A DNA stretch of 64,000 nt from an uncultured Coriobacteriaceae bacterium (GTDB lineage Bacteria; Actinomycetota; Coriobacteriia; Coriobacteriales; Atopobiaceae): positions 1 through 64,000 of the forward strand of contig CADAQM010000010.1 of the NCBI GenBank assembly GCA_902790135.1, in the 5' to 3' direction. Below the pieces are notes generated by a model. That model was not told the DNA's origin. It ran no database searches and saw only the letters and a list, made by a program, of their open reading frames with translations. The position numbers and the translations under genes are program-made. Positions 1 to 64,000 of the stretch are shown here, piece after piece (positions within the stretch are counted from its first letter, which is position 1; each line of letters starts with the position of its first letter).

Positions 1-1211
1 CCCGCCTCTGCCCCATCGCGAAGGTTGTGGATGTAGGCATAGGCCGAGGTGGCCGCCCCCGCATCGGCATCCTGGCTCACGAAGGGATGGGCCTCATCGA
101 TCTTCACCGAGCCGCTATAGTGCAGCACGCCTTCGACACTGCGCAGGTGACAGCAGGTATAGGCGGGCGTCTCGTGCACGGCGGCAAGTGGTCCGCCGTT
201 GAGGCCGCAGCTGGTCATCTCGGCTTGCTCGATAGAGCCGTCCTCATGAATGACAACGGGCTCCGCCACGCCCTGCCGCGAGTTCTGGTGGCCATGGGTG
301 TGACGGTGGCCAAACACGAAGACCCGTCCGTCCGACAGCTCCACAAGCGACCCGTGGTTGTTGCCCATATAGTACGTGGCTTCCGCCTCAGTGGGCTTGC
401 CAGGCATCCCCACATCGCCGTTGGAGTGCAGCACGCCACCGTATGTGAGCGGCCCCTCGGGCGTTTCCGCATGCGCCCAGCACAACTCATGGCCTTGCAG
501 GCTCGAGTAGATGAAGTAGTAACGGCTCTTGATGCGCCGGAAGCTCGACGCCTCAAAGAAGGGATGCTCCTCGAAGCTCGTGCCATCCGCCTGCAGTTTG
601 GCCGGAGCCAAGCGATGGGGCGCCTCCGCCATCGTGACCATGTCGGACGAAAGGCGCACCACCCAGCTACCCTCAGTCACCGCGGCAGGCATGCGAGGGC
701 TTGCCTTGGGCATGCCGAAGCCCCAGTACAACCAAACCGCATCGCCTTCGACGTAGGCGGCAGGATCAAACACCATGCCGTATCCACTGTCCGAGTCGAG
801 CGGCGTTCCGCCAGGAAGTGTCACGTCGCGAAGGAAGTGATAGTGCCCCGCAGGCTCGTCGCACACGGCTACGCCGATGTGACACGGCCTGCCCACGAGC
901 ATGGACGCGATTGCGTAGTACAGGTAGAACCGCCCGTCGGGGCCCTGCGCGACATCCGGTGCGAAGAGCGGCGCATCACCGGCAGGGTTCGAGGGGTCAT
1001 CAGTCTTGCGGAAGATCACCCCTTCGAAGCGCCAGTCTGCAAGGTCGGTCTCAGGTGTCGACCAGCATACGTAGTCGCCCGGGCAATAGCTCCCGCCAGC
1101 AGCTGCATCATGCGAGCCGTACACGTACACGCGACCATCGAAGACATGTGGCTCTCCATCAGGAACGTACTCCCAGCTGGGCAGGTAGGGGTTGTAGGCA
1201 GGGCGTTTCAT
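1..1211 (-). CDS. Glycoside hydrolase family 43 protein (3' end beyond window)
   Basis: The reverse strand reads open from an ATG at 1211 (start MKRPAYNPYLPSWEYVPD) to the window edge, so about 403 N-terminal residues are present and the C-terminus is missing. The start and blade motifs fit GH43 five-bladed propellers: an early Asp in YVYGSHD, the DVAQGPDGRFYLYY blade, and a Glu in FFEASS that fits the general acid. Family members are beta-xylosidases or alpha-L-arabinofuranosidases; which one cannot be told here. No signal peptide is seen, so it is probably intracellular and acts on imported oligosaccharides. GGAGAACC just before the ATG serves as ribosome binding site. The next gene upstream on the same strand is an acetyl-esterase-like hydrolase, consistent with hemicellulose side-chain removal. 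Confidence 0.8.
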   Translation of the reverse strand, partial: MKRPAYNPYLPSWEYVPDGEPHVFDGRVYVYGSHDAAAGGSYCPGDYVCWSTPETDLADWRFEGVIFRKTDDPSNPAGDAPLFAPDVAQGPDGRFYLYYAIASMLVGRPCHIGVAVCDEPAGHYHFLRDVTLPGGTPLDSDSGYGMVFDPAAYVEGDAVWLYWGFGMPKASPRMPAAVTEGSWVVRLSSDMVTMAEAPHRLAPAKLQADGTSFEEHPFFEASSFRRIKSRYYFIYSSLQGHELCWAHAETPEGPLTYGGVLHSNGDVGMPGKPTEAEATYYMGNNHGSLVELSDGRVFVFGHRHTHGHQNSRQGVAEPVVIHEDGSIEQAEMTSCGLNGGPLAAVHETPAYTCCHLRSVEGVLHYSGSVKIDEAHPFVSQDADAGAATSAYAYIHNLRDGAEA

Positions 1212-1290
1212 TGGTTCTCCTTGGGAGGCGCGGAACGAGTTTGTCACAATTCTAAAGGCTGTTAGCGACTCTCAGTATCAGGTGGGGAGG

Positions 1291-1317
1291 GAGACAAATG
1301 ACCTGTCCCTTTGTCTC
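1291..1317. repeat. REP-like hairpin between GH43 and esterase
   Basis: GAGACAAA (1291-1298) pairs with TTTGTCTC (1310-1317) around a loop containing CTGTCCC. It sits in the short gap upstream of the GH43 gene and just after the esterase stop. It resembles the other GGGAC/GTCCC palindromes in this window and may double as a terminator. Confidence 0.45.
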
Positions 1318-1319
1318 AA

Positions 1320-2237
1320 CTAGCGGTGGCTCAGCTCTCCCCCATCGTCAAGAGCGAGCCAGCTCGCACACAGGCCAACCCATGTAGCGGCCTCATCGTT
1401 CACGAGATCCTCGCGGCTGGCCGTGCTGCGGTCCGCCAACGCCAGGCCATGAATCCCCCGTTCATAGAGGTGATACTCCACAGGCACGCCCGCGCGCTGG
1501 AGCAGCGCCACCAACTCGGTCGTCTCATACGACGCCACGACCTCATCCTCGCTGGTCTGCCATATGAAGGTGCGCGGCATGTCGGGTCGCACGTGACGAC
1601 GCAGGTCAACGCGCGCGTAGTCCTCGCCGGAGGGATCGTTCTTGCCAAAGACTGCCTTGGTTATCAACCTCGCCCCCTGTGCCTGCTCGGGCGTGGCACC
1701 AGGCTCCACTCGGCAGAGCTTCTCAGCCGAAACCATGGGGTAGCAGAGCACGAGGCCAGAAGGACGCGCGGCCTCGGCCATCGTGCCAGCCAACGCAAGC
1801 AGCTCCGCATCGTCGAAGTGCTCCGCGAGCGATCCCGCCACATGCGCCCCCGCAGAGAACCCAAGCGCGTATACGCGGCTCGCATCGACGTCCCACTCGC
1901 TGGCATGCTCGCGCACATACGCCATGGCACGCATGGCATCCACGATCTGCACGGGATAGTGCGACGAGTCGTCAACCTGCAGCAGGCCATTCGGCTCTGT
2001 AGGTGGCGCTGTTACATACACGTGGTACCGCAGGACAAAGACGTCATAGCCCAAGCCCAGGAACCGTGCCGCAACCGGCTCGTCCTCGCGGTGCGCCAGG
2101 CTGAGGTACGCTCCCCCCGGCGTTACCAGCACCGCAGGACGGGTCTTGTAGCCACCCGTCGTGACCTCAGGATCCAGAAGGTAGCAGTCGAGCCGAGTTC
2201 TTCCGTCTTCGCTCAGGCAGACCTCTTCGTAACGCAT
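1320..2237 (-). CDS. Alpha/beta-hydrolase esterase (acetyl esterase-like)
   Basis: A 305-residue alpha/beta-hydrolase. The nucleophile elbow is GFSAGAH near residue 130, and the oxyanion-hole segment is TPGGAYLSLAHR. Asp in SEDEVV and His in RGIHGL complete a plausible Ser-Asp-His triad. There is no signal peptide. The arrangement resembles BD-FAE/Aes-type carbohydrate esterases that remove acetyl groups from sugars; the substrate is inferred. The ATG at 2237 is preferred over one 18 bases upstream because GAGGAGG lies 6 bases before it. It lies just upstream of the GH43 gene on the same strand and probably deacetylates xylan-type oligosaccharides for it. Confidence 0.75.
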   Translation of the reverse strand: MRYEEVCLSEDGRTRLDCYLLDPEVTTGGYKTRPAVLVTPGGAYLSLAHREDEPVAARFLGLGYDVFVLRYHVYVTAPPTEPNGLLQVDDSSHYPVQIVDAMRAMAYVREHASEWDVDASRVYALGFSAGAHVAGSLAEHFDDAELLALAGTMAEAARPSGLVLCYPMVSAEKLCRVEPGATPEQAQGARLITKAVFGKNDPSGEDYARVDLRRHVRPDMPRTFIWQTSEDEVVASYETTELVALLQRAGVPVEYHLYERGIHGLALADRSTASREDLVNDEAATWVGLCASWLALDDGGELSHR

Positions 2238-2291
2238 GTGAATCCTCCTCGTCACCTAGTAAGTGTGATTGCGCCTTTGTCTTTGTTCTCA

Positions 2292-2363
2292 GAGCACCCG
2301 ACCAAAAGGAATCGTCCCCAACGGTCGGAGCACCCGACCAAAAGGAACCGTCCCCAATGGTCG
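2292..2363. repeat. Tandem 36-bp repeat, two copies
   Basis: Copy 1 is 2292-2327 and copy 2 is 2328-2363. They differ at two positions (AATCG/AACCG and CAACGG/CAATGG). Each copy begins GAGCACCCGACC and ends GGTCG, so it carries an internal inverted repeat (CGACC/GGTCG) around a CGTCCCC core like that of the window's other palindromes. It lies between the esterase start and the PTS terminator. Confidence 0.85.
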
Positions 2364-2378
2364 AGTCTTTTTGATAGG

Positions 2379-2407
2379 AGCGCCGCTCTCCTAGGGAGAG
2401 CGGCGCT
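2379..2407 (-). terminator. Strong hairpin after PTS EIIBC
   Basis: A 13-bp perfect GC-rich stem (AGCGCCGCTCTCC, 2379-2391, with 2395-2407) follows the EIIBC stop by about 35 bases. It lacks a good T-tract on the reverse strand, so termination efficiency is uncertain. Confidence 0.55.
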
Positions 2408-2442
2408 GGGAAAGGAAGGCTGTCTTACCTTGCCAGGAGTCC

Positions 2443-3825
2443 TTACTCCTTGCCCTCAGCCTGCTCCTTGGTGAGGCCGAAGAGCCAGGTGGTCACGAAG
2501 GCGACAACGAAGCCGATGGCCATGGCGATGCAGCCGTTGATGAAGTTGGCCTGGTCACCGCCGGCAAAGGCGAGAGGCGAGAAGATGCCGGAAGCCATGG
2601 TGTAGAAGGCCGGCAGCAGCGCCACCGCAGAGGGTGCCAATCCAGGGACGCTTGTAGCGCAGGAACACGCCGTAGAGCAGGGGCTCACCCACGCCACCGA
2701 GGAACTGGGTCAGGAAGTAGCCCCAGCACAGGCTCTTGTTCTCGGGGTCCTTCATCTTGAGGGCGACAGCGAGACCAACACCGGAGGCCGTGAAGGCCTG
2801 AACCGTGGAAGCCATGAGGAACATGGCGTCGTAGCCGACGTTGCCGAAGTTGCGATGGCGATGCCCATGATGCCGATGTGCATGCCGGTGAGGACGAGCA
2901 TGGGATAGGTAGCAGCAAAGATTGCGATGGCGAGGAAGCCGAGCGGGGAGTTGCCGATGATTTCGAAGAGGCTTGCCACACCGTTGCCGAGCATGCTGCC
3001 CAGAGGAGCCAGGATGTAGAGCTCCAACGGGATCATGAGGAGGACGGTGAGGAAGGGACCAAAGACGGTACGCACGGCGTTGGGCATGACACCGTTGATC
3101 CTCTTCTCAAGGAAGGCGAACACGGGGATGCACAGCAGGATGGGGATGAGCGTCTGGCCATAGCCAAAGAGCGGCATCGGGACCTGGGCGCCGAAGAACG
3201 AGAGGCCGGTCTCGCCACCCACGAAGGCCGCAAAGCTCGGCTCAAGCAGGGCTGCGCCGAGCATCGCACCGAGGTACGGGTTGGCACCAAGCTTCTGAGA
3301 AGCCGTGAAGCCGGCAAGGATGGGCATGAAGTAGAAGCCGGCGTTGTACATCATGTCGCAGAGGAACACGAGCGGGCTGTCAGCGGGCACCAGGTTGAGG
3401 AACGTGGGGCCGAAGACGGCGCCGAGGGTCTTGAAGAGACCGGCGGTCATCAGGACCGGGACCAGAGGAACAACCGAGCCGGAGAGGTAGTTGAGCACGG
3501 CATCGAGCACGTTCTTGGGAGTCCACTCGAACTTGGCGGGCGCGTCGTCGAGGTTCTCGTCGATGGAGCCGCCGCCACCGACACCGAGCTTGGTCAGCTC
3601 GTCGTACACCTCGGGCACGGACGGCCCGATGATGACCTGGTACATGCCGCCCTGCTTCATGACGCCCAGGACACCCTTGATGGCCTTGACGTCCTCGTCC
3701 ACGGGCACATTGTCGTCCACGAGGTTGAAGCGCAGGCGCGTCGCGCAATGGATCACCTTGCTGACGTTTTCCTTGCCACCGACCGCATCGAGCACGTCAG
3801 TTGCGATCTGCTTGTTGTCTGCCAT
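2443..3825 (-). pseudogene. PTS EIIBC, glucose/beta-glucoside superfamily, with two frameshifts
   Basis: From ATG 3825 the protein begins with an EIIB domain (phospho-acceptor Cys in VIHCATRLRF, about residue 27), followed by a multi-spanning EIIC. The frame breaks near 2853, where one base seems missing in a GGCAAC-like position, continues in a second frame (MFLMASTVQAFTASG, then GVGEPLLYGV), and breaks again near 2608-2612 before ending in FAGGDQANFINGC at 2443. Joined, the product is about 461 residues with no EIIA domain, a normal length for an EIIBC. The two shifts compensate, so they could be assembly errors or a recent inactivation. It would import and phosphorylate a glucoside or disaccharide, taking phosphate from a separate EIIA. 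The rhamnosidase gene lies upstream on the same strand. Confidence 0.8.
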
Positions 3826-3973
3826 GGTCCTTTCCTTCCCTTTTCCTTTCGAGGCTTATCTTATGCCTCTCTTTCCTTCTTGCTGTAATAACTATATTTT
3901 CCTATGTATACCTGCGACAATATCAATATGTGCGTATCAGGCTATGACTTGTTGCAGTAGTGTGGCTGTCAGG

Positions 3974-3992
3974 TCAACTTTTCGAAAGTTGA
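3974..3992. promoter_or_regulatory. Palindrome upstream of PTS EIIBC
   Basis: TCAACTTT (3974-3981) and AAAGTTGA (3985-3992) form a perfect 8-bp inverted repeat with a 3-base centre. It lies about 150 bases upstream of the EIIBC start, in an AT-rich stretch likely to hold its promoter. An operator is the simplest reading; the cognate regulator is unknown. Confidence 0.4.
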
Positions 3993-3995
3993 TAA

Positions 3996-4043
3996 GCGGG
4001 GAGCCGAGGCCGCGACGCATCCGTCACCACCCCGGCTCCCCGC
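3996..4043 (-). terminator. Hairpin after rhamnosidase
   Basis: GCGGGGAGCCG (3996-4006) pairs with CGGCTCCCCGC (4033-4043) with a 26-base loop, 20 bases beyond the rhamnosidase stop. Confidence 0.5.
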
Positions 4044-4063
4044 CATGCCCCGTTCCGGCCAAT

Positions 4064-6116
4064 CTAGCGAATATGCACGCCCGCAGGTACCTCTACCTGC
4101 ACTTCCATGCCCTTGGGAGCGCTATAGGAGAACGCGATCTCTCCGTCCTCCAAACGCTGCCAGGCAGTGCGAACGACACCCTGGTGCGTCTCGAGGGCAC
4201 AGGACACGCGATCGGTATTCTTGCTGAAGTGTGGGCGCAGCACGACCTTGTTGGCACCCACGGCGTCGTCAGCAACCCGGATGCCACCCAGACCCTGGTA
4301 GAACCACTGCAGGTAGCTGCTGAACATCGCATGGTTGTACGACGAGAGGAACATCTCGAACTGCTCGGCAAGCGCCTTGTTTCCGCTGGCGAGCATGGCC
4401 TTGTAGCTCGGAGCCTCCTCGCGGGTGAGCCAGGATTCCACCACGTCGGAGTGACCGGTGCGATGCAGAAGGTCAAAGGCGATGGTTGTGCCAAAGATGC
4501 CGGTTGTCAGCACGCCGTCCTCTTCGGCGATCTTGGTCACCAGACGCTCGGCCAGCTCATGCTCGTCGGCAAGGCCGAGGTCGGCGGCAAAGGCCAGCCC
4601 CGTCTGGGTGCCATCGCCCCAGCTTCCGTCGGCGTTGCCAAAGCGCTCGGCAATCTGTGCCTTCAGCTCCGCAAGGCGGGCCTCATAGCTCGCATCCCAG
4701 CAGGTAGTCGACGAGCTTTTGCACATACGGCCACTCCTGCTCCACCAGATCGCGGCAACCGTAGAACTGATAGGCGCGCAGCACCAGGTGCGGGTAGGCA
4801 AGCTGCCAGAGCAGCGGGCCCTCGCCATACGCCGTGCCGTTGGACCCTATGCCCATGAAGGGCGCCGTCTCGGGCACGCCTCCGGCGGCCGTCTGGTCGT
4901 TGCGGAAGTCACGCACCGTCTTACGGATGAGCCCCTCACAGTCGAATGCTGCAAGGTTGGATGCGGCGAGCGCCACCATGTCGCCACCATAGCCCAGCCG
5001 TTCGCGCGCGCAGTCCTCCCAGAGGCCATGCACGTTGTTGAGCTTGGTGCGCACCGCCGCGTCGACCATGCTGTCGTAGAACTCGTTGCCCGTGGCGATG
5101 GAGCCAACTGCCACAAGGTCGGTATGGACTGGCACCAGTGCAATCTCCTGTAGTTGGTTGCGTGATAGCCCCTCAATTACCGCATAGCGACACGAATGCA
5201 CGGTAAAGCGGTTGGTAAAGTGGTTCTCGCCATCCGTGCAAATGATGCGATCGGTCTGAATAGCGCACTCAGGTGCACCGGGACCACCGGGGATACGAAA
5301 GCCCTCAGGAACCAGACACCCTACGAGACCCGCATGGCTTGACTCGTAGGAAGGCGTTCCGCTCGCATCCAGCTCCTCCGCGTAGCGGATGGTCACCTTG
5401 TCATCCTCGCTCGCCACAAAGCTGATGTCAATCATGCCCGTATCGAGCTCGTGGAAGTCCACCACGAGCGAACCGTCTTCCAGCTCGTGTAGGTCTCGCC
5501 CAGCCACCGGCGCAAACCGTCGACAAGGCTCCACGACCGCTGGCTCCAGCATGCGGAAGTTTTTGCAGGTAATGACGTCTAGCTGCGTGCCTCGCTCGCT
5601 GCGCAGGTCACAGGTCTCACCCAAGTAGACGTTGTTAAAGAGCAGCTGGCCCTCGTGACATTCCCACGACTCGTCAGACACGAGTGCGATCTGCCCGTCT
5701 GTCTCGAGGGTGAGCATCACCTGCGGGGTGCCAACCTCGGCAAGGCGTTCTCGGAGGTTATACTTGCCAAACATCGTGAGCGGAGAGGGGTTATACCATC
5801 CGTTGCCCAGCTCAACCGAAATCTGGTTATCGCCCTCATGCACCAAGTCGCTCACATCAAAGGTGCGCACGTAGACCAGCTTGGTGTAGTTGGTCCAGTC
5901 CCCCAGAAGCTCAGAGTCGCTCACCGGTTGTCCGTTCAGCAGCAACCGTGCGTAGCCAAGCACGGCGACTCGCAGCTCTGTCTTTGACTTGGCGTCGATT
6001 GTAAACGCACGGGAAAGCACATGGTTGCGATGATCGCGATAGTACCCTGCATCATCCTTGCCGTAATCGTATATCGGTCCCGATATCCACTTGGCGTTGT
6101 CACTCACGGCCTTCAT
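4064..6116 (-). pseudogene. Alpha-L-rhamnosidase GH78, frameshifted with probable internal deletion
   Basis: The N-terminal part (to about 4690) has the GH78 beta-sandwich domains and the start of the alpha/alpha barrel with WEDCARERLGYGGD, the family's acidic substrate-binding segment. The reading frame then stops at CEL, and the barrel continues in another frame from DASYEARLAELKAQIAERF through SSYNHAMFSSYLQWFY to the stop at 4064. In intact GH78 proteins a sizeable stretch, including a GLGDW-like motif, separates these two points. I see none of it, so the junction near 4690-4700 looks like a deletion plus frameshift, not one lost base. GGGAGG favours ATG 6116 over 6128 and 6119. Divergent AraC genes start at 6213 and may control it. 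Confidence 0.75.
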
Positions 6117-6212
6117 CATGCCTCCCATACGTATCGATAGCTGTTGACTATACTTTATCTGGTATGGTTTAACTGCAACAATATGTGTTTTTGTCTTTAA
6201 TAGTATGAATCT

Positions 6213-7202
6213 GTGGAGCGTATTGTGAACCTAAGGCAGCTTCCTTCGGCATTGCTTGCCGCCTCGATGATCGAGTCGCATACCGACGAGGAAGTGTACG
6301 AGCATTTTGCCAAGCGTTATCCCCGCGTGCAGTACCATGGCCGTGAGCTCTTCCTTTTTGGCCAAGGCCGTGAGTTTGCCGACCGGAGACACATCGTGTC
6401 GTTCCACGGGGTGAACTCGGCTACCATTCCCGAGCACATCTACTCGTACGCGCTCATCACCTACTGTTGGCAGGGCATCTTCCGCATGAATGTGGACGGA
6501 AACCGCGTAGTGCTGGAAGCTGGTGACTGCATCGTGATGGACCGCCATGTCCCCCACAGCGTGGAGCCCACCGGCCCTAATGACATCACCATCAACTTCA
6601 TCCTTGCCGAGGAGTTCTTTGAGGGTCACCTGCTTGACGGCATGACCGACCTAGCCTCGCCCTTCGCAACCGAGCTCATGACGTTGGGAGCATCTCATGA
6701 GACCTGGCGCATCTATCACACGGCCAACGACGAGGTAGCGCGAACCTGTATAGAGCGCATCCTTTGCGAGCGACTCGAACCCGACATGACAAGCCCCTAT
6801 ATGGTCGACTTCTTCCTCGCGGCACTGCTCACGCACCTGCTTCGTACCTACGAACCCAAGGGCGAATTGGACGACGTGGCCTGGGAGCGCGCCGAGCTGA
6901 TTGGAACAGTGCGACAGTACATTGGCCTGCATTACCGCGAGGGAAACCTGCAGCAGATGGCGGCGGACCTCGGCTACGAGCGGACATATCTTTCCAAGTT
7001 CGTACGCCAGACCACCGGGTCCACCTTCAAGCAGCTCGTCAACGTGGAGCGCATGCGTCGTGCCGCACTACTCCTGCGTGGCACGACGCGCCCCATATAC
7101 GAGATTGCCGAAGAGGTGGGCTTGGCCAACCTCACAAGCTTCTACCAGCGATTTCGTGAGTACGCCGGCTGCACGCCGCAGGCGTACCGCAAGCAGGCAT
7201 AA
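6213..7202 (+). CDS. AraC-family transcriptional regulator with cupin sensor domain
   Basis: A 329-residue protein. The N-terminal half is a cupin-like sugar-sensing domain (VLEAGDCIVMDRHVPHSV). The C-terminal about 100 residues hold two helix-turn-helix motifs (LQQMAADLGYERTYLSKFVRQ and IYEIAEEVGLANLTSFYQRF, ending GCTPQAYRK). The start is uncertain: GTG 6213 has no convincing ribosome binding site, and ATG codons in frame downstream are possible. It is divergent from the rhamnosidase gene with about 96 bases between them, the usual layout of an AraC activator and its target. A second AraC gene follows after 12 bases, so the two are probably co-transcribed. Confidence 0.85.
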   Translation: MERIVNLRQLPSALLAASMIESHTDEEVYEHFAKRYPRVQYHGRELFLFGQGREFADRRHIVSFHGVNSATIPEHIYSYALITYCWQGIFRMNVDGNRVVLEAGDCIVMDRHVPHSVEPTGPNDITINFILAEEFFEGHLLDGMTDLASPFATELMTLGASHETWRIYHTANDEVARTCIERILCERLEPDMTSPYMVDFFLAALLTHLLRTYEPKGELDDVAWERAELIGTVRQYIGLHYREGNLQQMAADLGYERTYLSKFVRQTTGSTFKQLVNVERMRRAALLLRGTTRPIYEIAEEVGLANLTSFYQRFREYAGCTPQAYRKQA

Positions 7203-7214
7203 GGAGGTCGCACC

Positions 7215-8078
7215 ATGCTCACTTACACCATGGACGTGGAGGACCGCAGCCGCTGGATCATCTCCACGCCATCTTCCGCCGAGCTTGCGCAGCCCTACTA
7301 CTGCAGCGAGGTAGGCGACTTCTATGCGCGAGCCAAGTTTGCCACCGCACGCAGCGATAAGAACAGCTTCATCCTGTTCTACACGCTGGGCGGCGAGGGC
7401 ACGGTACGCCAAGGCGGGCAGACCATACGTCTGCCGAAGGGACAGGCGCTGCTCATGGACTGCCGCTCCCCGCAGAGCTATGGAACCTCTCCCGGGCACG
7501 GGCACTGGTATCACCTGTGGGCGCACATAGACGGGCCGGGCGTGGAGCTTGCCGGACGCACATTGGGACTACCGCGTCTTGCCCCTGTGGCAGTCCCGCT
7601 CTCGCGCCTTCAGCCACATGCGGATGTACTGTTCGAGTGCCTTGGCGCCGAGAGCGTGGGAAACGCCGCTCGTATCGGGCTGGCCGTACATGCGCTCGTA
7701 ACCGAGGTGGTGCTTGCTGCGCAGGAGACGGGACCAGCCGCTGAAGATGACCCAGTGCGCCTGGCTTGCTCGTATGTCGAGCAGCACTTTGCAGAAAAGG
7801 TCACGCTTGACGACCTCGCTCGCGCCGCCTCCGTCAGCCCTAGCTACCTCATCCGCCTCTTCAAGCGTCAGCTCGAGACCACCCCACATGACTACCTCTT
7901 GCGCTATCGCATCAGTCGCGCCAAGGAGCTGCTCGCTGAGACCACGCTCACCAGCGCAGCCATCGCAGAGCGCGTGGGATTTACCAGTGAGAGCAACTTC
8001 AGCTATCGCTTCAAGCAGATGGTGGGCCAAGGTCCGCGCGCCTACCGTCAGTCCACACCCGAGCTTGTGCTGGAGTAA
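7215..8078 (+). CDS. AraC-family transcriptional regulator with cupin sensor domain
   Basis: A 287-residue protein with an N-terminal cupin domain (IRLPKGQALLMDCRSPQSY) and a C-terminal AraC DNA-binding domain (VTLDDLARAASVSPSYLIRLFKRQ, then TSAAIAERVGFTSESNFSYRFKQ). AAGGAGG eight bases before the ATG fixes the start. It probably senses a sugar and activates glycoside genes nearby. It differs enough from the preceding AraC gene to bind a different ligand. Which genes each controls cannot be read from the sequence. Confidence 0.88.
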   Translation: MLTYTMDVEDRSRWIISTPSSAELAQPYYCSEVGDFYARAKFATARSDKNSFILFYTLGGEGTVRQGGQTIRLPKGQALLMDCRSPQSYGTSPGHGHWYHLWAHIDGPGVELAGRTLGLPRLAPVAVPLSRLQPHADVLFECLGAESVGNAARIGLAVHALVTEVVLAAQETGPAAEDDPVRLACSYVEQHFAEKVTLDDLARAASVSPSYLIRLFKRQLETTPHDYLLRYRISRAKELLAETTLTSAAIAERVGFTSESNFSYRFKQMVGQGPRAYRQSTPELVLE

Positions 8079-8320
8079 CCGGGAGCCCTGCCAAATCTGA
8101 AACGGATACGCTATCAGCGGCCGCCTGCTGCATGGATGCAACAAGCTTGAGCTGCCGGCGTCGGCTGAAACTTGGTTTCTCGAGCCTGCGGCAATCGCTC
8201 AGGCATGTTGAAACTGCATACCGCCTTATCGAATCGGCAAGCTTCATTTTGCTGCATCCGTGTATCTTAAAGCTGCGAGACAACTTCGCTCAATTGCAGC
8301 ATTTTGGGAAGGGAGAGGAC

Positions 8321-9538
8321 ATGGCACTTCACATCGTCGAGGAGGCAGAGCGCTGCCTCAACTGCAAGAATCCCCTCTGTCAGAAGGGCTGCCCCGTGGG
8401 AACAGCAATCCCGCTGGTAATCCAGCTGTTCCGCGAGCGCAGGATGGACGAGGCAGGAGCCGTCCTCTTTCAGAACAATCCCATGAGCGCTGTATGCTCG
8501 CTCATCTGCAACCATGGCGCACAGTGCGAGGGTCACTGCGTACGCGGCCGCAAGGGCACGCCCATCCACTTCTCCGCCATCGAGAACTACGTGTCGAGCA
8601 CCTATCTCGAGCGCGTCCGCTTTGTAAAGCCCGAGCCTACCGGCAAGCGCGGGGCCGTCATCGGTGGCGGCCCCGCCGGCATCGTGGCAGCCATGAGGCT
8701 CGCACAGATGGGCGTCGCCGTCACGATCTTCGACCAGAACCCGCGCCTCGGTGGCGTCATGCGCTATGGCATCCCCGAGTACCGCCTGCCCAAGCGGGTG
8801 CTCGACCGCTACCAGGAGATCCTGGAGACCCTCGGTGTCAAGGTAAGGCACAACACCGCCATAGGCTCATCGCTCACCATCCCCGACCTCTTCCGCGACG
8901 GCTACGACACGGTCTTCGTCGGCACGGGCACCTGGCGCGCACAGACGCTGGGCGTCTCGGGCGAGGCAGGCGGAAACGTACTGTTTGGCCTCGACTACCT
9001 CATGAGCCCCGAGACGGCAGAGATCGGCGAACGTGTGGCCGTCATCGGTGCCGGCAACACCGCCATGGACGTGGCGCGCACCGCTATCCGCCAAGGCGCT
9101 AACGAGGTTACGCTCTACGCCCGAAGCAAGCACATTTCCGCAAGCTCCGACGAGCTCGAGTACGCCCTGCTCGATGGCGCCGAGCTGGTACAGGGCAAGG
9201 CGATCTGCGAGATCAACGAGAACGGCCCTGTCTTCAAGACGGCAATCTTCGACGAGAACGACCGCGTGACCGGTTACGAGGAGGAGCTCGACCAGGTGAG
9301 CTGCGACACGGTAATCGTGGCCGTCTCGCAGAAGCCCAAGAACAAGCTCATTCTCACCACCGAAGGTCTTGAGGGCGACGACCGTGGCCTGCTGATCGTG
9401 GACGACCAGGGTATGTGCACGGTGCCGGGCGTCTTTGCCGCAGGCGACGTGGTCACTGGCCCCAACACCGTGGTGCACGCCGTTGCAGCCACCAAGGTGG
9501 CCGTCGAGGGCATGCTTGCCTACATGGGTGTCGCATAG
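8321..9538 (+). CDS. gltA: GltA-type NAD(P)-dependent FAD oxidoreductase (glutamate synthase small-subunit family)
   Basis: A 405-residue protein. The N-terminus carries cysteines for iron-sulfur clusters (CLNCKNPLCQKGCPVG at residues 12-24, then CSLICNHGAQCEGHC). It then has an FAD Rossmann site (GGGPAGIVAAM, about residue 113), a second nucleotide site (GAGNTAMDVA) and the C-terminal FAD motif GVFAAGDVVTGP. This matches the beta subunit of NADPH glutamate synthase and relatives such as NfnB. No large glutamate synthase subunit lies beside it, so it may be a solo homotetrameric enzyme or an electron-transfer unit for another partner. The chosen ATG has GGGAGAGG in front; an upstream in-frame ATG at 8132 would add residues absent from the family. 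Confidence 0.8.
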   Translation: MALHIVEEAERCLNCKNPLCQKGCPVGTAIPLVIQLFRERRMDEAGAVLFQNNPMSAVCSLICNHGAQCEGHCVRGRKGTPIHFSAIENYVSSTYLERVRFVKPEPTGKRGAVIGGGPAGIVAAMRLAQMGVAVTIFDQNPRLGGVMRYGIPEYRLPKRVLDRYQEILETLGVKVRHNTAIGSSLTIPDLFRDGYDTVFVGTGTWRAQTLGVSGEAGGNVLFGLDYLMSPETAEIGERVAVIGAGNTAMDVARTAIRQGANEVTLYARSKHISASSDELEYALLDGAELVQGKAICEINENGPVFKTAIFDENDRVTGYEEELDQVSCDTVIVAVSQKPKNKLILTTEGLEGDDRGLLIVDDQGMCTVPGVFAAGDVVTGPNTVVHAVAATKVAVEGMLAYMGVA

Positions 9539-9567
9539 TTGAAGCGCAACCTGCAAAAGGGCATTCG

Positions 9568-9613
9568 GGACGGAGCCTTTTTATCTGCGTAATGCGGCCA
9601 AAAGGCTCCGTCC
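9568..9613. repeat. REP-like palindrome, possible terminator of gltA
   Basis: GGACGGAGCCTTTT (9568-9581) pairs perfectly with AAAAGGCTCCGTCC (9600-9613). It lies 30 bases after the gltA stop. A near-copy of its left half, GGCTCCGTCCCGAATG, occurs inverted at 11129-11144 on the far side of the Rpn-type gene. Confidence 0.7.
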
Positions 9614-9664
9614 TTTAGTCGTCCCTTGGCGCGTGACCCGCTTCAACAGTTCTTAAAATTCCCC

Positions 9665-9693
9665 TTTACAAACATATGTTCTAGTTTTATAAT
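9665..9693 (+). promoter_or_regulatory. Sigma-70-type promoter upstream of the Rpn-type gene
   Basis: TTTACA (9665-9670) and TATAAT (9688-9693) are separated by exactly 17 bases in an AT-rich pocket of otherwise GC-rich DNA. Transcription would begin near 9700 and leave a leader of about 300 bases before the ATG at 10000. Confidence 0.55.
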
Positions 9694-9699
9694 CATCTT

Positions 9700-9999
9700 G
9701 CTTGGAGGGAGCGGTTGTCGATACGCGTCCACGTCCGGTCCGGACCGTGTACCCTCATACGCAGAAACCTGCGGCTATACGGGGTTTCCGGCTGACTCAC
9801 CCGCGGGTGCGTTCCGCGGGGCCGGGGCTTTCATTCCGTGGCGGGCGTTCTCGAGCGAATACACGCACCACCCGTATTCGTCCCACAGAGGATGCCCATG
9901 CACGTTGCCGCCCGCTCTCCACCCACAGCCATTCCAGGCATGGTCCCCCCTGTCGACCATGACTCCCATCACTTCACTCGCATACAGAGAGGACTTGGA
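9700..9999 (+). other. Long GC-rich untranslated leader with several palindromes
   Basis: No convincing gene is seen here. Three dyads occur: CGGTCCGGACCG (9736-9747), CACCCGCGGGTG (9798-9809), and CGAATAC/GTATTCG (9856-9862 with 9874-9880). If the promoter at 9665 is real this is a structured 5' leader; a small RNA is also possible. Confidence 0.35.
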
Positions 10000-10980
10000 A
10001 TGGCCGATAACACCGTTTTCGACTCCGTCTTCAAGACGATGGTCCACAGATCGCCTCAGCTCATGATTCCCTTCATAAACGAGGTCTTTGGACGCAACTA
10101 CGCACAAGACAGTCCCATCGTCCGCTTCAGCGACGAGCATGAGAGCCTGCGCGGCACCATCATCGACGACACCGTCTTTCGTTTGGCAGAGAAGATCTAC
10201 CACGTTGAGTGTCAAAGCACCTCAGACGCGAGCATGGTCGTGCGCATGATCGAATACGACTTTCACATTGCCTTGGAAGAGGCCCTGACTGAAGGCGCAC
10301 CGTATGAGTTGGATTTCCCGGCTTCGTGCGTCCTGTATCTCAGGCACTCATCCAAAACGCCAGACAGCTTGCACGTAAAGGTCAATCTCCCCAATGGGGG
10401 TTCGTTCCAGTACGAGACAAAGGTCGTCAAGGCACAGCTCTTCAGCAGCGACGAGATTTTCAGCAAGAGGCTTCTGCTCCTGTTGCCGTACTATCTCATG
10501 CGCTATGAGCAGAACCTTTCTGCCATCGCATCAGATGACCGACAGTCGGAGCAGCTCGTTCATGAGTGTTCCGAGCTCAGAACCGAGCTTGAGTCGGTCG
10601 TACTGCGCATGGGCGACACGCCCTTATACGAGGAGCTCGTCGAGCTTATAATCAAGGTGTCTGATCACTTGCTCGCCGCATACGAGACGCTTCAGAAGAG
10701 AGTGAGGAAGGCTATGGGCGGAGAAGTGCTTGAGCTTTGGCGCGAGAGGGCGGAGCGTCTTGAGCGCGAGGCAGAAGCCCGAGGCATTGAGAGAGGCATC
10801 GAGCAAGGTATTGAGCGCGGCATCGAGCAAGGTATCGAGCAGGGCATCGAGCAGGGCATCGAGCAGGGCATCGAACAGGGAGTCGACGGGCTCGCCGCAA
10901 AGCTTCGCGAGCTGGGCATAGACGAGCAGATGCTCGGCGAGGCAATCTCCTCGCTCAGGGCGGAGCGCGACGACGACTAA
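10000..10980 (+). CDS. Rpn family recombination-promoting nuclease / PD-(D/E)XK transposase-like protein
   Basis: A 326-residue protein. The N-terminal part is a PD-(D/E)XK fold of the Rpn/transposase_31 kind (FDSVFKTMVHR, the helical IPFINEVFG, and YHVECQST carrying the E-x-Q catalytic strand). The middle is helical. Residues about 262-293 are eight perfect four-residue units G-I-E-(R/Q), followed by a short helical tail. Rpn proteins are DNA endonucleases linked to RecA-independent recombination. GAGAGGA lies just before ATG 10000; an earlier in-frame ATG at 9838 would add a non-conserved extension. A terminator follows, so the gene stands alone. REP-like repeats lie on both sides in opposite orientation. 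Confidence 0.8.
   Translation: MADNTVFDSVFKTMVHRSPQLMIPFINEVFGRNYAQDSPIVRFSDEHESLRGTIIDDTVFRLAEKIYHVECQSTSDASMVVRMIEYDFHIALEEALTEGAPYELDFPASCVLYLRHSSKTPDSLHVKVNLPNGGSFQYETKVVKAQLFSSDEIFSKRLLLLLPYYLMRYEQNLSAIASDDRQSEQLVHECSELRTELESVVLRMGDTPLYEELVELIIKVSDHLLAAYETLQKRVRKAMGGEVLELWRERAERLEREAEARGIERGIEQGIERGIEQGIEQGIEQGIEQGIEQGVDGLAAKLRELGIDEQMLGEAISSLRAERDDD
10783..10878 (+). repeat. 12-bp coding tandem repeat, 8 units (GIEQ/GIER)
   Basis: Eight in-frame 12-base units of the type GGCATCGAGCAG encode (GIE[Q/R])8 near the C-terminus of the Rpn-type protein. The last units are the most uniform at DNA level, which suggests recent slippage expansion. Such G-I-E-x repeats are common in this protein family. 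Confidence 0.9.
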
Positions 10981-11004
10981 CGCATAGCGCATCTTCCACG
11001 AGAC

Positions 11005-11044
11005 AAGCGGTTCCTGTTAATGATTTCTCAAACAGGAACCGCTT
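11005..11044 (+). terminator. Rho-independent terminator after the Rpn-type gene
   Basis: AAGCGGTTCCTGTT (11005-11018) pairs perfectly with AACAGGAACCGCTT (11031-11044) across a 12-base loop and runs into TTTCATT. It lies 24 bases after the stop. Confidence 0.8.
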
Positions 11045-11151
11045 TTCATTCGCTCTGTCATGTCTGCCTGGCACTTGAGGCAAAAAGGACGCCTGGCACC
11101 CCTCCCCCAGCACGGGGAAGTGGAGAAAGGCTCCGTCCCGAATGTCCTTTC

Positions 11152-12279
11152 CTACGCCATCAACTCCGCGAAGTCGGCCAGCACGCCGGGGATGTCAATC
11201 TGCTGCGGGCACACCGCCGCGCAGCTGCCGCAACCAAGGCAGGCGCTGGGCTGCTTGTCATCGGGAAGCGCCCCCAGGGCCATCGGTGCGATAAAGCCGC
11301 CGCCCGTGAACTTGTGTTCGTTGTAGAGCGCGATGAGGTGCGGAATGTCCAGCTCCATGGGGCAGTGGTTGGTGCAGTAGTGGCAAGCGGTGCAGGGCAC
11401 GCCGGTGGCCATGGTGTCGCCAATGCCCAGAATTGCGTCAAACTCCTCCTTGGAGAGCGGCTTGTCCTCGTCCCACGTGGCGATGTTCTGCTGCAGCTGC
11501 TCCATGTTGGACATGCCGGAGAGCACCATGGTGATCTCGGGCACGCTCTGCAGGAAGCGGAACGCCCAGGCGGGAATGGTCTCGTCGGGACGCAGCGCCT
11601 TGAGTTGGGTCTCGTACTGCTCGGGCAGCGTGGCCAGCTTTCCGCCGCGAAGCGGCTCCATCACCCACACGGGAATGCCGTACTCAGCGAGCAGGGCGAC
11701 CTTCTCGGCATCCTTCTGGAAGTGCCAGTCGATGTAGTTGAGCTGCAGCTGGCAGAACTCCATCTCCTGGCCGTACTTCTCGAGGAAGGCACGCAGCACG
11801 GGCAGCGCACCATGGCAGGAGAAGCCCAGGTGACGGATGCGGCCGGCCCTCTTCTGCTCGAGCAGGTAGCTCACGGTGCCAAAGCGGTCGTCGGCCAGAT
11901 AGTCGTCAATGTTGGACTCGGTAACGTTATGGCAGAGGTAGAAGTCGAAGTACTCGACCCCGCACTTCTCGAGCTGCTTCTCGAAGATCTCCTCCACCTT
12001 GCCAAAATTGCTGTTGGCATAGCCCGGGAACTTGGTGGCCAGGTAGAAGCTGTCACGCGGATACTTGGCGAGCGCGCGACCGAGCACCTCCTCGGAATGT
12101 CCGCCGTGATAGCCCCAGGCGGTGTCGTAGTAGTTGATGCCCTGCTCCATGGCGTAGTCGACCATGGCAGCAGCTACAGGTTCGTCGATGGTGTGGTCGT
12201 CGCCATCTACCACGGGCAGACGCATGGCGCCAAGACCAAGGCCGGACAGCTTCAAATCCTGAAAGTCGCGATAAATCAT
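11152..12279 (-). CDS. Aldo/keto reductase with C-terminal ferredoxin-like [4Fe-4S] domain
   Basis: A 375-residue protein. Residues 1-270 are an aldo/keto reductase barrel (LGLGAMRLP, catalytic Asp and Tyr in NYYDTAWGYHGG, and FYLATKFPG). The C-terminal 100 residues carry two cysteine motifs typical of 2x[4Fe-4S] ferredoxins: CTACHYCTNHC and CLGCGSCAAVC followed by P. Such fusions are common in strict anaerobes and probably couple NAD(P)H or ferredoxin to carbonyl reduction; the substrate is not known. GAGGAGGGG lies about 10 bases before the ATG. It is the first of three related reductases in this window (also at 23666 and 30881). Confidence 0.85.
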   Translation of the reverse strand: MIYRDFQDLKLSGLGLGAMRLPVVDGDDHTIDEPVAAAMVDYAMEQGINYYDTAWGYHGGHSEEVLGRALAKYPRDSFYLATKFPGYANSNFGKVEEIFEKQLEKCGVEYFDFYLCHNVTESNIDDYLADDRFGTVSYLLEQKRAGRIRHLGFSCHGALPVLRAFLEKYGQEMEFCQLQLNYIDWHFQKDAEKVALLAEYGIPVWVMEPLRGGKLATLPEQYETQLKALRPDETIPAWAFRFLQSVPEITMVLSGMSNMEQLQQNIATWDEDKPLSKEEFDAILGIGDTMATGVPCTACHYCTNHCPMELDIPHLIALYNEHKFTGGGFIAPMALGALPDDKQPSACLGCGSCAAVCPQQIDIPGVLADFAELMA

Positions 12280-12405
12280 GAACGGTCTCCCCTCCTCTGG
12301 CCGTCATTCCCTGTGACGGCGTGGCAATGCACCTTCATTCTGCCAGCTAGCATGACTGGGCGCCAATACCTATTTCCGAGGGCGTGTCATACATTCCATG
12401 CATGA

Positions 12406-12439
12406 ATATGGGACGAAGGTGTCAGCCTCCGTCCCATAT
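12406..12439. repeat. REP-like palindrome between MgtC-like gene and reductase
   Basis: ATATGGGACG (12406-12415) pairs with CGTCCCATAT (12430-12439) around a loop holding AAGGTGTCAGCCTC. It lies 40 bases past the MgtC-like stop, so it may end that transcript. Confidence 0.65.
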
Positions 12440-12477
12440 CGCATTTCTCATATCGGCGTACCGCCCACCTGGAGGCG

Positions 12478-13161
12478 TTAGAACATCTCGAGGTAGCGCA
12501 CGCAATCGAGGGCGCGAAGGCTTTCGGCCAGCGCCTTCTTCTCGCCCAAACGCTGCATGGTTGCAGAGAGTTGGACGACGGTGCTTCCCACCGGACTCTT
12601 CGACACCGTGAGCCCACTGAAGGACACGTCGTGAGCATGAAGCTCAGCAAACAGCTTTGGCAGATCCTCGTAGTCGACGACCTCAGCGTAGAGGTCAAAG
12701 CCGCGGGAGATGCCCGTGAGATAGGCGTCCAGGCGACCAAACACCGCAAACACGAGCAGCACGATAGCAGCTGCCAGCAGGCCAACCTCAAGCCATCCTG
12801 AGCCGCAAGCGAGGCCGATAACCGCCGTAGTCCAGAGGCCGGCAGCCGTGGTAAGCCCGTGCAGAGAGCCATTTCCCCTGGTAATGAGGGAGGCCGCACA
12901 AAGGAAGCCGACACCTGTGACCACGTTTGCCGCGATACGCGTCGCATCGGTCGTAACACCCTCGCGTCCGAGGATGATGCACTCCGACACGATCATGCAG
13001 AGCGCCGCACCGAGGCACACCAGCGCATGCGTCTTGAGGCCCGCCTTCTTGTTGCGCATCTCTCGGTCCACACCGACCATGGCACCACAGAGGAGTGCAC
13101 CGAGAAGACGCAGGGCGATTGCCCCGAAGGTGAATGTCCGCAAGCCTGCGAAGAGCTCCAT
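12478..13161 (-). CDS. MgtC/SapB family membrane protein
   Basis: A 227-residue protein with about five membrane segments in the first 145 residues. They include the MgtC signature: LLGALLCGAMVGVDREMRNKKAGLKTH, then TRIAANVVTGVGFLCAA in place of the usual GIGFLGAG. The C-terminal 80 residues form a soluble ACT-like domain. MgtC proteins modulate Mg2+ homeostasis and the F-type ATP synthase; SapB-type members are less understood. AAAGGAG eight bases before ATG 13161 sets the start. It is a single gene. Confidence 0.85.
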   Translation of the reverse strand: MELFAGLRTFTFGAIALRLLGALLCGAMVGVDREMRNKKAGLKTHALVCLGAALCMIVSECIILGREGVTTDATRIAANVVTGVGFLCAASLITRGNGSLHGLTTAAGLWTTAVIGLACGSGWLEVGLLAAAIVLLVFAVFGRLDAYLTGISRGFDLYAEVVDYEDLPKLFAELHAHDVSFSGLTVSKSPVGSTVVQLSATMQRLGEKKALAESLRALDCVRYLEMF

Positions 13162-13377
13162 GGGGTCTCCTTTCCTAGGCACCTACACACAGTCTAGCAA
13201 GGGAGCCATGGGCAAAATCCCCAAGGCTCCCCCCTCTCGGCAAACCTATCCCAGAGACCGAACAAACGCAATTCTGTCTATATGGCGTCTGAAAAAACGT
13301 ACATATATTCGTATTGTGAGCGTTTCCGTAGCGCAATCCATCGGTAAGAGAGTTTGAATACCTGTCTGGAGGTATTA
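13162..13377. other. Gene-free spacer
   Basis: This stretch holds the divergent promoters of the MgtC-like gene and the RhuM-like stub. AT-rich DNA at 13265-13350 is the likely promoter of the stub. I see no further gene or clear structure. Confidence 0.4.
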
Positions 13378-13490
13378 ATGGCTGCTACAGAAATGGTCCT
13401 GTTCGAGTCGAGCGACGGAGTGGTCACACTGCCGGTCGAAGTGGATGCGACCAACGAGGACGCATGGCTCACTCACCATCAGCTAAGCAT
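13378..13490 (+). pseudogene. N-terminal stub of a RhuM-like protein
   Basis: A well-formed start (GGAGG five bases before ATG 13378) opens a frame beginning MAATEMVLFESSDGVVTL and continuing to DAWLTHHQLS. This matches the opening of RhuM/DOC-associated proteins, which start with a short strand pair followed by (V/A)WLT-Q-x-(M/L) and a helix-turn-helix. After about 37 codons it runs straight into a REP-like palindrome, and the rest of the family's roughly 300 residues is absent. RhuM-type proteins are mobile and often linked to toxin-antitoxin or prophage loci. Assignment rests on a short match. Confidence 0.45.
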
Positions 13491-13495
13491 CAGGA

Positions 13496-13525
13496 CGATC
13501 GGGACAGAAGCCTCCGTCCCGATCG
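13496..13525. repeat. REP-like palindrome at the break of the RhuM-like stub
   Basis: CGATCGGGAC (13496-13505) and GTCCCGATCG (13516-13525) form a perfect 10-bp stem with a 10-base loop AGAAGCCTCC. It begins within about 10 bases of where RhuM-like coding sequence ends. Confidence 0.75.
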
Positions 13526-13559
13526 CCCTGCAATCACCCTTTGGTTGCTCCGCCGAGCT

Positions 13560-13805
<246 letters not shown>

Positions 13806-13819
13806 CTAAGGCATGGCAA

Positions 13820-15184
13820 TCATCTTGCGCCGCACTCTGCCTTCGCGCACCTGCTGCGCATGACCAGCAGGTAAGCCACACCCTGCGCCACAGCCGTCAC
13901 CGCCCAACTGATGGGATAGGCCAGAATGAGATGCGCGTACGTGGGCATGGCGACAAAGCCCGTATGCACCCACAGGATGCGCGCGCCGCAGATACCGATG
14001 ATGCTGATGGCAGCAGGAACGGTCGATCGTTTGTAGCCACGCATGGCACCCGAGAAGATCTCGTTGATGGCGTTGACCCACTGGAAGCAGGTCGCACGGA
14101 GAATGCGCTGATAGGCAAGGGGTTTAACGGCGGCATCGGTCGTAAAGAGAGCCACGAAGGGCACGCGCAAGGCGTAGAAGAAGACACCAACGGCCAGCGT
14201 GAACGCCGGCCCCAGAAGCAGCGTGAGCCGAGTCACCTTCCTGCAACGCACCTCGTTTCCCGCCCCGTCGTTCTGGCTGACGAAGGTGGTGCCCGCTTGG
14301 CTGAATCCCAGAATGGCGTTGTAGGTGAAGTACTCGAAGTTGGTGGCGACCGTCGTTGCGGCCATGGCCGTCTGACCCAGCGAGTTTATGGCCGCTTGCA
14401 GCACGATATTGGAAAGCGAGAAGATCGACGACTGGATGCCCGCTGGCAGACCCACGCGCACGATGCCGCCGAGCGATGTGCGGTCGATGCGGAGCTGACG
14501 CAGGCTCAGGTGGTAGATGCCCGTCTCGCGACGCAGCATCTCGACAAGCGCCAGGCTGCTCGCCACATTGGAGAGCAGCGTCGCCAACGCCACGCCAGCC
14601 ACGTCGAGCTTCAGCCCTACCACAAAGAGCAGGTTGAGCAGCACGTTGAGCACGCCCGAGATGATGAGCACCACCAGCGGCCGGCGCGTGTCTCCCTTGG
14701 AGCGCAGCACCGCCGAGGCAAAGTTGTACAGCATGATGGGTGTCATGCCCAGGTAGTAGATGCGGAAGTACAGCATGGCCGCATCCATGAGCTCATCGGG
14801 CGTACCGATCAGCTCGTGCACCGTACGTGCCAGCAACTGTCCCGCCACCAGCAGTACGGAGCCGCAGACGAGCGACAGCGCGATTGAGGTGTGCGTCGCA
14901 CGACGCACACCCTCCTCATCACCTTTGCCGAAGCAGTTTGCGATAGTCACGTTCGCGCCAAGCGAGACGCCCACAAAGAGGTTGACCATCAGACTGATGA
15001 GGTAGGTGTTCGCGCCCACTGCCGCAAGCGCATCGGAGCCCGCAAAGCGTCCGACCACCGCCACGTCAGCAGCATTGAAGAGCTGCTGCAGAAACCCGCT
15101 CGCCGCAACCGGCAGCGCGAAGGCAATGATCTTGGGCACGAGCGGCCCGTGCAGCATGTCTATGTCGTGTGAGCGTGCCTGCAT
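13820..15184 (-). CDS. MATE family efflux transporter
   Basis: A 454-residue protein with about 12 membrane segments in two related halves. The first half has the MATE opening (MLHGPLVPKIIAFALPVAASGFLQQ) and an ALAAVGANTYLISLMVN segment; SKGDTRRPL follows helix 4-5. MATE exporters expel drugs or metabolites using Na+ or H+; the substrate is unknown. The first ATG has no clear ribosome binding site, and an internal ATG at 15157 is an alternative. Downstream lies the GH1 remnant. Confidence 0.88.
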   Translation of the reverse strand: MQARSHDIDMLHGPLVPKIIAFALPVAASGFLQQLFNAADVAVVGRFAGSDALAAVGANTYLISLMVNLFVGVSLGANVTIANCFGKGDEEGVRRATHTSIALSLVCGSVLLVAGQLLARTVHELIGTPDELMDAAMLYFRIYYLGMTPIMLYNFASAVLRSKGDTRRPLVVLIISGVLNVLLNLLFVVGLKLDVAGVALATLLSNVASSLALVEMLRRETGIYHLSLRQLRIDRTSLGGIVRVGLPAGIQSSIFSLSNIVLQAAINSLGQTAMAATTVATNFEYFTYNAILGFSQAGTTFVSQNDGAGNEVRCRKVTRLTLLLGPAFTLAVGVFFYALRVPFVALFTTDAAVKPLAYQRILRATCFQWVNAINEIFSGAMRGYKRSTVPAAISIIGICGARILWVHTGFVAMPTYAHLILAYPISWAVTAVAQGVAYLLVMRSRCAKAECGAR

Positions 15185-15278
15185 CTCAAAAGGCTTTCTA
15201 TGCAGATTGGTGACTCACCATATGATAGCGGTTGACAACATAGGCATTTCCAGCAGGTCACAGTGACCTAACGAGCCC

Positions 15279-15872
15279 TCAGTGTCTGAGCAGCAGTGCC
15301 CAAAGCCAACGGAAGTCGGGCTGCCCCGGGTGCTCGTTGCCAAAGGTGCCAACCTGCATCACCTCGAGCTCTGGGACAGTCGCCAAAAGCTCGGCAAAGC
15401 GCCTCTCGTCCATGTAGGTGTAGTAGCGTTTTCCCAGGTAGCCGTCCATGCTCGCGTCGCCATACTTGAACGACACGTAGAGCACGCCGCCCGGCCTGAG
15501 CGCCCGGACAAGCTTGGACATGACCTGCACGAGTCGCTCGTACTCGAGATGCATGACGGAGGCCGAGGCAAAGACGCCGTCATAGAGCGCCTCGTCCTCG
15601 AGCTCGTTGAACTCCTGCACCCGCACGGGAGCCCCGAGGTAGTCCGAGGCAAGGGCCGCCAGACGCGCCGACCCGTCCGTCGGCGTGACGTCGAACCCCC
15701 TCTCGAGGAAGTAGGCGGTATCCCTTCCAGACCCACAACCGAAGTCGAGAATGGCCGCCCCCGCGGGCAGCTGCGCCAGAAAGCGGTCCTGGTTGCTGCG
15801 CTCCTCGATGGTGAAGGCGTCGGCAAAGCAGCGTTCGGCGTTCTCGTCGAAGTATTCGATGGTCGTGTTCAT
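15279..15872 (-). CDS. Class I SAM-dependent methyltransferase
   Basis: A 197-residue protein with motif I ILDFGCGSGRDTAYFLERG, acidic motif TPTDGS, ALRPGGVLYVSFKYG (post-motif III) and RRFAELLATVPELEV. This is a small UbiE/TehB-type methyltransferase; the substrate cannot be told. GGAGG lies 10 bases before ATG 15872. An earlier in-frame start at 15971 would run through a REP-like element and is unlikely. Confidence 0.82.
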   Translation of the reverse strand: MNTTIEYFDENAERCFADAFTIEERSNQDRFLAQLPAGAAILDFGCGSGRDTAYFLERGFDVTPTDGSARLAALASDYLGAPVRVQEFNELEDEALYDGVFASASVMHLEYERLVQVMSKLVRALRPGGVLYVSFKYGDASMDGYLGKRYYTYMDERRFAELLATVPELEVMQVGTFGNEHPGQPDFRWLWALLLRH

Positions 15873-15963
15873 GGGTGGGGCCTCCAAGGTGGCGCCAATG
15901 CTCCGGCGATGCGGCTCAACACACCCATTGTGACATCTCGAGATCTCGGCACCAATACCCGAG

Positions 15964-16028
15964 AAGGACAATCGGGACGGAGGCTTCTGTCCGCGTCGCC
16001 ACGGGAAAGCCCCCTCCCGATTGTCCTT
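15964..16028. repeat. Large REP-like palindrome
   Basis: AAGGACAATCGGGA (15964-15977) pairs with TCCCGATTGTCCTT (16015-16028). The loop carries GGAGGCTTCTGTCC, shared with other copies. It lies just beyond the GH1 stop at 16057. Confidence 0.75.
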
Positions 16029-16056
16029 CGATTGCTCGTCTCAGGAATTCTGGGGA

Positions 16057-17541
<1,485 letters not shown>

Positions 17542-17740
17542 TCAGCGCCATTCTATTTCCCCTGACTAGTTAAGCGATTTACTCTCAGCTAAATGGAAAG
17601 TGGTTTTCAGCTTGGATGCCACATCTTGAAATTCATTTCCAAGTGCAAGCCGGCAACCATTGGAGAGACTGCCCGTCCTTCCTTCAGAACTAGCCTAAAC
17701 TTGGCCTTATCAGACAAGTTCCCTCGCTGCAGGAGATCGC

Positions 17741-18595
17741 ATGGCACTGTTGGACGCGCTGAAGCGCAAGAACGGATTCACCGATACCGAAGAGGCTCTA
17801 GCGGACTACATCCTTGAGCATACCGATGAGGTCGCCGAGATGAAGATCGGCGCCCTCTCCGCCGCAGCACACACTTCCAACGCTGCCGTGGTGCGTCTGT
17901 GCCGCAAGGTCGGCCTCGATGGCTATCGGGACTTTCGCATCACGCTGGCACGCGAACTCGAACGAGCACGCTCCCACGTATTCGACGTCAATCCCGACAA
18001 GCCTTTCATCGAGGGCGCCAACACCCGCGACATCCTCAGCTCCATCGCTGCGCTCTCTCGTCAGGCCCTTGATGCTTCCTACGAGATGGTGAACGCAGCT
18101 GACGTTCGCAAGGCCGCACGGCTCATGCAGGGCGCACGCCATATCGCCTACTATGCCCTCGGCGATACGGCCATCACGGTCGAGGGGTTCTCCAATCTGC
18201 TGCTCAAGCTGGGCATCATGTGCACGAACGGCGTACCGCACGACGATGCGAACATCGTCACCCAGATGCTTGACGCGCGCGACCTCGCCATCGTGGTCAC
18301 ACACTCGGGAGCACTGGCGGACTTGTATCCTGGCACCATCAAGAACCTGCGCAAACGAGGCTGCAAGATGGTGCTCATCACAGCCAACCAACTGCTGGTG
18401 AACCGACTCGCCGGAACCGACTGCGTCATCCTTATTCCCGAGGGAGAGACGCGCTCGGGGCGCGTGGCCACGTTCTTCTCTCAGGAGTGCATCCGCTACG
18501 TACTCAACTGCATCTACAGCGAGGTCTTTGCGCTCAACTGGCAAGAGAACCTTGAGAAGATCGATCACTACAGCAAGGCTGACAATTACGCATAA
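17741..18595 (+). CDS. RpiR-family transcriptional regulator
   Basis: A 284-residue protein. An N-terminal helix-turn-helix domain (residues 1-77; MKIGALSAAAHTSNAAVVRLCRK) is followed by a SIS sugar-phosphate-binding domain (ARHIAYYALGDTAITVEGF, LAIVVTHSGALADLYPGTIKNLR). CAGGAG precedes the ATG. RpiR proteins sense phosphorylated sugars. Its neighbour, the divergent GH1 gene, makes such a sugar, so local control is likely. It is less like the three RpiR genes at 44374, 50074 and 56198 than those are like each other. Confidence 0.87.
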   Translation: MALLDALKRKNGFTDTEEALADYILEHTDEVAEMKIGALSAAAHTSNAAVVRLCRKVGLDGYRDFRITLARELERARSHVFDVNPDKPFIEGANTRDILSSIAALSRQALDASYEMVNAADVRKAARLMQGARHIAYYALGDTAITVEGFSNLLLKLGIMCTNGVPHDDANIVTQMLDARDLAIVVTHSGALADLYPGTIKNLRKRGCKMVLITANQLLVNRLAGTDCVILIPEGETRSGRVATFFSQECIRYVLNCIYSEVFALNWQENLEKIDHYSKADNYA

Positions 18596-18686
18596 CGCAA
18601 GCAACTGGTAAATCACGAGGGACGGGGCTGCCACACGACTTGCGGCAGCCCTGTCCCTGTCAGAGAGCCGTATGGGTGAAAGCGCC

Positions 18687-19673
18687 CTACGCCTCGTCGG
18701 CCGGGAAGACCACACCGCTCTCGTAACGGATGGTGTTCTGGACGCGGCTCACCACCAGGGACTCGTCGAGCTGGCGGTAGCACTCCTCCAGGTCGCCCTC
18801 GTTCTGCTGACGCAGGAACTCGCGGAACTCGCCCTCCCACATGATGGGCAGCGAGAGGTCGTAATGCTCCTCGGTGCCGTCGTTGAGGCGCAACGTTATG
18901 GCACCGCACTGGTTGGGCTGGGAGTTGCTCACGATGTAGCCGTCGGTGCCCTGAATCTGGCAAACGCACGGCGCGCCGCAGTCCTTGGAGCAGATGTTGA
19001 CCGCATGGAACCCGTCGTACTCCAGTACCGCAATGCCGCTCGTATCGATGCCACGTTCGATGTTGGGCAGATAGGTAGCACTCTTGGGCTCGCCAAAGAG
19101 ACCGATGGTGAAGGTGAGGGTGTACAGTCCCAAGTCCATGATGGCGCCACCGGACTTGGCCGGGTCGAACGCAGGCAGGACCTCACCGGCGCGGAAGGCA
19201 TCATAGCGGCTGGAATACTGGCTGTAGTTGACAAAGGCCTGCTTGACCGTGCCGATCTTGGGCAGGAGCTCATCGCGAATGAGCTTGAAGTTGGGCTGGC
19301 GCGTGGTCACCACGGCCTCCCAGAGGAAGCGTCCCTCCTCGCGGGCGATGTCGGCAAGCTTCTGCGCCTCCTTGTAGTTGGAGGCCAGCGGCTTCTCGCA
19401 GACCACGTCCTTGCCGGCGCGGAGCGCCGCCTCACTCACAGCATAGTGCAGGAAGTTGGGCACGGCCACGTAGACGGTGTCGACGTTGGGGTCGTCCATC
19501 ATCTTGTGATAGTCATCGTAACGGCCAGCCGCACCATACTGGTCCGCCAGCTCGTTGACCTCATCCATCGAAGTGGGCGTGCCGGCAACGGCCGTCACCT
19601 CGATGCCCCAGCTCTTCATGTTGGGAGCGACCCAGCGGACGATGGCACCAGTACCGACGATTCCTACCTTCAT
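18687..19673 (-). CDS. Gfo/Idh/MocA family oxidoreductase
   Basis: A 328-residue protein. The N-terminal Rossmann fold is seen in KVGIVGTGAIVRWVAPNM, followed by DTVYVAVPNFLHY and the family motif CEKPLASNYKEAQKLAD. A C-terminal alpha/beta substrate domain (GGAIMDLGLYTL) follows. These enzymes oxidise or reduce sugars, inositols and related polyols with NAD(P). AGAAAGGGG lies about 9 bases before ATG 19673. A second, distantly related dehydrogenase is divergent at 19995, so the two may act in one sugar-conversion pathway. An earlier in-frame start is not supported by the family. Confidence 0.85.
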   Translation of the reverse strand: MKVGIVGTGAIVRWVAPNMKSWGIEVTAVAGTPTSMDEVNELADQYGAAGRYDDYHKMMDDPNVDTVYVAVPNFLHYAVSEAALRAGKDVVCEKPLASNYKEAQKLADIAREEGRFLWEAVVTTRQPNFKLIRDELLPKIGTVKQAFVNYSQYSSRYDAFRAGEVLPAFDPAKSGGAIMDLGLYTLTFTIGLFGEPKSATYLPNIERGIDTSGIAVLEYDGFHAVNICSKDCGAPCVCQIQGTDGYIVSNSQPNQCGAITLRLNDGTEEHYDLSLPIMWEGEFREFLRQQNEGDLEECYRQLDESLVVSRVQNTIRYESGVVFPADEA

Positions 19674-19693
19674 GGCGAACCCCTTTCTCTGAT

Positions 19694-19718
19694 TTGCGAC
19701 AATCGCATTGTCTCGCAA
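19694..19718. promoter_or_regulatory. Candidate operator palindrome between two dehydrogenase genes
   Basis: TTGCGACAAT and ATTGTCTCGCAA face each other around CGC at 19694-19718, about 20 bases upstream of the leftward dehydrogenase start. The rest of the gene-free stretch 19674-19994 holds no clear gene or structure; the rightward ribosome binding site CAGGAG is at its end. Confidence 0.35.
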
Positions 19719-19994
19719 GATGGGTCGGCGGCAACCGCTTATGTGCCATACGGGAAACAAAGTCCAAGAAATGGGCTTTGCAAGCGCGCTGTATGGGAAC
19801 GTAGTTGCAAAACGCTGTCATCTACCACAGGGGATGGCCCAGTGGCAGGTTTGGATGGAACTTGTTTTCCGGGGAATGCCAACAATGGCACGCTAACCCT
19901 GAAACTGGCATCCACTTTGGTCGCTCTGGCACCAAGGGGCACCCTGATTCGTATACCTTGTGTTCAGGCAAAGCGACGACGACAGGAGCAGCTC

Positions 19995-21038
19995 ATGGCA
20001 GACCGCATCTTGAACATCGGCTTCATCGGCAACGGCAAGGGTTCCAACCGCTACCACGCGCCTTTCTCGCTGGCACTGCCCGAGAAGTTCCGCATCAAGA
20101 CCATTCAAGCCCGCCACCTCGGAGGCCCGTGGCCCGAGATTCCAGGCGTCGAGTACACCACCGACATGGCAACGATGCTCGCTGATCCCGAGATCGATGT
20201 CGTGGAGATCTCCACTCCGCACTTCACTCACTATTCCCTGACCAAGGCAGCCCTCGAGGCTGGCAAGCACGTGGTCTGCGACAAGGCCTTTGTCGGCACT
20301 GTCGCCGAGGCTGAGGAGCTCTTTGCCTTGGCCGAGGCCAAGGGCGTCACGGTGCAGTGCTACCAGAACCGCCGCTTTGACTCCGACTTCCTCACCGCCA
20401 AGAAGGTCATGGAGTCAGGCAAGCTCGGCCAGGTCTTTGAGGTCGTCACGCACTACGACTACTGGCGCGAGGAGTACCTGCGCTATGCCAAGGAGGGCGC
20501 CTTCGACCGCCTGATGGGCATCTGCTACGGCCATGCCTGCCACAGCGTCGACCAGCTCATCAGCTGGTTTGGCGTGCCCGACCGCTGGCACACCGAGACC
20601 CGCCAGCTCTTTGGCGAGGGCCATCCCGAGACCTTCTACGACTTTGACCTCTACTATGACAAGCTGGGCATCAAGGCCACTGCGGCATCCAACTACCACG
20701 CGGCCATCCAGCGTCCGAGCTTTGAGGTCTACGGCACCCGTGGCACCTTCATCAAGGTGGAGAAGGACCAGCAGGAGCGCGACCTCAAGAAGTTCTACCT
20801 GCCCGCTGGCCACCCCGACTTTGGCCTGGACACCCCCGAGCAGTGGGGCACCCTGCGCTACTACGACGACGAGGGAACCATGCACGAGGAGCGCGTTGAG
20901 ACCGTACGCAGCACCTACAGCGGCTTTTATGAGGCGCTCTATGAGACGGTGGCTAACGGTGCGCCGGTGCTCGTGAAGCCCGAGGAGACCATCGCCCAGC
21001 TGCGCATCCTCGAGGAGGCCACCGACGGCCTCAAGTAG
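19995..21038 (+). CDS. Gfo/Idh/MocA family oxidoreductase
   Basis: A 347-residue protein. The N-terminus is NIGFIGNGKGSNRYHAPF, the YhhX-like form in which GxGxxxxRYHxP replaces the plain Rossmann motif. VVEISTPHFTHYSLTKAALEAGKHVVCDKAF follows, then the C-terminal domain with GHACHSVDQLISWFG. The second Lys of the usual E-K-P motif is kept as CDKAF. The substrate is unknown. CAGGAG precedes ATG 19995. It converges with the LacI gene across a strong terminator. Confidence 0.85.
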   Translation: MADRILNIGFIGNGKGSNRYHAPFSLALPEKFRIKTIQARHLGGPWPEIPGVEYTTDMATMLADPEIDVVEISTPHFTHYSLTKAALEAGKHVVCDKAFVGTVAEAEELFALAEAKGVTVQCYQNRRFDSDFLTAKKVMESGKLGQVFEVVTHYDYWREEYLRYAKEGAFDRLMGICYGHACHSVDQLISWFGVPDRWHTETRQLFGEGHPETFYDFDLYYDKLGIKATAASNYHAAIQRPSFEVYGTRGTFIKVEKDQQERDLKKFYLPAGHPDFGLDTPEQWGTLRYYDDEGTMHEERVETVRSTYSGFYEALYETVANGAPVLVKPEETIAQLRILEEATDGLK

Positions 21039-21063
21039 GGTACGATAACAACAGACACTTGCG

Positions 21064-21096
21064 GCCAGCCCGACCGTTGGAGACGGTCGGGCTGGC
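21064..21096. terminator. Bidirectional terminator between dehydrogenase and lacI-type gene
   Basis: GCCAGCCCGACCG (21064-21076) pairs perfectly with CGGTCGGGCTGGC (21084-21096) around a 7-base loop, followed by TGTTCT on the forward strand. It separates two convergent genes. Confidence 0.75.
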
Positions 21097-21100
21097 TGTT

Positions 21101-22123
21101 CTATATGCCGAGGGTCGTGGCGCGCTCGATGACCTCGTGCGGCACCACGATGCGCTCTTGCTCGACAGGCTCACCGCGCAGCATGGCAAGCAGAGCCTGC
21201 ACCGCTTGCTCAGCCATCTCACCCGTATTGCGGCGCACGGTAGAGATGGCCGGCGTCGAGACGCGCGAGTAGATGGAGTCGTCCATGCCGATCACTCGCA
21301 CGTCTCGCCCAACGTCCACCCCACGCGCCTTGAGCGCATTGACCACGCCCAGGGCCACGCGATCGCCCAGAGCCACCACGCCGTCAAAGGAATACCCCGC
21401 GTCAAGGCACTCGTCCACGAGCTGCCCCGCCTCGATGAGACTCGTCTGCCTGTGCGGGCCCTCCAGCACCAGGTTCTTGTCAAGGCGAATGCCCTGCTCA
21501 TCGAGGTAGCCGTAATAGCCCGCAGCCTGGTCGTGCTCTGAGGTGCGATAGAGCGACGCGGACACGCTCACTAAGGCGATACGCTCGCATCCGCGCTCAT
21601 GAAGCGTCGCTGTCATGTCGTAGCTCACCTTGGGCATGTCGTTGCCCACATACACCTCACGGCTCATGCCCAACGCACCGGTGTGGTCGATATGCACCAC
21701 GGGGACGTCAGTCGGCAGTTGGATGTGCTCGCGCGTGAGGCCACCGATAAGCACGATGCCGTCAACCTGCTTGGAAATGAGACTGCGGAGATACTCCGCC
21801 TCGCGCTCGTCATCGTTGGCCGTGTTGCAGATGTAGGACGTGTACCCAGCCGCGCGCAGCAGCCCCTCCACCTTGAGCACCAACGTGGAGAAGAAGTCGT
21901 TGCTGACATCGGGAGTCAAGAGCGCGATTGACTTGGTCGATGCCTCGCGCAGGCTCTTGGCCGCAAAGTTGGCCACGTACCCTTGCTCGCGCGCGATGCG
22001 CATCACCAGATCGCGCGTCTTCTCTGAATAGCTGCCCTTGTTATTGAGGACGTTGGAGACGGTCGCCGTGCTCACGCCTGCCAACTTGGCGATGTCATAG
22101 ATCGATACGGTGCGCTTTGCCAT
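21101..22123 (-). CDS. LacI-family transcriptional regulator
   Basis: A 340-residue protein. The N-terminal helix-turn-helix is SIYDIAKLAGVSTATVSNVLNNKG, followed by the hinge helix (NFAAKSLREASTK) and a periplasmic-binding-protein-like effector domain (IALLTPDVSNDFF, DGIVLIGG, DGVVALGDRVALGVVNALK, VIGMDDS). It is divergent from the epimerase and rpiB genes. The intergenic DNA holds four sites that fit LacI-type operators, so it very probably represses that operon and itself. Confidence 0.9.
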   Translation of the reverse strand: MAKRTVSIYDIAKLAGVSTATVSNVLNNKGSYSEKTRDLVMRIAREQGYVANFAAKSLREASTKSIALLTPDVSNDFFSTLVLKVEGLLRAAGYTSYICNTANDDEREAEYLRSLISKQVDGIVLIGGLTREHIQLPTDVPVVHIDHTGALGMSREVYVGNDMPKVSYDMTATLHERGCERIALVSVSASLYRTSEHDQAAGYYGYLDEQGIRLDKNLVLEGPHRQTSLIEAGQLVDECLDAGYSFDGVVALGDRVALGVVNALKARGVDVGRDVRVIGMDDSIYSRVSTPAISTVRRNTGEMAEQAVQALLAMLRGEPVEQERIVVPHEVIERATTLGI

Positions 22124-22163
22124 GGAAGGTCCTGTCGTCGAAGTGTTGACACAACGATAGCAC

Positions 22164-22342
22164 GTAAACGTTTACCGTACGACCACGATGCGCGCTTTGT
22201 CACAAAACCGCAGGTATCTCACTAAGGTATACATCGGTAGGCAGTATTTAGGTTAACCGTTTATGTACATCTTGTGATGAAGAGCTTAACCGATTTACCT
22301 TTCTGAGCACGGGCGCTACTATGGCCTTAGTTAAACGGTTAC
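22164..22342. promoter_or_regulatory. Cluster of four LacI-type operator sites
   Basis: GTAAACGTTTAC (22164-22175) is a perfect 12-bp palindrome with the central CG typical of LacI operators. Related sites are TAACCGTTTA (22254-22263), TAACCGATTTAC (22287-22298) and GTTAAACGGTTAC (22330-22342). The first lies about 40 bases before the lacI-type gene; the last is just before the epimerase ribosome binding site. Confidence 0.7.
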
Positions 22343-22368
22343 ATACCAACCAGAGAGAAAGGTCTCCC

Positions 22369-23040
22369 ATGAGCGCCACCGCCTCGCACGACAAGCTCCT
22401 CCTCCCCTCCATGATGTGTGCCGACTTCGGTCACCTCGCGGATGACACCGCAGCTCTCGTGGCAGCTGGCGCCGATGGCCTGCATCTCGACCTGATGGAT
22501 GGCACCTACGTGCCCAACTACGGCATGGGCCTTCAGGACATCGAGTGGCTCTGCGCCAACGCCGGGGTCCCCTGCGACGTGCACATGATGGCCATGGACC
22601 CGGGCCGCTACGTGGAGAAGTTCGCCAAGGCCGGCGCAAAGGTCATCTACGTCCACCCCGAGGCAGACGTGCATGTTGCCCGCACGCTCGCAGCGATCCG
22701 CGCGCTCGGCGTCAAGGCTGGCATCGCCATCAACCCCGGCACGAGCTTCTCCGCCGTCGAGCCGATCCTGCCCCTGTGCGATTACGTGCTGGTCATGACC
22801 GTCAACCCAGGCTTTGCCGGCCAGAAGTGGCTCGACTTCGTCAACCCCAAGATCGAGCAGCTCGTTGAGGCCAGCCACAAGAACGGCAACAGCTACGAGG
22901 TCGTGGTTGACGGCAACTGCAGCCCCGAGCACATCGCTGAGGCCTCCGAGATGGGCGTCAAGGGTTTTGTCCTGGGCACCGCCGGCCTCTTTGGCCATGG
23001 CCCCTACAAGGAGAGCATGGATCAGCTCCGCGCCCTCTAG
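22369..23040 (+). CDS. Ribulose-phosphate / allulose-6-phosphate 3-epimerase family protein
   Basis: A 223-residue TIM-barrel epimerase: LLPSMMCADFGHL, metal-binding GLHLDLMDGTYVPNYG, DVHMMAMDP, VMTVNPGFAGQKW and VVDGNCS. It converts a ketose-5- or 6-phosphate at C3. Housekeeping Rpe is usually not under LacI control, so a role on a dietary sugar phosphate such as allulose-6-phosphate is as likely as ribulose-5-phosphate. ATG 22369 is preceded by AGAGAGAAAGG. The rpiB gene follows after 85 bases, probably in one operon. Confidence 0.85.
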   Translation: MSATASHDKLLLPSMMCADFGHLADDTAALVAAGADGLHLDLMDGTYVPNYGMGLQDIEWLCANAGVPCDVHMMAMDPGRYVEKFAKAGAKVIYVHPEADVHVARTLAAIRALGVKAGIAINPGTSFSAVEPILPLCDYVLVMTVNPGFAGQKWLDFVNPKIEQLVEASHKNGNSYEVVVDGNCSPEHIAEASEMGVKGFVLGTAGLFGHGPYKESMDQLRAL

Positions 23041-23125
23041 ACAAACGCACGACTCGTTCCGCAAGACCAAACCAGCAAAGGAAGTACGAGCCCATCAGAA
23101 GGGCTCTAGGAGAAGGGATTCCACC

Positions 23126-23578
23126 ATGGCATTCAAGAAGCTCGCAATCGGTAACGACCACACCGCCATCGACCTGAAGAACGAGATCATGGCCTATGTC
23201 CAGGAGAAGGGCATCGAGGTCATCAACGTGGGCACCGACAGCCCCGAGCGTTTCAACTACCCCATCAGCGGCTACAAGGTGGCCCGCATGGTTGCTGACG
23301 GCGAGGTCGACGGCGGCATCCTCATCTGCGGCACCGGCGTGGGCATCAGCCTGGCCGCCAACAAGGTCGAGGGCATCCGCGCCGTCGTGTGCTCCGAGCG
23401 CCAGCACAACAACACCAACATCGTCGCCTTCGGCGCCCGCGTCATCGGCGTGGAGACCGCCAAGGACATCGTCGACGCCTGGCTCGGTGCCGAGTACGAG
23501 GGCGGCCGCCATCAGGTCCGCATCGACATGATCGACGAGATCCAGAAGACCCAGAAGCTGGCCGCTGCCGAGGAGTAG
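23126..23578 (+). CDS. rpiB: RpiB/LacA/LacB family sugar-phosphate isomerase
   Basis: A 150-residue protein: KLAIGNDHTAIDLKNEI at the N-terminus, catalytic Cys in GILICGTGVGISLAANK, and ERQHNNTNIVAFGARVIG. The length and motifs fit ribose-5-phosphate isomerase B or an allose/galactose-6-phosphate isomerase. Together with the epimerase it would interconvert a sugar phosphate into a pentose-phosphate or glycolytic intermediate. The pair (isomerase plus epimerase under LacI) resembles allose or other rare-sugar routes. A strong terminator follows. Confidence 0.85.
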   Translation: MAFKKLAIGNDHTAIDLKNEIMAYVQEKGIEVINVGTDSPERFNYPISGYKVARMVADGEVDGGILICGTGVGISLAANKVEGIRAVVCSERQHNNTNIVAFGARVIGVETAKDIVDAWLGAEYEGGRHQVRIDMIDEIQKTQKLAAAEE

Positions 23579-23612
23579 ACGCCAGACAGCTCCAACGTAC
23601 GACCAACACGAG

Positions 23613-23644
23613 AAGCGCCGCGCTGCACGAGCAACGCGGCGCTT
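23613..23644. terminator. Terminator after rpiB
   Basis: AAGCGCCGCG (23613-23622) pairs with CGCGGCGCTT (23635-23644), followed by TCCTTAG. It also lies just beyond the stop of the convergent reductase, so it may serve both. Confidence 0.75.
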
Positions 23645-23665
23645 TCCTTAGCTTGAGTTATGTCT

Positions 23666-24817
23666 TTAGGCGAAGAGCTCAGCGGTCTTGGCCATGCGCT
23701 CGATGACGCCCACGCCAAACGGACAGCGGCTCTCGCAACCACCGCAAGCAACGCACTCGTCAGCGTGATGATCCAGCGCCAGATAGTGGTCGCGCACCAG
23801 CGGAGGTACGGAGCCACCCTTGCTTACCTGCACCTCTGCCAGGTCGTAGAACTTGTTCACCTGTGCCACGCTGATACCCACCGGGCACGGTGCGCAGTGG
23901 CCGCAGTAGGTGCAGAGACCGCTCGCGTTGTTGCGCGGAGCCGTGGCAAGCACGCTCGCGTAGTCGCGCCCCTCCTCCGTGGCGTCGCAATAGGCCGCAT
24001 CCGACTCAAGGTCTGCCACGCTGCCAAAGCCACACATAACGCTGCCCACGGCCGGACGCGTGAGCGCATAGTGGATGCACATGGCCGGCGTCATCGCCAC
24101 GCCAAAGGGGCTGCGATCCGCATCGAGCAGGCGCCCACCCGCAAAGGCCTTCATCACCGTCAGGCCAACGTCAGCACGCTCGCAAGCGCGATAGAACTCA
24201 AGGCGGTCCGCATCAAAGCCCGCATACTCGTCACCCGCCGAGCTGCTCAGCGTCATGATGTCATACGAGCCGGGCTGCATGTCGTAGGCGGGGTTGATGG
24301 AGAAGAGCATCATCTCCACCGCACCCTGCTCCACGGCATAGCTGCCGCACACGGCGCTGTGCGTGGACATACCGATATGACGGATGACGCCCTCGGCCTT
24401 GAGCTGCTCAACGAAGTCGCGGTACGGTCCCTCGAGGCAGCGCTTGAGCTCGTCCAGGTCGTCGATGTAGTGCATCATGCCCAGCTCGACGTGATCGGTG
24501 TGGAAGCGCGTAAGCAGGTCGTCGAAGGCCACCTTGCACTTCTCCACATCGCGCGTGCGCACATACTGGCCGTTCTGCCACGTCGACCCAATGTGCCCCT
24601 GCACGATCCAGTGACCAGGGTTCTCGGCACAGGCGTCTCCTAGGCGCGTACGGACCTCTGGATCGCTCATCCAGCAGTCCACGATGTTGACACCCAGCTC
24701 GGCGGCACGCAGCGTAATGGCACGCGCCTCCTCGGCGCTCATGCGGTCGAGCCACTCGCCGCCAAAGCCGATCTCGGACACCTGTAGGTCGGTCTGGCCA
24801 AGCCTGCGATAGTTCAT
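23666..24817 (-). CDS. Aldo/keto reductase with C-terminal [4Fe-4S] domain
   Basis: A 383-residue protein. The barrel starts NYRRLGQTDLQVSEIGFGGEWL. The position of the usual catalytic Asp-Tyr pair reads VNIVDCWMSDPEVR, so the catalytic Tyr is not evident. The C-terminus has CTYCGHCAPCPVG and CVACGGCESRCPFG, two [4Fe-4S] sites. The loss of the Tyr suggests altered chemistry, perhaps electron transfer rather than simple carbonyl reduction. GGGGGAGGAG precedes ATG 24817. It is a single gene, next to the palindrome-bounded cassette at 24894. Confidence 0.82.
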   Translation of the reverse strand: MNYRRLGQTDLQVSEIGFGGEWLDRMSAEEARAITLRAAELGVNIVDCWMSDPEVRTRLGDACAENPGHWIVQGHIGSTWQNGQYVRTRDVEKCKVAFDDLLTRFHTDHVELGMMHYIDDLDELKRCLEGPYRDFVEQLKAEGVIRHIGMSTHSAVCGSYAVEQGAVEMMLFSINPAYDMQPGSYDIMTLSSSAGDEYAGFDADRLEFYRACERADVGLTVMKAFAGGRLLDADRSPFGVAMTPAMCIHYALTRPAVGSVMCGFGSVADLESDAAYCDATEEGRDYASVLATAPRNNASGLCTYCGHCAPCPVGISVAQVNKFYDLAEVQVSKGGSVPPLVRDHYLALDHHADECVACGGCESRCPFGVGVIERMAKTAELFA

Positions 24818-24893
24818 GTGGTTCTCCTCCCCCTTGCTCCACACAAACTTTACTCCACATCACACGCCAACGTGCGCCAGGGCCACCTCACCA

Positions 24894-24991
24894 GAACTGC
24901 TCACAATTGACTTGGTTGTGAGCAGTTCGGAATTCTCGTCCTGCGAATATGCTATTAATCTACTCACATTTAGGTTACTTGTGAGCAGTTC
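24894..24991. repeat. Left pair of 35-bp palindromes of the DUF559 cassette
   Basis: Element 1 (24894-24928) has a perfect 13-bp stem (GAACTGCTCACAA and TTGTGAGCAGTTC) around a 9-base loop, TTGACTTGG. Element 2 (24957-24991) keeps the right arm exactly but has a degenerate left arm (9 of 13 matches), also with a 9-base loop. The starts are 63 bases apart. A TCCTGCG block sits at the centre of the 28-base linker. Element 2 ends 24 bases before the gene start, so promoter or operator roles are possible. Confidence 0.9.
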
Positions 24992-25015
24992 GCTGCAAGA
25001 GTAGAGAAGCCGACC

Positions 25016-26125
25016 ATGTACGCCTTCATTTCGCATACCTCCGCCCTCGATGTGCTGCGGACAATCGAGAACGGAGGACAAGGACTTCCTCTTTGGCCCA
25101 GCGAGGCGCGCGAGCTTCCCCGACACTACAACTGCGTAACGACCCAACGCATGTACAAGGAGTTCGCCGCTCAGCATGACCTTGCCAAGTACGGCATCAC
25201 GAGAACTCCCATTGACCTGCTGGTGCCCAAGGCCAGCCAGCGGAGCAAAGGGGCAAAGGCACGTTTCCATGCCTGGAAGGGCAACGTTCCAGTCAACTCC
25301 ATGCTTAGGCTTGAGGAGTTCCTCTTCGTGAGCAAACCCGAGTTCGTTCTTCTTCAGATGGCCGGATGGCACAGCAAGACAGATCCGATTATCAACGACT
25401 TTGCACGAGAACTCGAAGCTGCTCGTGAGATTAGTCCCGCAGCCAACCTAGATGAGCCCGTTCCATACGATAATCCTTTTGCTTGGGACAACACGAGACG
25501 GCTCGTAAGTTTGGTACTTGTCGCAATGGAACTGATGGGCACCTATCGCCTAACGGCTCCGGGTAGGGCAACTCGATACGGACAACAACAACTGCTCACC
25601 TTTGCAAGCATGGAGCAGTTCATGCAGCGCGCCGGGCGCACATATGGGAAGAACCGTCTCGACACCGCCCTTAGCCTTGCCCTCCCGCACTCGGCATCGC
25701 CCATGGAAACCGCCCTCTACCTCTTGCTCTGCCTGCCAGACCGATATGGCGGATATGGTTTACCACGTCCAAAGTTGAATCGAGAACTATCCGTCAAGGA
25801 GCATGAGCGTCTCTGGGATGGCGGCGCATCGATAACTCCCGACCTGCTCTGGGCAGATGCCAAGCTCGTCATCGAGTACGACAGCAACGAGATGCATGGT
25901 AGCCTTGGTCCAATCAAGCTCGCGCAGGATGCCACGCGTGCGAACGTCCTCTCTGCTCTCGGGTATACCGTACTCCGCGTGACCACCCGTAACATTCAGT
26001 CGCCAGCCGAAGTCGAGAGAATCGCCTGGCAGGTAGCCTCAAAGCTTGGCGTGGAACTGGCTGAGCCGAGCGATGCACTTCGCATCCGCAGGGGCAAACT
26101 GCATGCGCTGCTCATGCGTCAGTAA
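25016..26125 (+). CDS. DUF559-like (PD-(D/E)XK fold) protein with AbiEi-type N-terminal region
   Basis: A 369-residue protein of a kind I associate with Coriobacteriia. Residues 30-75 look like the winged-helix/linker part of AbiEi-type proteins (YGITRTPIDLLVPKASQR). The middle has FVSKPEFVLLQMAGW and a conserved SPMETALYLLLCLPDRYGGYGLP. The C-terminus is a Vsr/DUF559 nuclease-like fold: DLLWADAKLVIEYDSNEMHG, then DATRANVLSALGYTVLRVTTRNI. The catalytic E-x-x is partly kept (VIEYDS). GC is visibly lower than in its neighbours. No partner gene lies beside it; paired palindromes flank it. Function is unknown; defence, toxin-antitoxin or mobile-element roles are possible. The start has only a weak ribosome binding site (AGAGAAG). 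Confidence 0.65.
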   Translation: MYAFISHTSALDVLRTIENGGQGLPLWPSEARELPRHYNCVTTQRMYKEFAAQHDLAKYGITRTPIDLLVPKASQRSKGAKARFHAWKGNVPVNSMLRLEEFLFVSKPEFVLLQMAGWHSKTDPIINDFARELEAAREISPAANLDEPVPYDNPFAWDNTRRLVSLVLVAMELMGTYRLTAPGRATRYGQQQLLTFASMEQFMQRAGRTYGKNRLDTALSLALPHSASPMETALYLLLCLPDRYGGYGLPRPKLNRELSVKEHERLWDGGASITPDLLWADAKLVIEYDSNEMHGSLGPIKLAQDATRANVLSALGYTVLRVTTRNIQSPAEVERIAWQVASKLGVELAEPSDALRIRRGKLHALLMRQ

Positions 26126-26129
26126 AGGA

Positions 26130-26227
26130 GAACTGCTCACAACTTGCTTTATTGTGAGCAGTTCTGCGAGTTGTTCCTGCGCTTTTCCCGCGAAACTGCT
26201 CACAACCAGGTCAATTGTGAGCAGTTC
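26130..26227. repeat. Right pair of 35-bp palindromes of the DUF559 cassette
   Basis: Element 3 (26130-26164) has the perfect 13-bp stem GAACTGCTCACAA/TTGTGAGCAGTTC with 9-base loop CTTGCTTTA. Element 4 (26193-26227) has 12 of 13 pairs and loop CCAGGTCAA. The starts are 63 bases apart, exactly as on the left, and the 28-base linker again has TCCTGCG at the same offset. Element 3 begins 5 bases after the gene stop. Confidence 0.9.
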
Positions 26228-26245
26228 CTTTGGCCAAAGACAGCC

Positions 26246-27814
<1,569 letters not shown>

Positions 27815-28103
27815 TTAGCGGCTCACGTTGTCGTGCCAGGCGCCAATCAGGTTGGCATCGTTGCGGAACTGGCAGGCGACCACGCGCGGCATGGTGGGCG
27901 GAATCTGATAGACCGCCTCGGCGTCAAAGATGGCTTGCAGCTGCATGCGGATGCGATCGATGAGGTCCTCTCGGGCCGAGATGCCACCACCTATGGCAAC
28001 CGCCTCGACGTCCAGCAGGCACTGCAGGTTGTAGATCTGCACGGCGGCGATGCGCGCGTACTCGTCCAGCATCGCAAGGATTCGCTCGTCGCCCGCGTCA
28101 TCT
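27815..28103 (-). pseudogene. C-terminal fragment of a ROK-family sugar kinase
   Basis: About 96 codons match the C-terminal third of a ROK kinase: AGDERILAMLDEYARIAAVQ, LLDVEAVAIGGGISARED, then RVVACQFRNDANLIGA. The intact paralogue at 40436 shows the same blocks (YAIGGGISARPE, CKFGNEANLIGA). The ATP- and sugar-binding N-terminus is gone. Upstream the sequence switches without a gap into an EIIC remnant on the other strand. It lies upstream of GH1 on the same strand, so it may have phosphorylated a released sugar. Confidence 0.85.
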
Positions 28104-28189
28104 GGTACCCCTTCTTCAAGATTGCCGACAACCAGGCGCTCGAGGAGGAGCAGGCCCTTGCCGCCGAGAAGGCAGCTGCTGAGGCGTAG
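28101..28189 (+). pseudogene. C-terminal remnant of a Lac-family PTS EIIC
   Basis: About 29 codons give VIWYPFFKIADNQALEEEQA and an AAEKAAAEA ending. This matches the last residues of the intact EIIC at 45335 (LYYPFFKVADNQAYEEEQ). A terminator follows at a similar spacing. The rest of the gene is missing; it is cut by the same junction that truncates the ROK fragment. Confidence 0.85.
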
Positions 28190-28218
28190 GAGCTCACGAC
28201 ATACACGCCCTTCCTTCG

Positions 28219-28251
28219 AAGGCGGGCTGGGAGAGAATCCCAGCCCGCCTT
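28219..28251 (+). terminator. Terminator of the lost EIIC gene
   Basis: AAGGCGGGCTGGGA (28219-28232) pairs perfectly with TCCCAGCCCGCCTT (28238-28251) with a 5-base loop and a TTTCG tail. Confidence 0.8.
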
Positions 28252-28282
28252 TCGCTTGCATCTACCGTTGTCATCGATTGAC

Positions 28283-28858
28283 TCAGTCGAGCACAAGCTC
28301 CTGGGGCACACCGAGTTTGCCGCCCTGGTTGTCCACCGTATAGACCGCGCAGTTGGCGATGTTCTTGGACCAGTAGGCACCGTTGGAGCCTGGCGTCAGA
28401 TACTCGAGGATGCCCTTCATGGCGATGGCATGGGTCGAGACGAGCACGTTGCCCCGCTCGCCCGCAATCTCCTCGACAAAGGCGCCCGTACGCGCCACCA
28501 CGCTCGAGAGCTGCTCCATCCCCTCCGGTGCGGGATTGTGTACGAAGTCGCTGAAGAAGGTGATGATCTCTGACGCGGGATTCTTGAGATCCGCCCCCTC
28601 GTAGGGGCCGTAGTCCATCTCGATCAGGCGCTCATCCACCATGACGGACGCCCCGGGAGCAATGAGCTCTGCAGTCTGGATGGCGCGCTGCAGGGGGCTC
28701 GAGTATGCGCGGTCAAAAGCGATGCCCAACCGTGCCAGTGCCTCACCAGCAACGCGCGCCTGTGCGATGCCCGTGTCGTTGAGGGGATGGTCGCTCCGCC
28801 CCTGCAGAGCAAAGGCACTATTTAGCTCGGTTTGTCCGTGGCGGACGACGTAAATCAT
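28283..28858 (-). CDS. Histidine phosphatase family protein (phosphoglycerate mutase-like)
   Basis: A 191-residue protein. The phosphoacceptor His is in YVVRHGQTELN (RHG motif), with SPLQRAIQTAELI, Glu in LIEMDYGPYEG, and a second His in VLVSTHAIAMKGIL. It may be a sugar-phosphate phosphatase or a cofactor-dependent mutase relative; the substrate is unknown. AAGGAGAAG precedes the ATG. The MATE gene upstream on the same strand ends 49 bases before it and may be co-transcribed. Confidence 0.85.
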   Translation of the reverse strand: MIYVVRHGQTELNSAFALQGRSDHPLNDTGIAQARVAGEALARLGIAFDRAYSSPLQRAIQTAELIAPGASVMVDERLIEMDYGPYEGADLKNPASEIITFFSDFVHNPAPEGMEQLSSVVARTGAFVEEIAGERGNVLVSTHAIAMKGILEYLTPGSNGAYWSKNIANCAVYTVDNQGGKLGVPQELVLD

Positions 28859-28907
28859 GAGCCTTCTCCTTGTGACGACGGACGAGAACAACGAGAGCTT
28901 CAGGCGC

Positions 28908-30320
28908 TCACGCGAGGGACTTGTCGAGCCAGCGGTCGCGCAGCAGACGCACCAGAAAGAGCGTGCCGCGTAGGCAGAGCTCGAGCGCCATGACCGTCCA
29001 GCAACCCACCAGACCGAAGCGCGGCGCAACAAACTGCAGCGCCGGAATGCGCACGCCCCAGTTGCTGAGCAGCGTGAACGCGCTGGGCACCAGGGTGTCT
29101 CCCGCACCGCGCAGCGCACCGGCGGCCACCATGGAGGCAGCGTAGAGCGGCTCGGCAAAGGCTTCGATGCGCAGGATGGTGGTCCCCAGGCTCCGCACGG
29201 CCTCGTCCGGCGTGAGCATGGCAAGCACCTGCGGCGCAAACACGAACATCAGCATGCCAGAGAGCGTCATGACGACCATGCCCAGCGCGGTGGAGAGGCG
29301 CGCGAACGAGCGGGCCACGTCGCGCCGGCGTGCGCCGACGGCCTGTCCCACCAGCGTCGTCGCCGCCGCCTCCATGCCAAGCCCCGGCATGTAGCAGATG
29401 GCCTCGACCGTGATGGCAAGCGAGTGCGCCGCCACCGAGACCACCCCGAGCGGCGCCACCGTCGCCGTAACCGCAACGTAGGCGGATGACATGAGCGCAC
29501 GCTCAAGCAACATGGGCCAGCTCACGCTCCAGGCGGGACGCATCGTCTGCGCCGTGGGCAGCCAACGACCCTTGTCGCGCAGCGCCAGCCGCTCGGAACG
29601 GAAGCAGGCAAAGCCCAGGAGGAGCACCGCCGTGACAGTCTGCGCACCCAGCGTACCAAGCGCCGCCCCGCGCGTCCCGAGGCCCAGTCCGGGTATGGGC
29701 AGCTCGAGCGCACCGAGCGTGAGTACGGGACCACCGTGGATGAGCACGGCATTGAAACACACGTTGAGTGCGCATGAGAGCACGTTAAGCAGCGAGGGCG
29801 TGCGCATGTCTCCGCTGCACTGGAGCATGCCCGTCCCCAATCGCGCCATGGTCACCGGCAGAAGCGCCAGCGAGCAGACGAGGAAGTAGTCGGACGCATC
29901 CGCGTAGAGCGATGGGTCCCCGCCCATCCACATGGGAAGCCGCCCGGCCACAGCCGCGCCCGTAGCGGCTAAGAGTGTGCCAAAAGCGAACAGAACCACG
30001 ATTGCCTGCCGGAACACGTCACGGGCATCGGCGTCCCTACCAGCCCCCACCAGCTGCGCGACCTGCACGGTAAAACCGGCGGCAGCGCTCATCGCAAGAC
30101 CGTCCATCAGCCAGACGGTCGACTCCACCACACCGATGGCCGCAGTCGCATGAGCACCCAGACTGCCCACCATACCTGCGTCGATGTACTGCATGAGCGT
30201 GGAGGAGAGCTCAGCCAGAATGGCTGGCAGGGAGAGTGCGAACACGATGCGCGCCATCTCTCGACGCGTCGGAGTCGCACCCTCTCTCAGGGCATCTATG
30301 TCCAAGGCATAGCTCGCCAT
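28908..30320 (-). CDS. MATE family efflux transporter
   Basis: A 470-residue protein with about 12 membrane helices: IVFALSLPAILAELSSTLMQYIDAGMVGSLGA at the start, and MLQCSGDMRTP after helix 4. It belongs to the MATE branch with NorM/DinF-like spacing and differs clearly from the one at 13820. AGAGGAGAG precedes ATG 30320. Substrate unknown. The next gene downstream on the strand is the histidine phosphatase. Confidence 0.88.
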   Translation of the reverse strand: MASYALDIDALREGATPTRREMARIVFALSLPAILAELSSTLMQYIDAGMVGSLGAHATAAIGVVESTVWLMDGLAMSAAAGFTVQVAQLVGAGRDADARDVFRQAIVVLFAFGTLLAATGAAVAGRLPMWMGGDPSLYADASDYFLVCSLALLPVTMARLGTGMLQCSGDMRTPSLLNVLSCALNVCFNAVLIHGGPVLTLGALELPIPGLGLGTRGAALGTLGAQTVTAVLLLGFACFRSERLALRDKGRWLPTAQTMRPAWSVSWPMLLERALMSSAYVAVTATVAPLGVVSVAAHSLAITVEAICYMPGLGMEAAATTLVGQAVGARRRDVARSFARLSTALGMVVMTLSGMLMFVFAPQVLAMLTPDEAVRSLGTTILRIEAFAEPLYAASMVAAGALRGAGDTLVPSAFTLLSNWGVRIPALQFVAPRFGLVGCWTVMALELCLRGTLFLVRLLRDRWLDKSLA

Positions 30321-30373
30321 GCCCACTCTCCTCTGTGGTAACACACTTGCTCCGTGGGAGTTTCTGTGTCACG

Positions 30374-30766
30374 CTAGCAATCGATATAACCCTCGACGAG
30401 GTTCACTGCCTCAAAGACGAGGGAATCGCAGAAGGGCTTCTTCTCCTGCCCCGCCTCGGCATTGGCCTTAAGCAGATCGGCACACCTGAGCATGCCATCA
30501 TGGCTCTCGCGCATGCGTTCGGTGAGTTCCACCACGTTGTCGTGCGTCGCGAGGCCAAGCACCCCGAGCGCCATAATCGCACCGGTAAGGGCGCCGCAGA
30601 CCTCACCCGTCTGCATGCCACCGCCAAAACCCTGCGCAACGGCACACACCTGCTCGTAGGTCATGCCCACGCGCTCAGCAAAGGGTGCCAAAACGGACTG
30701 CGCGCAGTTGTGGTGCGGCTCGATGGTTGCGCGCAGCTCACGCGCGCGGTCAAGATACTCGCTCAT
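30374..30766 (-). CDS. C_GCAxxG_C_C family protein
   Basis: A 130-residue protein with the family signature: NCAQSVL near residue 21, GFGGGMQTGEVCGALTGAIMALG, and later Cys in RCADLL and FCDSLVFEAV. The cysteines probably bind a metal or act in redox. Members are common in anaerobes and often sit beside ferredoxin-linked reductases; here an iron-sulfur aldo/keto reductase is divergent at 30881. GGGGGA lies 5 bases before the ATG. Confidence 0.85.
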   Translation of the reverse strand: MSEYLDRARELRATIEPHHNCAQSVLAPFAERVGMTYEQVCAVAQGFGGGMQTGEVCGALTGAIMALGVLGLATHDNVVELTERMRESHDGMLRCADLLKANAEAGQEKKPFCDSLVFEAVNLVEGYIDC

Positions 30767-30880
30767 TAAGTCCCCCGATACGACGAATCCCGTTCAGGAT
30801 ACCAGCAGATTGCCAGTCGGGCCATCGCCGACCTCTATACTGGAGGCAAGTACTCACGTCGTCCTGGGGGGAAGGGCAAC

Positions 30881-31915
30881 ATGAACACCGTCACGCTCGG
30901 TTCGACCGGCATCACCGTCGTACAGAACGCCTTTGGCGCACTGCCTATTCAGCGCACCGCCACCGACGAGGCCGTCCGCATCCTGCGACGTGCCTATGAG
31001 GGCGGCATGCGCTACTTTGACACAGCCCGCGCCTACTCCGACAGCGAGGAGAAGCTTGGTCTCGCCTTTGGTGACGGCTGGCTCAAGCGCGAGGAGGTCT
31101 ACATCGCCACCAAGACGCAGGCCAAGACGCCCGAGAAGTTCTGGGAGGACCTCGACACCTCGCTCGAGAAGCTCCGCACCGATTACATCGACATCTACCA
31201 GTTCCACATGGCAGGACAGGTCTGGCGCCCTGGCGATGGCTCCGGCATGTACGAGGCCATGCAGGAGGCGAAGGCCGCTGGCAAGATTCGTCACATCTCG
31301 ATCACCGCCCACAAGATCGGTGTGGCCGAGGAGGCCGCACGCTCGGGCCTCTACGAGACCCTGCAGTTCCCCTTCTCCTACCTGGCAGGCGAGCGCGACC
31401 TCGATCTGGTCAAGCTCTGCGAGGAGCACAACGTGGGCTTCATCTGCATGAAGGGCCTGGCGGGTGGCCTCATCAACAACTCCCGCGCAGCCATGGCCTT
31501 CCTCTCGCAGCATCCCTGGGCTCTGCCCATCTGGGGCATCCAGCGCATGAGCGAGCTTGAGGAGTGGCTCGCCTTCATGGACGAGACGCCCGCCTACGAC
31601 GACGAGATCGCCGCCTTTGTCGAGAGCGAGCGCGCCGAGCTCATGGGCGAGTTCTGCCGTGGCTGCGGCTACTGCATGCCGTGCCCCGTGGGCATCCAGA
31701 TCAACAACTGCGCACGCATGTCGCTCATGCTACGCAGGGCGCCCTCGGCAAGCTGGCTGAACGAGCACTGGCAGGCGGAGATGGCCAAGATTCCCGACTG
31801 CCTGCACTGCAACCAGTGCCACCGCAAGTGCCCCTACGAGCTCGACACGCCAGCCCTCCTGGAGAAGAACTACGAGGACTACCAGCGCGTGCTTGCCGGA
31901 GAGGTGCAGGTGTAG
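30881..31915 (+). CDS. Aldo/keto reductase with C-terminal [4Fe-4S] domain
   Basis: A 344-residue protein. The barrel holds MRYFDTARAYSDSEEKLG with catalytic Asp and Tyr, YIATKTQAKT, and LRTDYIDIYQFH. The C-terminus has CRGCGYCMPCPVG and CLHCNQCHRKCPYELDTP. It should reduce a carbonyl using NAD(P)H or electrons from its clusters; the substrate is unknown. GGGGGAAGGG precedes the ATG. A tyrosine-phosphatase-like gene follows after 55 bases on the same strand. Confidence 0.85.
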   Translation: MNTVTLGSTGITVVQNAFGALPIQRTATDEAVRILRRAYEGGMRYFDTARAYSDSEEKLGLAFGDGWLKREEVYIATKTQAKTPEKFWEDLDTSLEKLRTDYIDIYQFHMAGQVWRPGDGSGMYEAMQEAKAAGKIRHISITAHKIGVAEEAARSGLYETLQFPFSYLAGERDLDLVKLCEEHNVGFICMKGLAGGLINNSRAAMAFLSQHPWALPIWGIQRMSELEEWLAFMDETPAYDDEIAAFVESERAELMGEFCRGCGYCMPCPVGIQINNCARMSLMLRRAPSASWLNEHWQAEMAKIPDCLHCNQCHRKCPYELDTPALLEKNYEDYQRVLAGEVQV

Positions 31916-31970
31916 CCCAGACACGCACGATGCGGGTCTCGCCGCATGCGCGGACTGACAAGGGAGGGGC

Positions 31971-32723
31971 ATGGACGAGGACAGGCTGCTTGAGGAGGGA
32001 CGCACGCTGCGCACGTGGTCATGCCCGAACGCGCGCGAGCTCGGCGGTTACGACACCCCGCACGGACCCACGATCCGTCACCGGTTTCTGCGCACGGGCG
32101 CCACGCGCGGGCTGGTCCAGAAGGATCTCGACACGCTTTGCACATGGGGTGTAACGCGCGTGGTCGACCTTCGCAGCAAGGGAGAGACACCACATCTCAC
32201 CTGCAGATTTGCCAACCAGGAGGGCATCACGTGGGAGAACGTGCCCCTGTTTGACTACGACCTCTCGGCACCATCGATGCCGCCTGTGCGCGCAACCGAC
32301 AACTATCTCGTCACGGGCTACCTGCACATGCTCTCGTCTCACGACGCCATCAGGCGGATCTTTTCGTTCTTTGCCCAGGCTCGCAAGGAGGAGTGCGTGC
32401 TCTTTCACTGCGCGGCGGGCATCGACCGCACCGGTGTGGTTGCGATGCTGCTGCTGGGGCTTGCGGACGTGACGCGCAAGCAGGTCATCGCAGACTACGG
32501 CTACTCGTTTGGGAACGTCGCCGAAGTGAACGCGCTGGTGAGCCGCCGCAAGGACGGCCCACCAGCGCGCGTGGCCACTATGCTGCAGGTACGCCTAGAC
32601 ACCATCGCAAACGTCTACGACACCGTGGTCCATGAGCACGGAAGCGTGCGTGCGTACCTTGAGAGCTGCGGCGTGGAGAGCGAGACGATCGCCTCCGTCC
32701 GCGCCCACCTGCTGGAACCCTAG
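31971..32723 (+). CDS. Tyrosine-protein phosphatase-like protein
   Basis: A 250-residue protein with the Cys-phosphatase loop HCAAGIDRTG (HCxxGxxRT) near residue 143 and the N-terminal NARELGGY motif of bacterial PtpB/IphP-type enzymes. It may act on phosphotyrosine, phosphoinositides or other phosphomonoesters. GGGAGGGG precedes the ATG. Its stop overlaps the stop of convergent nagA by 4 bases. A second member is at 60425. Confidence 0.82.
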   Translation: MDEDRLLEEGRTLRTWSCPNARELGGYDTPHGPTIRHRFLRTGATRGLVQKDLDTLCTWGVTRVVDLRSKGETPHLTCRFANQEGITWENVPLFDYDLSAPSMPPVRATDNYLVTGYLHMLSSHDAIRRIFSFFAQARKEECVLFHCAAGIDRTGVVAMLLLGLADVTRKQVIADYGYSFGNVAEVNALVSRRKDGPPARVATMLQVRLDTIANVYDTVVHEHGSVRAYLESCGVESETIASVRAHLLEP

Positions 32724-33844
32724 CGGGCAAGCTCCTCTCCCCTGAGGTAGATGCCGTGGATGTTGAGCTCGTCGTCCACGAGCACTAGGTTTGCCACCTT
32801 GCCACACTCGATCGAGCCATACCGGTCGTCCACGCCAATGGCTCGCGCCGGCGTGAGCGTGCTGGCCGTGACGGCCTCTGCCAGCGGAATCCGTGCCTTG
32901 AGCACGGCAAAGCGCAGGCAGTCGAAGAGGTTGGTGGCCGATCCCGCGATGGTTCCGCTCTCCAGCGTGGCGAGGTTGCCCTGCACGTAGACCTTCTGGC
33001 CGCCGAGCGCGTACTCGCCGTCAACGAGACCGGTCGCCTCCATGCTGTCGGCGATCATCACCACGCGACCCGCGAACAGCTTGAAGGTCGCGCGGATGGC
33101 CGCCGGGTGGATGTGCACGCCGTCACAGATGAGCTCCACGCGCACGTGGTCGTAGTCGGCCGCCGCACCGATGACCGCCGGGTCGCGGTGATGCAGGGGC
33201 GGCTGGGCGTTCCAGAGGTGCGTGACCTCGCGCGCGCCATGCGCAAAGGCCGCGGCCGCCTCGTCGTAGGTGGCACAGGTATGGCCCACGGACACGGCCA
33301 CCTCGTCCTTGAGCTCGTCCACGAACTCCAGCGCGCCGTCAACCTCAGGCGCCAGCGTGACCAGCTTGAAGAGGCCGCCCGAACGCTCCTGCACGCGACG
33401 GAACATGGCCGCGTCCGGAGCCTGCACGTAGGCGGGGTTCTGCGCGCCCACCTTGTTGGGGCTGATGAAGGGGCCCTCCATGTTGATGCCCACCAGGTCG
33501 GCGCAGCCCGGATGCGCGCCCGCGACCACCCAGGCGGCGGCAGCGTCGGCGATGGTGTCGAGCTTCTCCTCCGGATAGGTCATCGTAGCGGGGCAGATGG
33601 CAAGCACGCCCTGGCTCGCCTCGTAGCTCGCAAGCGTGCGGATGGCCGCCTCGGTCCCGTTGCAGAAGTCCTCGCCCATGCAGCCATGAAAGTGCACGTC
33701 GAGAAGGCCGGGGATGGCCATGAGCCCGGAGGCGTCACGCGTCTCGCCCGAGGCCTCGTCCACAAAGAGGCCGTCTTCCATGCAGATGTCGCGCTGCTCG
33801 AAGCTGCCCTCGGGCGTAAAGACGCGCGCTCCCGTAATGCGCAT
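32720..33844 (-). CDS. nagA: N-acetylglucosamine-6-phosphate deacetylase
   Basis: A 374-residue amidohydrolase: GLLDVHFHGCMGEDFCNG (HxH metal site), INMEGPFISPNKVGAQNP (metal-binding Glu), SVGHTCATYDEAAAAFAHG, VTHLWNAQPPLHHRDP, LICDGVHIHPAAI and the catalytic Asp in VMIADSMEATG. It removes acetate from GlcNAc-6-phosphate to give GlcN-6-phosphate for NagB. GAGGAGG precedes the ATG. nagB ends 3 bases upstream, so the two form a nagBA operon. Confidence 0.93.
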   Translation of the reverse strand: MRITGARVFTPEGSFEQRDICMEDGLFVDEASGETRDASGLMAIPGLLDVHFHGCMGEDFCNGTEAAIRTLASYEASQGVLAICPATMTYPEEKLDTIADAAAAWVVAGAHPGCADLVGINMEGPFISPNKVGAQNPAYVQAPDAAMFRRVQERSGGLFKLVTLAPEVDGALEFVDELKDEVAVSVGHTCATYDEAAAAFAHGAREVTHLWNAQPPLHHRDPAVIGAAADYDHVRVELICDGVHIHPAAIRATFKLFAGRVVMIADSMEATGLVDGEYALGGQKVYVQGNLATLESGTIAGSATNLFDCLRFAVLKARIPLAEAVTASTLTPARAIGVDDRYGSIECGKVANLVLVDDELNIHGIYLRGEELAR

Positions 33845-33847
33845 GTC

Positions 33848-34582
33848 CTACCTCCTCGGGCAAAGTGAGAGGGCCGCCTCGTCGGCGATGACCGTGCAGT
33901 TGGTGTGCAGCTGCAGGATCGAAGCCGGCACGCGCGGGGTCACCGGGCCATAGCACATGTCGTAGACGGCCTGCGCCTTGGCCTCGCCGTTTGCAATGAC
34001 CAGGATGGAGCGGGCGTGCATGATGTTCTGGACACCCATGGTGTACGCCTGGCGCGGCACGTCATCGGGGCTGTCAAACAGGCGGCTATTGGCCTTGATG
34101 GTACTCTCGGTGAGGTCGACGCAGTGGGTGCCCTTGGAGAAGGCGTCGTCAGGCTCGTTGAAGCCGATGTGCCCGTTGTTGCCGATGCCCAGAAGCTGCA
34201 GGTCGATGCCGCCAGCGGCGTTTACCATCGCGTCGTACTCCGCGCAGGCGGCATCGGCATCGGGGTTCGAGCCGTCGGGCACGTGGGTGTTCTCCATGTT
34301 GATGTTGACGTGGTCAAAGAGCTTCTCGCGCATGAAGTAGTGGTAGCTCTGCGGGTCGTCGTGGGAAAGGCCGCGATACTCGTCCAGGTTGTAGGTGATG
34401 ACCTCGGAGAAGTCCACGTCGTCCTTGCGATACCAGTCGATGAGCTGCTCGTATGCGCCGATGGGTGTGGTGCCCGTGGCCAGGCCGAGCACCGAGCAGG
34501 GCTTGAGGATGATCTGGGCGGAGATGATGTTGGCAGCCTTGCGGCTCATGTCTGCATAGTCTTTTGCGTGCCTGATCTTCAT
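33848..34582 (-). CDS. nagB: Glucosamine-6-phosphate deaminase
   Basis: A 244-residue protein: LGLATGTTPIGAYEQLIDWY, VITYNLDEYRGL with the proton-shuttling Asp, LLGIGNNGHIGFNEPDD, and TMGVQNIMHARSILVIANG. It converts GlcN-6-phosphate to fructose-6-phosphate and ammonia. GGGAGTGCATC precedes the ATG, a weak ribosome binding site. It is first in the nagBA operon. A DeoR-type gene lies divergently at 35027 and may regulate it. Confidence 0.93.
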   Translation of the reverse strand: MKIRHAKDYADMSRKAANIISAQIILKPCSVLGLATGTTPIGAYEQLIDWYRKDDVDFSEVITYNLDEYRGLSHDDPQSYHYFMREKLFDHVNINMENTHVPDGSNPDADAACAEYDAMVNAAGGIDLQLLGIGNNGHIGFNEPDDAFSKGTHCVDLTESTIKANSRLFDSPDDVPRQAYTMGVQNIMHARSILVIANGEAKAQAVYDMCYGPVTPRVPASILQLHTNCTVIADEAALSLCPRR

Positions 34583-35026
34583 GATGCACTCCCTTCGATC
34601 GCAGCTACAAACCAGCTGGTGAGAGACGTTGGATGGGTGACGTCGACGACCAGAACTCGAACGCCTTTGTCGGTAATGGTCTCGGCGTTACCCCCCACAT
34701 CTAGAGCGTATGGCCGTGTCTTCACTGCACGTCTGCGCACCTCGCGAATGGTTTGACATTTTGCGCGTACGGTAGCTTTTGTGTCTATATGGCACATATT
34801 ATCTCATGATTTTTCGTTAATTGATAGTATAATGTGATTTCATGTTATATTCACGATTGGGTCTAGTGCATACCGAAGGAGCCTGCCAGACTCATGCCCT
34901 ACGCTGCGGCAAGTATTCTCTCGTTTGTCGGGTCAGATTGCGAAGATCGCTTACTGAGATAGCTATAGATGTTAATTTATGTTACATTATCAAGTGAGTT
35001 GACACGCACCACAAGGAGCTCCATTC
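34583..35026. promoter_or_regulatory. Divergent nagB/DeoR promoter region
   Basis: A 444-base gene-free stretch, AT-rich from 34790 to 35000. The direct repeat ATGTTAYATT occurs at 34842-34851 and 34979-34988 and could be a regulator site. A small reverse-strand frame of 72 codons (34579-34797) whose stop overlaps the nagB start could be a leader, but its base use is unlike a gene. No riboswitch or RNA fold is recognised. Confidence 0.35.
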
Positions 35027-35794
35027 ATGAATCCCATTGAGAGACGCGCGCTTATCCTTCGGCGCTTGCAGCGGGACGGCAAGGTGGGCCTCAACGAGCT
35101 CGCCCAAGAGCTCGGGGTCTCGAGCATGACCATTCGGCGCGACCTACGCCAGCTCATGGACCAGGGCATCGCGACCATCAGCGTGGGCACCGCCTACCTC
35201 ACCGACCAAGGGACGGGCACCATCGCCGTAGCCGCAGTCGATGAGCAGGACCAGGTGGTTCCAAGGCGCAAGCGCTCCATCGGCCAGAGGGCCGCCCAGC
35301 TTGTCGACGATGGCGACACGATCATCATCGATTGCGGCACCACCACCTCCGAGCTGCTCAAGTGCATTGGGGCAAAGCGGCTCACCATCATCACCAACTC
35401 CATCCCCGTGGCGGCGCTGGTCGGCGCCAACCCAAATGTCAAGCTCATCTATGCGCCAGGAGAGTACAGCGAGGACTCGCATGGCCTGATTGGCCCTTTG
35501 GCCGTCAACTTCTTCCATACGCTGCGCGTGGACAAGGCGTTCTTGGGGGCGCATGGCTTTGACGCCGTGGGTGGCGCCAACGAGCCGGTGCTTGGGGACG
35601 GCACGGCCAAGCGCGCCATGCTCGAGAGCGCGGCAAGGTCGTACCTGCTCGTCGACTCCAGCAAGTACGGCAACGTGCACTTTATGGCGCTCAGCAAGCT
35701 CTCGGACTTCTCGTGTGTCATAACCGACGACGACTTTCCCGCAGGCAAGCGCTCGGAGCTCGAGGCCGCCTGCAACGAGGTCATCTACGCCTAG
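35027..35794 (+). CDS. DeoR-family transcriptional regulator
   Basis: A 255-residue protein. The N-terminal DeoR helix-turn-helix is VGLNELAQELGVSSMTIRRDLRQL. The C-terminal sugar-phosphate sensor has DGDTIIIDCGTTTSELLKCI, LTIITNSIPVA and YLLVDSSKYG. AAGGAGC precedes the ATG. The divergent position next to nagBA suggests it responds to an amino-sugar phosphate and represses nagBA, though this is inferred only from position. Confidence 0.87.
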   Translation: MNPIERRALILRRLQRDGKVGLNELAQELGVSSMTIRRDLRQLMDQGIATISVGTAYLTDQGTGTIAVAAVDEQDQVVPRRKRSIGQRAAQLVDDGDTIIIDCGTTTSELLKCIGAKRLTIITNSIPVAALVGANPNVKLIYAPGEYSEDSHGLIGPLAVNFFHTLRVDKAFLGAHGFDAVGGANEPVLGDGTAKRAMLESAARSYLLVDSSKYGNVHFMALSKLSDFSCVITDDDFPAGKRSELEAACNEVIYA

Positions 35795-35810
35795 TGTCTC
35801 TGAGGAACTC

Positions 35811-36422
35811 CTAGCGCTCACCATCCCACTCTGCGAGGAACTCTTCGAGGAAGCCGCGCAGATACGCATCGCGACGATGCGCCACCCGCCGGCCCGCATC
35901 GGTGGCCATCATGTCCTCGAGCAGCAGAAGCTTGTCGTAGAAGTGCTGGATGGTCGTAGTGGCATCAGCGTTCGTCGGATCGTGGAGCGCGCGACCGTGC
36001 GAGCCGCCATAGGCAAAGGCGCGCGCCACACCAATGGCCCCGATGGCATCGAGGCGGTCTGCATCGCGGACGCAGGCGCTTTCGCGTGATGTGGGATCCG
36101 TACCTCTGTTTTTGGAGAAGGACACCTCGCGAATCGCCGATAATACCGCCTGTGCATCGTCGTCAACCACCTCGTGCTGGCACATGAAGGCTCTCGCATT
36201 ACCGAGGTCCTCGGCCGTGTCGGGTGAGAGTTTGGCGTCGTCCACGTCATGCAGCAGAGCTGCTAGCGCAACGACGTCCTCACGCGCACCTTCCTCCCGG
36301 GCAAGCCTCACGGCAAGGTTGTAAACGCGCATCGTGTGCCATGCGTCATGACCCGAGGCATCCCCCGCAAAGAAGTCGCTCACGTACGGACGGGCGTCCT
36401 CGATGACGTGCCGGTCTATCAC
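35811..36422 (-). CDS. HD-domain hydrolase
   Basis: A 203-residue HD phosphohydrolase: HDAWHTMRVYNLAVRLA, then ALAALLHDVDDAKLS (the paired HD ligands) and a later Asp in VRDADRLDAIG. It is like YedJ/YpgQ-type proteins that act on nucleotides. The start is the GTG at 36422, whose GTGA overlaps the thymidine kinase stop by 4 bases, a sign of translational coupling. A nucleotide-related role would suit that link. Confidence 0.8.
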   Translation of the reverse strand: MIDRHVIEDARPYVSDFFAGDASGHDAWHTMRVYNLAVRLAREEGAREDVVALAALLHDVDDAKLSPDTAEDLGNARAFMCQHEVVDDDAQAVLSAIREVSFSKNRGTDPTSRESACVRDADRLDAIGAIGVARAFAYGGSHGRALHDPTNADATTTIQHFYDKLLLLEDMMATDAGRRVAHRRDAYLRGFLEEFLAEWDGER

Positions 36423-36997
36423 GCCTGGTCCCCCTTGCGAAGAATGCCCAGCTTGTGGTGCTTGCGGCAGACGCTGGTATAGGAGTCGTTGCCGCCGAGC
36501 TGAACCTGACTTCCCTCCGTCACCATCTTGCCGTTCTCGTCGAAACGCGCCACGCAGGTCGCCGCACGGCCGCACCAGCAGACCGTCTTGACCTCCTCGA
36601 TGATGTCGGCCCAAGCCATGAGCCAGAGCGATCCCTCGAAGAAGTTGCGCTGGAAGTCGGTGCGCAGGCCGTAAGCGATGACGGGGACCTCGAACTCATC
36701 CACGATCGTCGTCATGAAGTCCACCTGCTCCTTTGTGCAGAACTGGGCCTCGTCCACGATGACGCAATCGTATGCGCGAATCTCCTCGGCGCTCATCTTC
36801 ACGAGCTGCTCCACAAAGATGCAGGGCTGCGAGAGACCAATGCGCGACGCCATGACACCCACGCCGTCGCGGTCGTCGAGCGCGGGCTTGGCAAGCAGCG
36901 CCCGCTGGCCCTTCTCGTGGTAGTTGTAGGCCACCATCAGGGCGTTTGCCGTCTTGGAGCTACCCATCGACCCGTAGCGAAAGTAGAGCTTTGCCAT
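36419..36997 (-). CDS. tdk: Thymidine kinase
   Basis: A 192-residue type II thymidine kinase: Walker A YFRYGSMGSSKTANAL, VIVDEAQFCTKEQVDF (Walker B), AYGLRTDFQRNFFEGS (the lasso region), and a zinc site with CWCGRAATCVARF and CRKHH. It phosphorylates thymidine with ATP for salvage. The start at 36997 is the first in-frame ATG that fits the family; GGGAGAC lies just before. The HD gene overlaps its 3' end. Confidence 0.92.
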   Translation of the reverse strand: MAKLYFRYGSMGSSKTANALMVAYNYHEKGQRALLAKPALDDRDGVGVMASRIGLSQPCIFVEQLVKMSAEEIRAYDCVIVDEAQFCTKEQVDFMTTIVDEFEVPVIAYGLRTDFQRNFFEGSLWLMAWADIIEEVKTVCWCGRAATCVARFDENGKMVTEGSQVQLGGNDSYTSVCRKHHKLGILRKGDQA

Positions 36998-37076
36998 GTC
37001 GTCTCCCATCGTCTGCGCAACACAACGATGGTACCCCAGAGCATGAGCCGGCGCAGCGGCCTCCGTACAACCTTCG

Positions 37077-37964
37077 CTAGACGCCGCGGACGACCAGCCC
37101 CGTATGGAGAGGCACGCCAAAGAGATCGACGTAGAGCTGGCACTTGCACAGGAACAGGAAGCAGATGTTGGCACCGCGCCCAGAGAGCGTCTCGTAGTTG
37201 GCGAGCCCCTTGGATATGACGAGGTCAGAGTCCCTGAGAGCCACTTGCGTCTCCTCGTTCACGAGGGAGGGCACGGTGCCGGCAACGTCGCTGCCATTGC
37301 CGATAACGCAGGCCACCTTGTCCAGCCCTACCTGCCGTGCATCCTCCATGGTCGCGTCATTGGAGGTCGGATAGCCGCGGACGACCGCAGTCACCTGCGC
37401 CGAGGGATTCGCGCGCATGATCTGCTCGATGAGCAGCTTGTCGAATACGATCTCGCCGCAGTTGTCTGTGAGGTACGCGATGGTGCGAGCGCTTGCGATG
37501 CGGTCCTTGAGGTCTGAGACCGCGGCCTCGTCGAGCTCCATGCCATCGGCGTCAGCCACAAGCCGCAGGAGAAGCTCCTCGCTCACGTTGCCCGTCGGGC
37601 CGAAGTCGATCAGATTGCCCACGATCGCGCAACGTATGGCAAGGCCCAGCGCATCGTCGCTCGCGACGATGCGCTGGCGCACCTGATCCTCGAGACCCAG
37701 CACCAGCTCGTTGAAATGCCACTTGACCTGCGTGTAGTCGCGGGTGATACCAAACATCTCGCGCAGCACGCCACTCAGCTGGTCGCTGATCTCGGGCGCC
37801 GTCATGGTGAGGGAGCCCTCCCCCACCGTACGCAGGACTCTGCGCAGGTAATCGGCACGGACGTCCCAGGGTGTGTCATCTGGACATGCGTCCAGGTACT
37901 TATCCAGCATGCAGCGCATGCACCTGGGGCTGAGCGACTTACCCGTTATCTCCTCGATGGACAT
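37077..37964 (-). CDS. DUF89 / ARMT1-like damage-control phosphatase
   Basis: A 295-residue DUF89 protein. An N-terminal cysteine pair is in SPRCMRCMLDKYL. The metal-binding core is YLTDNCGEIVFDKLLIEQI, followed by VVRGYPTSNDATMEDAR and DLVISKGLANYETLSGRG, where the family's conserved Asn-x-Glu is found. DUF89 enzymes are metal-dependent phosphatases proposed to clear harmful sugar or nucleotide phosphates. That suits a cell that imports many phosphorylated sugars. It lies between GH2 and tdk, all on the reverse strand. Confidence 0.85.
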   Translation of the reverse strand: MSIEEITGKSLSPRCMRCMLDKYLDACPDDTPWDVRADYLRRVLRTVGEGSLTMTAPEISDQLSGVLREMFGITRDYTQVKWHFNELVLGLEDQVRQRIVASDDALGLAIRCAIVGNLIDFGPTGNVSEELLLRLVADADGMELDEAAVSDLKDRIASARTIAYLTDNCGEIVFDKLLIEQIMRANPSAQVTAVVRGYPTSNDATMEDARQVGLDKVACVIGNGSDVAGTVPSLVNEETQVALRDSDLVISKGLANYETLSGRGANICFLFLCKCQLYVDLFGVPLHTGLVVRGV

Positions 37965-37984
37965 TGCTTCTCCCGGCTCATGCA

Positions 37985-40252
37985 CTAGGCACGACGATAG
38001 ATGGCGAGTGCGCCTTGGCCGACGATGCTCACTACAGGCGAGGCGAACGCGCCTACCGTGGGCGTTGCGGCGGAGCCGGCGGCTACCAGCTCCCAGCCGT
38101 CACGTTCGACGTCAACCTCCTGACCATCGCCAAGCACGACCGTACCCGCTGCATCCTCAAACCAGATGCGCGAGAAGAGCCAATCGCCCACCTGCTCGTC
38201 AGCGTGATTCACCTGCACGGACGCGGCGTCCACCGTCGAGAGGACGCTATGCTCGCCACCGTCCGTCACGACCTCGAGCGTGCCCGGCTCATAGGGCACC
38301 TCGAGCAGCGCGTAGTACTCCTGCGTCTGCGCCGCTCCCACCGTGCGTCCGTTGAGCTTGAGCTCGACTTCACCGGCAGGCGCATAGACCTCCACCGTCA
38401 TCGGCGTGCCGGGCTCCACCCCCCACGTCCAACTCGCAACGGCGTCGGTGAACTTCCACGGTCCGAACATGCGCGGGGTGCCATGCGCCTCAGGCGGGCG
38501 CACGGCCAGGTAGGGAGCCGTACGCAGGCCAAACACGATCTCGCGCCAGTACGAGACGGGCCGGCGGAAGCCAAACGCATCTATGTCACCAGCAGTGTTC
38601 TGCCAAGCGGGATACGGCTCACCCAGCTCGCCGACGTAGTCCCAACCAGTCCAGGTGAACTCGCCGATGACGGCGGGCAGCTTCTCGATGAGCTCCCAGT
38701 TCTCGGCCACCTGGCGCGGATAGGTCTCGGTTCCCAGCATCACACGCTGGGGGTAACGCTCGGAATCGCCCTCGTAGCGCGCGGTCATGTAGTTGTATCC
38801 CTGCACGTCAACGCAGGCATCGAGCCGCTCCAGCACGCGCGAGACCACCAGGTGGCGCGTGATGTCGGCCATGCGCGTTGCCATGAGCCCCATGAACTGG
38901 TTGACGTCACCGGTCACAAAGTCCTCGCGTGGACGCCCGGTGAGGTCGGCGGCGATGTCAGCCACCTCCTCGCCCGCCGCAAAGGCGCCGTTGATGCCGT
39001 TGGTGACGAAGCGCGTGCTGTCGAGCTCGTGAATCCGCTGGCAGAGCTCGTGCGCAACTTCAAAGCCGCGCTCGGTGTTGATGTCGCTGATCTCGTTGCC
39101 CGTGGAGTAGCCCACCACGCATGCGTGGAAGCGGTCCTCGCACACCATGTTGTCGACCACATCGCGCCACGCGCGCGGGAAGTACTGCGCAAAGTCGCCA
39201 AAGCCCTTGGGCTTGGTCCACATGTCACAGACCTCGTCCAGCACGTAGACACCCAGCTTGTCGCAGGCGTCGAGCAGCTCCTGGCTCGCGTGGTTGTGCG
39301 CGCTGCGGATGGCGTTGAAGCCAGCCTCCTTGAGGCGCGACACGCGCCAAAGCTCAAACTCCTTGTGTGCCACGCCGCCCAGGATGCCCTCATCGTGATG
39401 GATGCAGGCGCCGCGCAGCAGCACTGGCTTGCCGTTGATGAGCAGGCCGCGGGCGGGGTCCCACGACTCGGTGCGCAGGCCGCAGCGCATGTGCGCCACG
39501 TCGTCGGCCACCGCAAGCTCAATCCAGTAGAGGTGCGGGTCGTCCTCGCTCCACGGGCGAACATCGCGCAGGTAGAAGCACCTATCCAGCTCGTAGCGCT
39601 CGCCCACACGCACGGGGAAGGTCTCACTGAGCGCGTCACCGTCGTCGTCAAAGATGCGCAGCCGTACGTCCACGTTCTGCGCGCAGCCAGTCTGATTGCG
39701 CAGCGTGGCGCACAGCTTCACGCGGGCGTCGCCGTCGGGCGTGAGCTCCTGCGTGGTGAGCCAGATGCTGTCCGGCTCGGTGTGCACCTTGGGGCCATAC
39801 ATGAGCCACACGGGTCGCACGATGCCGCATCCTGCGTACCAACGTGAGCTGAGCAGGTCGGTCTTGCACACCACCAGCAGCGTGTTGGGGGCGTCCCAGC
39901 GCACGTAGCTGGTGATGTCGCAGGTCAGGCTCGCGTAGCCAAAGTCGCTAGACCCCACCTGCGAGCCGTTGACGTACACGAACGACTTGCAGAAGATGGC
40001 CTCGAACTTGAGCAGCAGGCGCATGTCGCGCATGGCGGGGTCAAGCACGAGCTCGCGCTGATAGTAATAGACCTGACCGTCAAAGTAGCTCGTACGGCCA
40101 CCGTTCACGCTATCAGCGCGCTGCCCCTCATGCCAGAGCGCATCGTAAGGCACGCTCGTGTGCACCGCGTCCTCGGGTATGGCCGTGACCAGCGAGAATG
40201 CGTCGTCACGCGGGTATACGTACCAGTTGTCCGAGAGCGAGATCCTCTTCAT
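37985..40252 (-). CDS. Glycoside hydrolase family 2 (beta-galactosidase-like)
   Basis: A 755-residue GH2 enzyme. The N-terminal sugar-binding jelly roll (MKRISLSDNWYVYPRDD, YYQRELVLD) and immunoglobulin-like domain are followed by a TIM barrel with LLRGACIHHDEGILG. The acid/base Glu is in VVGYSTGNEISD and the nucleophile Glu in MLGTETYPRQ. A C-terminal Ig-like tail (VELKLNGRTVG) is present. Substrate is a beta-galactoside or related beta-glycoside. GGAGGGAATC precedes ATG 40252. The ROK kinase gene lies upstream on the same strand, so a released hexose could be phosphorylated. Confidence 0.88.
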   Translation of the reverse strand: MKRISLSDNWYVYPRDDAFSLVTAIPEDAVHTSVPYDALWHEGQRADSVNGGRTSYFDGQVYYYQRELVLDPAMRDMRLLLKFEAIFCKSFVYVNGSQVGSSDFGYASLTCDITSYVRWDAPNTLLVVCKTDLLSSRWYAGCGIVRPVWLMYGPKVHTEPDSIWLTTQELTPDGDARVKLCATLRNQTGCAQNVDVRLRIFDDDGDALSETFPVRVGERYELDRCFYLRDVRPWSEDDPHLYWIELAVADDVAHMRCGLRTESWDPARGLLINGKPVLLRGACIHHDEGILGGVAHKEFELWRVSRLKEAGFNAIRSAHNHASQELLDACDKLGVYVLDEVCDMWTKPKGFGDFAQYFPRAWRDVVDNMVCEDRFHACVVGYSTGNEISDINTERGFEVAHELCQRIHELDSTRFVTNGINGAFAAGEEVADIAADLTGRPREDFVTGDVNQFMGLMATRMADITRHLVVSRVLERLDACVDVQGYNYMTARYEGDSERYPQRVMLGTETYPRQVAENWELIEKLPAVIGEFTWTGWDYVGELGEPYPAWQNTAGDIDAFGFRRPVSYWREIVFGLRTAPYLAVRPPEAHGTPRMFGPWKFTDAVASWTWGVEPGTPMTVEVYAPAGEVELKLNGRTVGAAQTQEYYALLEVPYEPGTLEVVTDGGEHSVLSTVDAASVQVNHADEQVGDWLFSRIWFEDAAGTVVLGDGQEVDVERDGWELVAAGSAATPTVGAFASPVVSIVGQGALAIYRRA

Positions 40253-40435
40253 GGTGATTCCCTCCGAGCGCCATTTGGTGCCTTGCGTGATACCCCTGTC
40301 CAATATGTTACTCAGCTGACCGCAGTAAACAAACCGTCTCGGCGCAGGAGTCTGCATACGCCCCCGATTGCCAAGCCTCTGGAGCAACCAGTGCTCCAGA
40401 GGCTTGTGAAGGTGGTCCTGCGCTGCCTCAACGTA

Positions 40436-41353
40436 CTACGAGCAGCGCTCCAGATGGAAGGCCAGCGCGCCAATGAGGTTGGCCTCGTTGCCAAACTTGC
40501 AGGTCACAATCTCGGGCTTGCCATAGGGCAAGAAGGCCGCCAGCGGATCGTAGAGGTCGTCGAAGGCCTTGCGAATGATCTCGGTCGTCTCGGGGCGAGC
40601 CGAAATGCCGCCACCGATGGCGTAGCGCTGCAGGTCGAGCGTGGCCTGCAGGCTCATGATGCCTGCCGCGGCCTGGAAGCCAAACTCCTCGAGCACCGCC
40701 TTGGCATCCTCGTCGCCCGCCTCGTAGGCGTCAAAGAGCATGATGCCGTCGGCGCTCTCCAGGCCCTTGCGCTCGGCATAGGCCTTGGTGATGGACGCCG
40801 CGGAGATGCGATTGGCCCAGAGCGCGCTCATGCTCTGCGGGAAGGGCAAGCCCATGGCGTTGAAGTCCACCAGCAAGCCCGAGAGCTCGCCCGCTCCACC
40901 GGTGTAGCCCATCCACACCTTGCCATTAAGCACGATGCCACCGCCCACGCCCGTGCCAAGCACGATGGCGGCACCAGACTCGGCATCGGCGAGCGCGCCT
41001 TGCCAGCTCTCTGCATACGCAGCGCACTTGCCGTCGTTGGCGATGGTCGCCGGCTTGCCGAAGACCGCCCCGTAGCGCTCCGCCGCCGGGTAGTCGTGAA
41101 TCCAGCTGAAGGCACCGCCGGTGTGGGCGATGCCGGCCGTGGTGTCAATGCGCCCCGGCATAGAGATGGCCACGCCCGCATAGTCGTGGCCGGCCACTTC
41201 GGCACGCACGGCCTCCAGCGCGGCAAACATCTCCTCCTCGCTCTTGTGGCTCACCGGCACCTTGCCCTGCGTCACAAACTGGCCGTCCTCGGTCATTACC
41301 GCGTACTTGACGAAGGTTCCGCCGATGTCCAGAACCAGATACTGCTTCATCAT
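40436..41353 (-). CDS. ROK-family sugar kinase
   Basis: A 305-residue kinase: the phosphate loop YLVLDIGGTFVKYAVM, KPATIANDGKCAAYAE with the catalytic Asp, VLGTGVGGGIVLNGKVW, YAIGGGISARPETT, and FGNEANLIGAL. The zinc-binding ROK Cys cluster is absent, as in beta-glucoside or N-acetylmannosamine kinases of the BglK type. It phosphorylates a free hexose or a disaccharide. Start 41353 has a second ATG directly after it. It lies between GH2 and the carboxylesterase on one strand. Confidence 0.88.
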   Translation of the reverse strand: MMKQYLVLDIGGTFVKYAVMTEDGQFVTQGKVPVSHKSEEEMFAALEAVRAEVAGHDYAGVAISMPGRIDTTAGIAHTGGAFSWIHDYPAAERYGAVFGKPATIANDGKCAAYAESWQGALADAESGAAIVLGTGVGGGIVLNGKVWMGYTGGAGELSGLLVDFNAMGLPFPQSMSALWANRISAASITKAYAERKGLESADGIMLFDAYEAGDEDAKAVLEEFGFQAAAGIMSLQATLDLQRYAIGGGISARPETTEIIRKAFDDLYDPLAAFLPYGKPEIVTCKFGNEANLIGALAFHLERCS

Positions 41354-41411
41354 CTCATTCCCTTCAAGGAGGCTGTCGGCTGTCCCGACGGCCCCCGCCC
41401 ATACTCGAACG

Positions 41412-42725
41412 CTAGACGTTCAGCTCCATGATGAACGACTCTTCCTTGTCGCACGGTTTCCAAGTAGGAAGCCCTTCGCCGTTGGGGTCGCCCGTCTTCA
41501 TGAAGTTGGCCCAGTAGTCCAGAATGCGCTCAGCCAAGGCGTGGTCGGCATCGGTCCACGGACGCCAGCAACGGTCGAGCGTGCCCATCGTGTACCAAAG
41601 CTCGCTCGAGTGCCAGGCACCCTGATCATCGCCTGGCAAGTCGCGTGTAAAGTAGTACATGTACGCCGGCTTGCGGCCCAGCTCCTCCAGCTTGTGCGAG
41701 AAAGCGAGGCAACCGGCATAGAGCGGATCGTCGGCAGGCTTGTCCATCTCGGGGGTAGTCATGATGTCATCTTTGGTGCATCCGATGAGGTACGGGATGT
41801 CGGCAATGTGCCCATCGTCCATGACCTCGTAGTAGCCCTCGTTAAGCACCTTGCCATCCATCGTGGGCGTAAGGAAGAGACCCTTGGCCTCAGGCATGGC
41901 CTTCTCGAAGAAGAGCGGGATGAGCGTCAGCACGCGGTTCGCCGAAAGGGCGCGCATCTCATCCAGACTCTTCACACCTGCCACCTCGGCAAAGTACTCG
42001 CCGTAGTGCTCCTGGTCGGCGAGGGGCATATCGCGATGCAGGCCGCTGCCGTAGCTACCGCCGCTCTGCAGGATAGCCTTGGCAATCATGCCCTTTGCCA
42101 TGGGAGACGAAACCAGAGTCTGGGTGCTCATGGCACCGGCGCTCTGACCAAAGACGGTAATGTTGTCTGGGTCGCCGCCAAAGGCCGCGATGTTGTCGTG
42201 CACCCAGGTGAGGGCCGCAATCTGGTCGAGCGTACCGTAGTTGCCCGAGGTACCAGCCTCGGCCGTAAGCCACGGATGCGCAAGGAAGCCAAAAACGTTG
42301 CAGCGATACTCCACGCTCACCATGATTATGCCGCGCGCAGCGTAGGCAGCTCCGTCGAACTCCTTCTCGAAGGCATAGCCGCCCATGAAGGCGCCGCCAT
42401 GGATCCACATCGCCACCGGGGCGTCATGGGCATCTTTGGGAGCCCAGATGTGCAGGTAAAGGCAGTCCTCGCTCGGATCGGCATCAAAGGCTGGATCGTC
42501 GTAGAAGTCCTTGTCCCAAGGAGGACCCGAAACACCATCTTGCATACACTTGCCACGCCACTCGGTTGCCTCGTACACGCCGTCCCAGGGATCCAGCTCC
42601 TGAGGCGCGCACCAACGCAGTTCGCCTACTGGCGGCTTCGCATACGGAACGCTCTTGTACACCACGTAGCTCCCGCAATCCACGCCACGCATCTCACCAC
42701 TTGCAACCCTCACCGTCTTCCCCAT
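41412..42725 (-). CDS. Type B carboxylesterase
   Basis: A 437-residue alpha/beta-hydrolase: DCLYLHIWAPKDAHDAPVAMWIHGGAFMGG (oxyanion hole), TVFGQSAGAMS with the nucleophile Ser near residue 180, and a Glu/Asp and His later (HSSELWYTMG). It has no signal peptide, so it acts inside the cell. In this glycoside locus it may remove acyl groups such as acetate or feruloyl from imported sugars; that is inference. GAAAGGGG precedes the ATG. Confidence 0.85.
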   Translation of the reverse strand: MGKTVRVASGEMRGVDCGSYVVYKSVPYAKPPVGELRWCAPQELDPWDGVYEATEWRGKCMQDGVSGPPWDKDFYDDPAFDADPSEDCLYLHIWAPKDAHDAPVAMWIHGGAFMGGYAFEKEFDGAAYAARGIIMVSVEYRCNVFGFLAHPWLTAEAGTSGNYGTLDQIAALTWVHDNIAAFGGDPDNITVFGQSAGAMSTQTLVSSPMAKGMIAKAILQSGGSYGSGLHRDMPLADQEHYGEYFAEVAGVKSLDEMRALSANRVLTLIPLFFEKAMPEAKGLFLTPTMDGKVLNEGYYEVMDDGHIADIPYLIGCTKDDIMTTPEMDKPADDPLYAGCLAFSHKLEELGRKPAYMYYFTRDLPGDDQGAWHSSELWYTMGTLDRCWRPWTDADHALAERILDYWANFMKTGDPNGEGLPTWKPCDKEESFIMELNV

Positions 42726-42819
42726 TGCAAATCCCCTTTCGTTTGAATTGTTGCTAACTTACAACTATAAGAAAGCTGCCGGCAGCTCACGAGAAGCCAC
42801 CGGCAGATGTTGCAATTAC

Positions 42820-44329
<1,510 letters not shown>

Positions 44330-44373
44330 CGCCAAATGAAGCCCTCTCTGATGCGCCTCGCGAATCGCCCAGA

Positions 44374-45129
44374 CTAATCCTGCGACTTCAGGGAATCCAG
44401 TTCCGCAATCAGCATGTCATTGAACAACGTAAAGAGCATGCTCTCGAGCGCAGCCGTGTGATGAGCGCTTACCTTGCCTGCCGTGGGCAGGAGGATGACG
44501 CTGTCACAGAGACGTCTGAGCGAGTGCTTGCTGTTCATAGTTATGAGGGCGATGTAGGGCTGGTGAGCCTCGTCACGCTTGCGGATGCGCTGCAGCATCG
44601 GGCGATACCACTCGCCCGATGCGACGGAAAAGATAACCATGACCTCATCGTCGCGATAGATGACATCCGCAAAGTCAAAGTCATTGTTCTCGGCATCGAT
44701 TGCAACTTTGGCGCGCAACGAGTGCCACAAGAAACGCGCAGCAAAGCTCGAGGTGTTGAATCCCAGGCAATGCACCTTACGGGCAGAGACAATGTGCTCT
44801 GCAAGGTCATGGAGGGCATCTCGGTCTAGCGTGCGCTCAGCCTGCACCAGAAAGCTTCCGAAGATCTCGGCCACGGTCTCCTGCTTGCCGTGCTGCGCAC
44901 GCTGTTCGAGATCGAGCGCAAGCTGGTACTGCAGCTCAGCATATCCGGCGAAGCCCAGCTTCTTGGCAAAGCGCGTCAGCGCAGAAGGAGAGACATCGAG
45001 GGTAGACGTGAGTCTGTCGTAGCTCTCGTGCGCAAACTCGTCAGGATATTTCCTCAACCGCTCGTACACGGCACGATCGGTCTTGGTAAAGGAGGAGAGC
45101 CTGGTCTCCATAAGGTCGAGCACATCCAT
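44374..45129 (-). CDS. RpiR-family transcriptional regulator
   Basis: A 251-residue protein. The helix-turn-helix is in SSFTKTDRAVYERLRKYPDEF and DVSPSALTRFAKKLGFAGYAE. A degenerate SIS-type domain follows (HCLGFNTSSFAARFL, MVIFSVASGEWYRPMLQRI). It is close in layout to the RpiR gene at 56198 (both have FTKTDRA or FSKTDRA). It is encoded between the GH1 and EIIC genes it probably controls. GGGAGC precedes the ATG. Confidence 0.87.
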   Translation of the reverse strand: MDVLDLMETRLSSFTKTDRAVYERLRKYPDEFAHESYDRLTSTLDVSPSALTRFAKKLGFAGYAELQYQLALDLEQRAQHGKQETVAEIFGSFLVQAERTLDRDALHDLAEHIVSARKVHCLGFNTSSFAARFLWHSLRAKVAIDAENNDFDFADVIYRDDEVMVIFSVASGEWYRPMLQRIRKRDEAHQPYIALITMNSKHSLRRLCDSVILLPTAGKVSAHHTAALESMLFTLFNDMLIAELDSLKSQD

Positions 45130-45334
45130 GCTGAGCTCCCGTCACTCATTTTCCTGCCACATATCTTAACCAACGCGATCCCGTGTGCCACCGCTTCTCT
45201 AATCTGGCGCAAGTAATCTCCAAATTGCAAAATGTTTTTTAATTTTGTTATTGATTTTTAAAATTCTAGTCATTACTATGAAGCTAAGGAAAGCCAAGAG
45301 ACGGCTAGAGAAGGATTGAAGGAAAGGAAGTCCC

Positions 45335-46633
45335 ATGGCATCGCCAATGCAATCAATGACAGAGTGGATGCAGGCTCACGTTGCGCCAATCGCCACCAAG
45401 CTCGGACAGAACAAGGTCCTCAGCGCAATCTCCGGAGGCATGGTTCGCTCGACCCCGCTCACCGTGGGTGTCGCAGCCATCGCGATCCTTGTCAATCTGC
45501 CCATTCCCGGACTCACGGACTGGCTGACGGCTACCGGCTTCGTCGCCGCCGGCAACGAGATCGTCAACTCCACGATGTCGCTACTCGCCATCTACGTGTC
45601 GTTCCTCATCGCCCACCAGTACGCCAAGAATGATGGCACCGACCCCATCACCGCAGGCGTGCTTTCCATGGCCTGTTTCCTGTGCCTCATTCCCTCGACG
45701 ATGACCCTCGAGGACGGCACGGCCATCAACACCTACGCCCAGAACTACCTCGGCTCCGACGGCATCTTCGTCGCCTTGATTCTCTCGGTCTGCGTAACGG
45801 CGTTCTATGGATTCCTTACGAGGAAGAACATCAAGCTCTCCCTGCCCGACTCTGTGCCTCCCATGGTCGCCGACTCGCTCAGCCCCATCTGGTCGGCCAT
45901 GATCATCTTCGTACTGGTGCTTCTCATGAAGGTCGGCTTCACCCACACTCCCTTCGGAAACGTCTTTGACTTCGTCAAGCAGGTCGTCTCCGCACCGCTC
46001 ATGATCGTCGGCTCCTCGCCTTGGACCGCCATCAGCATCTTTACCCTTGCCAACCTCGTGTGGTTCTTCGGCATCCACCCCAACACCGTCATGTCCCTGG
46101 CCTTCCCTGTGCTCATGGCCGTCATGATGGAGAACCAGGCTGCCTTCCAGGCCGGCCAGCCCCTGCCGCACTTCCTGTTCTCTGCCGTCTCTACCTGCTG
46201 CTACTTCGGCGGCACCGGCAACACCATCGGCCTGTGCCTCGACATGTTCACGGCCAAGTCCGAGAAGTTCAAGGCCATGCGCGGCATCATGACCGTCCCC
46301 AACATCTTCAACATCAACGAGCCGGTCATCTTCGGCGTGCCCGTGATGCTCAACCCGATCTTCTTCATCCCCATGATTCTCTCCGCAGTGGTTCCTGGGG
46401 TCATCGCCATGATCCTGTGCTCGATCATCCCCTTCAACCTCAACCCCACCATCATGATGCCCTGGGTCACCCCCGCGCCCATCTCCGCGCTCTTCGCTGG
46501 CGGCCCCGTGTACATGCTGATCCTGCTGGTCTGCATCGCTTCGAGCGCTGTCCTGTACTACCCCTTCTTCAAGGTGGCCGACAATCAGGCCTATGAAGAG
46601 GAGCAGGCCTACGCCGCCGAGCACGCCGCGTAA
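45335..46633 (+). CDS. PTS EIIC, lactose/cellobiose family
   Basis: A 432-residue membrane protein with about ten helices. The Lac-family features are the N-terminal helix with IATKLGQNKVLSAISGG, the substrate-loop motif NIFNINEPVIFGVPVMLNP and FFGIHPNTVMS. The ending PFFKVADNQAYEEEQ is shared with the remnant at 28101. It transports and helps phosphorylate a beta-diglucoside but needs separate EIIA and EIIB proteins, neither of which is nearby. AAGGAAAGGAAG precedes the ATG. Confidence 0.9.
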   Translation: MASPMQSMTEWMQAHVAPIATKLGQNKVLSAISGGMVRSTPLTVGVAAIAILVNLPIPGLTDWLTATGFVAAGNEIVNSTMSLLAIYVSFLIAHQYAKNDGTDPITAGVLSMACFLCLIPSTMTLEDGTAINTYAQNYLGSDGIFVALILSVCVTAFYGFLTRKNIKLSLPDSVPPMVADSLSPIWSAMIIFVLVLLMKVGFTHTPFGNVFDFVKQVVSAPLMIVGSSPWTAISIFTLANLVWFFGIHPNTVMSLAFPVLMAVMMENQAAFQAGQPLPHFLFSAVSTCCYFGGTGNTIGLCLDMFTAKSEKFKAMRGIMTVPNIFNINEPVIFGVPVMLNPIFFIPMILSAVVPGVIAMILCSIIPFNLNPTIMMPWVTPAPISALFAGGPVYMLILLVCIASSAVLYYPFFKVADNQAYEEEQAYAAEHAA

Positions 46634-46668
46634 GCTCTGCCCAAGCTCGCAAACAGCCCTTCCTTCCC

Positions 46669-46705
46669 AAGGGACTCGCAGGATTGCTCTTGCGGGTCCC
46701 TTTTT
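46669..46705 (+). terminator. Terminator after EIIC
   Basis: AAGGGACTCGCA (46669-46680) pairs with TGCGGGTCCCTT (46691-46702), with one G-T pair, and runs into TTTTT. Confidence 0.8.
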
Positions 46706-46727
46706 GCTTGCATGAGATGTCGATGGG

Positions 46728-46785
46728 CACAAGGGACGGAGGTTTCCCTTCCATATTGGAACGGAAACCTCCGTCCCAAGTGTTC
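46728..46785. repeat. REP-like palindrome
   Basis: GGGACGGAGGTTTCC (46733-46747) faces GGAAACCTCCGTCCC (46764-46778), with flanking complementary bases (CACAA on the left, AAGTG on the right) and GGAA/TTCC at the tip. This is the longest stem of the family in the window. It lies next to the GyrI-like gene's stop. Confidence 0.8.
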
Positions 46786-46787
46786 CA

Positions 46788-47420
46788 CTACGCCTTGCGT
46801 ACGGGGTGCCTGATCACGGTCTTGAGCTTCTCCGGCGCTGTCCGACGCGGGTCGTTGAGGTAAATCTCGTGATGACAGCGCTCGTCAGAAAAGTCCAGCT
46901 CATAGCCTTGAGCTGATGCAAAGGCATGCATGGCGTCCACCGTGGCGGGCTCGTCGTCGTAAGGGCCAAGATGCAGGCACTGCACGCAGAGCCCTTCCTC
47001 CAGCGTGAGAAACTCCGCCGACGAGAAATCGCACTTCTTCTTGCGTGTAGCTTCCTCGACCGCCCAGGCAAAGTCGTCTGGTCCTACAAAGTCAGGCAGC
47101 CGGATGCAGCTGATCCACTGGAAGTCCGCCTTACGCGCATAGTCCACGCCCGCAACGCCCTCTTGCCACCAGAAACCCTCGAGCGGCGGCACCACATAGT
47201 CAACGTAGCCCTCAATGCTATGCGAGCCCTTCTTGCTCATCTTGATGGTGTACGAGATGCCATAGAGCACCTCCATGGCCTGCTGGTACGTACCGCCCTC
47301 CTCGTTGGGGTCACCCGCACCACGCACAGCCACATAGTTCATGGCGGGCACCGTCACGATGCTTGGCTTTTTGGGCGGCATGTAGAGTTCTTTGTATTCC
47401 TTCTTGTAGTCTAGCGCCAT
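46788..47420 (-). CDS. GyrI-like small-molecule-binding domain protein
   Basis: A 210-residue stand-alone GyrI-like/effector-binding protein: YMPPKKPSIVTVPAMNYVAVRGAGDPN, then EGYVDYVVPPLEGFWW and HEIYLNDPRRTAPEKLKTVIRHPV. Relatives bind drugs or small hydrophobic molecules. There is no DNA-binding domain. AAGGAGGTG precedes the ATG. A single gene. Confidence 0.85.
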   Translation of the reverse strand: MALDYKKEYKELYMPPKKPSIVTVPAMNYVAVRGAGDPNEEGGTYQQAMEVLYGISYTIKMSKKGSHSIEGYVDYVVPPLEGFWWQEGVAGVDYARKADFQWISCIRLPDFVGPDDFAWAVEEATRKKKCDFSSAEFLTLEEGLCVQCLHLGPYDDEPATVDAMHAFASAQGYELDFSDERCHHEIYLNDPRRTAPEKLKTVIRHPVRKA

Positions 47421-47557
47421 AGGGCACCTCCTTGATCGGTAGACCCTAGTTCACCCTATGCGCTGCAAATATACAAACATTTGTTCGCTCATGCATCTGT
47501 CAAGCCTTTCGAGTACCATGGGCTACGTAAGAGGCGCTCAGCATTGAAGGGGCCGGC

Positions 47558-48347
47558 ATGTCACGCGCGCACTTTATCCATCGGGTCCTTGTGACTGGGA
47601 CGCCGTGCCCCGTGACAGCTTTGTGCGTGCCATTCCCGCGCTCACCAGCCTGCCGCTTGACCTCACGTCCAATGTCACCTTCTTTACCGGCGAGAATGGC
47701 TCGGGTAAGTCAACGCTGTTGGAGGCCATGGCCGTGGCCTACGGGCTCAACCCCGAGGGCGGCAGCCGCAACTATCACTTTGCGACCAACGACACCCATG
47801 CCTCCCTGCACGAAGCCACTCACCTAATGAGGTCTTCCGAGCGTCCTTGGGGAGCCTACTTCCTGCGGGCCGAGAGCTTCTACAACGTTGCCACGGCGGC
47901 GGAGGGCTACGAGTCGCGCTATTTGGGCCCGCATGCCGACGAGCTTCTGAACAGCGCAAACTTGCCGTCTGGGACAACGCTTGGCCAGGCTCGGCAGCTC
48001 TTGGGACGCAGCCTCCACGAGCTCAGCCACGGCGAGGCGTTTCTCGCCACCATCCAAGAGGACTTTCACGAGAACGGGCTCTACTTCCTGGACGAACCCG
48101 AGGCGGCACTCAGCGTGTCGCGACAGCTGACGCTCCTCTACGAGCTGTACCAGCTGGCACAGCATGGCGCGCAGCTCATCGTGGCCACGCACTCCCCATC
48201 GTCCTTGCGCTGCCTGGCGCGCAGATCCTTCGCTTTGACGAGGAGGGCATCGAGGAGATTGCCTACGAGGACACCGAGGCGTACCAGACCATGAGTCTCT
48301 TCATGGCTGACCGCGAACGACTGCTCGCCCGCCTACTGGACGAGTAG
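47558..48347 (+). pseudogene. AAA-family ATPase with two frameshifts
   Basis: Joined across two breaks, this is a small ABC/AAA-type ATPase: FFTGENGSGKSTLLEAMAV (Walker A), SLHELSHGEAFLA (signature) and YFLDEPEAALS (Walker B). From ATG 47558 the frame MSRAHFIHRVLV breaks near 47592 and resumes at DWDAVPRDSF. It breaks again at a C-run near 48194, where HSP should continue as IVLALPGAQILRFDEEG. One missing base at each site would restore about 263 residues. Relatives bind DNA-repair or defence partners, but none is seen here. Confidence 0.75.
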
Positions 48348-48354
48348 TCAGAGC

Positions 48355-48382
48355 GGGACAATCAAGACGGAGGCTTTGTCCC
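48355..48382. repeat. REP-like palindrome
   Basis: GGGACA (48355-48360) pairs with TGTCCC (48377-48382), with GACGGAGGCTT in the loop. It lies immediately after the ATPase remnant and before another gene remnant. Confidence 0.6.
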
Positions 48383-48386
48383 ATTG

Positions 48387-48473
48387 ACTCGGAAGGGATA
48401 CACCGGCGAAACCGACCCCGCCGAGATCGAGACGATGAACGAGTCCATCGAGTTCATCATTAATCACTGGTAG
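48387..48473 (+). pseudogene. C-terminal remnant of an unidentified gene
   Basis: An open frame of 28 codons ends at TAG 48471 with GETDPAEIETMNESIEF and INHW. It is strongly helical and looks like the tail of a real protein. It has no start, directly follows a REP-like palindrome and is followed by a strong terminator. I cannot name the family. Confidence 0.35.
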
Positions 48474-48491
48474 GGACTCTTGACATAGATG

Positions 48492-48528
48492 GAACGCGGC
48501 ACCTCTCCCTAAGAGAGGTGCCGCGTTC
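48492..48528. terminator. Strong terminator
   Basis: GAACGCGGCACCTCTC (48492-48507) pairs perfectly with GAGAGGTGCCGCGTTC (48513-48528), with a 5-base loop and a TTCTT tail. It belongs to the lost gene whose tail precedes it and may also insulate GH1. Confidence 0.85.
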
Positions 48529-48580
48529 TTCTTAGCTGTCTGTGGAACACCACTCCCAGGAGAGGTGTTCCGTCCATTTT

Positions 48581-50898
<2,318 letters not shown>

Positions 50899-51015
50899 CT
50901 CGGCCACCTCTCAGGCATCATGTTTGCAGCATTGCTAGGCGCTATGGTAGCCCTCGTTCGTTTAAAAGAGTCCTTCCGCCCAGGCGGCACAGACCCAAGC
51001 GGAAGGATGAAACAC

Positions 51016-52212
51016 CTATGCGCGCTCGATAAAGCTCATGAGCGCGTCAGCCGAGGCCTTTGCTCCACCAAGGGACTTCATGTCCTCGGAGAACTCGGCC
51101 GCCGTCTCATGGAAGCTCGGCTCCTCCAGCAGGCGCACGATGGCATCACGCAGACCCTCCGACGTAATGGCATCCTTGTCCAGGAAGGCCAAGCCTAAGC
51201 CCTTCTCCTGCACCTGACGTGCGGTGATGGCCTGCTCCTCCATCTGCGGGATACACACCATGGGCACGCCGTAATAGATAGCCTCGCCCGTGCCGCCCAT
51301 GCCGGAGTGCGTGATGAAGACGCTCGCCTGAGAAAGAAGGTCGAGCTGAGGCACCATCTGACCAAGCTCCACGTTCTCAGGCACGTCAGAAAGCGACGCG
51401 GGGTCGATCATGCCCGTAGCCGCAAAGACATTAACGTCCAGGTCGCGCACCGCATCAAAGAGGATGGGATAGTACTCGGGCCAGTTGTTGAAGGCGGTTC
51501 CGAGCGACGAGTACACCAGCGGCCGGCCGTTGTCGGGGGCGGTCCAGCTGCCAAAGGTACTGCGCTTGCCCATCTGTACGCCCGTGAAGACGAAGCTGTC
51601 ATCATAGGTCTCGGCATACGGCACCAGGCGCTTCTGCATCATCACCAGGTTGAGGTCACCGCGACCATCGAAGATCTCCTTCACGGTCATCTTGCGGCAG
51701 CCGTACTTGGCCGCGAAGCCTTCGGCGATGCCATCGGCAGCGAGGCGCAGCGGGTGGTCAGCCGGCACGGACGCAAATCCCTCGGCCACCGAATAGTGGT
51801 CGTTGGAGGGATAGCTCGTGTACAGCATGACGTTGGGGACGTGGAGGGCGTCCGCGGCAATGGTGCCCGCAATGCCAGCGAAGTCGTGGACGATCGCGTC
51901 AGGTACGTCGTTGCGCAGCGTGTCGAGCACCGTGTCGACATAGGCGCCTGCCTCGTTCAGGAACAGGAACGGCACGACAGCGGCGACGTTGTCATCGGCG
52001 CCGTCGTCCTTTTTCTCCTGCTTCTGAGGATCGTTATCGGCCATCCACGAAGGAACAGCCACGAACGTAGCACCCGTAGGCTCAATCACCTTGCGGAAGT
52101 CCTCCGGACAGAAGTAGGTTACGCGCTCGCCGCGCGCCACCAGCTCGCTCGCAAGCTGCAGGGTGGGATTAACGTGGCCAAACGCACCGAGAGATACGAA
52201 CGCAACGTGCAT
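51016..52212 (-). CDS. Glycosyltransferase, macrolide/UDP-glucosyltransferase (MGT) type
   Basis: A 398-residue GT-B enzyme: HVAFVSLGAFGHVNPTLQLASELVARG at the N-terminus, PLVYSSLGTAFNNWPEYYP, and the nucleotide-sugar motif region VELGQMVPQLDLLSQASVFITHSGMGGTGEAIYYGVPMVCIPQMEEQ. Relatives add glucose to macrolides, flavonoids or other lipophilic compounds. In a glycoside-degrading locus it could re-glucosylate a released aglycone as detoxification; that is inference. AAAGGAGC precedes ATG 52212. Confidence 0.85.
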   Translation of the reverse strand: MHVAFVSLGAFGHVNPTLQLASELVARGERVTYFCPEDFRKVIEPTGATFVAVPSWMADNDPQKQEKKDDGADDNVAAVVPFLFLNEAGAYVDTVLDTLRNDVPDAIVHDFAGIAGTIAADALHVPNVMLYTSYPSNDHYSVAEGFASVPADHPLRLAADGIAEGFAAKYGCRKMTVKEIFDGRGDLNLVMMQKRLVPYAETYDDSFVFTGVQMGKRSTFGSWTAPDNGRPLVYSSLGTAFNNWPEYYPILFDAVRDLDVNVFAATGMIDPASLSDVPENVELGQMVPQLDLLSQASVFITHSGMGGTGEAIYYGVPMVCIPQMEEQAITARQVQEKGLGLAFLDKDAITSEGLRDAIVRLLEEPSFHETAAEFSEDMKSLGGAKASADALMSFIERA

Positions 52213-52273
52213 GGTACTGCTCCTTTTCTTATTAGATGCTTTCACTTATGAATGAACTACTAAACGGGTTAAT

Positions 52274-52300
52274 CGCCGGGAGGCCAATGGCCTCCCGGCG
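52274..52300. terminator. Hairpin between EIIC and glycosyltransferase
   Basis: CGCCGGGAGGCC (52274-52285) pairs perfectly with GGCCTCCCGGCG (52289-52300) with an AAT loop. It lies 17 bases past the EIIC stop. It lacks a T-tract, so it may reduce rather than abolish readthrough. Confidence 0.6.
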
Positions 52301-52316
52301 TATGGGAAGGAAGGGG

Positions 52317-53627
52317 CTATGCTGCAAGCTCGCCCGCAGCTTCGGCCGTCTGCTCCTCAGCCAGCGCCTGCGCATCGGCAGCCTTGAAGAAGGGGGGCCA
52401 GATGGCGGCACTCATGAGCGTGGCAACGACCTGGTACACGGCAATCTTCCACGATCCCTGCATGATGCCGTAGATCACGATGGGCATGGAGCTGATGCCG
52501 ATGATGCCGGTCGGCGCAGGCATGAGACCCAGCTGGATGGCACCATAGGCCATGAGCAGCGAAAGGATGGGGGTCACCATGAAGGGGATGAGGAACGTGA
52601 AGTTGTACATGAGGGGCAGACCAAAGACCACAGGCTCGTTGATGTTGAAGAGGCCACAGGGAAGCACGAGCTTGGAGAACTGCTTGTAGCGCTGGGACTT
52701 TGCGAAGAGCGCCATCACGATGACCAGGCCGAGGGTGCAACCGCAACCGCCGTTGCAGGCAAAGTCATACATGGAGATGTTCCAGATGTGGGGAATCGCC
52801 TCGCCGGCAGCAGCGGCTGCCATGTTCTCGGGCAGGTAGGAGAACCAGATGGGGAACAGCACGGGCAGGACAGTGTAGGAGCCGTGTACGCCCACAAACC
52901 ACAGCATCTGTGCAACAAGGATGAGGACGATGAAGCCGGGGAGGCTGCCAGTAATGCCAGCGAGCGGGATCTGAAGCAGCGTGTACACGCAGTCGATCAT
53001 GTTGCCATAGGAGGTGAAGCCAAAGGCGAGGCGAAGCGCACCGAACACGACGGCAACGAAGAAGCCAGGGATGATGGCCGTGAAAGTCTTGCCCACGCTT
53101 TCGGGCACACCGGCGGGCATCTTGATGGTGAACCCGCGCTCGACGACGGCAATGTGAATCTTGGTGGTGACGAGGGCGGCAAAGAAGGCCATGAAGGCGC
53201 CGCGGCTACCAAGGTAGTTGATGTTGACGAGCGAGTCACCAGCGTCGTTAGCGGTAAGGGGAACCATGATGAGGTACGCCATGAGGGCGAGGAACATGTT
53301 CTCGAAGCCAAGCTCCTCATGACCGAAGCTCTTTGCTGCGCCACGTGCAACGCTTGCCACCATGAAGAGGGCCATAAAGCTCATGGCCGCGTTGTAGATG
53401 GCAGCGAAGATTCCGCCCAGACCGGTGCTCGCAAGAAACGCCTGATAAGCCTCAATAGGCAGAGTGTTGAGCAGGTTGAAGATGGATCCCACAAGGATGA
53501 TGGCCATAAGGCTCATGGAGCCTCCGCCAATGGCCTGGATGTACTTGTTCTGGGCAACCTTGGTTGAGAATGGCACAAGCTTCTCGTTGAGGAATCTCAT
53601 GAAAGCGTTGTCTTGCGTATCGGACAT
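52317..53627 (-). CDS. PTS EIIC, lactose/cellobiose family
   Basis: A 436-residue membrane protein: FSTKVAQNKYIQAIGGGSM at the start, LWFVGVHGSYTVLPVLF and CGLFNINEPVVFGLPLMYN (substrate loop). About ten helices. AAGGAAAGATC precedes the ATG. No EIIA or EIIB adjoins. The genes downstream on the strand are the glycosyltransferase, an RpiR regulator and GH1. Confidence 0.9.
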   Translation of the reverse strand: MSDTQDNAFMRFLNEKLVPFSTKVAQNKYIQAIGGGSMSLMAIILVGSIFNLLNTLPIEAYQAFLASTGLGGIFAAIYNAAMSFMALFMVASVARGAAKSFGHEELGFENMFLALMAYLIMVPLTANDAGDSLVNINYLGSRGAFMAFFAALVTTKIHIAVVERGFTIKMPAGVPESVGKTFTAIIPGFFVAVVFGALRLAFGFTSYGNMIDCVYTLLQIPLAGITGSLPGFIVLILVAQMLWFVGVHGSYTVLPVLFPIWFSYLPENMAAAAAGEAIPHIWNISMYDFACNGGCGCTLGLVIVMALFAKSQRYKQFSKLVLPCGLFNINEPVVFGLPLMYNFTFLIPFMVTPILSLLMAYGAIQLGLMPAPTGIIGISSMPIVIYGIMQGSWKIAVYQVVATLMSAAIWPPFFKAADAQALAEEQTAEAAGELAA

Positions 53628-53711
53628 GATCTTTCCTTCCCAATAGGGTTCTATCCGCTGAATACAGCGTATGGCTGCGGAAAGGCATCACATGTTCCAA
53701 TACAAGCCTCA

Positions 53712-53732
53712 GCGTTTCAGATGATGAAACGC
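53712..53732. promoter_or_regulatory. Candidate RpiR operator upstream of EIIC
   Basis: GCGTTTCA (53712-53719) and TGAAACGC (53725-53732) form an 8-bp inverted repeat with a 5-base centre, about 90 bases before the EIIC start. The half-site TGAAA matches the sites near 56131 and 56985 but here points outward. Confidence 0.5.
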
Positions 53733-53735
53733 ACA

Positions 53736-53771
53736 GGTCAGGGGACATTTTTTCAGTGACGTCCCCTGACC
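53736..53771. repeat. REP-like palindrome
   Basis: GGTCAGGGGAC (53736-53746) pairs perfectly with GTCCCCTGACC (53761-53771); the loop contains ATTTTTTCAGTGAC. It lies in the gap between ChbG and EIIC and may terminate the ChbG transcript. Confidence 0.75.
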
Positions 53772-53801
53772 CGCTTAGGTTTGAACGTATAACAAGAAAC
53801 G

Positions 53802-54638
53802 CTACATCACCATCGTGGCGTGCGGCTCGGTGGACTGCTCGGCGACCCACCCGCGCGGCAGGTCGTTGAAGCTTGCCAGCTCGATGTCGTGCTCGTCGAG
53901 CCAGGCGCGCAGCTCGGGGCTGGTCATGCAGTCGAGGTCCATCGGGCGGCAGGTGGTGAAGCTCGTCAGGCGGAAGAGGTCCGCATCGGCGTAGCCGCAG
54001 TGGCTCACCAGGTAGCCGTACTCCTTGCCACTGGTGAGGAAGCCGTCATGGTCGCTGGTGATGTAGCCCAGCGGGTCCTCGGTCAGCTGCTCCTCGGGGC
54101 CGCCCCACTTGTACCAGCCCATGCCCATCTGCTTGACCTCGGGACGGTCGTTCAGACCCACCGAGCACATGACGCCGTACTCGACGGCCAGCTCGCGCGT
54201 GATGCGGTCGGTCGTGAGGGTGCCGTAGGCATGATTGTGGATGTAGTCGGGCTTGTGGCCCACGAGCTCGATGTAGCGCTCGATCTGTGCGCGGAACTCG
54301 GCCTCCAGCTGGTCGGCGACGGCGGCCAGGTGGTCGTGATCGTTCTCGTCGGTGTCAAGTGCACGGTTCTCGCGGCTGCCGAGGAACATGCCGTCCTCGT
54401 GGGTGAGCGCGGGCACCTTGTCGTGGCCCAGGATGGAGGGGCCGGTGGAGGCGTTGAGGTCGATGCCAAAGGCGATGTCGCCCAGATAGGGCTTGATCCA
54501 CTCCACGCACTCCTCGATCCAAGGCATGTTTGCAAACATGCCGGTGTTGCGCACCACGCCGTTCCTAATGCCATGGATGCAGCCGAGGCTGACCGCGCGG
54601 GTGATGCCGTAGTCGTCGCTCTGAACCAGGATCTTCAT
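53802..54638 (-). CDS. ChbG/YdjC-family carbohydrate deacetylase
   Basis: A 278-residue protein: metal ligands in LVQSDDYGITRAV (paired Asp), IDLNAS, and YIHNHAYGTLTTD (HxH). YdjC/ChbG enzymes remove one acetyl from chitobiose-6-phosphate or chitotriose-6-phosphate, an essential step before hydrolysis. It lies between two EIIC genes. With nagBA elsewhere in the window this suggests use of acetylated amino-sugar disaccharides. The ATG has AGAAAGAGAG in front. Confidence 0.85.
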   Translation of the reverse strand: MKILVQSDDYGITRAVSLGCIHGIRNGVVRNTGMFANMPWIEECVEWIKPYLGDIAFGIDLNASTGPSILGHDKVPALTHEDGMFLGSRENRALDTDENDHDHLAAVADQLEAEFRAQIERYIELVGHKPDYIHNHAYGTLTTDRITRELAVEYGVMCSVGLNDRPEVKQMGMGWYKWGGPEEQLTEDPLGYITSDHDGFLTSGKEYGYLVSHCGYADADLFRLTSFTTCRPMDLDCMTSPELRAWLDEHDIELASFNDLPRGWVAEQSTEPHATMVM

Positions 54639-54658
54639 GGGATTCTCTCTTTCTCGGG

Positions 54659-54713
54659 GTGTGTCACGGGGACGGGTGTGTCACGGGGACGGAGGTGTTG
54701 ACACACTCCCTTA
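54659..54713. repeat. Tandem GTGTCACGGGGACGG repeat
   Basis: TGTGTCACGGGGACGG occurs twice head to tail, followed by AGGTGTTGACACACTCCC, whose GACACAC can pair with GTGTGTC. It is a variant of the GGGAC palindrome family. It sits in the gap between ChbG and the EIIC upstream. Confidence 0.6.
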
Positions 54714-54723
54714 ATGGTCGAAA

Positions 54724-54747
54724 GGCGGGAGCCCGAAGGCCCCCGCC
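54724..54747 (-). terminator. Terminator after EIIC
   Basis: On the reverse strand GGCGGGGGCC TTCG GGCTCCCGCC forms a near-perfect stem with a stable TTCG tetraloop, followed by TTTCG. It lies 15 bases past the EIIC stop. Confidence 0.75.
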
Positions 54748-54761
54748 AAGGAAGGAAGGAC

Positions 54762-56027
54762 TTACTCCTCGGAAGCGGCAGACTCGTTCTCGAGCAGCTG
54801 CTTGTCGTAGGCCTTCACGAAGGGCACGTACATGAGCACGATGATTGCAAACATCACGCAGCCCCAGATCAGACCAGGCGTGCCGTAGCTCATGAGGTTA
54901 CCCATGAAGAATGGCAGGTTGGCTGCGGAGCCACCGGTGCCATTGGCGTAGGGCAGCAGGCCGATGAGCTTGAGGATATGCGTACCGAAGACCGAGATGG
55001 TCGGAGCACCGAGGACCCAGGGGATGAAGAAGATCGGGTTCAGAATCATGGGCATACCGAAGTAGGCGGGCTCATCGACACCGAAGAGTGCGGGGAGAAC
55101 GGCCATGCGGCTGACAGCCTTGCCCTGCTCGGACTTCATGATGAAGAGGGCGGCGACAAGCATGGGGATGGAGCCAGTGCCAAAGGTAAGGGCATCACCA
55201 GAGCAGAGGTGAGGCATAGGAGTACCAGCCTGGAAGGCAGCGAGGTTCTCCATCTGGAGCTGCATGAAGAGCATCATGATGATGGGGCCGACGGTCATTC
55301 CGCCGTGGATGCCCAGGAACCAGAGGCCGTACAGGAAGACCATGAGGATCCAGTAGCCAAAGACGTTGGAGGACACGGACTGCAGCGGCAGGGCGATCAT
55401 GGAGTAGACCAGCTGGTGGATGGTGCCAAACTCAGTGCCAGCAAAGACCATGGAGACGATGCCGAAGAGGACCATGGCGATGGCAGCAGGGATGAGGCTG
55501 GAGAACTGGGCGCTGATGAATGGCGGCACCTGCTCGGGCAGCTTGATCTCGACGTGGCCCTTCTGGCAGGCGAGGTAGATGCCACCGACAACGAAGGAGA
55601 TGATGATGGCGCTGAACATTCCCTGAGAGCCCAGCCAAGTGGTGGGCAGGGTGGACGGCGCGAAGGGCTCCTCGGGGATGATGTAGGGCGTGCAGATGAG
55701 GAAGCATGCGAGCGAGGTGAGGCCGACCGCCATCTCGGAGCGGGCGCACTTGGTGTGCTGCGCGAAAGCATAGGCTACCAAGAATGCCAGGTAGGCTCCG
55801 ATCATACCGGTCGTCCACTGGTAGATGGTGTTGAGCACGGTAACTGCGCCAGTGGAGGTGATGAGCGCCTGGTATGACTCGATGCCGATGCCCTTGAAGA
55901 GCGCTGCGAACGAGCCGAGCATGGTGATGGGCAGAAGCATCATGAAGGCATTCATGATGACGTGAATGACCCAGTTCTGGGCGATCTTGCCTGAAATGGC
56001 GGTCATCTTCTCGATGAACTGATTCAT
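54762..56027 (-). CDS. PTS EIIC, lactose/cellobiose family
   Basis: A 421-residue membrane protein: ISGKIAQNWVIHVIMNAFMM, WFLGIHGGMTVGPIIMM, and LPALFGVDEPAYFGMPMILNP, a variant of the FNINEP substrate loop with GVDEP. About ten helices. AAGGAAGGG precedes the ATG. RpiR sites lie upstream and an RpiR gene follows at 56198. EIIA and EIIB are missing nearby. Confidence 0.9.
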   Translation of the reverse strand: MNQFIEKMTAISGKIAQNWVIHVIMNAFMMLLPITMLGSFAALFKGIGIESYQALITSTGAVTVLNTIYQWTTGMIGAYLAFLVAYAFAQHTKCARSEMAVGLTSLACFLICTPYIIPEEPFAPSTLPTTWLGSQGMFSAIIISFVVGGIYLACQKGHVEIKLPEQVPPFISAQFSSLIPAAIAMVLFGIVSMVFAGTEFGTIHQLVYSMIALPLQSVSSNVFGYWILMVFLYGLWFLGIHGGMTVGPIIMMLFMQLQMENLAAFQAGTPMPHLCSGDALTFGTGSIPMLVAALFIMKSEQGKAVSRMAVLPALFGVDEPAYFGMPMILNPIFFIPWVLGAPTISVFGTHILKLIGLLPYANGTGGSAANLPFFMGNLMSYGTPGLIWGCVMFAIIVLMYVPFVKAYDKQLLENESAASEE

Positions 56028-56130
56028 GGTTCCCTTCCTTCTTTGGAATGCTAGGTGCGCAGTTGCCGGCCATGCTCCTGCGCGGTTTGGGAAGCGCTTC
56101 CTTCTTCTCGGGAACCACTATACAACATAG

Positions 56131-56144
56131 TGAAATCTGTTTCA
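56131..56144. promoter_or_regulatory. RpiR-type operator upstream of EIIC
   Basis: TGAAATCTGTTTCA has perfect TGAAA and TTTCA half-sites with a 4-base centre, about 105 bases before the EIIC start. A further TTTCA lies at 56164-56168. Confidence 0.65.
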
Positions 56145-56197
56145 ACTATAAATTTGTTATTTGTTTCAATTGATTCGTTCGATCGAGGAGGGCACAC

Positions 56198-56938
56198 TCA
56201 AACTGCAGCGGGCAGCAATTGCGCGAGCAGGTCATTGAACATCAGAAAAGAGAACGTATCGGCAAGCACCGTGCGGTCAGACGTCCCGACAGTGGCGGTT
56301 GGCAACACGAAGGTCTCGTCAAAGTTGCGCCGCAGTGGATGCTTGGAGTTGGTGGTAACCAGCACCATGTACGGCTTGACGTTGCGTCCGACCTTGAACT
56401 CGTGCAAGAGCCCCTTGTGGGAGTCGCCGCCTACTGCGGTATAGATAATGAGCAGATCGTCTTTGGTGAATCGCTGACCCACATCTACCTGCGGATATGA
56501 GGCGGAGATTGACGGGTCGAACTGCAGGGCGATGTTGAGCTCCTCGGCCGGAATACGCGAGAGGTTGTAGCCCATGATGTACACGTGGCGACTGGCGCGC
56601 ATGCGCTCAATCAAGGCCTGTAGCTGGGCCTTGTCCACACGCTCCTCCACCAGCTTGAGTAGCCCGCCATATATCTCGGCATTGGTGGGCATATCGGAAC
56701 GCTGACGGCGCTCCTCCAAGTCCTGTGCAAACTGGTATTGGAACTCGACAAAGCCGCCAAAGCCCAGGCGCTGCGCAAAGCGCGTGAGAGCCGGCTTGGA
56801 GAAGCCACCGCTGTTCGAGATGTCGGTCACGCTGCGCGTGGCAAACATGTCGGGAAACTTGCGAAGCGACTCGTAGATGGCGCGGTCAGTCTTGGAGAAA
56901 GACGACACGCTGCCGTCCATGAGTTCAATCGTGTTCAT
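56198..56938 (-). CDS. RpiR-family transcriptional regulator
   Basis: A 246-residue protein. N-terminal region SSFSKTDRAIYESLRKFPDMF and helix-turn-helix SGGFSKPALTRFAQRLGFGGF, then a diverged SIS domain (HVYIMGYNLSRIPAEEL, LLIIYTAVGGDSHKGLLHEF). The gene is flanked by two perfect TGAAA-N4-TTTCA palindromes, one before its own start and one before the EIIC, so it probably controls both. Confidence 0.87.
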   Translation of the reverse strand: MNTIELMDGSVSSFSKTDRAIYESLRKFPDMFATRSVTDISNSGGFSKPALTRFAQRLGFGGFVEFQYQFAQDLEERRQRSDMPTNAEIYGGLLKLVEERVDKAQLQALIERMRASRHVYIMGYNLSRIPAEELNIALQFDPSISASYPQVDVGQRFTKDDLLIIYTAVGGDSHKGLLHEFKVGRNVKPYMVLVTTNSKHPLRRNFDETFVLPTATVGTSDRTVLADTFSFLMFNDLLAQLLPAAV

Positions 56939-56984
56939 AATGCTCCTCTCGATGCGCCCTCATTATACTTCAGACACATCGTTC

Positions 56985-56998
56985 TGAAACATGTTTCA
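56985..56998. promoter_or_regulatory. RpiR-type operator upstream of the RpiR gene
   Basis: TGAAACATGTTTCA is a perfect 14-bp palindrome, about 47 bases upstream of the RpiR start. It shares half-sites and spacing with the palindrome at 56131. Confidence 0.65.
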
Positions 56999-57045
56999 TC
57001 AATGGAGCGCAGATGAGCACTCGGCGCGCACCAGATGCGCGAACT

Positions 57046-57837
57046 CTAGACCATGAGGTCTGCAACCGAGAAGAGGGCTGCCTTGCCGGCGAGAACACAG
57101 CGGCCGTCACCCGCCACGCGCCCGAACAGCGTCCCGCCACGTCGACTTGCCTGATAGGCCGTGAGGTCCCGCCTGTTCAGACGCTCCGCCCAATATGGCA
57201 GGATGTGGCAGTGGCCACTCCCGCATACCGGGTCCTCGGCAATGCCGAGCTTGGGGGCAAAGGAGCGGCTCACGCAATCGTAGCCGGAGCCCTGCTCGCC
57301 CGCAGCGGTCACATGCACCAGTAAGCCATCAAGCGCCTCGATGGCTGCCTGATCGGGCTCGAGCGAACGCACCGTGGCTGCTGAGTCCATCACGCAGAGC
57401 AGGTCGCGAGCCATCCACGCCTCCAGCGGACGCGCGCCGAGCGCAGCCTCCATGGCATCGGTCACGGGAACTTGTTCAAGCTCGTATGCCGGAAAGTCCA
57501 GCTCGTACAGGTCCCCCGCACGACTCACCACGAGTTCGCCGACCTCGTTCGTGGCAAACACCACGTGGTCGGCATCCTTGGCATAGAAGTTGAGGACGAC
57601 ATAGCCCGCAGCAAAGGTCGCATGCCCGCAAAAGTCGATCTCACGGGCGGGCGTAAACCACCGAAGGTAGTAGCGCCCGTCATCGAGCGGTCTCACGAAG
57701 GCCGTCTCGGAGAAGTTGTTCTCGATGGTTATGGCCTGCATCAAGGCGTCTTCGGGCCACTCGTCAACCACACAAATGGCCGCCTGGTTACCCGCAAAGA
57801 CCTTGTCCGTAAACGCATCGACTACGTACTGACGCAT
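57046..57837 (-). CDS. PhzF family isomerase-like protein
   Basis: A 263-residue protein with the PhzF fold: YVVDAFTDKVFAGNQAAICVV, catalytic Glu in NNFSETAFVRP, REIDFCGHATFAAGYV, and AEDPVCGSGHCHILPYWA. It resembles phenazine-synthesis isomerase PhzF, but most members are of unknown metabolic role. TAGGAGGTG precedes the ATG. The HAD gene upstream on the same strand ends 76 bases away. Confidence 0.88.
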   Translation of the reverse strand: MRQYVVDAFTDKVFAGNQAAICVVDEWPEDALMQAITIENNFSETAFVRPLDDGRYYLRWFTPAREIDFCGHATFAAGYVVLNFYAKDADHVVFATNEVGELVVSRAGDLYELDFPAYELEQVPVTDAMEAALGARPLEAWMARDLLCVMDSAATVRSLEPDQAAIEALDGLLVHVTAAGEQGSGYDCVSRSFAPKLGIAEDPVCGSGHCHILPYWAERLNRRDLTAYQASRRGGTLFGRVAGDGRCVLAGKAALFSVADLMV

Positions 57838-57912
57838 GAAGCACCTCCTATGCCAGATAGCACCCATTCAAAGGAAAACGCCTCCACACCAGATGCACGC
57901 CCCGGCCACCGT

Positions 57913-58701
57913 TCACAGGAGGCCGAAGTGCGCGAAGGCGTTGAGCAGACCGTCGTCGTGGATGTCGGTCGTAACCCAAGTGGCGGCAGCCTTGGCGTTG
58001 TCATTCCCGTTACCCATGGCCACTGATACATCCGCAGCACGCAGCATCGTGAGGTCGTTGTCGGAATCCCCGCAAGCCATCGTGCACCACTCATCGGCGC
58101 CGAGGTAGGCACGTACGGCCTCCATCGCTGTTGCCTTGTTCACGCTCGCAGCAGTTGCCTCGGCAAAGCCGGGCCCGAGGTAGGTGAGCACCACGTCCTC
58201 GGGCATCGCCGCGACCACCTGCTCATACACGGGGCCAGCGCCATGATAGAAGGTCTTGTGAATGCGTCCCCACTGCTCGTCGGGCATATCCTGCAAGCGC
58301 GGCGCATGGAAGATGGGATCGGGCGTACCCCCAACCATGTCGAGCAGCCTCTCGAACGCAGCCTGATCGTTGATGCAAAGCCAGCTGTTCTCACCCGACT
58401 CGAGGCTGTAATTGAGCTCAAAGGAGTCAAACACGCCCGCCACCGCACGGAGACGACCCTCTCCCAGCGGCTCATCCACGATAGTCTTGCCATCGAGAAT
58501 CACCTCGGCTCCCGCTGCGAAGCAGAACCCGTCGAGCCCCAGATAGGTGAGGTCAGGCACCTCAGAGCGGGCGCGTCCGGTATTAGTCAACACCTTGTGG
58601 CCGTTGGCCCGCGCGCGCCGGATGGCCTCGCGTGCAGAGTCGGGCACCACGCCCCACTCCCACAAGGTTCCGTCGAGATCCAGAAACACAGCGGTCTTCA
58701 T
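57913..58701 (-). CDS. HAD-superfamily (Cof-type) hydrolase
   Basis: A 262-residue phosphatase: nucleophile Asp in AVFLDLDGTLWEWG, motif II VLTNTGRARSEV, and motif III/IV ACGDSDNDLTMLRAADVSVAMGNG. Cof-type enzymes dephosphorylate sugar phosphates or flavin and vitamin cofactors. ATG 58701 has GGGAGA seven bases upstream; the ATG at 58707 overlaps that site and is less likely. Confidence 0.85.
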   Translation of the reverse strand: MKTAVFLDLDGTLWEWGVVPDSAREAIRRARANGHKVLTNTGRARSEVPDLTYLGLDGFCFAAGAEVILDGKTIVDEPLGEGRLRAVAGVFDSFELNYSLESGENSWLCINDQAAFERLLDMVGGTPDPIFHAPRLQDMPDEQWGRIHKTFYHGAGPVYEQVVAAMPEDVVLTYLGPGFAEATAASVNKATAMEAVRAYLGADEWCTMACGDSDNDLTMLRAADVSVAMGNGNDNAKAAATWVTTDIHDDGLLNAFAHFGLL

Positions 58702-58764
58702 CGGCATATCTCCCTTATCCCTCCCCTGCCGTCCACGGACAGAACGTCCGTGCGCACGACCGAC

Positions 58765-58836
58765 GGGAAACAGGGGACAGGCACCTGTTCCCCTTCTCCC
58801 ATAGTAAGGGAAACAGGGGACAGGCACCTGTTTCCC
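58765..58836. repeat. Two REP palindromes upstream of the RAYT transposase
   Basis: Copy 1 (58765-58793) and copy 2 (58808-58836) both read GGGAAACAGGGGACAGGCAC, then CTGTTCCCC or CTGTTTCCC. GGGAAACAGG pairs with CCTGTTTCCC, so each is a stem with a GGACAGGCA-type loop. They stand head to tail, 43 bases apart, about 100-165 bases before the transposase start. Confidence 0.9.
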
Positions 58837-58929
58837 ACGTGTTCCCGCTCCCCTGCACCCATATGTTTCATGGTCACACCATTTGGGCATAAGGTAACAA
58901 CCCACATCCGAATCCACGAGAGGAGAACC

Positions 58930-59694
58930 ATGCCAAGAGCAGCGCGTAAAGAGAGCAGTACTTCCCTCTACCACGTGATTAACCGTGGATCGGGAAAACA
59001 AATCATCTTTGAAAACGACCTAGACAGGCGATTCTTCATGAGCAGGTTAGATAGCCTGCTGGTCGAGCACGAAGGCTCCCTTCTGGCATGGTGCTTGATG
59101 GACAACCACTTCCATCTGCTGCTCGACATCTCTTTTTCTGATCTCGCACACCTCATGCACGGACTTCAGACAAACCATGCGGGATACTTCAACAGGGTCC
59201 ACGGGCATAGTGGGTCGCTCTTTGGAACACGCTACAAATCCGAGGCAGTTGAGACCGACGAGTACCTCATGACCCTCGTGAGATATATCCATGAGAATCC
59301 CTTTAAAGCGGGGGCAGCCAAAGATCTTCACTACCGTTGGAGCAGCTTCGATGAGTACGTGAGCAGGCCTGTTCATATTGATCCGTCACTGGTACTGAGC
59401 GTCTTCGGCAGCAAGAATCAATTCTTGCTCTTCCACAATGCCAGCCACGACGACGACCAATGCATGGACGTTGATGAGCATACTATTGCTCATCTGTCTG
59501 ACGAGCAGGCCCTCCGGATTGCGGAAGACGTCTTCGGTCGGGACGCTGTTTTGAACATGAAAGGTCTTAATCGCGCGGCAAGGGACGAGGCACTCGTCAC
59601 GCTGCGGAAAATGGGGCTTGGTGTGAGGCAGATCCAGCGGCTGACAGGCATTTCGCTTAAGGTCATATCGCGTGCAGGAAAGGCCGCTGCTTGA
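58930..59694 (+). CDS. REP-associated tyrosine transposase (RAYT, Y1/IS200-like)
   Basis: A 254-residue protein with the Y1_Tnp domain: STSLYHVINRGSGKQIIFEN, the HUH metal site in MDNHFHLLLDI, HLMHGLQTNHAGYFNRVHG with the likely catalytic Tyr, GSLFGTRYKSEAV and YIHENPFKAG. The C-terminal 80 residues hold a helix-turn-helix-like tail (LGVRQIQRLTGISLKVISR). RAYTs cut single-stranded REP hairpins. The gene sits between REP palindromes in opposite orientation. GAGAGGAGAACC precedes the ATG; there is no terminal repeat of a complete insertion sequence. Confidence 0.88.
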   Translation: MPRAARKESSTSLYHVINRGSGKQIIFENDLDRRFFMSRLDSLLVEHEGSLLAWCLMDNHFHLLLDISFSDLAHLMHGLQTNHAGYFNRVHGHSGSLFGTRYKSEAVETDEYLMTLVRYIHENPFKAGAAKDLHYRWSSFDEYVSRPVHIDPSLVLSVFGSKNQFLLFHNASHDDDQCMDVDEHTIAHLSDEQALRIAEDVFGRDAVLNMKGLNRAARDEALVTLRKMGLGVRQIQRLTGISLKVISRAGKAAA

Positions 59695-59715
59695 GAGCTG
59701 GGTGAGAAGGGTGAA

Positions 59716-59743
59716 GGGAAACAGGTACCTGTCCCCTGTTTCC
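59716..59743. repeat. REP palindrome downstream of the RAYT transposase
   Basis: GGGAAACAGG (59716-59725) pairs with CCTGTTTCC (59735-59743). Read on the reverse strand it matches the upstream copies almost base for base (GGACAGGTACC against GGACAGGCACC). It lies 22 bases after the stop in inverted orientation. Confidence 0.9.
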
Positions 59744-59810
59744 AGGGTATAGCTTCTTTTGTCTCAACCGCATGCACCGCTATCATTGAGTCACGCCCGA
59801 AGGAGGAGCC

Positions 59811-60392
59811 ATGGCCATCGCGAATCCGCTCGACTGCCGCTCGTGGTATGTGACCGACGAGCTGCTCGCCTACCACAACCACGAATGGGGCAGGCCCGTC
59901 CACGACGATCGCCAACTCTTTGAGATGCTCTGCCTCGAAGGAGCGAGCGTCGGTCTCTCGTGGCGCACCATCCTGCACAAGCGCCCGGTGTATCGCCGCA
60001 TCTTCCACGGCTTTGAGATCGATCGCTGCGCCGAGATGAGCGACGAGGAGCTCGAAGCCGCCCTTATGGACCCCGGCATCGTACGCGCGCGAAGCAAGGT
60101 CTTTGCCGCGCGCTCGAATGCGCAGGTTGCGCAGGCAATCCAGCGGGAGTTTGGCTCGCTCGATGCCTACCTGTGGGGCTTTGTGGATGGACGCCAGATA
60201 GTCAACTCGTGGACCAGCATGGACGAGATCCCCACCGAAACCGAACTCTCGCGCAGGCTGTCGGCCGACCTCAAGCGGCGCGGCATGCGCTTTGTGGGAC
60301 CGGTTATCACCTACTCCTACCTGCAGGCCGTCGGTCTCGTGAACGACCATCTCACGACCTGCGACTGCCGCGACGCCTGCCGCATGCCGTAG
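59811..60392 (+). CDS. tag: DNA-3-methyladenine glycosylase I
   Basis: A 193-residue protein: ELLAYHNHEWGRPVHDDRQLFEMLCLEGASVGLSW, VNSWTSMDEIPTETELSR and the C-terminal GLVNDHLTTCDCR. Zinc ligands Cys9, His22 or neighbours, and His/Cys near the end fit the Tag zinc snap. It removes 3-methyladenine from DNA. GAAGGAGG precedes the ATG. Confidence 0.93.
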   Translation: MAIANPLDCRSWYVTDELLAYHNHEWGRPVHDDRQLFEMLCLEGASVGLSWRTILHKRPVYRRIFHGFEIDRCAEMSDEELEAALMDPGIVRARSKVFAARSNAQVAQAIQREFGSLDAYLWGFVDGRQIVNSWTSMDEIPTETELSRRLSADLKRRGMRFVGPVITYSYLQAVGLVNDHLTTCDCRDACRMP

Positions 60393-60411
60393 CTCCCGCT
60401 CCGCGAGACGA

Positions 60412-60446
60412 GAAAGCGCACTCCCTAGGAGACCAGGCGCGCTTTC
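60412..60446. terminator. Weak hairpin between tag and phosphatase
   Basis: GAAAGCGC (60412-60419) pairs with GCGCTTTC (60439-60446) across a 19-base loop that includes the phosphatase stop codon. It could serve both convergent genes. Confidence 0.35.
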
Positions 60447-61171
60447 ACCTCTGCTATGGTCTCGTAGTCGATGCCGCAGTCGTGCAGGAACGCAACCACG
60501 CCTCCCGCACGCTCGACCGCATCCCACGCGTACTCGATCGCATACGCAGGAGAATCGCAGAAGTTCTCTCGGTCCAGGTCCTGTTGCCGCAGGTAATCGG
60601 CCGCATAGCCCTCGTTGCGCATCATGTGGGCACGCGTCTGCACGTAGCTGGCCACGCAGTCCCACTTGTCGCAGCCGGCGAGCGCCATGAGCAGCATGGC
60701 GAGAATGCCCGTGCGATCCTTGCCCGCCATGCAGTGGAAGAGTATGCAGCCCTCCGGCGCTTCCGCAATGAACTGGAAGCAGCGCGCAATACTCTCATGC
60801 GCGGCAAGCACCATCTGGTAGAGCTCGCAGAAGCTGGGACGCTTGTCCTCGTAGATGCGCTTCATCATCTCCTCGTTGGAGATGTCCAGCTTGAGCAGCG
60901 AGAAGTTTGCCGTGCGCACGTCGGGTCCAAAGTCCACGTCGGGCTCGCGAGAGACCTCCATCGGGTCACGCAGGTCGATAACCGCCACGAGGCCATACCC
61001 ACGCAGGAAGTCGCGGTCGGCATCGGTGAGTTGCCACAACCAGTCGCTGCGCAGAAAGCGGTGATAGCGCGTCCGCCCACCGTCAGCAGTTGGGTATCCG
61101 CCCAGCTCACGGACGTTGTTCGCACCTTCCAGCGGCAGGCGGGCCCAATCGAGCTCATAGGGCTTGGTCAT
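60425..61171 (-). CDS. Tyrosine-protein phosphatase-like protein
   Basis: A 248-residue protein with the active-site loop FHCMAGKDRTGILAMLL (HCxxGxxRT) and NVRELGGYPTADG at the N-terminus. It is a paralogue of the one at 31971, with the same fold but clearly different sequence. AAAGGAGC precedes ATG 61171. The GH5 gene upstream ends 40 bases away on the same strand. Confidence 0.83.
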   Translation of the reverse strand: MTKPYELDWARLPLEGANNVRELGGYPTADGGRTRYHRFLRSDWLWQLTDADRDFLRGYGLVAVIDLRDPMEVSREPDVDFGPDVRTANFSLLKLDISNEEMMKRIYEDKRPSFCELYQMVLAAHESIARCFQFIAEAPEGCILFHCMAGKDRTGILAMLLMALAGCDKWDCVASYVQTRAHMMRNEGYAADYLRQQDLDRENFCDSPAYAIEYAWDAVERAGGVVAFLHDCGIDYETIAEVKARLVS

Positions 61172-61210
61172 GGTTGCTCCTTTGTGAGATCCAACGCAGA
61201 CGGGACGCAT

Positions 61211-62356
61211 CTACTGGAACAGCGCCGCGAGACCAGCAAGTGGGTCTGCGGGCGCGTCGTCACCACCTGGCTCGAGACCATGGCGCATATCGACCCAGCC
61301 CTTGGCCACGCAATGGCGAAGATCCCAGTCGAGATGCTCGGAATCGTCCACGCGATAGCTCCAGTAGCACCCGCCGATGCCCTCGTCCCAGGCATCCAGC
61401 TGGGCGTCGGACAGCGCACGATAGAAGTCACGCTTGCCCTCGGCGTCCAGCTCCGATTTGTGCGGGCTGTGGTTACCCAGGCACCACTCGCCCACCAGCA
61501 CCTGATGGTGTTTGGCGGCAGCCCTCACCTGATCGGCGAACTCGGCAATCTTGGCCTGATACTCCGCGACATCAAAGCTCTTGAACCCAAAGTCGTTGAA
61601 GTTCAGGTACATGTGCGTGTCGATGACGACGTTCTCGTAGCGGTCCTCGGGCAGCAGGTCGTCCCACGAGGCAAGGTCAAACTGGTCGTGGTAGACGAGC
61701 GCCACCTTTGGCCCGACGATCGGACGAAGTCGCTGGTAGACGCGGTCATAGAAGTCGAGCAGCGTCTCGCGTGAGATCACCTTGGAGCGTGCTACGCGAT
61801 CCGGGTAGTTCTCCCCGTAGTTCTTGAGGTTCATGTTGAGCATGAACTCGCTTGCCGGCTCGTTGAGCGCCTCGATGCCCCACAGGGCAGGGTTTCCCGC
61901 ATAGCGGCGGGCGATCTTCTCCAACACGTCGATGGCAAAGTCGACGCGCGCGGGATCTTGCGCCCAGGCGCAAAGGCCCATGTAGCCGCCATTATCGAAG
62001 GCGTTCTGGGAGAGGGGCACGGTATGCAGGTCCACGAGCACCTTGAGGCCCCAACGCTCCGCCCACATGAAGGCATTGTCCAGATGCTCCACGCACGCCG
62101 CATGATGCTCGGTGCCAAAGAGGTAGTACGGCACGGGGATGCGCACGAGGTCGATGTTGGACTGCGCCATCCAGACAAAGTCGAACTCCGTGATGTAGGT
62201 CGAGCGATGGCGCTCGAGGGCGAGGGCAAGCTCCTCGGGATCGAACTCGTCAATGAGCCCACGGTCATCCTCGCTCTTTGCCGAGGAGAGCGGCGACGTT
62301 CCCATCCACTTCTCCAGCACCAGCCAGTTGCCCAGATTTGCCCCGCGGAACTTCAT
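61211..62356 (-). CDS. Glycoside hydrolase family 5 (exo-1,3-beta-glucanase-like)
   Basis: A 381-residue GH5 enzyme without signal peptide: RGANLGNWLVLEKWMGTSPL, acid/base Glu in WGIEALNEPASE, YHDQFD, and nucleophile Glu in VLVGEWCLGNHSPH. RGANLGNWLVLE is typical of GH5_9-like exo-beta-1,3-glucanases. It is intracellular, so it acts on short beta-glucans. GGGAGGC precedes ATG 62356. Confidence 0.85.
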   Translation of the reverse strand: MKFRGANLGNWLVLEKWMGTSPLSSAKSEDDRGLIDEFDPEELALALERHRSTYITEFDFVWMAQSNIDLVRIPVPYYLFGTEHHAACVEHLDNAFMWAERWGLKVLVDLHTVPLSQNAFDNGGYMGLCAWAQDPARVDFAIDVLEKIARRYAGNPALWGIEALNEPASEFMLNMNLKNYGENYPDRVARSKVISRETLLDFYDRVYQRLRPIVGPKVALVYHDQFDLASWDDLLPEDRYENVVIDTHMYLNFNDFGFKSFDVAEYQAKIAEFADQVRAAAKHHQVLVGEWCLGNHSPHKSELDAEGKRDFYRALSDAQLDAWDEGIGGCYWSYRVDDSEHLDWDLRHCVAKGWVDMRHGLEPGGDDAPADPLAGLAALFQ

Positions 62357-62531
62357 GATTGCCTCCCTTGAAGATGCCAAACGCCGTCAAGTATAGGGGG
62401 ACTCGCAAGCGCGCCTCAACCTTCGTTCGCTTGTCGGCCTCTCTGGCAAGGCACTCGCATGTAGCCCAGAGAAACGCAGACAACGCAGCCCGCACGTGGC
62501 GTACCATGGCACTCAACCGAGAGGAGGAGCC

Positions 62532-63341
62532 ATGCAATTCACGCTGGCCTTGGCACAGAGCGGGTACCCGCAGGACGGAGACGTGCTCGCGCAGATCGAG
62601 GGCTTTGCCACAAAGGCCGAGACAGCTGGAGCGACGCTGCTTGCCTTTCCAGAGGCACTCATGAGCCCTCGCGAGATGAGCGCGACGGAGCTCAAAGCGC
62701 TGGCGGAGACGCTGGATGGGCCCTTCATGCAAGAGGTCGGTCGCATTGCCGCGCGGCACCACCTCTGGATCGTCGGCACAATGAGCGAGGTCAACCCCGC
62801 AGGTGGCCCACCCTTCAACACAGCCTTTGCAGTGGATGACCGCGGCGTCCTTGCGGGCAGCTACCGGAAGTGCCACCTCTACGACGCCCATGGCGTGTTC
62901 GAGTCCGAGCGTATGTCGGCGGGAGACCAGCTCACCGCCATCGTGCCCACGCCGTTTTGCACCTTGGGGCCGGCCATATGCTATGACCTGCGCTTTCCCG
63001 AGTCCGCGCGCGCCGCATCCCTCGCCGGGGCCAACCTTCTACTCTACCCTGCCGCCTGGTACGAAGGTCCGCACAAGCTCGACCACTGGAGGACGCTGCT
63101 CAAGGCTCGTGCTATCGAGAACGAACTCTTTGTGGCGGGCATCTGCCACGCTGGGGAACGCTTCGTGGGAGAGAGCCTTGTGTATGGTCCGCTCGGCGAG
63201 CTTATTGCGCAGGGACCCGACCCCAACGGTCCGTCCAAGGGAGAGGGCCTCGTCATCGCGCACATAGACACGGACGAGGTCACCTCGGCACGCAACGCCA
63301 TGCCCGTCTTCGAGCACCGCCGTCCCAAGCTCTATCGATAG
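62532..63341 (+). CDS. Carbon-nitrogen hydrolase (nitrilase/omega-amidase-like)
   Basis: A 269-residue nitrilase-superfamily enzyme. The Glu-Lys-Cys triad is in LLAFPEALMS, YRKCHLYD and PAICYDLRFPESAR. FYAAWY-like PAAWYEGPHKLDHW and RAIENELFVAGIC follow. It resembles omega-amidase Nit2, which hydrolyses keto-glutaramate or keto-succinamate, but the substrate is not fixed by sequence. GAGGAGGAGC precedes ATG 62532. Confidence 0.85.
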   Translation: MQFTLALAQSGYPQDGDVLAQIEGFATKAETAGATLLAFPEALMSPREMSATELKALAETLDGPFMQEVGRIAARHHLWIVGTMSEVNPAGGPPFNTAFAVDDRGVLAGSYRKCHLYDAHGVFESERMSAGDQLTAIVPTPFCTLGPAICYDLRFPESARAASLAGANLLLYPAAWYEGPHKLDHWRTLLKARAIENELFVAGICHAGERFVGESLVYGPLGELIAQGPDPNGPSKGEGLVIAHIDTDEVTSARNAMPVFEHRRPKLYR

Positions 63342-63346
63342 CAAAA

Positions 63347-63371
63347 CGCCGCCCCGTCAAGCGAGGCGGCG
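63347..63371 (-). terminator. Terminator after EIIA
   Basis: On the reverse strand CGCCGCC (63371-63365) pairs with GGCGGCG (63353-63347), followed by TTTTGC. It lies 30 bases past the EIIA stop and also follows the convergent nitrilase stop. Confidence 0.65.
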
Positions 63372-63400
63372 CCAAACCTGCAACTCTGTGACGCGGGAGC

Positions 63401-63856
63401 CTAATCTTCCATGCGACCGTTGACGATGGCGGCCATCTCGGCGGGATCGCTGGTGGCCAGAATCGCCGTACGGAACTCGTTGTCCATCAGCATGACGGCG
63501 ACCTTGGACAGCATCTTGAGGAAGGTGGTACCAGCCTCGCTGTCGGGCACGAGCAGACTGATGGCGGTGTGGATGGGCGCGCCGTCCATGGACTGCCAAT
63601 CGACATCCTCGGCAAACTTGACCACGATGACCGAGGCCTCCTTGACGGCGGCGTTCTTGCAGTGCGGGATGGCGAAACCAGCCTGCATGCCAGTGGAGCC
63701 GTCCGCCTCGCGGGCCTTGAGGCCGGCGAGCACAGCCTGCTCGTCATCGGTGATGCCCAGCTCGGCGGCCTTTGCGGCGATAAAGGCGAGCGCCGCGTCG
63801 ACATCGGCTACGGAAACGTCGAGAAAAACCTGGGACGGAGTGATGAACTCTGCCAT
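63401..63856 (-). CDS. PTS EIIA, fructose/mannitol family
   Basis: A 151-residue PTS EIIA type 2 protein: GMQAGFAIPHCKN holds the phosphorylated His (about residue 66), and IHTAISLLVPDSEAGTTFLKMLSKVAVML follows. It passes phosphate from HPr to an EIIB. It is the Fru-Mtl kind, so it would not serve the Lac-family EIIC proteins of this window. A related EIIA end precedes it at the window edge. Confidence 0.87.
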   Translation of the reverse strand: MAEFITPSQVFLDVSVADVDAALAFIAAKAAELGITDDEQAVLAGLKAREADGSTGMQAGFAIPHCKNAAVKEASVIVVKFAEDVDWQSMDGAPIHTAISLLVPDSEAGTTFLKMLSKVAVMLMDNEFRTAILATSDPAEMAAIVNGRMED

Positions 63857-63879
63857 ATAGTGCCTCCTTTTGCCAAAAA

Positions 63880-63904
63880 GGCCCGACACACGCAGTGCCG
63901 GGCC
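63880..63904 (-). terminator. Terminator between two EIIA-type genes
   Basis: On the reverse strand GGCCCGGCAC pairs with GTGTCGGGCC around TGCGT, followed by TTTTTGG. It stands between the edge gene and the EIIA gene, so the latter may be transcribed by readthrough or from its own promoter. Confidence 0.7.
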
Positions 63905-63928
63905 CCTCTCGTCTGAACCGAAGACTAC

Positions 63929-64000
63929 TTACGCACCAAGGCCTGCGTTGATGGCGGCAGCGATCTCAGCAGCGTCGTTGGACGCCAGGATCTTCTCCTG
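63929..64000 (-). CDS. PTS EIIA-type protein, C-terminal end only
   Basis: Only the last 23 codons are in the window: EKILASNDAAEIAAAINAG to the stop. The EIIA at 63401 ends in ILATSDPAEMAAIVNGRMED, which aligns well, so this is most likely a paralogous EIIA gene in tandem. Confidence 0.6.
   Translation of the reverse strand, partial: QEKILASNDAAEIAAAINAGLGA

Follow-up and report, generated by a model that had tools for sequence, protein, structure and literature searches.

A DUF559-like gene of an Atopobiaceae genome lies between two direct copies of a palindromic repeat unit that also occurs as dispersed solo copies

We report a gene for a nuclease-like protein of 369 amino acids that is enclosed by two directly repeated copies of one 98-bp palindromic unit, in a 64,000-nucleotide stretch of an uncultured Coriobacteriaceae genome (contig CADAQM010000010.1), hereafter the window. 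Repeats of this general kind, specific to the gene that they flank, accompany most full-length homologs, and further copies of the unit stand alone elsewhere in the genomes. On balance, and judging from sequence comparisons, we favor the reading that the 98-bp unit would be a miniature, nonautonomous extragenic repeat and the protein its dedicated trans-acting enzyme, in an arrangement resembling that of REPIN/RAYT systems.

Results

Repeat units and gene in the window

A sequence-only reading of the window had described four copies of one palindrome around the gene, at 24894, 24957, 26130, and 26193. These positions are confirmed, as are the start-to-start distance of 63 bp, identical in the upstream and downstream pairs, and a TCCTGCG motif at equal offset in the two 28-bp linkers. 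The features are as follows.

24894..24991, + strand: upstream 98-bp unit (palindrome, 28-bp linker, palindrome); match to covariance model R1 with E 2.4e-16, the model having been built partly from this unit
24894..24928, strand not applicable: palindrome 1, with 13-bp arms and a 9-base loop
24939..24945, + strand: TCCTGCG, start of the linker core of the upstream unit
24953..24958, + strand: TATTAA of the upstream unit, which might serve as a -10 box; weak and without a consensus -35
24957..24991, strand not applicable: palindrome 2, with a degenerate left arm (AATCTACTCACAT, 4 mismatches)
25016..26125, + strand: gene for the 369-aa protein with a C-terminal DUF559/PD-(D/E)XK-like domain, the candidate cognate protein of the units
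25706-25708, + strand: codon for E231, a putative active-site residue invariant in 35 homologs
25841..25930, + strand: codons for D276, E287, H294, and D305, the putative active site, invariant in 35 homologs
26130..26227, + strand: downstream 98-bp unit, a direct repeat of the upstream unit; R1 match with E 1.3e-17
26130..26164, strand not applicable: palindrome 3
26175..26181, + strand: TCCTGCG of the downstream linker, with offset and orientation as upstream
26193..26227, strand not applicable: palindrome 4, left arm with one mismatch

The described pattern of 13-bp arms and a 9-base loop holds with 0 or 1 mismatch for three of the four palindromes but not for palindrome 2, and it had no match in 100 shuffles of the window. 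The layout, which had been called mirrored, is instead that of two direct repeats of one unit, each unit being an imperfect inverted repeat in itself. Elements 1 and 4 are indeed nearly reverse-complementary in the window (34 bp, 97%), as had been noticed for their loops; this likeness is not kept in most relatives, and terminal inverted repeats are not a general feature of the whole cassette. The lower GC content of the cassette (55% versus 61% for the window) is likewise borne out. A search of Rfam returned nothing, and a promoter scan returned nothing above chance.

The nuclease-like protein

The 369-residue reading frame (25016-26125) agrees with its earlier description as a PD-(D/E)XK-like or DUF559-like gene, by a marginal match of the C-terminal part only to DUF559 (PF04480; 21.9 bits, just over the cut-off of 20.6). 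In a profile search, 21 of 35 homologs matched DUF559 at E ≤ 0.1, and the DUF559/MTES_1575 profiles were the only ones to match these homologs in number. The N-terminal half had no match in Pfam, NCBIfam, or PADLOC. A search of solved-structure profiles gave one weak hit, to the endonuclease-like protein 3hrl (E 0.77), and an AlphaFold2 prediction from three sequences reached a pLDDT of 33. Purifying selection acts on the gene (dN/dS 0.12-0.17). EDxHD homing endonucleases have characteristic E, D, H, and D active-site residues; at the corresponding positions in the sequences of the 35 homologs, E287, H294, and D305 are invariant and D289 varies.

A protein that looks like a nuclease might belong to a defense or toxin-type system, one of the options of the sequence-only reading; it would then be restriction-like or abortive, with repeats that are regulatory or protective. 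We consider this highly improbable: searches of Pfam, NCBIfam, and PADLOC yielded no evidence of a toxin or defense-type gene, with no PADLOC or NCBIfam match at all, an AbiEi domain is found in 0 of the 35 homologs, and the neighbors of the window gene encode an aldo-keto reductase (AKR) and a GH1 glycosidase.

Flanking repeats across the homolog family

Homologs were collected from 140 genomes of the same family as the window genome, one genome per species, many of them incomplete metagenome assemblies; E-values are rough. Of the 57 full-length homologs, which are 33-92% identical, 54 have upstream and downstream flanks that match each other, in that they have a common segment scoring above a null cut-off. 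The counts given here include related loci and do not represent independent events. By comparison, when the upstream flank of one paralog was paired with the downstream flank of another within a genome, 2 of 32 pairs matched, and for other genes of these regions the flanks matched in 6 of 138 cases. The repeats thus belong to the gene that they flank. They are mostly interrupted inverted repeats on both sides of full-length homologs, and inverted repeats exceeded the shuffle cut-off upstream in 61 and downstream in 59 of 73 loci. The arm sequences are private to each gene, and those of paralogs in one genome differ. Homologs from other families that match the C-terminal half only have sites in some cases (for example, L209) and none in many; we therefore limit the claim to the full-length clade.

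Two further DUF559-like paralogs of the window genome have their own repeats. One (L005; G000:C12, 45649-49185) is followed by a 33-bp perfect inverted repeat with a 98-base loop, and a related arm lies on its upstream side; the other (L008; G000:C24, 25092-28601) is enclosed by ~185-bp direct repeats that are rich in GGTGCACC.

Private arms also bear on the idea that the unit is mobilized by another enzyme, for example a Y1 (HUH) transposase, and that the DUF559 gene was captured between two copies. Matches to Y1_Tnp in 10 of the 11 genomes tested, including one in the window at 58963-59298, are compatible with this idea. Capture does not, however, predict arms private to each DUF559 paralog; moreover, genome G134 has the gene and its sites and no Y1 match, and the Y1 gene of the window has its own, different palindrome. 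We judge capture to be very unlikely.

Dispersed solo copies

Based on the covariance model, the window genome has three copies of the unit: the two flanking ones and a solo copy at C16:20437-20534, which an exact palindrome search had missed. In addition to its flanking pair, genome G127 has ~13 solo copies, and a 107-bp form is present in ~8 solo copies in each of the genomes G069 and G070. Matches to a 72-bp class were found at E ≤ 0.001 in 54 of the 140 genomes, several of which have many copies. Solo copies are mostly intergenic. Non-allelic copies within one genome are up to 91% identical, versus 25-38% for their flanks, which is chance level; they share the whole linker at unrelated places, and conservation drops at the outer palindrome edge. 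Some copy pairs of higher identity also share their flanks and look like segmental duplicates.

R1 sites were found in 10 of 10 genomes that have a homolog of ≥45% identity and in 10 of the 130 others, an association that is partly by construction because five of the ten genomes supplied the model. R1-type sites also occur in some genomes that lack a close nuclease gene, in assemblies that may be incomplete. The sequence-only reading had named two observations on which the idea of a cassette would founder, homologs without flanking copies and a palindrome that is widespread without the gene; the homologs do have flanking copies, and the palindrome was not found to be widespread in the absence of the gene. 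Its comparison to a REP/BIME unit that has its own nuclease finds good support, given that flanking pairs are general and gene-private and that dispersed solo copies occur in addition.

Two side observations concern solo repeats. In the assemblies of two species, a solo site and its flanks are nearly identical (L174, G139:C291:2409, and L175, G132:C3:153023), reflecting either an orthologous old insertion or cross-contamination of bins. The right flank of the site in L180 (query 1151-1276) in G069 and G070 contains a further palindromic repeat family with CGAGTGCGTGATT arms and dozens of matches in both genomes; in their arms, these repeats are reminiscent of other DUF559 paralogs (L075-L079).

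Spacing and core of the units

In the window subfamily, the upstream and downstream distances between palindrome centers are 63/63 bp at four loci, 62/64 bp at one, 72/72 bp at two near-identical loci, and 83/83 bp at one; for any given gene, the two values differ by 2 bp at most. Units of other subfamilies measure ~62-150 bp, mostly 72-80 or 92-105 bp, and have simple arms. A core resembling CTGSGGTTTTG is present near the center of 46 of 106 sites, across many arm classes, compared to 2.3 in shuffles. When its two defining classes are omitted it is present in 28 of 77 sites, compared to 2; duplicate records of window-class loci still contribute four of these 77. In one clade the core is weak or absent.

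Spacings of 63, 72, and 83 bp nearly match 6, 7, and 8 helical turns and suggest that two protein dimers may sit on one face of the DNA. Such phasing would also fit looping or repression by a tetramer, and the palindrome pair just upstream of the gene, the possible -10 in its linker, and the location of most solo copies between genes are also what one would expect of an autoregulated DNA-binding protein with a small regulon. In that case the nuclease-like domain would now only bind DNA, the palindrome pairs would be operators, with the promoter of the gene under the upstream pair, and the solo copies would regulate other genes. We regard this as unlikely, because loci as a rule have a matching pair beyond the stop codon as well, the whole linker is common to copies at unrelated places, the putative active-site residues are invariant, the promoter scan was empty, and the copy number ranges from 3 to ~15 between close species.

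Locus history

In the genus of the window, the genes around the cassette are those for the AKR, a HAD-like protein, an EcsC-like protein, and GH1; the names HAD-like, EcsC-like, reductase, and Fic-like are taken from reading of the sequences, not from a family search. The order is AKR, site, gene, site, GH1 in the window genome (G000) and in G139. In G134, site, gene, and site are flanked by the EcsC-like gene and GH1; in G127, they lie at this left boundary as well. The cassette follows the HAD-like gene region in G132, where the downstream genes differ. In five species of the genus, then, the cassette has stayed close to one AKR locus. In G137, 74 bp separate the EcsC-like gene from GH1, with neither nuclease gene nor site. 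In G130, a single site follows what is left of the nuclease gene, its final codons (SLRIRRGKLHALLMAQ-stop); we rejected an excision scar as its origin and consider it a deletion relic with the nuclease C terminus. By this comparison, inheritance of the gene is mainly in place, with occasional losses.

In another subfamily, one reductase gene has the cassette on one side in G124 and on the other in G129, and an orthologous junction has a solo site in one genome and site, gene, and site in the other, which indicates that some movement or loss of cassettes also happens. At G124 L099:6115-6993, a Fic-like gene lies beside a solo site, and G129 has the nuclease cassette there. The presence of units varies at orthologous places. 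Neither a target-site duplication nor a clean empty site was established at G137/G134 or G069/G070, where the intergenic DNA is too diverged.

The small mobile unit proposed in the sequence-only reading therefore applies in part: the 98-bp site is the dispersed part, whereas the gene cassette mostly stays at one locus, being lost in some species and found in two places around one gene in the other subfamily. Mobility of the whole cassette, in a homing- or integrase-like manner that would leave solo sites mainly as scars of departed or decayed cassettes, would account for the G124/G129 differences, for the 74-bp flanks of L055 that are 100% identical, and for the site and C-terminal stub of G130 as a decayed cassette. 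The constant AKR locus in five species argues against it, as do the ~13 solo copies in G127 versus one full-length close homolog and the excess of sites over such genes in many genomes; we find it rather improbable. A search of phages and viral contigs found no homolog. A circular Collinsella record of 1785 bp (L107; NZ_OY725722.1) encodes a distant DUF559-like protein; we rejected this 1.8-kb plasmid as an excised circle, as it has no such palindromic site.

Discussion

The REPIN/RAYT systems, or REPtrons (PMC3116915, PMC8049555, PMC3733652), are similar to the present system in that two short palindromic sequences form one unit of ~70-110 bp; units of the window family measure 98, 107, 118, and 72 bp, and published REPIN spacings are 71 and 110 bp (PMC3116915). 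In both systems the units are dispersed, multi-copy, and extragenic, and the gene lies between cognate repeats, here with 54 of 57 matching flanks compared to 2 of 32 cross pairs. RAYTs are described as inherited in place (PMC8049555), and the same applies at the AKR/EcsC/GH1 locus, with the exception in another subfamily. By contrast, the protein is DUF559/PD-(D/E)XK-like and not an HUH tyrosine (Y1) transposase, and the GTAG foot is absent, the window arms being GAACTGCTCACAA; the system is therefore not a member of REPIN/RAYT. It also differs in that both units are complete and in direct orientation and have an asymmetric core in common, that each of many paralogs has private arms, and that copy numbers are low. 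Functionally, REPIN/RAYT would be its closest counterpart, built here on an unrelated nuclease. Separately, the window contains at 58700-59694 a Y1 (HUH) transposase-like gene with an imperfect palindrome (GGGAAACAGGGGACAGGCACCTGTTCCCCTT) upstream that looks like a true RAYT-type locus.

In TIRtrons with their TIRYTs (PMC3733652), a single gene similarly lies between long repeats, which have further family members elsewhere in the genome. Those genes are tyrosine transposases, however; here, each of the two directly oriented flanking repeats has the structure of an inverted repeat. EDxHD/Vsr-like homing endonucleases (family named in PMC6083498) may resemble the protein in nuclease class and in the spacing of E, D, H, and D residues. 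Homing genes interrupt their target, though, and here whole sites are present on both sides of the gene and elsewhere, so that it is not an interrupted-target homing gene. AbiEi-type autoregulators of type IV toxin-antitoxin systems bind inverted repeats at their own promoter. Inverted repeats lie upstream of the gene here as well, but the homologs have no AbiEi domain, no toxin gene adjoins the window gene, and a matching downstream site and dispersed copies are present.

Returning to the dedicated enzyme of a miniature repeat, we infer binding, cutting, and movement from the sequence comparisons. The N-terminal and middle parts of the protein would bind the palindromes as dimers, and two dimers on palindromes ~6, 7, or 8 helical turns apart could assemble into a tetramer along one DNA face. 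Between the palindromes, at the asymmetric core, the C-terminal PD-(D/E)XK domain would then nick or cut, and repair of the cut would copy the unit elsewhere or remove it. The upstream unit may in addition have an operator role and limit expression of the gene. Several points stand against the proposal: a simple site-specific nuclease should cut the intact flanking sites, the window genome has three copies only, the core is weak or missing in one clade, the DUF559 match is marginal, neither a target-site duplication nor a clean empty site was established, and R1-type sites occur in some genomes that lack a close nuclease gene. Cutting might take place only in a special form of the DNA, such as a cruciform or the single-stranded template at a replication fork, in which case the chromosome would be spared; RAYT acts on single-stranded REP DNA (PMC3733652).

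More tentatively, and with some doubt, we suggest a separate class of mobile repeats, in which Atopobiaceae-like bacteria would have a large family of PD-(D/E)XK nucleases, specific to their lineage, with private, evolving palindromic addresses and a shared cut-site core, and these nucleases would spread and maintain miniature elements without an HUH or DDE transposase. A search of open-access papers for DUF559 together with palindromes, inverted repeats, or mobile elements returned nothing relevant. If the proposal is correct, repeats of the REPIN type have had two or more origins, involving enzymes that are unrelated, and nucleases of the PD-(D/E)XK class are able to drive or maintain palindromic elements that are dispersed. 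The family provides dozens of natural pairs of a protein and its private DNA address, a readout of how nuclease specificity changes. The proposal would also give a role to many unexplained DUF559 genes of Coriobacteriia.
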